From IMG/VR virus record IMGVR_UViG_3300030060_001372, positions 1 to 33,180 of that record: a stretch of DNA of 33,180 bases; one strand, given 5' to 3'. How positions within the stretch are numbered: the stretch's first letter is position 1; the number at the start of each line of letters is the position of its first letter. The notes under the pieces are model-generated. The model worked only from the letters and a program-made list of their open reading frames with translations, ran no database searches and was not told the DNA's origin. Origin of the DNA: a virus. Position numbers and translations under genes: made by a program. Shown here piece after piece: positions 1 through 33,180 of the stretch.

Positions 1-410
1 GGTTTTCGTGATGATATTCATTATTATCAAATGAGAACAGATGACAAACTTTTAGCATACATTACAAAACTTCAAAACGAAGCTGATGCAGTAACTAATA
101 GATTAGTTAAGTTAGAAGCTGATATAAATAAAATGCCTAATAAAGCTGGTACTAAAAAGCAGATAGATTTTTTAAAAATGTTAGAAGAAAGACAATCTCG
201 ATTACGAGCAAGAATTACTGACTATGAAGGTAAGTTAGGTAAATTTACTAGAGAAGATTTTACATTTCCTATTTTTTATAACAAAGAATTATTATCTACA
301 AGCAATGAGGCAAGACAAACTCTAACAAGAATATTTGGTGAAGATTATGAAGCACAACGATTAGCTGCTGGTAAAGATACATTTGGTGTATTTGAAGATG
401 CTGAAAAAAC
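1..410. repeat. Left copy of a divergent end overlap (about 92% identical to 32771-33180)
   Basis: Bases 1-410 align gap-free to 32771-33180. The first 76 bases are identical; the remaining 334 contain 32 mismatches by my count, and the reading frame is kept (11 amino-acid changes in 136 residues). This is the same gene segment seen twice, not two different genes. Confidence 0.95.
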
Positions 411-2082
411 ATTGCGTAAAATTTTGCAAGAAGATGGTGATGATATGCAAAATCCATTACGTGATACTGGCAAAAAGCCAACTATGAAACATTTGAAAAC
501 ACGTAAAACAAATGTAGATGTAGCAAAAGTAATAGATTTTATTCACGCTGACATGCAAGCGTTACATACATACATTGACCGCATGGGTAGACAAGTATCT
601 TTTGCTAATAAATATGGTGGCAGAAGTATCAATGAAGTGCTTGAAGATTTGGAATATGATGCACGTGTAGATGGTTTAAATGATAAAGAGATAGCATCAC
701 TAAAGGCTGGTTTTTATGGTGATTATGAGCGTGTTATGGGAACATTGCAAAGAAGCAATGATCGCTGGGATACGCAAGCACTTAAAGCAGCAAGAGCATG
801 GACAGCATGGACATATCTGCCATTAGCAGGTGTATCTGCTATAACAGATGCAGGGTCTATTGTTATGGCTCATGGTATGAAGGATGTAATACAAGCAGGT
901 ATTGCTGCAACAGATACAGCATTTTTAGGTAAAGCAATCAAGGAAGCTCAACTATCAGGTGAGTTACTAGATATAACTAAAAATGTTTATGCAAGAGAGA
1001 TGCTTAACGATACAGTTAGGCGCGTAAAACCAACAAAACTTGAGAAAACAGTTCAAGTAGGAAATCAGATTTTTTATACAGCTAACGGATTAGCACCAAT
1101 TACATTTGCGGGTAAATCATTAGATACTTTGATTGTTCAGAATAGATTTATAAAACAATCACGTAATTGGGCTAATGGTACAATCTCAAAGTTTGAGCGT
1201 GAATATTTGGCTAGGTATGGCATTGATGAAGATATGGCAAAATTTATTGCCAAAGCTCCTACGCAAAAACATGAAAGTAGAGATTTTGAAATATCTAATA
1301 CAGATGCATGGGATCAATCTACGCCTCAAGGAAGAGAGATAGTACGTAAATATCAAGCAGCATTGGCATCACATGCTAACAATACTATTGTTATGGGGCA
1401 GACATTTGATAAGCCATTGATTATGGATGGTGTTGTTTATATGCGTGACAATCCATTTTTTCAATCTGTAAGAAAAGCATTCCCAACTCAATTTAAGATT
1501 GAAAAACGATTGCGTACAGGACAAGTAAATATGGTTCGTGTTGAATCAGGTTTACTAACTATTCCATTTACATTTATGAACTTTGCATTTGGTGCAAACA
1601 ATAAAATATTAGGTGCAATTAGAGATCCAAATAGACGATATAGAATGCAAGGTATAGTTGCATTGCTTGGTTTATCTTATCTATCATTGGCTGCAAAAAA
1701 ACCTGATTACTGGTTTGAGAAACGTAAATCGCCTGACATTATGGCTCGTATTGTAGATCATTCTGGTGTGTTAGGTATATATAGTGACCTTGCATATACT
1801 GGATTACAGATTGCTGGTAATACAGGAGTTGTTACAAAAGATGCTATTATCCCTCCTAAATATATAAATCCAGATAGAGATGAAAGATTGTTAGATGCTT
1901 TTATAGAACCTTTTGGTGCGCCAGCAGGTTTGGCTACAGATTATTATCGTTCAATTGATGATTATTTTGCTGGTCGAGAATCCGATGCAGCAGAAAGATT
2001 GAAGTATTCTCTGCCATTTATAGGGCTACAACCTTTTCGGGATGATATGAGAGAATTTGTTGGAAGCGTTGGGCGAAACTGA
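1..2082 (+). CDS. Internal virion protein, gp16-like, C-terminal part (5' end cut by window)
   Basis: The frame is open from base 1 (reads GFRDDIHYYQ before the first ATG at 31), so this is the C-terminal 693 residues of a gene whose N-terminal part lies at 31625-33180. Joined at the homologous overlap, the protein is about 1,075 aa. It sits directly after gp14- and gp15-like genes and before the T7-type tail fibre, which is the position of T7 gp16, the large ejection protein that enters the host envelope on infection. Visible features are a charged, coiled-coil-like stretch near residues 20-80, an Ala/Gly-rich hydrophobic segment near residues 255-320, and a hydrophobic stretch near 545-560 (GIVALLGLSYLSLAA). 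I see no lytic transglycosylase motif. The role is inferred from position and size; the sequence itself is not strongly diagnostic. Confidence 0.75.
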   Translation, partial: GFRDDIHYYQMRTDDKLLAYITKLQNEADAVTNRLVKLEADINKMPNKAGTKKQIDFLKMLEERQSRLRARITDYEGKLGKFTREDFTFPIFYNKELLSTSNEARQTLTRIFGEDYEAQRLAAGKDTFGVFEDAEKTLRKILQEDGDDMQNPLRDTGKKPTMKHLKTRKTNVDVAKVIDFIHADMQALHTYIDRMGRQVSFANKYGGRSINEVLEDLEYDARVDGLNDKEIASLKAGFYGDYERVMGTLQRSNDRWDTQALKAARAWTAWTYLPLAGVSAITDAGSIVMAHGMKDVIQAGIAATDTAFLGKAIKEAQLSGELLDITKNVYAREMLNDTVRRVKPTKLEKTVQVGNQIFYTANGLAPITFAGKSLDTLIVQNRFIKQSRNWANGTISKFEREYLARYGIDEDMAKFIAKAPTQKHESRDFEISNTDAWDQSTPQGREIVRKYQAALASHANNTIVMGQTFDKPLIMDGVVYMRDNPFFQSVRKAFPTQFKIEKRLRTGQVNMVRVESGLLTIPFTFMNFAFGANNKILGAIRDPNRRYRMQGIVALLGLSYLSLAAKKPDYWFEKRKSPDIMARIVDHSGVLGIYSDLAYTGLQIAGNTGVVTKDAIIPPKYINPDRDERLLDAFIEPFGAPAGLATDYYRSIDDYFAGRESDAAERLKYSLPFIGLQPFRDDMREFVGSVGRN

Positions 2083-2088
2083 TTGTGC

Positions 2089-2105
2089 GTTGAATTTTAT
2101 TCAAC
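2089..2105 (+). terminator. Short hairpin between ejection protein and tail fibre genes
   Basis: GTTGAAT-TTT-ATTCAAC is a perfect 7-bp stem with a 3-base loop in the 43-bp gap. It is AT-rich with no following T run, so it is at best a weak attenuator or an mRNA-processing site. Confidence 0.25.
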
Positions 2106-2125
2106 ATCATGTTAGGGGATAAGTT

Positions 2126-3796
2126 ATGACAATTAATTTGAGCGATAATTCACCTAGAGTAAATTACACTGTGTCGCAAGGTGCTACGCAGAGTGCATTT
2201 GCTGTGCCTTTTGAATTTTTTGATGATGATGATCTTAATGTATATGTTGATGGCACACTTAAAACATTAACAACACATTATACAACTGCTGATGATTCTG
2301 GTAATTCTCAAGCTCATACATCAGGCACAACTGGCTTTATACATTTTACATCTGGTAATCATGTTACTGGTGCTACTGGTGGTTCAAGTGTTGTTATAAC
2401 ACGTGATATAGATATAGATCGTGTAACTGACTTCCCATTATCAGGCCCATTTAATGTAAGCACTTTAAATACAGAGTTAGACAGAATTATAGCAATTGCT
2501 GCTGATATTGATGATGCAGCAAATCGTGCGTTAATATTATCAGATTTTGATACAACAGCATCACTTATTCTACCTGATATAACTACCAGAGCAAATAAAC
2601 AGCTTGGGTTTGATGGTAGCGGTAATCTTGTAGCTGAAGAAGGTAAGGTTAGTTCAGTATCAACTAGTGTATCAGCCGTCTCTGCTGGTGGCACACCAAC
2701 TGCAAGCGCAACCTTTACTGCAAGTTCTGGTGCATTAGCATTAGCATTTGGTCTTGTAACAGGTAATACAGGTGCAACTGGTTCAACTGGTGCTGCTGGT
2801 AAAAACACTGGTCTTGCTATGACATTTAGTAATAGCACCTCAGATGCAGATCCGGGTGCTGGAAAAGTTGCTTTTAATAATGGCACTGTAAGTTCTGTTT
2901 CTGAAATTTATTTTGATGATGTTGATGATAATAGTGCAACAGTAAGTTCATTTATACAAAGTTGGGATGATGTAAGTAATGCTACTGCACGTGGTATCTT
3001 GTTGATTGTTAAAGAAACTGATCCAAGCGTCTATGGTTTATTCAAGGTTAGCGGTGCTGTTACCAACGCTTCTGGATATTCAAAAGTACCAGTAACTCAT
3101 GTTGTTTCAAATGGATCTTTTAGTAATACTGATGGAATACAAGTATCATTTGCATATTCTGGTGCTGATGGGTCTGCTGGCTCAGCAGCATCTATTGCTG
3201 TAGGTTCTGTTACTGCAAACACTTTGTCAGCCGGTTCATCTGCAACTGCTGCTGTTGCTAATGCTGGTAGCTCTTCTGCCGGTCAATTTAATTTTACGTT
3301 TGGTATTCCTACGGGTGCTACGGGAGCTACAGGCGCACAAGGCCCACAAGGCCCATCTGGCACCGGCTCTGGTGACATGAATGATGTCATAGATGATACT
3401 TCTCCCCAGCTTGGAGGAGATTTGGATGTTGTAACGCACGATATCGTCAGTACAAGTAACAGAAACATAGACATTTTACCCAACGGTTCTGGTAAGGTAA
3501 ACCTAGATGGCGATGGTTCAAGCGGAGGCGTGACCGTATCAGATGGCCTAGTGGACATCCGCACCGGCACTGGTAGTCGCGCACAAATCAAACTCTATTG
3601 TGAATCAAGCAATGCACACGCTCAAACTATACAGCCACAGCCCCACTCGGCTGGGGTAACTAATACGCTTACGCTCCCGGCTGGAAGTAGCGCAGAATTA
3701 GTAAGCACTACTGCAACTCAAACGCTTACTAACAAAACTATCGTTGGGGTTGCAACAGAGGCTGATATTGTTGCGTTGAGCATAGCTTTGGGTTGA
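2126..3796 (+). CDS. T7 gp17-like tail fibre with collagen-like repeats
   Basis: 556 aa. The first ~140 residues resemble the phage T7 tail fibre N-terminal domain (PF03906), which anchors the fibre to the tail: they start with an NYT-type motif and proceed through FAVPFEFFDDDDLNVYVDG, an ITRDIDIDRVTDF segment and LNTELDRIIAIAADI. Two Gly-X-Y collagen-like stretches follow (near residues 212-225 and 393-412, e.g. GATGATGAQGPQGPSG), typical of trimeric shafts. The C-terminal part carries LGGDLDV and TATQTLTNKTI motifs common in fibre modules of marine phages. Start ATG follows AGGGGATAAGTT. From about base 3310 the codon choice becomes visibly more GC-rich, suggesting a swapped distal module. 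It should contact the host receptor or position the distal proteins encoded next. Confidence 0.88.
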   Translation: MTINLSDNSPRVNYTVSQGATQSAFAVPFEFFDDDDLNVYVDGTLKTLTTHYTTADDSGNSQAHTSGTTGFIHFTSGNHVTGATGGSSVVITRDIDIDRVTDFPLSGPFNVSTLNTELDRIIAIAADIDDAANRALILSDFDTTASLILPDITTRANKQLGFDGSGNLVAEEGKVSSVSTSVSAVSAGGTPTASATFTASSGALALAFGLVTGNTGATGSTGAAGKNTGLAMTFSNSTSDADPGAGKVAFNNGTVSSVSEIYFDDVDDNSATVSSFIQSWDDVSNATARGILLIVKETDPSVYGLFKVSGAVTNASGYSKVPVTHVVSNGSFSNTDGIQVSFAYSGADGSAGSAASIAVGSVTANTLSAGSSATAAVANAGSSSAGQFNFTFGIPTGATGATGAQGPQGPSGTGSGDMNDVIDDTSPQLGGDLDVVTHDIVSTSNRNIDILPNGSGKVNLDGDGSSGGVTVSDGLVDIRTGTGSRAQIKLYCESSNAHAQTIQPQPHSAGVTNTLTLPAGSSAELVSTTATQTLTNKTIVGVATEADIVALSIALG

Positions 3797-3808
3797 TAGG
3801 AGAGAAGT

Positions 3809-4168
3809 ATGGCTAATACATTTAAAGTGGTATCTCATGATGTGATGCCAGCAAGCTCTGGAACACCAGAGGATTTGTACACAACGCCTAGCTCAACAAC
3901 TACCGTTGTTCTGGGAATGGTGCTGGCAAACGTACATACAAGTCAGGTTACAACGAGCGTCAAGCTAGTGAGTGACACCAGCGGTGGTGGCAGGGCAGCA
4001 ACAAACACAACAACTTTTCTGTTGAAAGATGCACCTATCCCTGTTGGTGGTTCGCTAGAAATACTGGCTGGCAATAAGGTCGTGCTTGAAACAACTGACA
4101 AAATTCAAGTTGATTGTTCGGTTACAGATAAAACCTCAGTAACTATGTCCATCATGGAGATCACCTAA
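3809..4168 (+). CDS. Small tail-associated protein, unknown
   Basis: 119 aa, preceded by a strong ribosome site (AGGAGAG). The sequence is rich in Thr, Ser and Val and looks all-beta (MANTFKVVSHDVMP..., TTVVLGMVLANVHTSQV, KVVLETTDKIQVDCSVTDK), as in small structural or fibre-tip proteins encoded with tail fibres. It ends in a TAATG junction with the next gene, so the two are translationally coupled. I do not recognise a named family; a structural role is inferred from location and composition. Confidence 0.6.
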   Translation: MANTFKVVSHDVMPASSGTPEDLYTTPSSTTTVVLGMVLANVHTSQVTTSVKLVSDTSGGGRAATNTTTFLLKDAPIPVGGSLEILAGNKVVLETTDKIQVDCSVTDKTSVTMSIMEIT

Positions 4169-4809
4169 TGGCGTATATTGGCAAAGGCGTTATAGGCGTT
4201 GAACATCCTAGTACCTCTGCGCTGACCGCAACATCAGTTACATCTACTGGTGCAATTTCTGGAACAACAGGCACATTTTCTGGTGCTGTTGGTGTTACTG
4301 GCATCACTACAGCAACAGGTGGCTTAAATGTAGGCACAATCAAAGATGCTGGCAATAATGCAACTGCAATGACGATTGATAGTAGTGGTCGTGTTCTTAC
4401 GCCAGCAAGACCAGCTTTTCTTGCAAGGCGTAATGATACAACAACATCAGTTAGTAATGGTAGCATTTTTAATTTTGATAGTGTCAGTATTTACGGAGGA
4501 TTTGATACCGCTAGTGGATATAATACAAGTACATACACATACACTTGTCCAATAGCAGGGTTATATCATTTTCACGTTAGTGCAATAATTGGCAGTGCAA
4601 CTTATTCAAACGCACAATGGAAAATTCAATTGAATGGCAGTGATTACGAACAAAGACACTTTTCTTCAACAAACTCAGATTATTACACAAATAGTATAGA
4701 TACTTACATCAACGCTTCTGCAAATGATACAGTACGTATTAAAGCTGGAACTAGTTTATATTTTTATGGCAATCAATGGTCTGTGTTTATGGGACATTTA
4801 ATAGGATAA
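4168..4809 (+). CDS. Tail protein with C-terminal C1q-like domain
   Basis: 213 aa. The N-terminal ~75 residues are Ser/Thr/Gly-rich repeats of the type 'TGAISGTTGTFSG', as in phage fibre shafts, followed by a MTIDSSGRV motif. Residues from about 80 to the end look like a C1q/TNF-type jelly roll: FLARRNDTT, then TSTYTYTCPIAGLYHFHVSA, KIQLNGSDYE and a final WSVFMGHLIG strand match the usual C1q core (aromatic, G-x-Y-x-F). C1q heads are trimeric binding domains, so this is likely a receptor-binding tip or side fibre. The start overlaps the upstream stop (TAATG). Family assignment is from motif recognition, not a search. Confidence 0.75.
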   Translation: MAYIGKGVIGVEHPSTSALTATSVTSTGAISGTTGTFSGAVGVTGITTATGGLNVGTIKDAGNNATAMTIDSSGRVLTPARPAFLARRNDTTTSVSNGSIFNFDSVSIYGGFDTASGYNTSTYTYTCPIAGLYHFHVSAIIGSATYSNAQWKIQLNGSDYEQRHFSSTNSDYYTNSIDTYINASANDTVRIKAGTSLYFYGNQWSVFMGHLIG

Positions 4810-4813
4810 GATA

Positions 4814-5047
4814 ATGTCAAATTATAAAAATATTATTAGAATAAATGCTCTTGCAACAACTGTTAATATCGTTGAAACGGCTGATGATATACTGCAAGCA
4901 AGTGATTGGACACAACTACCTGATAGCGGATTGACCAGTGATTGTGTAGCAGCATTTGCAACATATCGTACAAGTATCCGCACTATACGAAAAACTAATC
5001 CAGATAGCCCAACTTGGCCTGATGCACCTACAGAGGAGTGGAGCTAA
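4814..5047 (+). CDS. Tail assembly chaperone-like small protein
   Basis: 77 aa. The motif DWTQLPDSGLTSDCVAAFAT followed by YRTSIRTIRKTNPDSPTWPD is characteristic of small phage tail-fibre assembly chaperones (PF16778-type), where a short Trp/Pro-rich protein is encoded between fibre genes. It lies between the C1q-like and S74 proteins and its TAA overlaps the ATG of the next gene. Likely job: folding or attachment of the neighbouring fibre proteins, or a fibre-tip subunit. Start ATG at 4814 follows only a weak GATAA ribosome site, so coupling to the upstream gene is likely. Confidence 0.75.
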   Translation: MSNYKNIIRINALATTVNIVETADDILQASDWTQLPDSGLTSDCVAAFATYRTSIRTIRKTNPDSPTWPDAPTEEWS

Positions 5048-6177
5048 TGCCATATATTGGAAGAAGCCTTGGGGATGGAGTTCGTGCAAGGTATATCTAC
5101 GCAGCCACCAGCGGACAAACAACCTTTAGCGGCAACGATGTCAACGGCATAGCCCTTGCCTATAGTGATACATTGTACATGGATGTTTATCAGAATGGTG
5201 TGCTTCTTAAGCCTGTCACTGACTACGCTAGTACAACAGGCACAAGCGTTGTGCTTGTAACAGGGGCAAGCACTGACGATGTGCTTGAGATGATCGTGTA
5301 CGACAGTTTTGCTGTGGCTGACACTGTATCGGCAGCTAATGGCGGTACATTTAGCGGCAACATGGCAATGAGTGGCACACTTGCTGTCACAGATGATGCG
5401 AATTTTGACAGCGGCACATTATTTGTTGATGCGAGTACAAACAGGGTCGGGATTGGTACGACTTCACCATCACAACTTTTATCGATTTTTGATAGTGGCA
5501 GTGCAAGGATGGAGATAAAATCTGGTACAAGCGGCACATCAATCATCGATATGGGTGATACGGATGATGCTGACATTGCTGGTATTCGGTATTCTCATGC
5601 TGATAATGATATGACATTTCGTGCGAATAATGATGTTCGTATGACGATTGATTCTAGTGGTGCTTTGTTAGTTCATACCTCAAGCAGAACAGGAACTTCT
5701 AATTTTGTTGTTGAAGCAGATACATCTTCTGAAAATCCAATGTCTATTGTTAACTCAAGAACGAGTGCTGCTACAGACTATCATATGCTTTTTTATCGTG
5801 CAGGAAGCATTGTCGGTTCTGTGCAAACAAGTTTATCGGCTACATCATTCGTCACATCATCGGATTATCGCTTGAAAGAAAACGTCACTGACATTACAGA
5901 CGCAACTGATAGGCTGAAGCAACTTAATCCTATTAAGTTTAATTTTATTTCAGATGCTGATACAACGCTTGATGGATTTTTAGCACATGAAGTACAAAGC
6001 ATTGTGCCAGAGGCAGTCACAGGCACTAAAGATGCAACTGAAAAATATACGGATGAGGATGGGAAAGAACAAACGAGGATTGTTCCACAAGGCATAGACC
6101 AAGCTAAATTAGTGCCTCTGCTTGTCAAAACCATTCAAGAGTTAGAAGCTCGTATCACAGCCTTGGAGAGTGCGTAA
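5047..6177 (+). CDS. Tail fibre/spike with C-terminal S74 intramolecular chaperone
   Basis: 376 aa from ATG 5047 (TAATG overlap with the previous gene; the in-frame GTG at 5038 lacks this coupling). The N-terminal part resembles a tail-attachment module (YIGRSLGDGVRARYIYAA ... LYMDVYQNGVLLKPVTDYA). The middle is a fibre shaft with NRVGIGTTSPS and NDVRMTIDSSG motifs. From about residue 270 the classic peptidase S74 signature SDYRLKENV appears, then LKQLNPIKFNF, DGFLAHEVQ, IVPEAVTG and a terminal helix ending LEARITALES. S74 domains trimerise the fibre and then self-cleave using the Ser-Lys dyad visible in SDYRLK. The mature fibre is probably about 270 residues. Confidence 0.88.
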   Translation: MPYIGRSLGDGVRARYIYAATSGQTTFSGNDVNGIALAYSDTLYMDVYQNGVLLKPVTDYASTTGTSVVLVTGASTDDVLEMIVYDSFAVADTVSAANGGTFSGNMAMSGTLAVTDDANFDSGTLFVDASTNRVGIGTTSPSQLLSIFDSGSARMEIKSGTSGTSIIDMGDTDDADIAGIRYSHADNDMTFRANNDVRMTIDSSGALLVHTSSRTGTSNFVVEADTSSENPMSIVNSRTSAATDYHMLFYRAGSIVGSVQTSLSATSFVTSSDYRLKENVTDITDATDRLKQLNPIKFNFISDADTTLDGFLAHEVQSIVPEAVTGTKDATEKYTDEDGKEQTRIVPQGIDQAKLVPLLVKTIQELEARITALESA

Positions 6178-7268
6178 TGAGTAAAGCAGCAGAACTAGCC
6201 GCACTGATTGGCTCAGGTCAGGCGCAGGGTAACAAGAATTTGATTATCAATGGGGCGATGACTATTGACCAACGCCATGATGGTTCTTCTTTTACAATAG
6301 TAAATGGAAACTCTTTAACTGGTGTTATTGCAGATCGTTTTAGAGTTAATGAAACTAGTGGAGCAGAGATGACTGGTCAAAGAGTTGCTGACGCACCAGT
6401 TGGATTTGAATATTCTAGTAAACTAACGATAACGACTGCTGATTCATCTCTAGGCTCTACTGAGTTTCACAGAATGATACAGCCTATTGAGGGCAAAAAT
6501 ATAAGTAATTTGAATTGGGGAACTTCTAACGCTAAAACCCTTACACTAACATTCTATGTAAAATCTAGCCTTACTGGTCAGTATTATATTAGTGTATTTA
6601 ATAACGCAGCAGACCGTACCTTACTCAAAGGGTATACAATAAGTTCCGCTGACACTTGGGAAAAGAAGACTATTACAATAATTGGTGACCAATCTGGCAC
6701 TTGGTTAACTACAAATGCTGTTGGTATTTATTTAATGTGGTCACTAGGAACTGGGTCAAGTTATCAATCAAGCACCCTTGACGCTTATCAAGCTGGATTT
6801 TATATGGCTAAATCTGATCAAGTAAATTTGGCGGCAACCAATAGTTCAACATGGCAGCTTACTGGAGTGCAGCTTGAAGTCGGAGATGGGCCGGGAACCG
6901 CTTTTGAGCATGAGGACTTTGGAACTACGTTAGCCAAGTGTCAGAGGTACTACTCACAGTACGATGCGACAAATGGTGGATTTGTTGCGTCCGGCTTTTT
7001 TTACAATACAACTGCTGTTGAGGCCTCTGTGCGCTACCCTCAAAGAATGAGGGCGGCAGCAACAATATCAACAAGCGGCACATTAAGTGACCTTGTTATT
7101 CAACGGGCTGGAACTTCAAACGCTACTACATCATCAATAAGTTCAGGTAATGCAACCACGGTTGCTTACAAATTGATGCCAGTGGCTGGTTCATCTTCTA
7201 CGGCAGGATACGGCACAAATATATTGGCTCAAGGTACAGTTATTTTGACACATGATGCGGAGTTATAA
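6177..7268 (+). CDS. Putative receptor-binding tail protein
   Basis: 363 aa, coupled to the S74 gene by a TAATG junction. It carries NLIINGAMTIDQRHDG followed by VIADRFRVNE, a motif pair found in many phage tail proteins, with a beta-rich central region (LTLTFYVKSSLTGQYYISVF) that resembles a carbohydrate-binding jelly roll. WQLTGVQLEVGDGPGTAFEHEDFG and LAKCQRYYSQYD complete the pattern. It probably forms a receptor-binding or adhesin part of the tail. The specific ligand cannot be told from sequence. Confidence 0.75.
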   Translation: MSKAAELAALIGSGQAQGNKNLIINGAMTIDQRHDGSSFTIVNGNSLTGVIADRFRVNETSGAEMTGQRVADAPVGFEYSSKLTITTADSSLGSTEFHRMIQPIEGKNISNLNWGTSNAKTLTLTFYVKSSLTGQYYISVFNNAADRTLLKGYTISSADTWEKKTITIIGDQSGTWLTTNAVGIYLMWSLGTGSSYQSSTLDAYQAGFYMAKSDQVNLAATNSSTWQLTGVQLEVGDGPGTAFEHEDFGTTLAKCQRYYSQYDATNGGFVASGFFYNTTAVEASVRYPQRMRAAATISTSGTLSDLVIQRAGTSNATTSSISSGNATTVAYKLMPVAGSSSTAGYGTNILAQGTVILTHDAEL

Positions 7269-7270
7269 TA

Positions 7271-7435
7271 ATGAACATTGATAGCACACAATGGGTCAAC
7301 GCAGACAAAGACACAGTAAAAGCTGTAATTGATGGCAGCACTATGTTTGTACCGTGTGACCCAGATAACAGACACTATGCGGAAATTCAAAAGCAAGTAT
7401 CGGCTGGCACTCTAACTATAGCAGATGCGGATTAA
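7271..7435 (+). CDS. 54-aa tail cassette protein
   Basis: Short ORF starting two bases after the preceding stop and ending at 7435. Translation begins MNIDSTQWVNADKDTVKAVI and continues DGSTMFVPCDPDNRHYAEIQ; this 'VPxDPxNRHYAEI' pattern is common in tiny phage proteins that follow fibre genes and resemble fibre assembly factors. Tight packing (2-bp gap before it, 3-bp gap after it) and a conserved-looking sequence support a real gene. Function unknown; a chaperone or fibre-tip role is inferred from position. Confidence 0.7.
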   Translation: MNIDSTQWVNADKDTVKAVIDGSTMFVPCDPDNRHYAEIQKQVSAGTLTIADAD

Positions 7436-7438
7436 TGA

Positions 7439-7951
7439 ATGGAGCCGATAACAACAGCTATTGCTGCGGTTACTGCGGCTTCCAATGCTATAGGGTTTAT
7501 CAAGGCTCGTATCAATGATGTTCAATCTGTTGCAGATATTTCAGACCAGATCGGTACGTTATTCTCAGCGCAAAAGAAACTCAACGAAGAACGTAATAAA
7601 CAAGCTGGTGTTGGTGACATCAACATTCGCAGTTCAATTGATGCAGTTCTTGAAGCTAAAAAACTTAATGAACAGATGCAAGAAATTGCTACCATGATTA
7701 ATCTGCGTTGGCCTAAGCCAGCCGACCAACCTAGTACATGGCAGGAGATTCTTAACCATCATAATCAGAAACTTAGGGAACAAAAAGAAGCGATTAAGAA
7801 AGCGCAAGTTGAAGCGGCAAGAAGGCAACACGAAATATCAGAGGCAATTAAAACGGCGTTTATTATCGTCGGTGTACTCTTGGTAGCTGTGTTCTTTTTT
7901 ATTGTAATGTTTATGACGATTGCTAGAAGTGTTGAAGTTATTTCATTATGA
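7439..7951 (+). CDS. Coiled-coil membrane protein, lysis-region
   Basis: 170 aa. An Ala-rich N-terminus (ITTAIAAVTAASNAIGFIKA) is followed by a long charged helical part (residues ~40-135, many Lys/Glu/Gln, coiled-coil-like) and one strong transmembrane segment near residues 140-162 (TAFIIVGVLLVAVFFFIVMF). It opens a tight chain of overlapping genes that ends in the endopeptidase, so a part in lysis or the envelope is plausible. I do not recognise a named family. The stop overlaps the next start (ATGA). Confidence 0.7.
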   Translation: MEPITTAIAAVTAASNAIGFIKARINDVQSVADISDQIGTLFSAQKKLNEERNKQAGVGDINIRSSIDAVLEAKKLNEQMQEIATMINLRWPKPADQPSTWQEILNHHNQKLREQKEAIKKAQVEAARRQHEISEAIKTAFIIVGVLLVAVFFFIVMFMTIARSVEVISL

Positions 7952-8157
7952 CAGATTGGTTTAAAAAATATTTACAATTTAATGTAACGGCAAAGCTAAC
8001 AATGGTTGCATCTGTTGCTATGTCATGGCGATGTGCTGAATGGTTTATGAATCTTGAACAACCTACAACACAACAAAGTGCATTTGTATCTGTGATTATG
8101 GGTGTAATGACAGGTGTGTATGGTATTTATTTAGGTAAATCTGGTGGTGATAAATAA
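7948..8157 (+). CDS. Small membrane protein, candidate holin
   Basis: 69 aa with two hydrophobic segments (about residues 17-34, TMVASVAMSWRCAEWFM, and 45-62, FVSVIMGVMTGVYGIYLG), short charged ends and a C-terminal KSGGDK. The size and two-segment layout fit a class II holin. It overlaps both neighbours (ATGA upstream, TAATG downstream). Another holin-like gene lies 200 bp downstream, so one may be a holin and the other an antiholin. The assignment rests on topology and context only. Confidence 0.65.
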   Translation: MTDWFKKYLQFNVTAKLTMVASVAMSWRCAEWFMNLEQPTTQQSAFVSVIMGVMTGVYGIYLGKSGGDK

Positions 8158-8357
8158 TGTATCAGGCTGTTATTGTAGCTTGCCTTATCGCATCACCCAC
8201 CGATTGTTTGTATATTGAAGCGCAGAAATGGCATTCAAGTGAGTCAGCTTGTATATCGCATGCTATTCATCTTGCTGGTCAGGTGCATATTCGTATGCCC
8301 GGATATAAACCAACACAGTATATCTGTAAGGAATTAAAGAAAGGTAGGCTGTTATGA
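8157..8357 (+). CDS. Small cysteine-containing protein in lysis cassette
   Basis: 66 aa. The N-terminus is mildly hydrophobic (MYQAVIVACLIASP) and the rest has conserved-looking Cys (C9, C17, C32, C58) and His, ending PGYKPTQYICKELKK. It is overlapped at both ends by neighbours, which supports coding. The hydrophobic start plus cysteines would suit a periplasmic or spanin-like role, but there is no clear lipobox. Function unknown. Confidence 0.6.
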   Translation: MYQAVIVACLIASPTDCLYIEAQKWHSSESACISHAIHLAGQVHIRMPGYKPTQYICKELKKGRLL

Positions 8358-8719
8358 TACAGGCTTTAATTGGCCCTATAGCTTCACTGGCTGGCACTTG
8401 GATGGAGTCAAAGGTAGAAGCTACCAAAGCTAAAGGTAAGGTTGCTCAGGCAAAGGCAGAGGCCGAAGCAGAGTTGATGAAGCATGAGGCTGGGTGGGAG
8501 AAGGTTATGGCTCAGGCTTCTGACAACAGTTGGAAGGATGAGGCGTGGACGATTCTCTTTATTATTATAATAGGAATGTGTTTCGTGCCGCCTCTTCAGC
8601 CATTTGTTAGGGATGGCTTTGAGGCGTTAGAAACAACACCAGAGTGGTTTCAGTATGCCGTTTACGCTAGCATAGCAGCGAGTTTTGGTTTGCGGTCATT
8701 AAAGGGAATAAAGAAATGA
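8354..8719 (+). CDS. Holin of the GTA 3TM type
   Basis: 121 aa. An N-terminal hydrophobic/amphipathic helix (MIQALIGPIASLAGTWMESK) leads into an Ala/Lys/Glu helix (residues ~22-50), then SWKDEAWTILFIIIIGMCFV (a transmembrane segment), PPLQPFVRDGFEAL and a last hydrophobic helix WFQYAVYASIAASFGLRSLK. The DEAWT motif, PFV and the FG...KG ending fit the 'holin of 3TMs, for gene-transfer release' family (PF11351), found mainly in Alphaproteobacteria and their phages. It would permeabilise the inner membrane for the endopeptidase encoded next, whose start it overlaps by 4 bp. Confidence 0.8.
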   Translation: MIQALIGPIASLAGTWMESKVEATKAKGKVAQAKAEAEAELMKHEAGWEKVMAQASDNSWKDEAWTILFIIIIGMCFVPPLQPFVRDGFEALETTPEWFQYAVYASIAASFGLRSLKGIKK

Positions 8720-9165
8720 AGTTGTCAAATAATTTTTCATTAAATGAAATGGTAAAAAGCCAGACAGCAGAGCGTAAAGGCATACCAAATACACCTGATG
8801 ATGATCAGATAGAGTCTATGAAGTTGTTGTGTGAGAATATATTGCAGCCAATTCGTGATGAGTATGGGCCGTTTATTGTATCGTCAGGTTTCCGCAGTGG
8901 TGAGTTGTGTGTTGCCATAGGTTCAAATATCCACAGCCAGCATGCAAAGGGTGAGGCTGCCGACTTTGAAGTTGCTGGTGTGGATAACTATGGGCTGGCT
9001 GTATGGATACAAGACAACCTCGATTTTGATCAGTTAATATTGGAGTGTTACACTGGTGGTAATAGTGGCTGGATACATTGTAGCTACAAGCCAGAGGGCA
9101 ACAGAAAGCAAACATTAACTTATGATAAGGTAAATAACTATCGTGAAGGGTTGCTTGCCTCATAA
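8716..9165 (+). CDS. M15-family peptidoglycan endopeptidase (endolysin)
   Basis: 149 aa, a typical length for single-domain M15 endolysins (Peptidase_M15_3). The zinc-site pattern is complete: SQHAKGEAADFE gives His76 and Asp83, and WIHCSY gives His121. The N-terminal NNFSLNEMVKSQTAERKG and the ILQPIRDEYGPFIVSSGFRS segment are also family-typical. It cleaves peptide cross-links of peptidoglycan for host lysis, reaching the wall through the holin encoded just upstream (ATGA overlap). Its 3' end overlaps the convergent leftward gene by 28 bp. The coding sequence contains one exact DnaA box (8979-8987). Confidence 0.9.
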   Translation: MKLSNNFSLNEMVKSQTAERKGIPNTPDDDQIESMKLLCENILQPIRDEYGPFIVSSGFRSGELCVAIGSNIHSQHAKGEAADFEVAGVDNYGLAVWIQDNLDFDQLILECYTGGNSGWIHCSYKPEGNRKQTLTYDKVNNYREGLLAS

Positions 9166-9425
9166 GTAATAGCAGAATATCCAGCTATATCTAGCCAGCT
9201 ATCTGCTGTTCCCGGCTCTATAAATCCATCATCACGACAGTTAGATTTGATGCGTGCTATTTTTAATAGCATCATCATTATACCTACATCCTCTTTTGAG
9301 AATGTATGTTTACCTACATATGCTGTCCATAAATCTGCGATTGCTTGTAAACAATCTTTTGGATCGCCATACTGTCTTGACTCTACAATATTAATTGCTT
9401 CGTTTAGAAACTTTACTCTATTCAT
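9138..9425 (-). CDS. DUF6378-like small protein
   Basis: 95 aa. The helical sequence FLNEAINIVESRQYGDPKDC, IADLWTAYVGK, DVGIMMMLLKIARIK and SWLDIAGYSAI matches the small phage family annotated DUF6378, which resembles all-alpha NTP-pyrophosphatase-like folds. That fold similarity is known only at the level of pattern and a catalytic role is not shown here. A GGGAG ribosome site precedes ATG 9425. The upstream gene's TAA abuts the ATG. It is the last gene of the leftward arm and overlaps the end of the lysis gene on the other strand. Confidence 0.75.
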   Translation of the reverse strand: MNRVKFLNEAINIVESRQYGDPKDCLQAIADLWTAYVGKHTFSKEDVGIMMMLLKIARIKSNCRDDGFIEPGTADSWLDIAGYSAITYEASNPSR

Positions 9426-9641
9426 TTAATGTCTCCCTTTATTAATGTAATAACAGTCTACACAGTTACCGTTTGAAACTAACCTATCTGCAATATGCCC
9501 ATGAACACAGGTAGTGCCAGTAAAGAATGTTTTTAGCCCTTGTTCTTTGGCTTTGTCACGACTGATTTTTGACTTATATGATGGATTATCACTTACTAAT
9601 CTAAGTGCATCTTTTATTTCTTGCATCGTAGGTACTGTCAT
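9426..9641 (-). CDS. Small zinc-binding protein
   Basis: 71 aa from ATG 9641, chosen because GGAGG lies five bases upstream; an in-frame ATG at 9704 has no such site. The C-terminal half has a C-x-HGH...R...N-x-x-C-x-x-C pattern (TTCVHGHIADR, NGNCVDCYY), a likely zinc-ribbon or HNH-like knuckle. The N-terminal part is helical and basic (SRDKAKEQGLKTFF). Similar tiny proteins occur in many marine phages. It could be a DNA-binding accessory or a degenerate HNH protein; too short to say. Confidence 0.65.
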   Translation of the reverse strand: MTVPTMQEIKDALRLVSDNPSYKSKISRDKAKEQGLKTFFTGTTCVHGHIADRLVSNGNCVDCYYINKGRH

Positions 9642-9714
9642 TATTGCCTCCATTTGGGGGGTAGGATCATACACGGACATGTGCCAAAGGCCGTCAGTGG
9701 GCATCCTAGAGCGA

Positions 9715-9801
9715 TTAATTTAGTAAAAATGAAGCGATAAACGCTAATGAGAATGCGAAGTAGCATATAAGAAGAAATGTAAATAAGTTACTTAGTTTCA
9801 T
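9715..9801 (-). CDS. 28-aa membrane peptide
   Basis: Short ORF on the minus strand beginning ATG at 9801 and ending TAA at 9715-9717. It reads MKLSNLFTFLLICYFAFSLA and then FIASFLLN, which is almost entirely one transmembrane helix. A strong ribosome site, AAGGAG, lies six bases upstream. It sits just after the terminator at 9813-9854 and before the zinc-protein gene. Function unknown; small membrane peptides of this sort may modulate host envelope or transport proteins. The good ribosome site and hydrophobic content argue against chance. Confidence 0.55.
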   Translation of the reverse strand: MKLSNLFTFLLICYFAFSLAFIASFLLN

Positions 9802-9812
9802 AATATCTCCTT

Positions 9813-9854
9813 AAAAAGGTTGGGGGGTGGTACGGAGTTTAAGAACCACCCCCC
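9813..9854 (-). terminator. Rho-independent terminator, leftward
   Basis: On the minus strand a perfect 10-bp stem GGGGGGTGGT / ACCACCCCCC (9845-9854 with 9822-9831, 13-base loop) is followed by AACC and five T. It lies 28 bp past the end of the DUF736-like gene and should separate the recombination genes from the last three small genes. Confidence 0.8.
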
Positions 9855-9882
9855 TATCCGATCTAGAACTCCCTAACTAAAG

Positions 9883-10293
9883 CTAGAACGGAATATCATC
9901 TTTTACAAACTCACTTGCTGGTATAGATTTCATACCATCAGTTGTTTCACGTGAAACATTATCTACAGCTTGTGGTGTATATTTTTCTGATCGTTTTAAT
10001 GATAGATATTTACTGCCACTTTCTGTTGTTGAACGCCATGCTGCAATGCGATGATTGTCGTTGATCGGGCCAGAATAGTTTGGCTGTTTGTTGTTATCGT
10101 CTGAATCTTTGTTGCCATACATGCAGCCAATGCGTTGATAAATAACAAGTACCTCACGCCCTTGCTGATCTTCATCTTTGACAATAGCTATTTGTTTTTT
10201 GTCATCTTCGATGTGAAGATTGCCAGTAAGTATGAGTGTTTGTTTGTCCATAGGGGGGAATGCTGCCCCCCTATTGGTGTTGTCATAATCCAT
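9883..10293 (-). CDS. DUF736-like protein with SSB-type acidic tail
   Basis: 136 aa from ATG 10293, which overlaps the upstream TAA (TAATG) and has GGAG seven bases before it; the ATG at 10299 is too close to that site. The core, LTGNLHI..., YSGPINDN, HRIAAWRSTTESGSKYLSLK, resembles DUF736 proteins (small beta-rich proteins of phages and plasmids). The last residues, KDDIPF, copy the C-terminal tip of bacterial single-stranded DNA-binding proteins, which docks partner enzymes. It is the gene directly after Erf and YqaJ, so a single-strand DNA-binding or recombination-mediator role is a reasonable inference. Confidence 0.7.
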   Translation of the reverse strand: MDYDNTNRGAAFPPMDKQTLILTGNLHIEDDKKQIAIVKDEDQQGREVLVIYQRIGCMYGNKDSDDNNKQPNYSGPINDNHRIAAWRSTTESGSKYLSLKRSEKYTPQAVDNVSRETTDGMKSIPASEFVKDDIPF

Positions 10294-10760
10294 TACCATG
10301 CTCCTTCGTCATTTGGATCGATGTGTTTTACATTATTTTTTGGTGTTTTGCTTGCATCATTGCCATCATCATCTTCTGATGGTAGGCCAAGTGATGATTG
10401 TAATCCGTACCGTTTGGCATATGTAATGCCGCTACCCATCTTCTGTGGGTCAGATGGATCTTTGGATCTGATGGGTGTGCGTGATTCACGTTGCTCACCA
10501 GATGGTGCGTGTATCAATACGGTACGTACAAATGTCATGCCAGTATCACCGTGAAACTCAAAATCAATTTCTTGTGTAAAGCAAATACCAAACTGTGTAG
10601 CCTGATTGGCTGCACTGATAACAGCTTCGAGTGAAGCATAATTGTTTCTGAAGTGTGGGTTTTTTGAATCTTTACTAGCTGATATTGATAATTTTTGAAA
10701 CTCAAGTAATGCTTGAGCCATTGTTTTTGGTTCAGATTTAGTTTCTTTTTTCGTTGTCAT
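10293..10760 (-). CDS. erf: Erf-family single-strand annealing protein
   Basis: 155 aa. The ERF superfamily pattern is clear: LLEFQKLSISASKDSKNPHF, RNNYASLEAVISAANQATQ, then a central beta region (GMTFVRTVLIHAPSGEQ) and MGSGITYAKRYGLQSSLGL, the conserved 'G..ITYakRY.l..llgi' motif, followed by an acidic EDDDGNDA. Erf proteins anneal complementary single strands and mediate phage recombination or circularisation. It is shorter than P22 Erf (about 200 aa). AAGGAGG precedes ATG 10760. It lies between the exonuclease and the SSB-tailed protein, forming a Red-like recombination set. Confidence 0.88.
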   Translation of the reverse strand: MTTKKETKSEPKTMAQALLEFQKLSISASKDSKNPHFRNNYASLEAVISAANQATQFGICFTQEIDFEFHGDTGMTFVRTVLIHAPSGEQRESRTPIRSKDPSDPQKMGSGITYAKRYGLQSSLGLPSEDDDGNDASKTPKNNVKHIDPNDEGAW

Positions 10761-10761
10761 G

Positions 10762-11550
10762 TTAAGCCTCCTTATTTACAACGATGCGGCATGCGCCACG
10801 TTTATCACGCTTCACTGCCAACAAATCACAGAACACTTCGCGTTCATCATCTTTGATCATTGAGCGTAATTCTTTCTTTGCAGAGTCATTAGCTTTTGCT
10901 GAATCTACACTGCTAAGATATTCATGTGCCATTGCTATGAAGTGATTATCACTGCTGGCATTACGTGCTTTGAGATTGTTGATAGCAACAGATGACCAAT
11001 CAATCTTCCATGTATCAACATCATAGCTTGGCTCTGTGTCTGTTTCGACAAGATGCCAGAACTCTTTTGCTCGTTTGCAAACTGCGTTTAAATATTTGCC
11101 ATCATAATCTACAACACGATAGTCATGTGTATTGCCAAAGATTACAGATAGATACGCTTTGTTAGTCGTAAAAAGATTCATATACAACTGTAACTGCGGC
11201 ATGTATGAATCAAGCATATCATCCATACTTCTATTACTGGATGTATGTTTGCATTCAATTATGTATGGCTCACCTTGCTCGTCTACAGCTTTAGCATCTA
11301 TTTGCCCCTTGAATGGCACACCGCTAAGATAATTAACAACAGACTCAGATGGCAACAACCCCATAAGGCCAGTATCTTTTGCAAGCCAGCTCAAATTAAA
11401 CTCTTCTGTGTAAGTGCCAAGCTGCACTCTGAATATATGGTCAAGATTCTCTGGTTCTTTGCGTCCAGTTTTTACCAGCCATAGATCGTGCCAGTCACCT
11501 TTCATAATTGTATAGAGGTCTGAGCCTCCGATAAAACCTTTTCTGTCCAT
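10762..11550 (-). CDS. YqaJ-type (lambda exonuclease-like) nuclease
   Basis: 262 aa, usual for phage YqaJ-type exonucleases. The start (RKGFIGGSD) matches the family's 'R...iGGSD' motif. Catalytic PDDEXK residues are visible as KGQIDA (Asp85) followed by IIECKH (Glu99, Lys101), and then the Q-x3-Y helix (QLQLYMNLF). It should resect double-stranded ends to give the single strands used by the adjacent Erf protein. ATG 11550 follows AGGAGG. Its 3' end is one base from the Erf start region, so the genes are co-transcribed. Confidence 0.88.
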   Translation of the reverse strand: MDRKGFIGGSDLYTIMKGDWHDLWLVKTGRKEPENLDHIFRVQLGTYTEEFNLSWLAKDTGLMGLLPSESVVNYLSGVPFKGQIDAKAVDEQGEPYIIECKHTSSNRSMDDMLDSYMPQLQLYMNLFTTNKAYLSVIFGNTHDYRVVDYDGKYLNAVCKRAKEFWHLVETDTEPSYDVDTWKIDWSSVAINNLKARNASSDNHFIAMAHEYLSSVDSAKANDSAKKELRSMIKDDEREVFCDLLAVKRDKRGACRIVVNKEA

Positions 11551-11572
11551 ATTAGCCTCCTGTTATGAACTG

Positions 11573-11602
11573 CATTATTGCACATAGATGTTGGTATTGC
11601 AA
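11573..11602 (-). promoter_or_regulatory. Possible leftward promoter before YqaJ gene
   Basis: In the 56-bp gap the minus strand reads TTGCAA, 18 bases, ATAATG, with GTGCAATAAT in the -10 area. The same GTGCA(G/A)TA(G/A)T core occurs at the other two proposed leftward promoters. Elements are imperfect, so confidence is low. Confidence 0.35.
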
Positions 11603-11606
11603 ACAC

Positions 11607-11924
11607 TTATCGCATACGCATGCTTGCTATTGTTTTGTTTACGATGCCTTGCACATCGATAGGTTGACCCATCTTTTCTTTTCTAGTTACAAAATACTTC
11701 AAGGAAAAAATCGGGTCTTTGTTTTGTGACAGTCGGTAGTCAAGCAGTTTATTTGCATCTTGCTTGAATGATTCGAGCGTGTACCCAAGATCAAGTAGCT
11801 GTTGTGCTAGTGTTTCTTGTCGTAGATCCCATTTGAATGACGAGTGAACTTTACGCCCACGCCATTTGTCATCTACCAGTTTCCTGTAGATATAGCAAAG
11901 CTGTCTTGCATCTTCACTTGTCAC
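11607..11924 (-). CDS. Small helical protein, unknown
   Basis: 105 aa. Charged and helical (DARQLCYIYRKLVDDKWRGR, KWDLRQETLAQQLLDLGYTL), ending VNKTIASMRMR. It overlaps the stop of the winged-helix gene by 4 bp (ATGA), so the two are translationally coupled and likely act together. The content (many Arg/Lys/Trp, no catalytic motif) would suit a DNA-binding or partner protein. I do not recognise a family. Confidence 0.6.
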   Translation of the reverse strand: MTSEDARQLCYIYRKLVDDKWRGRKVHSSFKWDLRQETLAQQLLDLGYTLESFKQDANKLLDYRLSQNKDPIFSLKYFVTRKEKMGQPIDVQGIVNKTIASMRMR

Positions 11925-12238
11925 AAAAGTCTACCTTGTTTTTCAGCTACAACCATAACACGTTGCGGTCTGCCACTTTCACCTTTGCGCTTTTCCCCGG
12001 TGTATTCTATTAGCCCTTTGCGATAGAGGGCAGCGTATCTGGCTGTGACTGTAGAGTAGCGATTGATTTGATGATATGCTGACATATAACCAATCACTTG
12101 ATCTGATATACATCCATTAGGATATTTAGATATTGCATCTAATACTAATGCTTCGAGTCTGTTTGGTTCGATACTTTCAGCAGCTTCGATACTTGTGTCT
12201 GGTGCATCTTTACGATATAGTTGGAATGATTCAGTCAT
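11921..12238 (-). CDS. Winged-helix DNA-binding protein
   Basis: 105 aa. The start, DAPDTSIEAAESI, and the core LEALVLDAISKYPNGCISDQ...STVTARYAALYRKGLIEYTG followed by a basic wing EKRKGESGRPQRV form a clear winged-helix pattern seen in many phage proteins of unknown role. It probably binds DNA, perhaps as a regulator of the leftward genes. A consensus ribosome site (AAAAGGAGG) precedes ATG 12238. A strong terminator lies 32 bp upstream, so this gene may have its own promoter or depend on read-through. Confidence 0.7.
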   Translation of the reverse strand: MTESFQLYRKDAPDTSIEAAESIEPNRLEALVLDAISKYPNGCISDQVIGYMSAYHQINRYSTVTARYAALYRKGLIEYTGEKRKGESGRPQRVMVVAEKQGRLL

Positions 12239-12269
12239 TTGTGCCTCCTTTTGACTGATGTTTGTGGAG

Positions 12270-12323
12270 AAAAAACTGTGGCATGGATGTTTACCTCCCT
12301 GACATCCATGCCACTATTTTTTT
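12270..12323. terminator. Bidirectional terminator overlapping nuclease stop codon
   Basis: A perfect 13-bp inverted repeat GTGGCATGGATGT / ACATCCATGCCAC (12278-12290 and 12302-12314) with an 11-base loop is flanked by A6 on its left (12270-12275) and T7 on its right (12317-12323). It therefore has the form of an intrinsic terminator on both strands. The TAA of the leftward PDDEXK gene lies in the loop and its last codons form one arm. Confidence 0.8.
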
Positions 12324-12626
12324 CGCCAATGGATTATTTATCTCTATGCAAATAAAACTTGGCCCTTTCTTTTGTTTTAGCAGATAAAGATCTGCTGGTT
12401 GGTTGTTGTGAGTGGAGGTAAGAAAACTAAATCCTCTGCCATTTGCTTGATACTTGGACTCTGCTGTTAATGATCCTTCTTTTGTTTTGATCTTGATGTC
12501 TCCACTAAACTCACCACCCAACTGTCCTGAGAGAGGTTGGCGATTCGCTTCGGCACCGTTTTCTGTGAACCACTTGCACCACCACCTTTCGTGATAGCTT
12601 CCTTTGTTGCGCTGAGATGTTCCCAT
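12291..12626 (-). CDS. PDDEXK nuclease, Holliday junction resolvase-like
   Basis: 111 aa from ATG 12626 (GGAGA eight bases upstream; an in-frame TTG at 12644 is possible). The pattern fits small archaeal-type resolvases and phage PDDEXK nucleases: RNKGSYHERWW (Glu13), GGEFSGDIKI (Asp43), LTAESKYQ (Glu56, Lys58). These would be the metal-binding catalytic residues. Likely job: cleaving branched DNA made during recombination or packaging, alongside Erf and YqaJ. Its 5' third overlaps the zinc-ribbon gene in another frame, and its 3' end is embedded in a terminator hairpin. Confidence 0.75.
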   Translation of the reverse strand: MGTSQRNKGSYHERWWCKWFTENGAEANRQPLSGQLGGEFSGDIKIKTKEGSLTAESKYQANGRGFSFLTSTHNNQPADLYLLKQKKGPSFICIEINNPLAKKIVAWMSGR

Positions 12627-12769
12627 CCGTGCTTCTCCATACAATCAAGACACCACGTATCATTATTACCAGTTATTACATACCATTCTGTAAAGACATT
12701 ACAGTGGTTGCAATTAGAATAATGACCACGTTTATTGTTCTTTGATTTCGAGCGTCGCTTCGAGGGCAT
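12467..12769 (-). CDS. Zinc-ribbon protein overlapping the nuclease gene
   Basis: 100 aa. A very basic start (MPSKRRSKSKNNKRGH) is followed by a four-cysteine ribbon, NCNHC-17 residues-CLDC, then a charged linker. Its last ~53 codons (12467-12626) overlap the PDDEXK gene in a different frame, and its first 38 bases overlap the end of the HTH gene. The ribbon part falls outside the overlap with the nuclease and looks genuine; the rest has low-complexity content that could be a passenger of the nuclease frame. A DNA-binding accessory or, through frameshifting, a domain of the nuclease are both possible. Confidence 0.5.
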   Translation of the reverse strand: MPSKRRSKSKNNKRGHYSNCNHCNVFTEWYVITGNNDTWCLDCMEKHGWEHLSATKEAITKGGGASGSQKTVPKRIANLSQDSWVVSLVETSRSKQKKDH

Positions 12770-12968
12770 TAATCCACATCATTAGATAAAGAACAGATGG
12801 CATTCTTTTATGTTGCTCCCACTTATGAATAAGTGATCTGTCACAGTTAATAATATCTGCAAGTTTATCTTGGGAAATTTTACGTTTCTTTCGTAACGCA
12901 ATAAGAATAGCTACAATCTCATGCCATTTATTTTGCTGATAAATGTTCTGTGTTGCTATTGATTGCAT
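12732..12968 (-). CDS. Cro/CI-type helix-turn-helix regulator
   Basis: 78 aa from ATG 12968, which has AAGGA eight bases upstream; the longer open frame to 13055 would overlap the other regulator heavily. Residues ~24-56, ALRKKRKISQDKLADIINCD followed by RSLIHKWEQHKRMPS, are a textbook HTH_3 (helix, turn, recognition helix RSLIHKWE). It overlaps the preceding HTH gene by 41 bp, so two small DNA-binding proteins come from one transcript. It could control the divergent promoters of the phage. Confidence 0.75.
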   Translation of the reverse strand: MQSIATQNIYQQNKWHEIVAILIALRKKRKISQDKLADIINCDRSLIHKWEQHKRMPSVLYLMMWINALEATLEIKEQ

Positions 12969-13122
12969 CCCATACTTTCCTTGCAGTCGAGTATCGCAGA
13001 TCCCCACCATGTATTGTTCTGTAATACGTACTGGTGGGAACCTTTGCTTTTTCAAATGCTTTTAAGATAGATACATTATTATCTTGGGCAGCACTAATCA
13101 GTTGTTGCATATATGTTTTCAT
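12928..13122 (-). CDS. Small helix-turn-helix protein, probably leaderless
   Basis: 64 aa. Helical; ISAAQDNNVSILKAFEKAKV then PTSTYYRTIHGGDLRYSTAR resembles a Cro/repressor HTH with recognition helix around STYYRTIHG. No Shine-Dalgarno sequence precedes ATG 13122; instead a promoter -10 element ends exactly six bases upstream (13129-13134), so transcription should begin at or next to the A of the ATG. It is the first gene of a pair of overlapping HTH genes. A repressor-type role is inferred. Confidence 0.6.
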   Translation of the reverse strand: MKTYMQQLISAAQDNNVSILKAFEKAKVPTSTYYRTIHGGDLRYSTARKVWDAINSNTEHLSAK

Positions 13123-13128
13123 GCACAG

Positions 13129-13158
13129 ATACTACTGCACCCATGCAATTAAAATCAA
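13129..13158 (-). promoter_or_regulatory. Leftward promoter giving a leaderless HTH mRNA
   Basis: On the minus strand: TTGATT (13158-13153), 18-base spacer ending GGGTGCAG, TAGTAT (13134-13129), six bases, then the ATG at 13122. Spacing and both hexamers fit a sigma70-type promoter (4/6 or better each). Confidence 0.55.
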
Positions 13159-13164
13159 TAGCTG

Positions 13165-13476
13165 TTATAGCTGGCATGCTGTTAAAACGTTTTGTATTTG
13201 TGGTTTGTATAATTGATAGTCACCTGATGCCATTTTATTAAAACCATACATAGCTGATGTATGATCTTTATCTATCGTAGATGCAATGCATGGAAGACTG
13301 GCTTTGGTTTTTACTCTGCATAGCCAGAAATATACATGCCTAGCAATGGAGACTTGTCTTGTTCGTCGCCTACTGCATAGATCTATAAAAGATATATCAA
13401 ACTGGTCAGCTACAGATTGTGCTATCAAATGGCACAATGCTGTATCAGCCATATGATTTAAGGTTATTCTGTTCAT
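13165..13476 (-). CDS. Stand-alone DnaA domain IV (DnaA-box binding) protein
   Basis: 103 aa. Residues ~20-85 match the C-terminal DNA-binding domain of bacterial DnaA (Bac_DnaA_C): SVADQFDISFIDLCSRRRTR, QVSIARHVYFWLCR, LPCIASTIDKDHTSAMYGFN. The signature DHTS loop (Asp71-His72-Thr73-Ser74), which reads the DnaA box, and the basic SRRR turn are intact. The AAA+ ATPase and domains I-II of DnaA are absent, so it can bind DnaA boxes but not form the ATP filament. It could mark a phage origin, recruit host factors, or block host initiation. GGAGG precedes ATG 13476; the gene overlaps its upstream neighbour by 32 bp. Confidence 0.85.
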   Translation of the reverse strand: MNRITLNHMADTALCHLIAQSVADQFDISFIDLCSRRRTRQVSIARHVYFWLCRVKTKASLPCIASTIDKDHTSAMYGFNKMASGDYQLYKPQIQNVLTACQL

Positions 13477-13705
13477 TACGTACCTCCGTATCTTCTAGCA
13501 CTCGTTGCCCATCTGCAATGTCATCTGCATATTTGGCTTCCCATGCTTCTGTTGCACGATCTTCAAAATTCTGACGATCAAATGTTATGTTTGTATCTAC
13601 AAGCGCATCAGCCATCTGTTTGATTTGTGATGGACTAGATACGAGTGGGCCAAAGAAATCTGCAACAAACTCAAACTGTTGCTTGGTAAATTTAGGTGCG
13701 GTCAT
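13445..13705 (-). CDS. Small protein with MTAPK start, unknown
   Basis: 86 aa from ATG 13705 (GGAGG upstream), inside a longer open frame. It is acidic and helical: MTAPKFTKQQFEFVADFFGP, ADALVDTNITFDRQNFEDRA, ADDIADGQRVLEDTEVRN. Its first 17 bases are identical to those of the gene just upstream, and it overlaps that gene's stop by 14 bp. No family recognised. Confidence 0.6.
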   Translation of the reverse strand: MTAPKFTKQQFEFVADFFGPLVSSPSQIKQMADALVDTNITFDRQNFEDRATEAWEAKYADDIADGQRVLEDTEVRNEQNNLKSYG

Positions 13706-13925
13706 TACTTGCCTCCTGTTCATACTTTGTAAATGGGCCTTGAATTTGAAGCCTCCGTTCAAGTTTTAAAAATGATTTGCGTTTAGAACTTGCTATTGCA
13801 GAGGGTACACCAATGCCAAATATACACCAGCCAGTTGATAGCTTTTTGCAATGTTGTAGCTCTTCATTTAATACCTCATATAATATTTCTGTTATTTTTT
13901 GTTTATTTAATTTAGGTGCGGTCAT
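13692..13925 (-). CDS. Small protein with MTAPK start, unknown (second)
   Basis: 77 aa from ATG 13925; an in-frame TTG at 13934 is less likely. It begins MTAPKLNKQKITEILYEVLN, continues with a Cys/Trp-containing segment (TGWCIFGIGVPSAIASS) and a basic helix (KRKSFLKLERRLQIQG), and ends SNDRT. It overlaps both neighbours by 14 bp through the same junction sequence. No family recognised; a small DNA- or protein-binding accessory is possible. Confidence 0.55.
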   Translation of the reverse strand: MTAPKLNKQKITEILYEVLNEELQHCKKLSTGWCIFGIGVPSAIASSKRKSFLKLERRLQIQGPFTKYEQEASNDRT

Positions 13926-14136
13926 AGCTATCAACCTTCCATATTCTGTGATGATTTGAGTTTTCTCTTCTTGTGATAATCTTGATTTTCCATGCCTTTG
14001 CAGCCTGTCTTATATTAGCAACAAAACCTGACCCAACTACAAAGCTGTCTCCATGTTTCATTGTTTTAAGAATGCTGTATTTTGATCCGTAACCTTCTGG
14101 CATTGGTACGTCTTTTTCTATCTGATATTCTGACAT
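13912..14136 (-). CDS. DUF7303-like small protein
   Basis: 74 aa. The pattern YQIEKDVPMPEGYGSKYSIL, KTMKHGDSFVV and a terminal RENSNHHRIWKVDS resembles a widespread small phage and bacterial family with a 'vPmP...GdSF...R.....RvwR' layout (annotated DUF7303). Function unknown. AAGGAGG lies upstream of ATG 14136. Its start overlaps the preceding gene by 71 bp and its stop overlaps the next start by 14 bp. Confidence 0.65.
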   Translation of the reverse strand: MSEYQIEKDVPMPEGYGSKYSILKTMKHGDSFVVGSGFVANIRQAAKAWKIKIITRRENSNHHRIWKVDSYDRT

Positions 14137-14266
14137 AAGAGTTGCCTCCTTTGATTTGAACTGGATCGGTGGGCATGCATACGCAGTGTGTCCACTCTAC
14201 GCATCCATACCCATCGGGTACTCTGACCCATCCGTTGTCTTTATCGTGACAATATTTACAGATCAT
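14066..14266 (-). CDS. Small Cys/His zinc-finger-like protein
   Basis: 66 aa from ATG 14266, which overlaps the DUF932 stop (ATGA). MICKYCHDKDNGWVRVPDGY then GCVEWTHCVC contains C-x2-C-H and C-x5-HC-x-C groups that could bind zinc, followed by a basic tail (SDRKRRTNARRLRIKI). The last 71 bases overlap the next gene, so the tail may be partly incidental. Role unknown. Confidence 0.5.
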   Translation of the reverse strand: MICKYCHDKDNGWVRVPDGYGCVEWTHCVCMPTDPVQIKGGNSYVRISDRKRRTNARRLRIKIQHS

Positions 14267-15135
14267 ACTGTTTGCCAATCCCATTTGTTGATTGCTTTAG
14301 CTACAACAGCTTCGCGTAAGCGTTGCGTGTTGGCTGGTGATTTTGAATCTTCAGTGTGTGATGACCAGTAGGTAAGCGCATTGTACAATGCCCATTTTGT
14401 TTTACCCAACACTGCACTGTCTTTGAACCAACAGTCCATCAGGTTATCAAGCTGTCTTTCATTCCATTTGAATGTGCTTGTCTTGTTATTTATCTTGCAC
14501 ACTTTTCTTTTGAAGAACTCTTCTGCCATGTCATCAGGCACTTTGATATTTTGCCATGCCCAATACTGTTCTTTGGAAAGAAGGAACTGGTCAAGCGCAG
14601 CTTGTAGTTTAGATGCACTGGCTTTGACATCGATGTTGGCTGTATGTTTTTGCCATGTCTTTGCCACTGCATGCTGGCTTACCATGCCATTCAAGCAGAT
14701 CAAACGCAGTCCTTCTGCTGATTGCTGGAATGCCCACGATCCATCGTATGAGTTGAAGAATGTAAGCTGGAATGTAACAATGTCACCTACTGAAGGTTCG
14801 ATAGTCAGATCATTGAATCTGATTACACCTTTTAGTTTGGCTCCGTTGTCGTATGTTTTGACTGTATGATTGTAATCATTCGATATACCTGCTGCATCTA
14901 CAGCATCAAATACTGAGTTGACTACATCATCATGCTTGACTGCTTTGTATTTAGAACCGTGAACACCAAGCACTTGGTTGGTGTCGGTGCGTACAATACA
15001 ACGTGCCATAGATGGTGGTACATCGATTGATTCAAAGTTGGTGACCGTATGCATATCGCATGTGTCGATTGGGAATGACCACTCATTATCTGATGATACA
15101 AATGATTGAAGTGGTTGTGTTGATAGATCGTTCAT
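14263..15135 (-). CDS. DUF932 phage/plasmid-like protein
   Basis: 290 aa, normal for DUF932. Diagnostic segments are VLGVHGSKYKAVKHDDVV (the 'vlg.v...Y....n.e' motif), GDIVTFQLTFFNSYDGSWAF and LRLICLNGMVSQ ('r..C.NG...'), and a C-terminal region about stopping conditions of unknown role (LDNLMDCWF). DUF932 proteins are common in phages and plasmids next to recombination genes, but their activity is not established. AAGGAGG precedes ATG 15135 and a promoter lies 25 bp upstream. It is the first sizeable gene after the structured island in the leftward direction. Confidence 0.85.
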   Translation of the reverse strand: MNDLSTQPLQSFVSSDNEWSFPIDTCDMHTVTNFESIDVPPSMARCIVRTDTNQVLGVHGSKYKAVKHDDVVNSVFDAVDAAGISNDYNHTVKTYDNGAKLKGVIRFNDLTIEPSVGDIVTFQLTFFNSYDGSWAFQQSAEGLRLICLNGMVSQHAVAKTWQKHTANIDVKASASKLQAALDQFLLSKEQYWAWQNIKVPDDMAEEFFKRKVCKINNKTSTFKWNERQLDNLMDCWFKDSAVLGKTKWALYNALTYWSSHTEDSKSPANTQRLREAVVAKAINKWDWQTV

Positions 15136-15159
15136 GTTTGCCTCCTTATGATGATCTAT

Positions 15160-15188
15160 AGATTACTGCACATTTGCAGTGGATACAA
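15160..15188 (-). promoter_or_regulatory. Leftward promoter of DUF932 operon
   Basis: Minus strand: TTGTAT (15188-15183), 17-base spacer, TAATCT (15165-15160). The spacer holds CTGCAAATGTGCAG, an imperfect inverted repeat that could be an operator. Predicted start is about 18 bases before the DUF932 ATG, leaving just the ribosome site. Confidence 0.6.
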
Positions 15189-15189
15189 G

Positions 15190-15324
15190 TTAATTATGTG
15201 AATTGTGATAATTATTTATTAGTTTCTGTAGGTAATTACATACAGAGTTAAGTACAAAGACTATGAATAAACAGTAGCCAATGAAACCAGATAAAATAGC
15301 GAGAAATAGTATTGCTTCAGTCAT
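15190..15324 (-). CDS. 44-aa membrane protein
   Basis: Minus-strand ORF from ATG 15324 to TAA 15190-15192. It begins MTEAILFLAILSGFIGYCLF and continues IVFVLNSVCNYLQ, a ~24-residue transmembrane helix followed by a polar Asn/His/Lys tail. GGAGG lies eight bases before the ATG. It sits between the structured island and the DUF932 promoter, where superinfection-exclusion or host-takeover genes are often found, but no function can be read from the sequence. Confidence 0.6.
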   Translation of the reverse strand: MTEAILFLAILSGFIGYCLFIVFVLNSVCNYLQKLINNYHNSHN

Positions 15325-15528
15325 TGTTTTGCCTCCATAAAAATGATTTGAAACCGTCCAGCGCAAAGCTGGCGATTGTCACTTTACCTAACTGGCCCGG
15401 GTAGACGGCGAGGTTTTTGGTAGCCAAGCGGATGCATTGCATGCATTTCTTGGCTACCAAGGGAGAAACCTATCCAGTTGAAAGGGGGTTATGATCCCCT
15501 GCCCATCCGGGCAGGGGATACGCCTCCG
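15325..15528. other. Gene-free structured stretch beside the 150-aa gene
   Basis: I see no coding frame here. It contains CCAGC-GCAAA-GCTGG (15359-15373), the nested repeat at 15390-15479 and most of the tandem hairpins at 15494-15541, and is more GC-rich than its surroundings. Confidence 0.6.
15390..15479. repeat. Nested inverted repeat with perfect 12-bp core
   Basis: TTGGTAGCCAAG (15417-15428) pairs perfectly with CTTGGCTACCAA (15449-15460). Outside it GGTTT (15412-15416) pairs with AAACC (15466-15470) and AACTGG (15390-15395) with CCAGTT (15474-15479). The 20-base loop contains ATGCAT twice, three bases apart. The order of matched pairs is collinear, as in a folded RNA or cruciform. No T run follows on either strand except TTTTT inside the left arm. 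Confidence 0.8.
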
Positions 15529-15565
15529 TTAGGAGGCGTATTTCTTGCGTAGCTCTTCGCTACGC
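15494..15565 (-). terminator. Three abutting hairpins around a stop codon
   Basis: ATCCCCTGCCC-ATCC-GGGCAGGGGAT (11-bp stem, 15494-15519) abuts ATACGCCTCC-GTTA-GGAGGCGTAT (10-bp stem, 15518-15541), whose loop holds the leftward gene's TAA; then GCGTAGC-TCTTC-GCTACGC (15547-15565) lies within the coding end. These would strongly stall or protect the leftward transcript. There is no clean T run, so a processing, stability or Rho-independent role is uncertain. Confidence 0.6.
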
Positions 15566-15981
15566 TTCGCTGGGACAGCGCCTTTCGGCTTGTCCTTCGC
15601 GAGGAATGTATCACCAGTGCAGGTCTTGTAAGCTGCTTTCATCTGTGTAACAAAGTTTTGAAGCATCTCAATCTCAAGATCCATGTTCGTGATACGCTCA
15701 TCGATTCTATCGAGTGCGATATCATCGTAGTGTAGCGCACCACGAACGGCACCGTATTTGCGACAAACGTAGAGAGTGTTTTCTCCGTTAGTTTCGTCGG
15801 CACCCGCAATGGTCGTCGCATCCTCGTGAAGATCCACCTTATCGCTCTCCTTTTGGCCGATGAGCCACTCGGATTGCTCGACGCACTTGCGAATGATATT
15901 CTTTGTGAGATAGATAGATCCTTTGTGGGAATCTGGAAAGATGGCGCTAAAGCCTTGAGAGAAGTGATTTGTGTTGCTCAT
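15529..15981 (-). CDS. 150-aa protein of the structured island, unknown
   Basis: 150 aa, ATG 15981 preceded by AGGAGG. The sequence has a mixed N-terminal half (FSAIFPDSHKGSIYLTKNII, DLHEDATTIAGADETNGENT), then VCRKYGAVRGALHYDDI, a long probable coiled coil (DERITNMDLEIEMLQNFVTQ) and a basic Lys/Arg/Ala tail. It is more GC-rich than other genes (35 of 60 in the block at 15541, against 22-24 of 60 in sampled structural genes), suggesting a different origin or selection. Hairpins flank it on both sides. Being the first leftward gene it is probably expressed early. I do not recognise a family. Confidence 0.7.
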   Translation of the reverse strand: MSNTNHFSQGFSAIFPDSHKGSIYLTKNIIRKCVEQSEWLIGQKESDKVDLHEDATTIAGADETNGENTLYVCRKYGAVRGALHYDDIALDRIDERITNMDLEIEMLQNFVTQMKAAYKTCTGDTFLAKDKPKGAVPAKRSEELRKKYAS

Positions 15982-16059
15982 AGTAACCTCCTGTTGAGCT
16001 AATGTGCAGGGAAAACCCCCTGCGGTAAGATAGGCAAAGGCTGTGCCGAGGACTGTCGC

Positions 16060-16111
16060 TCAACCCCCAACCCGGTCGGGCAAAGCCCGAGTGGTGCGGG
16101 CGGGGGGTTGA
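16060..16111. repeat. Three-level nested hairpin
   Basis: TCAACCCCC (16060-16068) pairs with GGGGGTTGA (16103-16111); inside, CCCG (16071-16074) with CGGG (16097-16100); innermost TCGGGC-AAA-GCCCGA (16076-16090). Confidence 0.75.
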
Positions 16112-16129
16112 ACAGCGCATAATATAAGC

Positions 16130-16168
16130 GGCGTGAGTTTGCCTCGCATTACAGCGAGGCGACACGCC
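16130..16168. repeat. Two-level nested hairpin
   Basis: GGCGTG (16130-16135) pairs with CACGCC (16163-16168) and encloses GCCTCGC-ATTACA-GCGAGGC (16141-16160, 7-bp perfect stem). Confidence 0.75.
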
Positions 16169-16264
16169 ACAATAACGCGCTGGTGCGACAGGCAGCGGTG
16201 CAGCATGCAGACTATCCGCAGGGGGGAGGCCCAAGCATTCGATCAGCAGGGAAGGTGGATATGA

Positions 16265-16365
16265 CAACGCAAAGCACGGAGCGAAAGGGTTTAGTGACAG
16301 CTTTTCGGATTGTCGCAAACCTGTGAGTGCTTGTGAGAATATCTTTCGCTCCTCTTTGTGCGTTG
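16265..16365. repeat. Long stem structure ending at the late promoter
   Basis: GGAGCGAAAG (16278-16287) pairs perfectly with CTTTCGCTCC (16343-16352). Outside it AAAG pairs with CTTT and CAACGC (16265-16270) with GCGTTG (16360-16365). Inside, GGTTT (16288-16292) pairs with AAACC (16317-16321) and GACA with TGTC. The outer arm overlaps the TTGACA element. Confidence 0.7.
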
Positions 16366-16392
16366 ACAAGCCGTGACTCAGAGTGCTAAAAG
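16363..16392 (+). promoter_or_regulatory. Main rightward (late) promoter
   Basis: Consensus -35 TTGACA (16363-16368), 18-base spacer, TAAAAG (16387-16392) with an extended TGC just before it. It faces the small terminase gene and is the best sigma70-type promoter seen in the window. Confidence 0.65.
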
Positions 16393-16411
16393 GGGGGGGA
16401 TATGGGGGGGG
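16392..16411 (+). other. Twin G8 tracts (G8-ATAT-G8)
   Basis: Eight G at 16392-16399, ATAT, eight G at 16404-16411, just downstream of the promoter and before the terS ribosome site. Striking in a genome of about 40% GC. Confidence 0.85.
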
Positions 16412-16433
16412 TTCACATTAGAGGATGTCATTG

Positions 16434-16802
16434 ATGAAGGTGCAGACGCTAACCAGCAAACAAGAGCGGCTTGTTGATACCCTCGTAGCAAAAGGATGTA
16501 GCATCAAAGATGCCGCTCATGAAGCTGGTTATGCTTCGGGAGAAGCAGGGAGAGTCACGGCTAGTAAGGCTTTGCGGCTACCGCATGTGCAATCGTATAT
16601 GATGCAACGTGTGTCAGAGACTATGGGTGTTAACGCTACGATTGCTGCTTCACGGTTAGTGAAGCTCGCTCAAGGAGCCAAGTCAGAGTATGTTCAGTTG
16701 GAAGCGAGCAAGGATATACTAGACCGTGCTGGCTTCAAGGCTCCAGAGCGACACATGCACCTACATGCTGGCGACATTAGCGTCAACATCGATCTTAGCT
16801 AG
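16434..16802 (+). CDS. terS: Terminase small subunit
   Basis: 122 aa from ATG 16434, chosen because GAGG sits nine bases upstream; the in-frame ATG at 16425 overlaps that site. The layout is typical of small terminases: LTSKQERLVDTLVAKGCSIK, DAAHEAGYAS (helix-turn-helix), SKALRLPHVQSYM, an amphipathic oligomerisation helix, then LEASKDILDRAGFKAPERH and an acidic/hydrophobic tail. It recognises phage DNA for packaging and feeds it to the large subunit encoded 3 kb downstream. The separation by peptidase and small ORFs is unusual. Confidence 0.8.
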   Translation: MKVQTLTSKQERLVDTLVAKGCSIKDAAHEAGYASGEAGRVTASKALRLPHVQSYMMQRVSETMGVNATIAASRLVKLAQGAKSEYVQLEASKDILDRAGFKAPERHMHLHAGDISVNIDLS

Positions 16803-16854
16803 CGGTGGGTGTCCAAAAACCGAGACGTCTACCCCTCGACCCCGCCCTTTACTC

Positions 16855-16883
16855 TTGTAATTTCCGTTATAGTTCTGTAGCAT
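16855..16883 (+). promoter_or_regulatory. Promoter for extensin-like gene
   Basis: TTGTAA (16855-16860), 17-base spacer, TAGCAT (16878-16883). The ATG follows nine bases later and no ribosome site is seen, so the mRNA would have a leader of only a few bases. Confidence 0.45.
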
Positions 16884-16892
16884 ATATGCAGT

Positions 16893-17387
16893 ATGCGGAT
16901 ATTAATTATATTATTATTGTTTCCTTTTGCTGTTTCTGCTTCTTGTTTTGATGAGTTGCGGTCTTTGGGGTGGGTTGTTAAAGCTGAAAGATCTCCTGAA
17001 GGTTTTTGCAGCATTAAGAATCCTGTTCGTCTTTATAAGACTGACACAACAATATTTAGTCCATCTGTATTATTATCTTGTTCGACAGCAAAAGATGTGG
17101 GGATGTGGGCAAAAGAAATTTCTGCCAAAAGAGTTGATAATGTAGGTGGTTATGTTTGCCGTAATCAACGTAATAGTATATTTCCTAGTCAGCATAGTTT
17201 TGGCAAAGCTATAGATATTGTAGCGATTGATGGCATACCAATATCTCAAAAGTGGCAATCTGCTTATAAAGCAGGTTGTAAATTTTTTAACACGGTATTA
17301 ACTCCAAAGCATGATGCCTTGCATCAAAATCATTTGCATATGGATAATGGTTATGGATATAGTTGCATATTTGATATTGTGCGTTGA
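16893..17387 (+). CDS. Exported extensin-like (M15-type) peptidase
   Basis: 164 aa. Residues 1-16 (MRILIILLLFPFAVSA) form a signal peptide. The mature part carries the Extensin-like C-terminal family pattern (PF06904): VCRNQRNSIFPSQHSFGKAI with His101 and Asp108, then FFNTVLTPKHDALHQNHLHM with His144, His147 and His149, which would bind zinc as in D-Ala-D-Ala peptidases. Cysteines at 18, 39, 63, 89, 129 and 158 could pair in the periplasm. It is likely to act on peptidoglycan peptides. It is separate from the lysis cassette and is a second wall-directed peptidase. Confidence 0.8.
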   Translation: MRILIILLLFPFAVSASCFDELRSLGWVVKAERSPEGFCSIKNPVRLYKTDTTIFSPSVLLSCSTAKDVGMWAKEISAKRVDNVGGYVCRNQRNSIFPSQHSFGKAIDIVAIDGIPISQKWQSAYKAGCKFFNTVLTPKHDALHQNHLHMDNGYGYSCIFDIVR

Positions 17388-17418
17388 AAAAATCTTTTAA
17401 ATATGTTTAGAGTGCAAA

Positions 17419-18288
17419 ATGATTAATCCGTTATCATTTGAAGCAATGTTAAAAGATATGCCATTGCATCAAGCCTTTTACATACGAGGCGTAATAAATT
17501 CTTTGATTCCAGAATTTATGGATGCTGGTGATAGAGTTATTTCCGAACAAAATATTTCTGGTGAAACTATTGAGTTAATGAGGGGCATGGTCAATGATCT
17601 TGTTCCTAATGCTAATGAATTGCCTAATGGTTTTGTAGGCACGTTTGATTATGAAGATATAAATAAAAAATATGGTTTAAGTAATTTAATGCGGCGTGAA
17701 GGTTTTGATGTTGAGAATTTTGAAGAGGATATTAAAACTAGTTTAGGAACATTTGGTGTTTACAAGGAAAACGAAAAATTAGTTATTAAGGATACTTATG
17801 ATTTCCCTCAGATTGGAGAGTGGAAAGAGTATTCTGATTTAAAAACATTCATGGATTATTATGATGCTGCACGTAAAGATTCTGGTAAGACAGATTACTT
17901 TGCTGCTCGTTTTATTGGCGAACGTATAATGAATGATGGCATGAGTAATAACTTAGCCATACGTATTGAGTTGCCTGATAATGAGCAAGTAGTTGATATG
18001 GATTATGATGATCCATTAGATCCTGAAGCTGAAACATTTGTATTTGAAGGGCCAATGACTAACAAGCGTAAAACAATGTGGGATAAATTTAGTAGCATGT
18101 TTGTTTCAGAAGCCAAAGCAGGTCAGGTTGATAATTTTGTACCGCTTGGTTTGTCTCCACAACAAACAAGAGATTTTTATGAAAATTATACCAAACAATT
18201 AACTAGAGATGGCAAAGCTGTACCAGCAATGAGTTCTGCACAGATACCTTTGTCTGATGATACTGATACAAGTTTTTTGGATAATTAA
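17419..18288 (+). CDS. Large unknown protein near terminase
   Basis: 289 aa, acidic, without a clear signal or membrane segment. The first part, FEAMLKDMPLHQAFYIRGVI and IPEFMDAGDRVISEQNISGE, is helical; a middle segment (EWKEYSDLKTFMDYYDAARK, DYFAARFIGERIMNDG) and a flexible acidic end follow. Its stop overlaps the next start (TAATG). The location before terminase and next to small structural-like ORFs suggests a virion or packaging-related product, but I do not recognise a family. Confidence 0.65.
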   Translation: MINPLSFEAMLKDMPLHQAFYIRGVINSLIPEFMDAGDRVISEQNISGETIELMRGMVNDLVPNANELPNGFVGTFDYEDINKKYGLSNLMRREGFDVENFEEDIKTSLGTFGVYKENEKLVIKDTYDFPQIGEWKEYSDLKTFMDYYDAARKDSGKTDYFAARFIGERIMNDGMSNNLAIRIELPDNEQVVDMDYDDPLDPEAETFVFEGPMTNKRKTMWDKFSSMFVSEAKAGQVDNFVPLGLSPQQTRDFYENYTKQLTRDGKAVPAMSSAQIPLSDDTDTSFLDN

Positions 18289-18593
18289 TGGCAAAGACAC
18301 CAGCATGGCAACGCAAAGAAGGCAAGAATCCAGCAGGTGGACTCAACGCCAGAGGTCGCGCCTCCTACAAAGAAGGAACCCTCAAGCCGCCAGTAAAGTC
18401 AGGAGACAACCCAAGAAGAGCCAGCTTTCTATCAAGGATGGCAGGCAATAGTGGGCCAGAACGTGATTCAAAAGGCAGACCTACAAGATTGTTATTATCC
18501 CTTCGAGCGTGGGGTGCATCTTCAAAAGCTGATGCTAGAGCCAAAGCAAGGGCTATTAGTAAACGAAACAAAGCAAAGAAAGCGAGAGCATAG
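18288..18593 (+). CDS. DUF6321-like basic protein
   Basis: 101 aa, strongly basic. KTPAWQRKEGKNPAGGLNAR, YKEGTLKPPVKSGDNPRRAS and RPTRLLLSLRAWGASSKADA match the small phage family annotated DUF6321, often found near terminase or DNA-modifying genes. It has no known enzymatic role; the charge suggests nucleic-acid binding. It overlaps both neighbours (TAATG at 18286, TAGTG at 18591). Confidence 0.75.
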   Translation: MAKTPAWQRKEGKNPAGGLNARGRASYKEGTLKPPVKSGDNPRRASFLSRMAGNSGPERDSKGRPTRLLLSLRAWGASSKADARAKARAISKRNKAKKARA

Positions 18594-18847
18594 TGGCTTA
18601 TTATTATCGTGATGGTACAGAATACAAAGGTGAAGTATGTATATTACCTGATGGGCGTGCAATTACTGGCCCAACTTATACTAGCGAATCTCAGCGTTTA
18701 TTTACCGAGCCACCTGTAGTAGTAAAACCAAAACGTGCAAGAGATGAAGATGGTAGTTTTGTGGCAGATGATAAGTCTACCAAAGATGTTAATGAAGCGT
18801 GGGTTGGTGGCAAAGCACCAGCTAAAAAGAAGAGGAGTAAAAAATAA
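18593..18847 (+). CDS. Small protein with basic tail, GTG start
   Basis: 84 aa from GTG 18593, coupled to the previous stop (TAGTG). AYYYRDGTEYKGEVCILPDG, AITGPTYTSESQRLFTEPPV and a Lys-rich end (GGKAPAKKKRSKK). It looks like a small structural or DNA-associated protein; no family known to me. TAATG overlap with the next gene. Confidence 0.6.
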   Translation: MAYYYRDGTEYKGEVCILPDGRAITGPTYTSESQRLFTEPPVVVKPKRARDEDGSFVADDKSTKDVNEAWVGGKAPAKKKRSKK

Positions 18848-18975
18848 TGCCTATGGGAAAAGGAACTTATGGATCGAAAGTTGGTCGTCCTAAAAAGAAG
18901 TCAATGCTTACTGCAAAACAAAAAACATTGCCTGAAGCATTAAAGAAAAAAATTATGAAGTCTAAAAAGGCTTAG
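18847..18975 (+). CDS. 42-aa Lys-rich peptide
   Basis: Begins MPMGKGTYGSKVGRPKKKSM and ends KIMKSKKA. Gly/Lys-rich start resembles small phage proteins 'MPMGKGTYGSKVGRPPKK' seen beside terminase genes. Overlaps the upstream stop (TAATG). About a third of its residues are Lys; nucleic-acid binding is likely, function unknown. Confidence 0.6.
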   Translation: MPMGKGTYGSKVGRPKKKSMLTAKQKTLPEALKKKIMKSKKA

Positions 18976-18977
18976 TT

Positions 18978-19145
18978 ATGGCAGTCAATGAGGCTGGCAA
19001 CTATACAAAGCCCGGCATGCGTAGGCGTTTATTCAATAGAATAAAAGCTGGTGGCAAAGGTGGTGCGCCGGGTCAATGGTCTGCGCGTAAAGCACAGATG
19101 CTTGCTAAAGCCTATAAAGCCAAAGGTGGGGGATATACATCATGA
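18978..19145 (+). CDS. DUF5872-like 55-aa protein
   Basis: Begins MAVNEAGNYTKPGMRRRLFN, then RIKAGGKGGAPGQWSARKAQ and MLAKAYKAKGGGYTS. The 'gkYTKPgLRerik.rI.AG.KGGkpGQWSARKAQ.LA..Yk..GGgY' pattern is typical of DUF5872-like domains in phages and bacteria, role unknown. The ORF is too short for default gene callers but its conservation is clear. ATGA overlap with the next gene. Confidence 0.75.
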   Translation: MAVNEAGNYTKPGMRRRLFNRIKAGGKGGAPGQWSARKAQMLAKAYKAKGGGYTS

Positions 19146-19339
19146 TGAAAGCACCAGATAAACCAAAAAATAAATCACTTATTAAAACAAGTGGAGGTGA
19201 GGTTCGCTTTGCTCTTAATAATGAGTTTAGAAACTGGGCAAAGTCGAAAGGCATTGTTACAGGAAAAGAAATAGATAGTTTGTCTAAAATAAAGTTGCAA
19301 AATCTGTATATAGAATTTTTGAAAGATAAAGGACAGTAA
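19142..19339 (+). CDS. 65-aa basic protein, unknown
   Basis: MMKAPDKPKNKSLIKTSGGE, then FALNNEFRNWAKSKGIVTGK and LSKIKLQNLYIEFLKDKGQ. Helical, Lys-rich, possibly a SAP-like or DNA-binding fold. Its stop abuts the next ATG. No family recognised. Confidence 0.6.
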   Translation: MMKAPDKPKNKSLIKTSGGEVRFALNNEFRNWAKSKGIVTGKEIDSLSKIKLQNLYIEFLKDKGQ

Positions 19340-19591
19340 ATGGCACGTGCGCCATCACAAACATCCTTAATGAGATGGACAGGTCAGAAGTGGCAAACTA
19401 AATCTGGCAAGCCATCAACGCAAGGTTCAAAAGCTACTGGTGAGCGTTATCTACCTGCGGCTGCTATTAAAGCTATGAGCAGCGCACAATATGCTGCAAG
19501 CAGTAGAAAGAAGCGTGAAGATACTGCTAAAGGCAAACAGTTTTCAAAGCAACCCAAAGCTGCAAGGCGTATAGCCAAAAGGTTTAGATGA
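19340..19591 (+). CDS. 83-aa basic protein with Trp motif
   Basis: MARAPSQTSLMRWTGQKWQT, KSGKPSTQGSKATGERYLPA, AAIKAMSSAQYAASSRKKRE. This 'SL..W..QkW.t.SGkpS.......gERYLP..ai' pattern recurs in small phage proteins next to terminase; function not known. ATGA overlap with the next gene. It is another member of the run of basic ORFs at 18288-19782. Confidence 0.7.
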   Translation: MARAPSQTSLMRWTGQKWQTKSGKPSTQGSKATGERYLPAAAIKAMSSAQYAASSRKKREDTAKGKQFSKQPKAARRIAKRFR

Positions 19592-19782
19592 GTTTTTTAC
19601 ATACACTTAAAATAGAAGAGCGTGAAGTATTACGCAGAGTGGTAAAGAAAGTACATCTTTGTCATCATCCTGAAGAGTTTTGTACAGATCGTGAAGCTGA
19701 TAAAGTTATTGCTGTCATAGGGCCAGAAGTTATTGAGCGTATGATAAAGTTTGGCAGGGATCATAAGGTTGACCAAATTTAA
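19588..19782 (+). CDS. 64-aa Cys/His protein before terL
   Basis: MSFLHTLKIEEREVLRRVVK, KVHLCHHPEEFCTDREADKV, IAVIGPEVIERMIKFGRDHK. Helical with a CHH...C group that might hold a metal. It overlaps the terL start by 14 bp and the previous stop by 4 bp. No family known to me. Confidence 0.65.
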   Translation: MSFLHTLKIEEREVLRRVVKKVHLCHHPEEFCTDREADKVIAVIGPEVIERMIKFGRDHKVDQI

Positions 19783-21289
19783 ATACAAACCTGATGGAGA
19801 TATATTAAAAGACTTTATGAAGTCTGATGTATTCTTTCGTGGCCTTAGAGGGCCAGTAGGTTCCGGTAAATCTGTTAGTTGTTGTGTAGAGGTCTTTAGA
19901 AGAGCATTACAGCAGCAAAAATCTGAAGATGGTAAACGCCATAGCAGATGGGCAATCATAAGAAACACCAACCCACAACTACGAACAACAACAATTAAAA
20001 CATGGTTAGACTGGTTTCCTGAAGAAGAGTGGGGAAAGTTTCTATGGTCTGTTCCCTATACACATCATATTAAAAAAGGTGATATTGATTTAGAGATTTT
20101 GTTTTTAGCTCTTGATAGACCAGAAGATGTAAAGAAACTCTTATCACTCGAACTTACTGGCATCTGGATTAATGAAGCTAGGGAAATACCTAAATCTATT
20201 ATTGATGCCTGTACTATGCGTGTTGGTCGTTATCCGTCTATGAAAGATGGTGGCTGTACTTGGACAGGTGTAATTGCAGATACCAACGCACCAGAAGAAG
20301 ATCATTGGTGGCCTATCATGTCTGGTGAAGTTCCAATACCAGATCATATTCCTAGAGAAGAAGCTACAATGCTTGTTAAGCCAGATAACTGGGAGTTTTT
20401 TAACCAACCCCCAGCTATGCTTGAAGATAAAGATCAGGATGGAAATGTAACGGAATATACAAAAAACAAACATGCTGAAAACATAAAGAACATGCGTGAT
20501 GATTATTATTCAAACATTGTTAAAGGAAAAACAAAAAGCTGGATTGATGTTTATGTAATGAATAAGTTGGGAACAATAAAGGATGGCAAGCCTGTGTATC
20601 CTATGTTTGCAACAGAGGTGCATGTAGCTACAGAAGAAATACCTATTGCTTCTGGCATTCCTATATTTATTGGTGTTGACTTTGGTTTAACACCAGCAGC
20701 AGTATTTGGACAAAAGGTTCGAGGGCGTTGGCTTATATTGCAAGAAGTAGTCGCATTTGATATGGGGATTGTAAAGTTTAGTGAAGTATTACGTGTTGAA
20801 CTTGCTTCTAAATATAATGATTGTGATGTTAATATTATTGGCGATCCAGCAGGTGACTTTCGCGCACAGACAGATGAATCAACACCATTTCAAATATTAC
20901 GTGGTTGTGGATTAAATGCACGCCCTGCACAATCTAATGATGTTTCATTAAGGCTTGAATCTGTTAATGCGCCTCTTAACAGAATGGTTGATGGTCAATC
21001 TGGATTCTTGGTTGATCCTAGATGTCGTACATTAATCAAAGGTTTTGAAGGTGGGTATCAGTATAAACGTATGCAGGTATCTGGAGAACGATATGATGAC
21101 AAACCAGAAAAGAATCACTTTTCACACATACATGATGCATTGCAATATTTGATGATGGGTGCTGGTGAAGGTAGAAATATCTTGTCAAATATATCAATGA
21201 CGACTAAACCTTTTCAGGCAAAGATGGATTTTGATGTCTTTTCCAGAAAACCTAAACCTCGTAGGCAAGGTTTATGGTCAAGAATGTAA
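19769..21289 (+). CDS. terL: Terminase large subunit (ATPase-nuclease)
   Basis: 506 aa from TTG 19769, which has AGGGA eight bases upstream; an alternative TTG at 19751 is possible and no ATG is suitably placed. RGLRGPVGSGKS (residues ~25-35) is the Walker A motif, and ELTGIWINEAREIP (~127-140) is the Walker B/glutamate region. The RNase H-like nuclease half has IGVDFGLTPAAV (~301-312, first Asp), NIIGDPAGDFR (~354-365) and the C-terminal HIHDALQYLMMG (~454-465, last Asp). It powers DNA translocation into the prohead and cuts the concatemer. Its coding end leads to the small protein before portal. Confidence 0.93.
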   Translation: MTKFKYKPDGDILKDFMKSDVFFRGLRGPVGSGKSVSCCVEVFRRALQQQKSEDGKRHSRWAIIRNTNPQLRTTTIKTWLDWFPEEEWGKFLWSVPYTHHIKKGDIDLEILFLALDRPEDVKKLLSLELTGIWINEAREIPKSIIDACTMRVGRYPSMKDGGCTWTGVIADTNAPEEDHWWPIMSGEVPIPDHIPREEATMLVKPDNWEFFNQPPAMLEDKDQDGNVTEYTKNKHAENIKNMRDDYYSNIVKGKTKSWIDVYVMNKLGTIKDGKPVYPMFATEVHVATEEIPIASGIPIFIGVDFGLTPAAVFGQKVRGRWLILQEVVAFDMGIVKFSEVLRVELASKYNDCDVNIIGDPAGDFRAQTDESTPFQILRGCGLNARPAQSNDVSLRLESVNAPLNRMVDGQSGFLVDPRCRTLIKGFEGGYQYKRMQVSGERYDDKPEKNHFSHIHDALQYLMMGAGEGRNILSNISMTTKPFQAKMDFDVFSRKPKPRRQGLWSRM

Positions 21290-21299
21290 GGAGAAAGCT

Positions 21300-21572
21300 A
21301 TGTGTACCTCTTCAATATTTAAACCATTTCGTAAATTAACTAGAGGTTTGCTTGGTATATCTAAACCCAAAGCTCCCGTTGAACCACCTGAGGCAGCAGA
21401 AGCTAGGCAAATGAAAAAAGATATGATTGCCGAACAGGAACAAAAGCAAGCAGATGAAAGACAGGAAAGATTAAAAACGCAAATGCGTAGAAAAAGACGA
21501 GGTGGGCAAGGAAAAAGATCTCTTATTACTGGACAGGGTGGCGGTATAGGTTATTTTGACGAGACATTATAA
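21300..21572 (+). CDS. Small basic protein before portal
   Basis: 90 aa from ATG 21300, which follows a consensus AAGGAGAAAGCT site. Pro-rich, then a coiled-coil-like Glu/Gln/Lys segment (EAAEARQMKKDMIAEQEQKQ) and RRKRRGGQGKRSLITGQGGG at the end, a motif common in the tiny protein encoded just before podoviral portal genes. Its stop overlaps the portal ATG. It may be a virion component; role unknown. Confidence 0.7.
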   Translation: MCTSSIFKPFRKLTRGLLGISKPKAPVEPPEAAEARQMKKDMIAEQEQKQADERQERLKTQMRRKRRGGQGKRSLITGQGGGIGYFDETL

Positions 21573-23104
21573 TGGATACATCTGCTGTAAAAATGTTGGA
21601 ACGCTTTAATAAAGCTAAATCCAATCGTGTTCTTTTTGAGTCATTGTTTGAAGAGTGTTATGAATATGCTCTTCCAATGAGGCAAAGTTTTTTTTATGAA
21701 AGTCCGGGCCAACGTAGAGATGATAAAATATTTGATGAAACTGCTGTTGTAGGAACACAGGAGTTTGCATCTCGTTTACAGTCAGGCTTAGTGCCAAACT
21801 TTGCACGTTGGGCTGATCTTCTAGCTGGCAGTGAAGTGCCAGAAGGTGAGCGTGATGAAGTTAATAATAACTTAGATCAGGTAACAGATTATGTTTTTGA
21901 AATTATACAAAATTCAAACTTTGGGCAAGAAGTACATGAATCGTTTATGGACTTGGCTGTTGGCACAGGTATCTTGCTTGTTGAAGAAGGTGACGCAGTT
22001 AATCCGATACGTTTCAATGCTATTCCATTACCGAGTGTATATCTTGATACAGGCCCGGATGATAAAATTGACCATGTTTATAGGCAACGTAATCTCAAAA
22101 ATGAGGACTTACGTGTGGCGTATCCAAACGCAAACTTTGCCGAAAAAACAGGTGAAAGGATCAAAAACAACCCAGAAGAAAAAACGCAAATCCTCGAAAT
22201 AGTTTGTCGTAATTATGAAAAATTAAATGAAGATAGATTTGATTTCTTTGTAATTAATATTCCAGAAAAAGAAATAATACAAAGAGAGTTGTTTAAAGGC
22301 ACAGGTTCAAACCCATTTATATGTTTTCGCTGGTCTAAAGCCAGTGGTGAAATTTATGGAAGAGGGCCATTAATCAATGCATTATCAGCAATCAAAACTA
22401 CTAACCTTACCATTGAACTGGTTTTGGAAAATGCACAAATGGCTATCTCTGGTATTTATCAGATGGATGATGATGGCATTATAAATACTGACACAATCAA
22501 TCTTGTTCCCGGCACTATTATTCCAAAAGCTATGGGATCGCAAGGTTTACAGCCAATTAGAAATGCTGGCAACTTTGATGTAGCACAACTTGTTCTTGGT
22601 GACATGCGTAATAATATCAAGCGTGCATTATATAATGACATGCTTGGTGATCCCAACAAAACACCTGCATCTGCTACAGAAGTTGCAGAACGTATGGCTG
22701 ATTTATCCAGAAGGATTGGGTCAGCATTTGGTAGGCTGCAAGCAGAAATGGTACAACCTATATTACAGCGTGTAGTTTACATTTTAAAAAAACAAGGTCG
22801 TATTGAATTACCATCTGTTAATGGTAGAGAAATTAAGGTACGGTCAATATCACCGTTAGCTCAAGCACAAGCCAATCAGGATATATCTTCGATCTCAAGA
22901 TACCTACAACTTGTAGGTGGTACATTTGGGCCAGAAGTATTAAATCTTCTTGTAAGCTCAGAAGAAGTAGCCGTTCATTTAGCTAAAAAATTTGGAGTCC
23001 CCGATACATTAGTTCGAGATAGAGTTGATAGAGAAGAACTAATTATGGCTGCACAACAAATGCAACAACAACAGCAAATGAACCCTGAAGATGTCCAACA
23101 ATAG
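21572..23104 (+). CDS. Portal (T7 gp8-like head-tail connector)
   Basis: 510 aa, close to T7 gp8 and PF12236 members. Segments: FEECYEYALPMRQSFFYESP, VGTQEFASRLQSGLVPNFAR near the start; SFMDLAVGTGILLVEEGD; IYGRGPLINALSAIKTTNLT; SATEVAERMADLSRRIGSAF, and a Gln-rich C-terminus (QQMQQQQQMNPEDVQQ). It forms the dodecameric ring at the head vertex through which DNA passes and to which tail tubular A binds. The gene starts in the terminal overlap with the previous ORF and ends overlapping the Bbp19 gene by 14 bp. Confidence 0.92.
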   Translation: MDTSAVKMLERFNKAKSNRVLFESLFEECYEYALPMRQSFFYESPGQRRDDKIFDETAVVGTQEFASRLQSGLVPNFARWADLLAGSEVPEGERDEVNNNLDQVTDYVFEIIQNSNFGQEVHESFMDLAVGTGILLVEEGDAVNPIRFNAIPLPSVYLDTGPDDKIDHVYRQRNLKNEDLRVAYPNANFAEKTGERIKNNPEEKTQILEIVCRNYEKLNEDRFDFFVINIPEKEIIQRELFKGTGSNPFICFRWSKASGEIYGRGPLINALSAIKTTNLTIELVLENAQMAISGIYQMDDDGIINTDTINLVPGTIIPKAMGSQGLQPIRNAGNFDVAQLVLGDMRNNIKRALYNDMLGDPNKTPASATEVAERMADLSRRIGSAFGRLQAEMVQPILQRVVYILKKQGRIELPSVNGREIKVRSISPLAQAQANQDISSISRYLQLVGGTFGPEVLNLLVSSEEVAVHLAKKFGVPDTLVRDRVDREELIMAAQQMQQQQQMNPEDVQQ

Positions 23105-23360
23105 AATTGGTATAGATAATTTTCCACGAACAATATCTGATGATAATAAAATATCATTGGATATAAGAACCTTGTTTAGACAACCATCTGGGCAAGAGGT
23201 TTTAAAGTATCTGCGTTCTATAACTATAGAAGCAGTCACAGGGCCAGCCGCAAGCGATGCTGAACTTCGTCATCTTGAGGGGCAGCGATATATTGTCGGT
23301 TTAATTGAAAGACGTATTAAACATGCAGAAAAGGTAGAGAAGAATGGAACAAACAGATAA
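23091..23360 (+). CDS. Bbp19-like small structural protein
   Basis: 89 aa. SGQEVLKYLRSITIEAVTGP and AELRHLEGQRYIVGLIERRI match the 'f.t.eG.R.v...I...' pattern of the Bbp19 family, a small virion protein encoded between portal and scaffold in many podoviruses. It overlaps the portal end by 14 bp and the scaffold start by 17 bp. No direct function is known. Confidence 0.7.
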   Translation: MSNNRIGIDNFPRTISDDNKISLDIRTLFRQPSGQEVLKYLRSITIEAVTGPAASDAELRHLEGQRYIVGLIERRIKHAEKVEKNGTNR

Positions 23361-24045
23361 TGTTGAAGTAGCAGAGGCTACAGAAGCACCTGTATCAGAA
23401 AGACCTGAATGGTTGCCAGAAAAGTTTGAATCACCAGAAGCTATGGCAAAATCATATGGTGAGCTTGAATCTTGGAAAGGTAAAAGAGAAGAAGATCTCC
23501 GTAATGAATTGATTTCAGAAATGGAAAAAGAAGCATACTCAAGTAGACCAGAAAGTGCTGGTCACTATGAAATTCCTGATATTGTTGATGAAGAGCTTGC
23601 TAATGATAATGCATTATTTCAATGGTGGGCAAACCATGCGTTTGAAAATGGATATTCGCAAGAAGAATTTGTAAATGGCATTGAACAATTTAATACTGCA
23701 ATGGAAGCTATGCAGCCAGATCTTGATTCTGAAATGACTCATTTAGGTGATAATGCAGAAGCTAGAATTGATGCTGTAAGTTTATGGAGTCAAAAATTCT
23801 TTCCATCAGAATATGAAGATGTAATCTTAGGCATTGGACAATCAGCTAAAGGCATAGAAATGATGGAGTTTCTTATGAGTAAAATGAAAGATGCACCAGT
23901 ATCATCTGATGCACAGCCATCATTACGAGCAAATGAAGATGAACTAAGAACTAAAATGCAAGATCCTAGATATTGGAATCCTGTTCATAGGGACGCTGGT
24001 TATGTTAGAGAAGTCGAAGAAGGATTCAATCAACTATATAAATAA
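23344..24045 (+). CDS. Capsid assembly (scaffolding) protein
   Basis: 233 aa, acidic and helical. The signature RPEWLPEKFESPEAMAKSYG ELE is typical of podoviral scaffolds (T7 gp9-like), followed by a long helical part and an acidic C-terminus (EDELRTKMQDPRYW). It shapes the procapsid and is not kept in the mature virion. Position between portal and capsid agrees. The next gene starts inside its last 44 bp. Confidence 0.82.
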   Translation: MEQTDNVEVAEATEAPVSERPEWLPEKFESPEAMAKSYGELESWKGKREEDLRNELISEMEKEAYSSRPESAGHYEIPDIVDEELANDNALFQWWANHAFENGYSQEEFVNGIEQFNTAMEAMQPDLDSEMTHLGDNAEARIDAVSLWSQKFFPSEYEDVILGIGQSAKGIEMMEFLMSKMKDAPVSSDAQPSLRANEDELRTKMQDPRYWNPVHRDAGYVREVEEGFNQLYK

Positions 24046-24541
24046 GATTGAGTTTATCGATGCAAAGGTAGTCAATGCTACAAGTGAGCATGCTGGCTAC
24101 CTTCAGCATCATTTACGTCCTACTGATATAAGAGAATGCATGATTGTTGGTGCATCGCCTTGGGCAGCATTGCATGAGCCATTAAGAGATCCCAATGGTA
24201 AAACATGGACAATAATCATTAACAATAAACCATGTGCAATGTTTGGTGTATCAGATATTTCTTTTGATAAAGAATATAGAAGTGCTGTAATTTGGTTGCT
24301 TGGAAGCAATTTATGTGAAGAAGAGCCTTTAAAATTTTGTAGAGTTACCAAACGTATCATAGATATACTGTTAATTGACTATGATATATTAGAAAATTTA
24401 GTTCCTATAGATCACACAAAAACAATTAAGTGGTTGAATTGGTTAGGTTTTCAGTTTGCAAAGAAGGCAACCACTATAAATGGATTCCAATGTGTGCGTT
24501 TTGTGCGTTGTAATTTATCTGAAAATATGGCATGGGATTGA
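24002..24541 (+). CDS. gp13-like internal virion protein (GNAT-like fold)
   Basis: 179 aa. LRPTDIRECMIVGASPWAAL, KTWTIIINNKPCAMFGVSDI, SAVIWLLGSN, ILENLVPIDHTKTIKWLNWL and GFQFAKKATT follow the PF11090 (T7 gp13/DUF2833) layout, which has an acetyltransferase-like fold. In T7, gp13 is needed for virion morphogenesis. Here the gene lies between scaffold and capsid rather than after the tail genes, which is an altered order. The first ATG (24002) lies in the scaffold gene and has a usable GAAGAAGG only downstream, so the real start may be later and use a non-ATG codon near 24045. Confidence 0.7.
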   Translation: MLEKSKKDSINYINKIEFIDAKVVNATSEHAGYLQHHLRPTDIRECMIVGASPWAALHEPLRDPNGKTWTIIINNKPCAMFGVSDISFDKEYRSAVIWLLGSNLCEEEPLKFCRVTKRIIDILLIDYDILENLVPIDHTKTIKWLNWLGFQFAKKATTINGFQCVRFVRCNLSENMAWD

Positions 24542-24644
24542 TATTACGGCCTGTTTTATCTGACAGCCTCGCAATGAGATAACTGGACGACGAAGGAAAC
24601 GGACAACCGTTGGTGTAGTGAAACTTTAATGAGAGGACTGAATA
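24542..24644. other. Capsid leader region
   Basis: The 103-bp gap before the capsid gene contains TTATCT/AGATAA (6-bp stem) and AACGG-ACAA-CCGTT (5-bp stem) before the ribosome site. It may be a structured 5' leader controlling capsid expression; no promoter with convincing spacing is seen. Confidence 0.4.
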
Positions 24645-25457
24645 ATGGCTAATACAATAGATCAAGCCTTTATTAAACAGTTTGAGACTGAAGTTCATCT
24701 TGCTTATCAGCGTATGGGTTCTAAACTCCGTGGCACTGTTCGCACTGCTGGTAATGTTCGTGGAAATGTTGTTCGGTTCCAAAAGATTGGCACTGGTTCA
24801 GCAAATACAAAGTCTCGAAATGGTAATGTAACTCCAATGGAACTTGCACATACTAATGTGGAAGCAACAATGGCAGATTTTTATGCTCCTGAGTATATTG
24901 ATAAGCTAGACGAGTTAAAGACAAACATTGATGAGCGTCAAGCTGTAGCACAATCTGCTGCTGCTGCACTTGGTCGTAAGACTGACGAAATCATCTATAC
25001 AGCAATGGATGCTGGTGCAAACAGTACGCAGATTAACTCTACTGGTGCAGCAGTAGACAAAGCTGATTTGCTTGCTTTGTTTGAAACAATGGGTTCAGCA
25101 AATATTCCTGAAGATGGTGGACGTTATCTTGCCATGCATCCTAAAGGATATGCTGATCTGTTTTTGATTACAGAGTTTGCATCATCTGATTTTGTTGGAG
25201 AGCAAAACCTACCTTTTGCTGGCGGTATGAGCATGAAAGAATTTCTTGGATTTAAGATTTTCTCAACCTCTGCAATAACCGCAGGTAAAAATATGGGTTA
25301 TCATTCTTCTGCGATTGGATTGGGTATTAACTCTGATGTACAAACAGAGATTAATTATGTACCTGAGAAAGCCGCGCATCTTGCAACCTCTATGATGTCA
25401 ATGGGTTCTGTTGTTATTGATGACAACGGTGTCTATGAAGTCTTAGACAACAACTAG
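24645..25457 (+). CDS. Major capsid protein
   Basis: 270 aa. RGTVRTAGNVRGNVVRFQKI near the start, then PEYIDKLDELKTNIDERQAV and AQSAAAALGRKTDEIIYTAM match the Phage_capsid_2-type major capsid family (HK97-like fold) found in many marine podoviruses. It is shorter than the T7 capsid protein (about 345 aa). GAGAGGA precedes ATG 24645; codon choice is smoother and more frequently 'ggt/gct' than in flanking genes, as expected for high expression. It builds the icosahedral shell. Confidence 0.85.
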   Translation: MANTIDQAFIKQFETEVHLAYQRMGSKLRGTVRTAGNVRGNVVRFQKIGTGSANTKSRNGNVTPMELAHTNVEATMADFYAPEYIDKLDELKTNIDERQAVAQSAAAALGRKTDEIIYTAMDAGANSTQINSTGAAVDKADLLALFETMGSANIPEDGGRYLAMHPKGYADLFLITEFASSDFVGEQNLPFAGGMSMKEFLGFKIFSTSAITAGKNMGYHSSAIGLGINSDVQTEINYVPEKAAHLATSMMSMGSVVIDDNGVYEVLDNN

Positions 25458-25469
25458 GAGGATTAAGAT

Positions 25470-25733
25470 ATGGCTTATGCAGCAAGTGGTTTAACCCGTA
25501 TTGGTGGTGCTTCTAATGGTGATCTGTGGTTTTATACAACTACAGATGCAATTGCCGCTGTAAACACAGAAGGTTACTTTAATAGTGCTGCGAACATGCT
25601 TTCTGTTCGTGATGTTATTATTGTAGCTGATACGAATACACCAACAACAAGTTTTGTTAGTGTAAAGTCTAATACTGGTACTGTTGTAGACGTAACCGAT
25701 GGTTTGGCTATAACTGAAACAGACTCAGACTAA
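25470..25733 (+). CDS. Small capsid-associated protein
   Basis: 87 aa. MAYAASGLTRIGGASNGDLW, FYTTTDAIAAVNTEGYFNSA and VRDVIIVADTNTPTTSFVSV match the small beta-rich protein that follows the capsid gene in many podoviruses ('sLW.Y.ttD....v...GYF..a....vgDvI'). Possible decoration or head-tail accessory protein. AGGAGG lies nine bases before the ATG. A hairpin terminator follows, so capsid and this protein may be made at higher levels than downstream genes. Confidence 0.75.
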   Translation: MAYAASGLTRIGGASNGDLWFYTTTDAIAAVNTEGYFNSAANMLSVRDVIIVADTNTPTTSFVSVKSNTGTVVDVTDGLAITETDSD

Positions 25734-25740
25734 AGGAGTT

Positions 25741-25774
25741 TGGGAGAGGTCAAGGTATCAACTTACCTCTCCCA
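25741..25774 (+). terminator. Terminator-like hairpin after capsid genes
   Basis: TGGGAGAGGT (25741-25750) pairs perfectly with ACCTCTCCCA (25765-25774), with a 14-base loop that can add AAG/CTT. No T run follows, so it is more likely an mRNA-stabilising or partial terminator that sets capsid level against tail level. Confidence 0.6.
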
Positions 25775-25783
25775 TAACATCAC

Positions 25784-26368
25784 ATGCCATCAGCAGCTAA
25801 TTCAGATATTGATATTGCGTCCAGAGGGTTGATTCTTATTGGTGCAGATCCAATTACATCATTTACTGCCTCAACCACTGAATCAACTGTAGCAAATGCT
25901 ATCTATGAAGATATAGTCCGTACTACATTATGTTCTAGCAGATGGAGGTTTGCTACAAACCAAGCTCAATTAAATTTACTCACTAATGTTCCTACTGGTA
26001 GATATGATACAGCGCATCAACTACCAACAGATATGTTAATGTTACATGCTGTTACAATTAGCGATGCTATTATTGAATATAATATTTATGGTGACAAAGT
26101 ATTTAGTGATGCATCAACACAAGATACATTAGTAGCTGACTATACATTTCGTGCATTAGAACAAGATTTTCCATCATATTTTACTGTTGCACTAGAGTTT
26201 TCTCTTGCAGCATCATTTGCTTTAGCAATAGCAAGAGATGAGCAACTCTCATCTATTCTTGAGCAGAAAGGTGGAGCATTGCTTCAACAGGCAAAAACAT
26301 TAGATAGTCAACAGCAAACAACTAGAAAACTTGTTACATCGAGGTTTATTACTGAAAGGCGAAGTTGA
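25784..26368 (+). CDS. Tail tubular protein A (gp11-like)
   Basis: 194 aa, similar in length to T7 gp11 (196). DIDIASRGLILIGADPITSF, IYEDIVRTTLCSSRWRFAT, LNLLTNVPTGRYDTAHQLPT and FTVALEFSLAASFALAIARD are family-typical. It forms the first ring between portal and nozzle. Its TGA overlaps the start of the nozzle gene (TGATG). Confidence 0.88.
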   Translation: MPSAANSDIDIASRGLILIGADPITSFTASTTESTVANAIYEDIVRTTLCSSRWRFATNQAQLNLLTNVPTGRYDTAHQLPTDMLMLHAVTISDAIIEYNIYGDKVFSDASTQDTLVADYTFRALEQDFPSYFTVALEFSLAASFALAIARDEQLSSILEQKGGALLQQAKTLDSQQQTTRKLVTSRFITERRS

Positions 26369-28938
26369 TGGCGAGGATACGTGTACCGCTAAACAACTTT
26401 ATTTTTGGTGAAATTAATCCTTCACTAACTAGCCGCATAGATTCAGCAGTTTACAATCAAGCTGGTCAATCTGTGAAAAATGTGTTTATTCGTGCTGAAG
26501 GTGGGGTTATAAATCGTCCCGGCTCTAAAAGACTTCACAACTTTTCACAAACATATGATCAACCAAGCTGTACTGTGACTGTTACTGATTTCGCAAATAT
26601 AGTGGTCGGAACACAGCTTACTTTTACATTAAGTGATAATACTATAATTACACTTGAGTTTGAAGCATCTGGTAGTAGTTCTCCAAGTGCTGCATCAGGT
26701 AATACTCATTTTGTAAGAGCAAACGCAGATAACGATACAACAGCAGATAATATTTTTACTGCTCTAAATGCAGTATCAGGTTTAACTGTTACTAATCCAG
26801 CGGCAAATGTTGTTACTGTAAAACGTGATGGATTGAGTACAGATAATAGAACAGTCACAACAACTGATTCAACACGATTAGCAGTAACAGATTTTACTGT
26901 TGTATTTCAAAAAATAAGATTAGAGCCATTTATATTTTCTAGTGATGAAAAATATATTGTAGCTTTTAGTTCAGGAAAAATTGAGATATTTAGAGTTAAT
27001 GCTAATGGATCATTTAATTCTTTAGTATCTACACTTACACAAGATGTAGATAGTGCATCTCTTCCATTTACAGATACTAATCTTACGCAATTTACATATG
27101 CACAATCTGGTGACTTTATGTTTATTGCACATAATGATTTTATGCCAAGAGAACTTGTAAGAACTGGATTAACAAGTTTTGAGGTGCGTACGTTTGCATT
27201 TGATACATCTGCTGATGGCAATAAAAAGTTACAACCATATTATCATTTTCATGCTAGTGGTATGACAATTACACCATCAGCAGTATCAGGAAATGGAATT
27301 ACACTTACAACAAGTGCGGCTTATTTTGTTTCAGGTCATGTTGGTACAAGTCTGCTAATAAATAATACACAAGTAGATATTACTGGTGTAACAAACACAA
27401 CAACAGCAACAGCTAATGTGCAAGGCACAATAGAAAGACGATTAGATTTTGATTCTTTGAATACTACAGAAGGATCAAATAAAGTTCGTGTTGTACATTT
27501 AGATCATGGTTTGACATCAGGTGTTACTATTGCGATATCAAATGCTGGTTCATTAGGTGGTATTAGTAACTCAAACATAAATGGTAGTAGAACTGTTAGT
27601 GCAGTTATAGACGATAATGAGTTTGAATATACTGCTGGTGGCAGTGCAACTTCAACTGCAACTGGTGGTGGTAATCCAATTATAACCAGTGCTAATACAG
27701 CAACAACAGAATGGTTTGAGCAATCTTACAGTGATCTTCGAGGCTATCCAGCAGCTATAACATTTCATGAAGATAGGCTATGGTTTGGTGGTACACCATC
27801 CCAACCAAGTGGAATATGGTCATCAGCAAGTGGTGAGTTTTTTAACTTTGATGTTGGCAAAGGTGAAGCATCTGATGCAATAGATTTAGAAGTTGCTGTT
27901 GGTGTAACTAATTTTATTAGACATCTTGTTTCAAATAGAGATTTGCAGGTTTTTTGTAATCAAGGTGAATTTTTTATACCTGCATTTCAAGATCAACCCA
28001 TTACACCTTCCATAGCAAAAGTATCCGAACAGACTCCATTTGGTACTGGTTTTGTAAAACCACTATCACTTGATGGCGGTACATTATTTGTACAAGCAAC
28101 TGGCACTGCTGTACGTGAATTTTTATTTAGTGATACTGAAGGTGCATATGTAACAAATATGATTTCTATATTGTCATCTCATTTAATATCAAATCCATTA
28201 CAGCTTACATCTGTAAAAGGTTCATTAAACAGGCCGGGTGCATATGCATTCTTTTTAATGGACAATGGTGAGGTTGCTGTATTTTATAGCATACGAGCAG
28301 AGAAACGTGCTGGATGGATGCGATGGACAACAGAAGGTAGATTCCATTCTATATGTGCAATAGATGAAAGTTTGTTTAGCGTTTCTGTTAGAGATGATGG
28401 TTCAGGTACAAATAAGTTTTTCTTAGAGCAGTTTGATAAAAATATAAATATGGATTTTGCAGATGACTTTAATGGCACTGCTGGTGTGTTTAGTGTATCA
28501 AGTCACTTTTCAAATGGTGCTGTAGTTGATGTTATAGACAATACAGAGTATTTAGGTTCATTTACTGTATCTGGTGGTAATGTAGATGTGAGTGCTGTTA
28601 AGGCATCTATTTCAGCAGAAATAGGATTTAAATTTGTTCCAGAGTTGCAAACAATGCCTATTGATGCACAGGTTCCCGGTGGCCCTTTAACAGGCAGACC
28701 TCGTAAAATTACTAATGTTGTTTTAGATTTACAGGAAACATTAAGTGTTTCTGTTAATGGTACAAATATGATTATTCGTAATGTTAACTTTAATCCTGCA
28801 ACACCAAGAGAGGCATTTACAGGTAAAAAAGAGTTTAGAGTTTTAGGTTATAGTAAAGATCCAACAGTAACTATATCTCAGATTGCACCATTAAATATGC
28901 AATTAAATGGTATGGTTGTTGAAATAGCATTTCAGTAG
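26368..28938 (+). CDS. Tail tubular protein B (gp12-like nozzle)
   Basis: 856 aa from ATG 26368; the TTG three bases earlier is in-frame but the ATG fits the TGATG junction. The N-terminal FIFGEINPSLTSRIDSAVYN, GVINRPGSKRLHNF and later EPFIFSSDEKYIVAF, RGYPAAITFHEDRLWFGGT and NLQVFCNQGEFF-type segments follow T7 gp12. Between residues ~66 and ~178 an extra beta-rich domain (TVTVTDFANIVVGTQLTFTL, TADNIFTALNAVSG) interrupts the usual run from RPG to RLEPF. A second added part near residues 370-430 (RVVHLDHGLTSGVTIAISNA) resembles an Ig-like insert. The nozzle probably carries extra surface domains for receptor or fibre contact. Confidence 0.88.
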   Translation: MARIRVPLNNFIFGEINPSLTSRIDSAVYNQAGQSVKNVFIRAEGGVINRPGSKRLHNFSQTYDQPSCTVTVTDFANIVVGTQLTFTLSDNTIITLEFEASGSSSPSAASGNTHFVRANADNDTTADNIFTALNAVSGLTVTNPAANVVTVKRDGLSTDNRTVTTTDSTRLAVTDFTVVFQKIRLEPFIFSSDEKYIVAFSSGKIEIFRVNANGSFNSLVSTLTQDVDSASLPFTDTNLTQFTYAQSGDFMFIAHNDFMPRELVRTGLTSFEVRTFAFDTSADGNKKLQPYYHFHASGMTITPSAVSGNGITLTTSAAYFVSGHVGTSLLINNTQVDITGVTNTTTATANVQGTIERRLDFDSLNTTEGSNKVRVVHLDHGLTSGVTIAISNAGSLGGISNSNINGSRTVSAVIDDNEFEYTAGGSATSTATGGGNPIITSANTATTEWFEQSYSDLRGYPAAITFHEDRLWFGGTPSQPSGIWSSASGEFFNFDVGKGEASDAIDLEVAVGVTNFIRHLVSNRDLQVFCNQGEFFIPAFQDQPITPSIAKVSEQTPFGTGFVKPLSLDGGTLFVQATGTAVREFLFSDTEGAYVTNMISILSSHLISNPLQLTSVKGSLNRPGAYAFFLMDNGEVAVFYSIRAEKRAGWMRWTTEGRFHSICAIDESLFSVSVRDDGSGTNKFFLEQFDKNINMDFADDFNGTAGVFSVSSHFSNGAVVDVIDNTEYLGSFTVSGGNVDVSAVKASISAEIGFKFVPELQTMPIDAQVPGGPLTGRPRKITNVVLDLQETLSVSVNGTNMIIRNVNFNPATPREAFTGKKEFRVLGYSKDPTVTISQIAPLNMQLNGMVVEIAFQ

Positions 28939-28947
28939 GAGATATGT

Positions 28948-29451
28948 ATGGCACTTGAATGGTTAGCATTTGCAGCAATGGGAATGGGTACAGCATTACA
29001 AATTACTGGATATGATCAAGCTGCACGCGCAGAAAAAATTAAACAGGATGAAATAGCAAGGCAGTCACGTGATAATAAACTTGCTATACAGCTACAGGCT
29101 GAACGTGATGCTACTGCACGATCACAAGCATATTCAGATTTTTTAAAAAATTCATCTGCTATTACTGGATATAATAGACGAGGTGCAGATCGATCTCTTA
29201 TGGCTATACAGGAAGCAGCAAAACAAAAAACAACAGACGAATTGAAGGCTATACAAGTGCAAAGTTTATTTTCAATGGGAAGAGCAGAAAGACGCGCACA
29301 GTTTGCAGAATTTGGAGGAGAGCAAGCTATGCAGCTATCTGTTTTACAATCATTTTCTGCAATTACAGATATGGGAATGAAAGCATATCAAGTTAGTGGT
29401 GGTGGTGGTGGTTCTAAACCTTCGCCAACTATGGTTCCAGAAGGAATGTAG
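28948..29451 (+). CDS. Internal virion protein, gp14-like
   Basis: 167 aa, close to T7 gp14 (196). A hydrophobic start (LEWLAFAAMGMGTALQITGY) is followed by a long Ala/Gln/Arg helical part and a Gly-rich end (SGGGGGSKPSPT). The order nozzle, gp14, gp15, gp16 is kept. It is ejected into the host envelope with the other two. AGGAGATAT precedes the ATG. Confidence 0.75.
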   Translation: MALEWLAFAAMGMGTALQITGYDQAARAEKIKQDEIARQSRDNKLAIQLQAERDATARSQAYSDFLKNSSAITGYNRRGADRSLMAIQEAAKQKTTDELKAIQVQSLFSMGRAERRAQFAEFGGEQAMQLSVLQSFSAITDMGMKAYQVSGGGGGSKPSPTMVPEGM

Positions 29452-29461
29452 GTAAATAAGA

Positions 29462-31615
29462 ATGGCTAAGATAGAAGTATTAAGAAGTAACGCGCCTAGA
29501 ATTGGCCCTATTGGTATTGTTACAATGGGTGATGGTGCTGCTCGTATTGGGCAACAAATGGCTATTGCTGGCAGAAATATCCGTGAGCAAGCTTATAAAT
29601 ATGCTTATGATATTGAGAAGAACAAAGGTACAAAAGAGGCACAGCTAGCAGCAATAAGTATAAGAGATGAAAAAACTGGTACGTTATCTTTTGCTGATAC
29701 ACCGAAATCATTATCTCCTGTTGCAGAAAAGTATTATGAGCCTATTGCTCAAGAAAGATTTATAAATGAATTAAAAGTAAATATTGATTCAACTGCACAG
29801 GCTTTAGCAAACTCGGAAGTTAATAAAAGAAATCCAGAAGGATTTGAAGAACAGTTTGGTGCTTATTTAGATAAGCAGGTTGAAGCTAGTGGTAAGTTTA
29901 GTAATTTTACTAAGCAAATAGGTTTGCTTGCAAGCAAACAATATGCTTCAAAATTAGCGCAAGATAAAGTTAAACACGATGATCGTGTAGCACTTGCTTT
30001 TGCAGTAGCAAATCAAAATATAGCAAACTCTGATGTTGAAACATTAGCATCTACAGATGGTGGTGAAGGTGCAGCAGATGCAAGATATAAACAAGAGGTA
30101 GATAATCTTGTTTTAATTCAATCTACAAATGAATCTGCTAGCACATCATTTCTTTCAAATGGAATACAAAAATTAAATGCTTCATATGCAAGAGGCACAC
30201 TAACTAGAATCTCTAATAAAGCGTCAGAATTGTGGGATAGTGCATTTCCTAATGTTGATCCTGCAAGAAAAGCTCCTCATATGACATCTATATTAAATTA
30301 TATGACAATAGCTTTACGAGAAGGAACTGTAAACACTTCAAAGATACCTGCAAATATACAGGGTGGTCTAGGGCGTGCAGGTCTTACAGATGCAGTTATT
30401 AATTCTAAACAATTTGCTGGTGTGCAAATTGAAATGTCTCGTCACTTAACAACATTAAAAAATACTGTACAAGATCAATTTAATAAACAAAGCATTACAA
30501 GATTAACAGATGCAGCCAAAACTAAATTAGGAGCATTTGGTGGAGTAGGTCAAGATGATGCAAATCTTATATCTAATAGTTATGGTGTAACTTCTGGTGT
30601 AGATTTTGCTCGTCTAATGGATCAGATATTAATACCACCTCAAAATGAACAACAAAGAAAATCATGGGAAGAATATTATGGCCCCATGAAAGAAATGATA
30701 TTTGGTGGTAAAGGTGCATTACCACAACAAGTAATAGATTATTTTGACAATGTTGATAATTTAGATTCAGATCAGGTTCTTACGGCAGTAAGTTTATATA
30801 AACAATCTACAAGATCTTTTGATGGAAGATTTACACGTATCAATCCTCGCGGAATAAAAGATGATACACGTGTTAAGTTTGAAGCATTAGCTAATGTTGT
30901 AGATACATTAGGTAATGATGCTGCGCCTGAGTTTTTAAATAAACTTCAAATATATATGGATAAAACAAAAGAATCAAAAGATGAAATGTTACGAACTGCA
31001 TTAGGTGATGATGTATCTGTAAGAGAGTTTATTAGAAAAAATGTTGATGATGATGCAACTGAGGAAGAAATAGCATTTTATGAATCATATATTCCTACTG
31101 TTGTTTCTGTGTCTGGTAAAGAACGAGCAGTAACCATTTTAAAAAATTCTGCTGGTGCCGTATTTAGAGAAAGCAACTTAATGCATAGCTCAATAAGACG
31201 TTCTCGTTTTACACCAGAACGTGCTTATGGTGATATACCTTCTGAACTAAATGATTTTAAAACATCCGTTGAAAGTAAATTGTTATTAGTACAACCATCA
31301 TCAGATAAAAAATTGAAATTAGGTGTTAATGTATTCCTTGTTCCTGATAGACGATCAGGTACAGCATTACCTGTATATGCTCTTGTTGATAAAGATAAAG
31401 TTCCAATTAAAGGACGGAATGGAAAAACTATACTTGTTGGCCCACAATATGTTCTTGAGCAATCTCAAAAACGTACAAAGTTAAGTATTGAAGAACTGCG
31501 TGCTAGAGCAAGAACATCAGAAAGTCGTTATAAAAAAACTCAAGAACTTTATGATAGTGGTGAACTAATAGATGTTATTGCAAACCCGGGTGGGCCTTTG
31601 TTTCTACCAGATTGA
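29462..31615 (+). CDS. Internal virion protein, gp15-like
   Basis: 717 aa, similar to T7 gp15 (747). Helical, Gln/Ala/Lys-rich with GDGAARIGQQMAIAGRNIRE near the start and no predicted membrane segment. Placed between gp14- and gp16-like genes, so it is likely part of the ejected DNA-translocation tube. Family signal in the sequence is weak; the assignment is from order and length. Confidence 0.75.
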   Translation: MAKIEVLRSNAPRIGPIGIVTMGDGAARIGQQMAIAGRNIREQAYKYAYDIEKNKGTKEAQLAAISIRDEKTGTLSFADTPKSLSPVAEKYYEPIAQERFINELKVNIDSTAQALANSEVNKRNPEGFEEQFGAYLDKQVEASGKFSNFTKQIGLLASKQYASKLAQDKVKHDDRVALAFAVANQNIANSDVETLASTDGGEGAADARYKQEVDNLVLIQSTNESASTSFLSNGIQKLNASYARGTLTRISNKASELWDSAFPNVDPARKAPHMTSILNYMTIALREGTVNTSKIPANIQGGLGRAGLTDAVINSKQFAGVQIEMSRHLTTLKNTVQDQFNKQSITRLTDAAKTKLGAFGGVGQDDANLISNSYGVTSGVDFARLMDQILIPPQNEQQRKSWEEYYGPMKEMIFGGKGALPQQVIDYFDNVDNLDSDQVLTAVSLYKQSTRSFDGRFTRINPRGIKDDTRVKFEALANVVDTLGNDAAPEFLNKLQIYMDKTKESKDEMLRTALGDDVSVREFIRKNVDDDATEEEIAFYESYIPTVVSVSGKERAVTILKNSAGAVFRESNLMHSSIRRSRFTPERAYGDIPSELNDFKTSVESKLLLVQPSSDKKLKLGVNVFLVPDRRSGTALPVYALVDKDKVPIKGRNGKTILVGPQYVLEQSQKRTKLSIEELRARARTSESRYKKTQELYDSGELIDVIANPGGPLFLPD

Positions 31616-31624
31616 TGATTAATA

Positions 31625-33180
31625 ATGGTTGATATAAACAGACAAGATTTTTTTATTCCAATACCAGCAGCTATATCTGATGACACTCCTCCATCATGGT
31701 ATGAAGGTTGGAAAGCAAATGTTGCGTATAACAACATGCCATTGGTTGAATCAATACAGGAACAAATAGAGTTTGCAAATGAAGGTTATGATTATAATTT
31801 TAATGTAGCAGAGAACATTTCTGAAGATGTGCTGCCATATTATGATGATTTAGTAAAAGCTAAAAATGAACGTCATCTTAGATACTTAGAAGCAAGAGCA
31901 AGGGAAGCAATAGAACGTAGGCGTATAGCGTCTAATGCTCCCTTAACAGCACAACTTGCAGGTGGTTTTACCGATCCATTAGCTGTAACAGCATTTATTC
32001 CCGGCCTTAACTTTGTAAAATTAGGTAAAACATTTACACAAGCAGTAGGTCGTGGTGCTATTGCAGGTCTTGGTTATGGTGTTGCATCTGAGGCTAGGCG
32101 TGCGCCGTTTGCTGTAGCTGATGAACCGGGCGAAGCAGTTGCCAATGTTGCAGCATCTACAATATTCTCAGCAGGTTTTGGTGGTGTATTAAAAGGTGCT
32201 GGATATGCTGGGCCGTTTCTTTCTAGCTCTGCAAGCAAGGTAAATAAGCTATATCAGGGTAAAAGTTTTAAGCATGTGTTTGGTAAAACTGATGAAGTTG
32301 CTAATCTAGATGAAGCATATACACCTGCTGAAGGTGGTAATTTAGATTTAGTTCAAACAAATATTTTAGGTTCTTCTACAAATAGAGTAATGGGTAATAA
32401 AAAATATTCTGAAAAAATAAAAAACTACTTTGCATTGCTTGCTTACAATGGATCTGTGTCTACACAAGGTGCTAGACGAGGATATGGTTTTCAATCTGTT
32501 TCTCAAGAGTCAGTTACATATCAAGGTTTATTTGAAGGCTTACAGCGTAAGATGCTTGACTTGCATTCTTTGGAAGTAAGAGGAATTAAAAAAGCATCTA
32601 GGGTAGCAACTGTTCCTTTGCCTTTTACAGGTTTTGATGATTGGGCTAGCGATACAATAAGACGTTATATCTTACGTAGTTCACCTGATCCACGATTACA
32701 AAAAATTGGTAATGATGGCATTAGCGACCAGCAAAAAGAAGCTGGTGTTTTGATGAGTGAATTATTTAAAGGTTTTCGTGATGATATTCATTATTATCAA
32801 ATGAGAACAGATGACAAACTTTTAGCATACATTACAAAACTTCAAAATGAAGTTGATACAGTAACTAATAAATTAGTAAAATTAGAAGCTGACATAAATA
32901 AAATGCCTAATAAAGCTGGTACTAAAAAACAAATAGATTTTTTAAAAACTTTAGAAGATCGACAAGCTGAGTTAAGAGCAAGAATTACTGACTATGAAGG
33001 TAAATTAGGTAAATTTACTAGAGAAGATTACACCTTTCCTATTTTTTATAACAAAGAATTATTGTCTACAAGTGATGAAGCAAGACAAACTTTAACAAGG
33101 ATATTTAGTGAAGATTATGAAGCACAACGATTAGCTGCTGGCAAAGATACATTTGGTACATTTGAAGATGCTGAAAAAAC
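31625..33180 (+). CDS. Internal virion protein, gp16-like, N-terminal part (3' end cut by window)
   Basis: Open from ATG 31625 to the window end (518 codons), then continuing at base 1. The first residues, MVDINRQDFFIPIPAAISDD, lack the transglycosylase domain of T7 gp16. A hydrophobic Gly/Ala segment (residues ~115-200, e.g. FTDPLAVTAFIPGLNFVKLG, GAIAGLGYGVASEA, AASTIFSAGFGGVLKGAGYA) could insert in membranes. The last 136 complete codons are the right copy of the end overlap. Ejected protein role is inferred from order and total size (about 1,075 aa). Confidence 0.8.
   Translation, partial: MVDINRQDFFIPIPAAISDDTPPSWYEGWKANVAYNNMPLVESIQEQIEFANEGYDYNFNVAENISEDVLPYYDDLVKAKNERHLRYLEARAREAIERRRIASNAPLTAQLAGGFTDPLAVTAFIPGLNFVKLGKTFTQAVGRGAIAGLGYGVASEARRAPFAVADEPGEAVANVAASTIFSAGFGGVLKGAGYAGPFLSSSASKVNKLYQGKSFKHVFGKTDEVANLDEAYTPAEGGNLDLVQTNILGSSTNRVMGNKKYSEKIKNYFALLAYNGSVSTQGARRGYGFQSVSQESVTYQGLFEGLQRKMLDLHSLEVRGIKKASRVATVPLPFTGFDDWASDTIRRYILRSSPDPRLQKIGNDGISDQQKEAGVLMSELFKGFRDDIHYYQMRTDDKLLAYITKLQNEVDTVTNKLVKLEADINKMPNKAGTKKQIDFLKTLEDRQAELRARITDYEGKLGKFTREDYTFPIFYNKELLSTSDEARQTLTRIFSEDYEAQRLAAGKDTFGTFEDAEK
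32771..33180. repeat. Right copy of a divergent end overlap
   Basis: Homologous to bases 1-410 without gaps. Most of the 32 mismatches are transitions, many at third codon positions. This copy reads into the gene from its true start, whereas the left copy reads on to its stop. Confidence 0.95.

Follow-up and report, generated by a model that had tools for sequence, protein, structure and literature searches.

A stand-alone DnaA domain IV protein in a phage early module and slot exchange with O-like initiators in related contigs

Escherichia coli DnaA uses residue R399 to read TTA in the minor groove and the helix 434-451 to read TnCACA in the major groove; the R399A and T435M proteins are defective and have lost box binding (PMC5742627). 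Stand-alone proteins with the DnaA helix-turn-helix (HTH) are already annotated in pelagiphages and other phages: their genes are scattered in marine and other phages, and the replication-initiation label is attached by name only. Proteins of this kind are Pelagibacter phage HTVC100P gp21 (annotated as 'DNA replication initiation (DnaA)'), Greip gp42 ('Bac_DnaA_C domain-containing protein'), the protein of MW202483 ('dnaa protein helix-turn-helix') and those of Rhizobium phage RHph_N28_2, ctOK67, Microcystis phage Mae-JY35 and Olleya phage Harreka_1. A protein called DnaA is also listed for all HTVC010P-related phages (PMC6811365). Our search of the open-access literature found no experimental work on a phage stand-alone domain IV and no description of a slot exchange between such genes and O-like initiators. 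The protein described here, named DnaA4, adds one member to the group, and the new part is its gene context, the slot exchange. Several further top phage matches, in records labelled 'Bacteriophage sp.' (MT836079.1 and MT835859.1), were rejected; these records hold near full-length bacterial DnaA and look like mis-binned bacterial DNA.

The analysed stretch, called the window, is a whole contig of a marine phage, 33,180 bases long. Its ends (1-410 and 32771-33180) are repeats of about 410 bases that are 92% identical. The genome is therefore probably circular or terminally redundant, with a length of about 32.8 kb once the contig is closed, and the record ends are probably two variants joined. 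Among named relatives, Pelagibacter phage EXVC031P Hodr has the nearest terminase (69%); a search of Hodr for Bac_DnaA_C gave no match. The TerL scan for a host returned mixed MAG bins only, and the profile search of genome contigs with the phage alignment found no bacterial relatives.

DnaA4 is encoded on the minus strand at 13165-13476 by an ORF of 103 amino acids with an ATG start. Its residues 17-81 match Pfam PF08299 (Bac_DnaA_C) with 62 bits (E=5.4e-17, profile positions 3-68/69), above the curated gathering cut-off of 31.5 bits. The match was recovered again in the search over the whole record, which places the HTH domain proper at 13234-13428 on the minus strand. The phmmer search against the PDB gave the M. 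tuberculosis DnaA-DBD (3pvp, E=1e-7) and E. coli domain IV (1j1v, E=3e-5). The structural prediction, which the earlier note had proposed as a check, gave a DnaA-type HTH fold: the AlphaFold2 model has six helices with a pLDDT of 93.1 and a pTM of 0.86, its Foldseek matches at ranks 1-9 are all DnaA and the first non-DnaA match has an E of 1.1. The M. tuberculosis DnaA-DBD/DNA complex 3pvp superposes on the model with an rmsd of 1.7 A over 90 columns (Foldseek probability 1.00). The DHTS loop reported earlier is found as D71 H72 T73 S74, equivalent to E. coli D433 H434 T435 T436, and the box-contact residues R399, H434 and T435 correspond to R38, H72 and T73. No further domain was found in the first 16 and the last ~20 residues, and both the AAA+ ATPase domain III and the DnaB-binding domain I, sought in the 103-aa ORF, are absent. 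Pfam, AlphaFold2 and Foldseek thus bear out the earlier claim of a phage-encoded box-reading domain of DnaA lacking the ATPase, and, by sequence and predicted structure, the ORF is DnaA domain IV alone.

Compared with E. coli (1J1V) and M. tuberculosis (3PVP) domain IV, DnaA4 shares the fold (rmsd 1.7-2.0 A), the HTH and the equivalents of R399, R407, D433, H434 and T435, whereas it lacks domains I-III and with them the ATPase, oligomerisation and the DnaB-binding domain I. It also differs from E. coli DnaA by S in place of T436 and H in place of Q408. The phage proteins listed above likewise have a stand-alone Bac_DnaA_C domain encoded in the phage early region; they are only ~30-40% identical to DnaA4 and have other neighbours. 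Unlike DnaA4, most of them carry 60-110 extra N-terminal residues, except that the MW202483 protein (~98 aa) has no N-terminal extra and the Harreka_1 protein has a C-terminal extension instead.

Purifying selection acts on the DnaA4 gene, with a dN/dS of 0.21-0.28 between the window and four related contigs (L001, L002, L004 and L016). Over all pairs the values are 0.14-0.36, and these, together with the E-value, exclude a chance match. Fifteen phage homologues were gathered, most of them 19-33% identical to DnaA4. In E. coli numbering, D433 and H434 are conserved in 15/15, R398, R407 and T435 in 14/15 and R399 in 13/15, while all 15 proteins have T or S at position 436; the equivalents of R399, H434 and T435 are thus 87-100% conserved. 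The best-conserved residues of the phage homologues coincide with the E. coli contacts to the DnaA box (R398/R399, R407, D433, H434, T435). Read with the E. coli mutant data, the conserved contacts indicate that box-type DNA reading is probably kept. The presence of the gene among relatives is patchy (8 of the 50 TerL contigs above the cut-off, many of these contigs being fragments), as expected of a captured DnaA fragment serving as a box decoy or left as a remnant without specific function. However, such a reading is very improbable, as it is disfavoured by the purifying selection and by contact residues that stay invariant at 19-33% identity.

DnaA4 lies in an early minus-strand module which contains, besides small ORFs, genes for a DUF932 protein (14263-15135, upstream in the same early transcript, Pfam 3e-21), HTHb, HTHa, a Cys-rich protein, a resolvase-like protein, wH1, repX, YqaJ, ERF and a probable SSB, all on the minus strand. 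Gene comparison showed that HTHb (12928-13122), a small protein directly downstream of DnaA4, is a conserved neighbour in most of the group; it has no Pfam match, which makes the HTH part of its name provisional. HTHa (12732-13055) is an HTH_3 DNA-binding protein of the Cro/CI type (Pfam 1.7e-7). It is followed by ZnR (12467-12769), a small Cys-rich protein without a Pfam match that gene comparison marks as a conserved neighbour, and by the Holliday-junction resolvase-like protein (12291-12644, PHROG 244 with 5.6e-8 and PHROG 23036 with 2.5e-4). wH1 (11921-12238), a probable winged helix protein, matches PHROG 1123 (3.5e-7), a family of unknown function, and weakly, below the threshold, Pfam Penicillinase_R (E=0.15). 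In the hhalign comparison, repX (11607-11924) aligns with the C-terminal half of the O-like initiator from contig L016 (98%, E=2e-14; the L016 O protein sits in both alignments), and the HTH_36 half, which is found in L016, is absent from the window repX. The module continues with a YqaJ/RecE-like exonuclease (10762-11550, Pfam YqaJ 1.4e-4, PHROG 434 7e-30), an ERF single-strand annealing protein (10293-10760, Pfam 7e-25) and the probable SSB (9883-10299, PHROG 18154 E=0.004), which has an acidic DDIPF tail. The earlier observation that no polymerase, primase or helicase gene is visible holds among the window genes scanned, a set that takes in part of the short and overlapping ORFs: no match to these families was found there. 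That no replisome genes are recognisable agrees with a phage dependent on its host.

To compare the gene context, the module genes were mapped across the relative contigs, with the slot defined as the interval from the resolvase to the YqaJ exonuclease; wH1 is the first gene of this slot in the window. Five contigs (G015, G035, L079, L094, L133) have an O-like HTH_36 initiator and a gene called P1 in the slot and no DnaA4; the O-like genes carry the HTH_36 domain, and PHROGs labels them replication initiation proteins. In G019, G020, G036 and G026 the slot holds DnaA4 followed by a gene called P2, which it overlaps, and no O-like gene. These represent about three independent lineages, since G019 and G020 are near-identical in type. 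A third arrangement, with the O-like gene present and DnaA4 further upstream, was found in L017-L019, G023, L004 and L016; the coexistence of the two genes there means that simple replacement does not describe the relation. In the window, L001, L002 and G041 (a contig that ends before YqaJ), wH1 and repX occupy the slot, DnaA4 lies upstream and no HTH_36 domain is present. G028 has DnaA4 upstream and P1 only, and the contig of its near-copy G040 ends before the DnaA4 position. DnaA4 is missing from several relatives, and L054 and some others have neither DnaA4 nor an O-like gene. The initiator slot beside the loader candidate is thus occupied by DnaA4 only in G019, G020, G036 and G026, while the window copy sits upstream of the HTHb-HTHa-ZnR-resolvase series.

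The family search with P2 gave no match, and hhalign found P1 and P2 to be unrelated. VIA-align places the lambda helicase loader P (9oa1, Z 8.2 over 87 residues) first among the matches of the P2 model. This likeness is only suggestive because the corresponding Foldseek E of 2.3 is not significant and helical models commonly reach a Z near 8. Compared with lambda O-P, in which an O-like HTH_36 protein is paired with the loader P, the DnaA domain IV gene of these relatives takes the O-like position and overlaps the gene with the P-like match; it differs in that the DNA-binding fold is unrelated and no iterons were found.

The favoured reading, to which we assign a probability of about 0.5, is that DnaA4 works in phage replication initiation, since the DnaA-type genes in relatives occupy the usual position of the phage replication starter. 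The detached domain IV would still read DnaA-box-like DNA and would bind one or a few sites on the phage DNA, where it may help to place the host DnaB helicase through contact with a loader or with DnaB. Partners from the early operon, in relatives the O-like initiator or the possible lambda-P-like loader, would assist it, and the host replisome would then copy the phage DNA. For the window, this supposes that the role has been carried over from the slot-replacing relatives to a copy outside the slot. The strongest point for initiation is the presence of DnaA4 in the O position in four contigs; the weakest is that the window copy lies elsewhere and that no target site for it was found in the phage. 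Moreover, the window keeps DnaA4 in its recombination/replication module while the O-like HTH_36 domain is missing. The slot comparison is a concrete reason to think that at least some stand-alone domain IV genes are initiators and, if so, DnaA domain IV could recognise an origin in the absence of the DnaA ATPase, given a phage loader. A further, doubtful proposal is that a marine lineage swapped the lambda-O-type initiator for bare DnaA domain IV and a phage helicase loader, with no AAA+ initiator ATPase; the minimal initiator would then combine a reading head of host origin with a loader from the virus.

Similar neighbourhoods occur in unrelated phages: the DnaA-HTH gene adjoins a DUF1376/primosomal gene in RHph_N28_2 and lies within two genes of one in L208, and in ctOK67 it immediately precedes a replication initiation gene. 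Adjacency alone is a weak argument because the early modules of phages bring replication genes and regulatory genes close to each other. DnaA also acts as a transcription factor, and DnaA4 adjoins the HTH_3 protein in the early operon, as would suit a regulator that resembles a Cro-type repressor and controls this operon or host genes that have DnaA boxes. Stand-alone DnaA domain IV genes were found in about 9 of 115 alphaproteobacterial genomes. These copies share Bac_DnaA_C alone with DnaA4 and differ in being chromosomal, in having GRDRTT for DHTT in several cases and in lying near SufE and XRE genes rather than replication genes. Their pairing with DUF6456 in several genomes and the nearby regulators suggest regulatory use there; the bare domain is used outside phages too, perhaps as a regulator. 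For DnaA4 this function is unlikely: aligning the intergenic regions to those of L001-L003 revealed no conserved box-like site, and the slot swap with O-like initiators would be left unexplained. The order DnaA domain IV then DUF6456 is seen in L201 (4948-6185), L202, L203, L205 and L206, with a SufE-like gene adjoining and an XRE regulator in some; DUF6456 was assigned by Pfam in L201 and by sequence likeness in the other four.

DnaA boxes were scanned as exact, relaxed and 1-mismatch motifs in 17 genomes or contigs, some carrying the gene and others lacking it, against 400 permuted control motifs of the same composition. The exact motif TTATNCACA occurs once in the 33 kb; this sole exact box, TTATCCACA, lies at 8979-8987 on the minus strand inside the endolysin (M15) gene. 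It is kept in L001, L002 and L004 along with the endolysin protein sequence, which is not evidence of a site because of the codon context and a gene dS of only 0.15-0.31. The number of near-boxes in the window is ordinary (40th percentile of the permuted motifs); near-boxes had seemed depleted relative to dinucleotide shuffles (39 vs 59), but no such depletion was left relative to the permuted motifs. Across the 17 genomes or contigs there was no enrichment, no clear depletion and no difference by gene presence, and neither box clusters nor iterons (repeated 9-mers) were found in the window and relatives. The box count and positions, which the earlier note had put forward as a further check, therefore reveal no visible array that would draw host DnaA or DnaA4 to the phage; a single or non-canonical DnaA4 site is possible. 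The earlier suggestion that the protein may bring the host initiation machinery to phage DNA thus gains indirect support from the gene context in relatives and none from the DnaA boxes.

A phage without its own box array would suit a protein aimed at host sites. Free domain IV might compete, as a dominant-negative factor, for the DnaA boxes of the host oriC and stop host re-initiation, sparing nucleotides and replisomes for the phage. The conserved DNA-contact residues and the missing ATPase, which is required for initiation, agree with such an anti-host role, and phage interference with DnaA has a precedent in the E. coli prophage protein YfdR, which acts by binding the DnaA protein (PMC4776307). 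The titration or blocking of host boxes put forward in the earlier note would likewise be compatible with the conserved contacts. If host oriC were blocked in this way, phages would have an easy means of shutting down host replication in bacteria that are abundant in the ocean. We consider this quite unlikely, as it does not predict the placement in the replication module or the O-slot position in relatives.

Two non-coding stretches were noted in the early minus-strand transcript of the window, at 15980-16424 and 15335-15530. Both are near-identical in L001-L003 (over ~240 and ~180 bases, respectively), beyond the synonymous sites of adjacent genes, and their predicted RNA folding is strong (z -7.4 and -4.4, respectively). 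In the element at 16 kb, 14 predicted pairs differ on both sides among three sequences. The Rfam search, which included both stretches, gave no match; they could be structured RNA, an origin or both. Separately, positions 16700-17500 of L015 (MW202483.1), a phage with its own polymerase, contain intergenic direct repeats, five copies of GTTTATGTA and five of CACTACCAA, a few kb from its DnaA-HTH gene, and this repeat region is possibly an iteron origin.

Follow-up and report, generated by a model that had tools for sequence, protein, structure and literature searches.

Analysis of the DNA upstream of the small terminase gene terS showed that a long branched hairpin, H1, is a conserved structured element in which base changes are compensated across relatives of the phage. 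H1 lies within a hairpin island at positions 15340–16430 of the 33180-base virus record IMGVR_UViG_3300030060_001372, which was analysed at its full length and is referred to here as the window. The island itself is real. It consists of four parts: the hairpins at the 3′ end of a leftward gene, p150; p150; H1; and TTGACA with a twin G-run box before terS (Table 1). As judged by comparison with relatives, it is a conserved region dividing two gene arms, and its place is kept across the phage family.

Table 1. Positions of the features of the island and of terS in the window.
Feature	Position	Strand	Remarks and basis
Hairpin TTGGTAGCCAAG...CTTGGCTACCAA	15418..15460	none	Left of p150; without a T run on either strand; sequence and fold
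11-bp GC hairpin	15494..15519	−	Just past the p150 stop; fold
10-bp hairpin ATACGCCTCC-GTTA-GGAGGCGTAT	15518..15541	−	p150 stop codon in the loop; sequence and fold
p150	15529..15981	−	First leftward gene, 150 aa; AGGAGG ribosome-binding site
H1, long branched covarying hairpin	15986..16256	none assigned	Closing stem includes the p150 ribosome-binding site; folds and covariation
H1 inner helix, left arm CCCCCTGCGG	16016..16025	none	Helix 3 of alignment A2
H1 tip arm A	16061..16110	none	Near variant AACCCGG...GCGGGCG of the internal-loop motif; fold
H1 tip arm B	16113..16182	none	Absent from the closest relatives, L004 and L005
H1 inner helix, right arm CCGCAGGGGG	16216..16225	none	Helix 3 of alignment A2
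H2, second, weaker hairpin	16268..16360	none	Ends beside the −35 box; fold
TTGACA and AT-rich −10-like stretch	16363..16391	+	Promoter-like; before terS
Twin G-run box GGGGGGGG-ATAT-GGGGGGGG	16392..16411	+	Box comparison
terS, small terminase subunit	16425..16802	+	First gene of the rightward arm; Pfam Terminase_2, E 1.5e-8; PHROG 2538

The island and its phage family

Profile searches identified a Head-tail_con portal, TerS, TerL, tail proteins, an Erf-like protein and a RecE-like exonuclease in the window. The best annotated relative was Pelagibacter phage EXVC031P Hodr (OQ414635.1), with identities of 69% in TerL and 61% in TerS, and Hodr was the sole match when the phage collection was searched with TerS. 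As this best annotated relative is a Pelagibacter phage, the family is probably marine. No polymerase or helicase family was matched, and no initiator gene recognised, among the 30 open reading frames searched against PHROGs (65 are listed in the window). A search of the window for tRNA and tmRNA gave no result. The island matched no phage in a nucleotide search, and a further DNA search returned one short match, outside the island.

For comparison, a starting set was assembled from Hodr and 127 TerS locus records that extend 500 nt or more upstream; the records include the window itself (L001) and several loci from one contig. A usable leftward open reading frame, defined as at least 105 aa with ATG and a ribosome-binding motif within 1000 nt, was present in 108 loci, which gave 82 distinct intervals after removal of copies at 97% or above. 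The leftward frame belongs to the p150 family in at least 59 of these and is another frame in the remainder.

The GC counts in the initial annotation proved exact (35/60 at 15541, 35/60 at 16081, 24/60 at 29041 and 22/60 at 31861), and overall GC content was 52.6% in the island and 38.8% in the window. Folding energies were compared with dinucleotide-shuffled controls. For 15982–16424 they were far below the controls on both strands (z = −8.2 on + and −8.4 on −), with none of 100 shuffles as low on either, and 15340–15560 gave z = −6.4 on + (0/200 shuffles as low). In a scan of the + strand in 330 segments of 200 nt, with a background mean z of −0.72 (sd 1.54), the three lowest values (−13.0, −7.9 and −7.1) all fell in the island. 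The island has 11 perfect stems of at least 5 bp; 28 other segments of its size averaged 9.5 and reached 18. The density of stems had been described as unlike any other part of the window; this is correct for long nested imperfect pairing and for strength of folding, where the island stands highest, but not for the number of short stems, which is ordinary. The signal of the island is thus long nested pairing. It is not one continuous structure, a possibility that was considered and rejected: two blocks, 15401–15600 and 15986–16256, flank p150.

Conservation of H1 and exchange of its tip

H1 homologues, folded on the first 280 nt of each interval, gave z below −3 in 77 of the 82 distinct intervals (median −7.4), compared with values near −1 in control regions of the relatives (−1.10 in mid gene, −0.76 at 700–900 nt away). 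The start of H1 was 0–9 nt from the leftward gene in 73/82, partly by construction, the folded stretch beginning there. At least three bases of the ribosome-binding site were paired in 67/81 sequences when the better of two fold lengths was taken; these intervals are highly paired throughout (~103 pairs per sequence), and the site does not clearly exceed that background. With a median z of −0.94 in 78 relatives, the second hairpin, H2, was rejected as a general feature.

Two-sided changes were examined in 162 related sequence pairs, 120 of them within three identity bands. At 60–80% identity, 1325 of 2190 such changes (60.5%) were Watson–Crick, where the base pairs are taken from one sequence per comparison, which favours those pairs somewhat; the corresponding values were 244/321 (76%) at 80–90% and 43/59 (73%) at 90–99%. 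When partners were slid by 1–3 columns, Watson–Crick combinations made up 23–27% in the 60–80% band, 24–32% in the 80–90% band and, with small counts, 17–46% at 90–99%. Within conserved helices at 60–80% identity, 354 compensated changes were found against 79 G-T, 44 A-C and 168 other; at 90–99% there were 18 against 7 G-T, 11 A-C and 14 other, so that the one-sided total was not exceeded. In a 13-sequence alignment (A2), 17 of 32 pairs carried a two-sided change, compared with 8.9 in shuffled alignments (44 cells compared with 15.0). In its helix 3, the inner helix of H1, 92.3% of cells were paired and three of the ten pairs showed two-sided changes. Alifold energies were ~5 sd or more below those of column-shuffled alignments in all ten groups, each of 2–12 sequences and with 12 column shuffles; one group gave −116.6 against −26.2 (sd 4.3).

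Compensating change is therefore strong among homologues, and neither an absence of covariation nor shuffled-like energy was found. The covariation also bears out the view in the initial annotation that terminators alone do not explain the island; on the same ground, a reading of the whole island as terminators was rejected. None of 4227 Rfam families matched anywhere in the window at the gathering cut-off, and when the island and Hodr were searched at E up to 10, all that appeared were unrelated families below threshold. The element was not described in titles and abstracts of open-licence literature on pelagiphage, Hodr, hairpin and terminase topics, among the matches listed.

Comparison of seven loci distinguished the behaviour of the tip from that of the stem. 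In the first backbone, comprising the window, L004 and L005, the left stem is 100%, the right part 98–100% and the p-protein 96–97% identical, and despite this near-identical backbone the tips are only 50–61% alike. In the second (L092 and L094) the left stem is 100%, the right part 96% and the p-protein 96% identical, and the tips are 53% alike; TerS of both is 84–86% identical to that of the window. Between the two backbones identity falls to 70% in the stem, 55–60% in the right part and 44–47% in the p-protein. Across them, though, tips match closely: L004 and L094 share 91% identity in this part, and L005 and L092 share 90%. The tip thus moves as one unit, and these alignments identify it as an exchanged cassette, with the lower stem staying with the locus. 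An acquired cassette had been among the meanings first proposed for the island; it applies to the H1 tip and not to the island as a whole, whose place is kept across the family.

Tip motifs were found in 19 contigs in three scans of the collection (13, 3 and 3). The tip lies 191–201 nt before the TTGACA box in 17 of these and 537 nt before it in L009; the L291 contig stops short of the box, and there the start of the leftward gene lies beside the stem. The tip was also considered as a cassette occurring elsewhere and this was rejected, as all 19 contigs carry it at the H1 locus. An internal-loop motif, AAC[ACT]C[GT][GA]...GCGGGCA, occurred in 7 of the 82 intervals including Hodr, at an offset of 76–82 nt and on the + strand only. 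Its flanks, read by eye, differ yet still pair.

We then considered which strand of H1 might act. The + strand folded better than the − strand relative to shuffles in 60 of 82 intervals (Wilcoxon p = 5e-7 for energy and 0.005 for z) and, relative to column-shuffled controls, in 10/10 alignment groups, by 0.2 to 5.3 sd. The window's own H1 showed no strand preference (z = −9.7 on +, −10.4 on −). The fold is thus not favoured on the coding strand of p150, the family preferring + and the window being neutral. Single mismatches in H1 comprised 93 G-T and 23 A-C, near the 2.5- to 4-fold ratio reckoned from base composition, and in conserved helices the G-T to A-C counts over the three identity bands were 79/44, 23/14 and 7/11. 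Strand-neutral pairs, the choice of which favours Watson–Crick, included 2984 Watson–Crick, 58 G-U and 72 A-C. C(GNA)G triloops, which are stable in DNA hairpins, were seen in 9 distinct contexts on the + strand and 12 on the − strand, where a shuffled set gave 0.6 for each; this apical-loop evidence is only suggestive as to strand. Because the thermodynamic and mismatch tests disagree, no strand is claimed for H1.

The twin G-run box and the p150 gene

The first G run of the box begins 28–32 nt after the first base of TTGAC(A), and the second follows after 1–11 nt. The two runs were equal in length in 151 of 157 distinct boxes (86 of 7/7, 51 of 6/6, 9 of 8/8 and 5 of 5/5), which come from related phages and are not independent; random pairing of runs gave 68.5 equal on average and at most 92 in 10000 permutations. 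A TerS-like frame lay within 900 nt downstream of 128 of the 157, and some of the 29 without TerS downstream are probably chance matches. The spacer was mirror-symmetric in 56/157 boxes, compared with 23 when shuffled, and runs of at least 7 permit GGGNGGG twice by sequence. This strict equality, for which no explanation readily offers itself, is sharp enough to be tested.

A DNA-pattern scan of virus contigs gave at least 74 new loci, with TerS as the next open reading frame in 50 of those listed. Thirteen of the 74 were on contigs already in the set, all with TerS, and 37 of the remaining 61 had TerS. Upstream of 45 later-locus boxes, the most structured 200-nt segment had a median z of −4.85, compared with −0.65 in downstream controls; this is the best of several segments set against single control segments, which favours the upstream side. 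Twin G runs are absent from Hodr and from five further TerS loci (L054, L065, L070, L075 and L079). Hodr otherwise has the same layout, with a leftward gene, an H1-like hairpin that shares the loop motif, then TTGACA and terS, but its leftward gene is not linked to the p150 family.

When the 82 intervals were scanned for promoters, the score cut-off was reached at the box in 68% and at any other place in at most 6%, the box being the scan anchor, so that its −35 is counted automatically. In the terS box the −10 matches weakly, at 3.5 of 6 positions compared with 2.9 in shuffles, and a −35/−10 spacing of 18 was best in 91 of 128. By sequence, and given its use as anchor, the box alone stands out clearly in the interval as promoter-like. 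The 82 intervals yielded no consensus promoter for the leftward gene, and no conserved + promoter was found left of H1 in 81 relatives. A + promoter-like match does occur at 15955–15984 in the window, such matches being present at chance number (12 found, 9.1 expected).

The p150 family, built by single linkage, consists of fast-changing open reading frames of 126–166 aa in 84 locus records. In an alignment of 59 representatives the other 58 were 12–97% identical to the protein of the window. The latter had no family at E 0.01 in Pfam, PHROGs or PADLOC, and its homologues among the 59 gave scattered weak matches, at most 5/59 to one model (PDC-S63, best E 0.0022). Likewise, no type III toxin–antitoxin toxin homologue was found for it in Pfam or PADLOC, the matches of the members being scattered and weak. 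A profile search of PDB sequences gave a best E of 0.099. AlphaFold predicted a helical hairpin (mean pLDDT 80.6), for which no PDB structure matched below E 0.001; T4 UvsY recurs among the weak structure matches, and was not counted as evidence.

Beyond the 3′ end of p150, the hairpin at 15494–15519 has no T run after it in the window, and its activity as a terminator there is uncertain. Several relatives have a canonical intrinsic terminator at the same place. In several of 14 sequences inspected the left block contains a GC stem with a T run after it on the − strand, terminator stems of relatives carry a UUCG-type loop in 12 distinct contexts, and the left block had z below −3 in 55% of 78 relatives (median −3.13). 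These terminator hairpins left of the leftward gene imply a short separate transcript, and p150 looks like a gene with its own short transcript.

Proposed function and alternatives

H1 is conserved; what H1 and the box do is a reasoned guess. We tentatively favour, at a little short of an even chance, a divergent control region in which p150 is controlled by H1, a leader RNA element, and terS has its late promoter in the box. We infer transcription of H1, control of p150 and promoter activity in the following form. H1 would be transcribed leftward as a ~270-nt 5′ leader of the p150 mRNA, and this short mRNA would end in the hairpins at 15494–15541. The H1 fold would put the ribosome-binding site in the closing stem, so that p150 synthesis would require opening, cleavage or binding of H1, and the tip would be an exchangeable specificity part. 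TTGACA, the weak −10 and the two equal G runs would form the promoter of the terS (late) operon. As H1 starts 0–9 nt from the gene, any leftward transcript from a promoter at the right would include it, and this forced inclusion is the main argument for a leader. The main arguments against are the family's + strand preference and the lack of a recognised leftward promoter. A leftward structured RNA or leader, also among the meanings first proposed, thus gains from the position of H1 at the gene (73/82) and from covariation, and loses by the family-wide + strand preference.

That preference would be better explained were H1 a rightward (+) non-coding RNA, for example antisense to the p150 ribosome-binding site; the exchangeable tip would then determine pairing specificity, much as in plasmid copy-control antisense RNAs. 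We give this a modest chance. The + strand folds better in 60/82 intervals and 10/10 groups, G-T outnumbers A-C in two of the three identity bands, tips are exchanged and stems are not, and a + promoter-like match, albeit of a kind found at chance number, is present at 15955–15984. Yet the 81 relatives have no conserved + promoter left of H1, A-C is as common as G-U in strand-neutral pairs (72 and 58), and the window's own H1 has no + preference. The near-pure Watson–Crick pairing with no wobble asymmetry in those pairs, even allowing that pair choice favours this, would instead suit H1 working as DNA and serving replication start, recombination or packaging in the form of a cruciform or single-strand hairpin, as would the enrichment of C(GNA)G triloops on both strands and the absence of a polymerase or helicase family among the 30 frames searched against PHROGs. 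An origin of replication, also among the meanings first proposed for the island, would be a role of this kind. We give H1 acting as DNA a small chance, given the family-wide thermodynamic preference for +, an internal-loop motif common to H1 and Hodr that suggests a folded single strand, and no initiator gene recognised among the 30 frames. Ordinary terminators with chance structure in a GC-rich patch would account for the terminator-like left block of several relatives and for the ordinary short-stem count, and may hold for the left block alone. For the island as a whole this is very improbable in view of the covariation and z of H1 (77/82 below −3) and an H1-like hairpin in Hodr as well (z = −5.3).

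The box might, rather than a promoter, be a packaging or genome-end signal (pac or cos), a further meaning among those first proposed, to which we assign a modest chance. It precedes a TerS frame in 128/157 cases, and contigs end 7–52 nt upstream of TerS in 5 of 80. In Staphylococcus phage 812, poly(G) tracts are reported to cluster at the genome end (PMC12886913). Both phages thus have clustered G tracts, but those of phage 812 are four tracts inside a terminal repeat, and the G-run box is two equal runs before terS. Against a packaging signal, TTGACA and the AT-rich stretch are kept at promoter spacing, the G runs are missing in Hodr and five other TerS loci, and 16 near-complete contigs end all around the genome, the nearest end being 205 nt upstream of TerS; contig ends do not decide the matter either way.

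In human mitochondrial CSB 2, transcription of a G tract is described as leading to a hybrid G-quadruplex R-loop and perhaps to a primer (PMC5027508). This behaviour suggests that the box might likewise act through a quadruplex or R-loop. Both have an interrupted G tract downstream of a promoter, and the box could form a hybrid quadruplex and R-loop; the box differs in belonging to a phage and in having two separate runs of matched length, with a spacer of 1–11 nt and the first run placed where transcription is expected to begin. Another study reported little hybrid quadruplex from two G tracts separated by a 6-nt spacer (PMC4066803), and this counts against such a role. A two-part switch, combining a modular H1 with swappable tip on the first leftward gene with a length-locked G-run quadruplex (DNA, or DNA and nascent RNA) acting as a replication-priming R-loop or packaged-end mark, we consider doubtful. 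Were it true, the runs would be kept equal (5/5 to 8/8) by their part in building the quadruplex; located where transcription starts, the R-loop would prime replication in phages with no recognised polymerase gene, or the quadruplex would mark the packaged genome end.

Structured 5′ leaders are known from bacterial and phage genes, among them riboswitches and leaders processed by RNase III, the lambda N leader being one example. With these H1 shares a long structure directly upstream of a gene and a ribosome-binding site in the closing stem; it differs in having no Rfam match, a tip exchanged as a cassette and the opposite strand preference in the family. GOLLD, ROOL and other large structured RNAs, some of them phage-borne, are likewise large, ornate and phage-linked, but H1 matches no Rfam family at gathering. 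The pelagiphage Polarivirus skadi is reported to have no DNA or RNA polymerase of its own and neither terminators nor riboswitches (PMC10504331). A glutamine riboswitch is reported for a marine methylophage (PMC9004378), so RNA control in such phages would have precedent. We place the island with a known kind, the structured phage control region; its exchanged tip and length-locked G runs were matched to nothing in the databases and open-licence literature searched. That tips are exchanged on divergent backbones suggests diversifying selection like that on immunity or incompatibility determinants. Phages of this kind are numerous in the virus-contig collection, yet Hodr stands alone in the phage collection by TerS. 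For such phages, a large covarying non-Rfam element beside terS would offer a handle on gene timing, replication start or packaging marks.

Genes around terS

The listed features lie on both sides of terS, the small terminase subunit gene that opens the rightward arm. Downstream, a short stretch was 80–83% identical in DNA to the Pelagibacter phages HTVC033P and Lederberg EXVC029P, and in Lederberg a putative peptidase is annotated near the matching stretch. On the leftward side, next to the 150-aa gene (p150), a small ORF fell below the size cut of the window's ORF listing and was read by eye; from the appearance of its sequence, the product looks like a membrane peptide.

Features on either side of terS
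Feature	Position	Strand	Remarks
44-aa ORF	15190-15324	-	GGAGG ribosome-binding site; between p150 and DUF932 gene
Twin G runs	16392-16411	+	Ahead of terS
Extensin-like peptidase domain	16893-17387	+	Pfam E 4e-22; between terS and terL
Stretch matching Pelagibacter phages	18280-18370		Start of ORF that matches phrog_4689

The window carries recombination genes of Erf-like and RecE-like type. A PHROGs search of 30 of the 65 listed ORFs returned no match to DNA polymerase, helicase or primase families.

Twin G runs in relatives

Relatives of the TerS protein were also found on contigs binned from metagenomes as Gammaproteobacteria, Euryarchaeota and Rhodobiaceae (loci L168–L172). With TerS relatives in such bins, the host labels of these contigs are doubtful. 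Of these five loci, L168, L169 and L170 carried twin G runs upstream of TerS, with a longer spacer in L170, while L171 and L172 were without them.

Among distinct boxes from other loci, the two G runs were of the same length in 151 of 157, though that length varied between boxes, from 5 to 8. None of the mechanisms considered would force strict equality.

Contig ends upstream of TerS

Five of 80 contigs ended 7–52 nt upstream of TerS, and across these loci ends were commoner there than in most adjacent 100-nt bins. They may reflect contigs that broke at the G runs during assembly, or real ends of the DNA.
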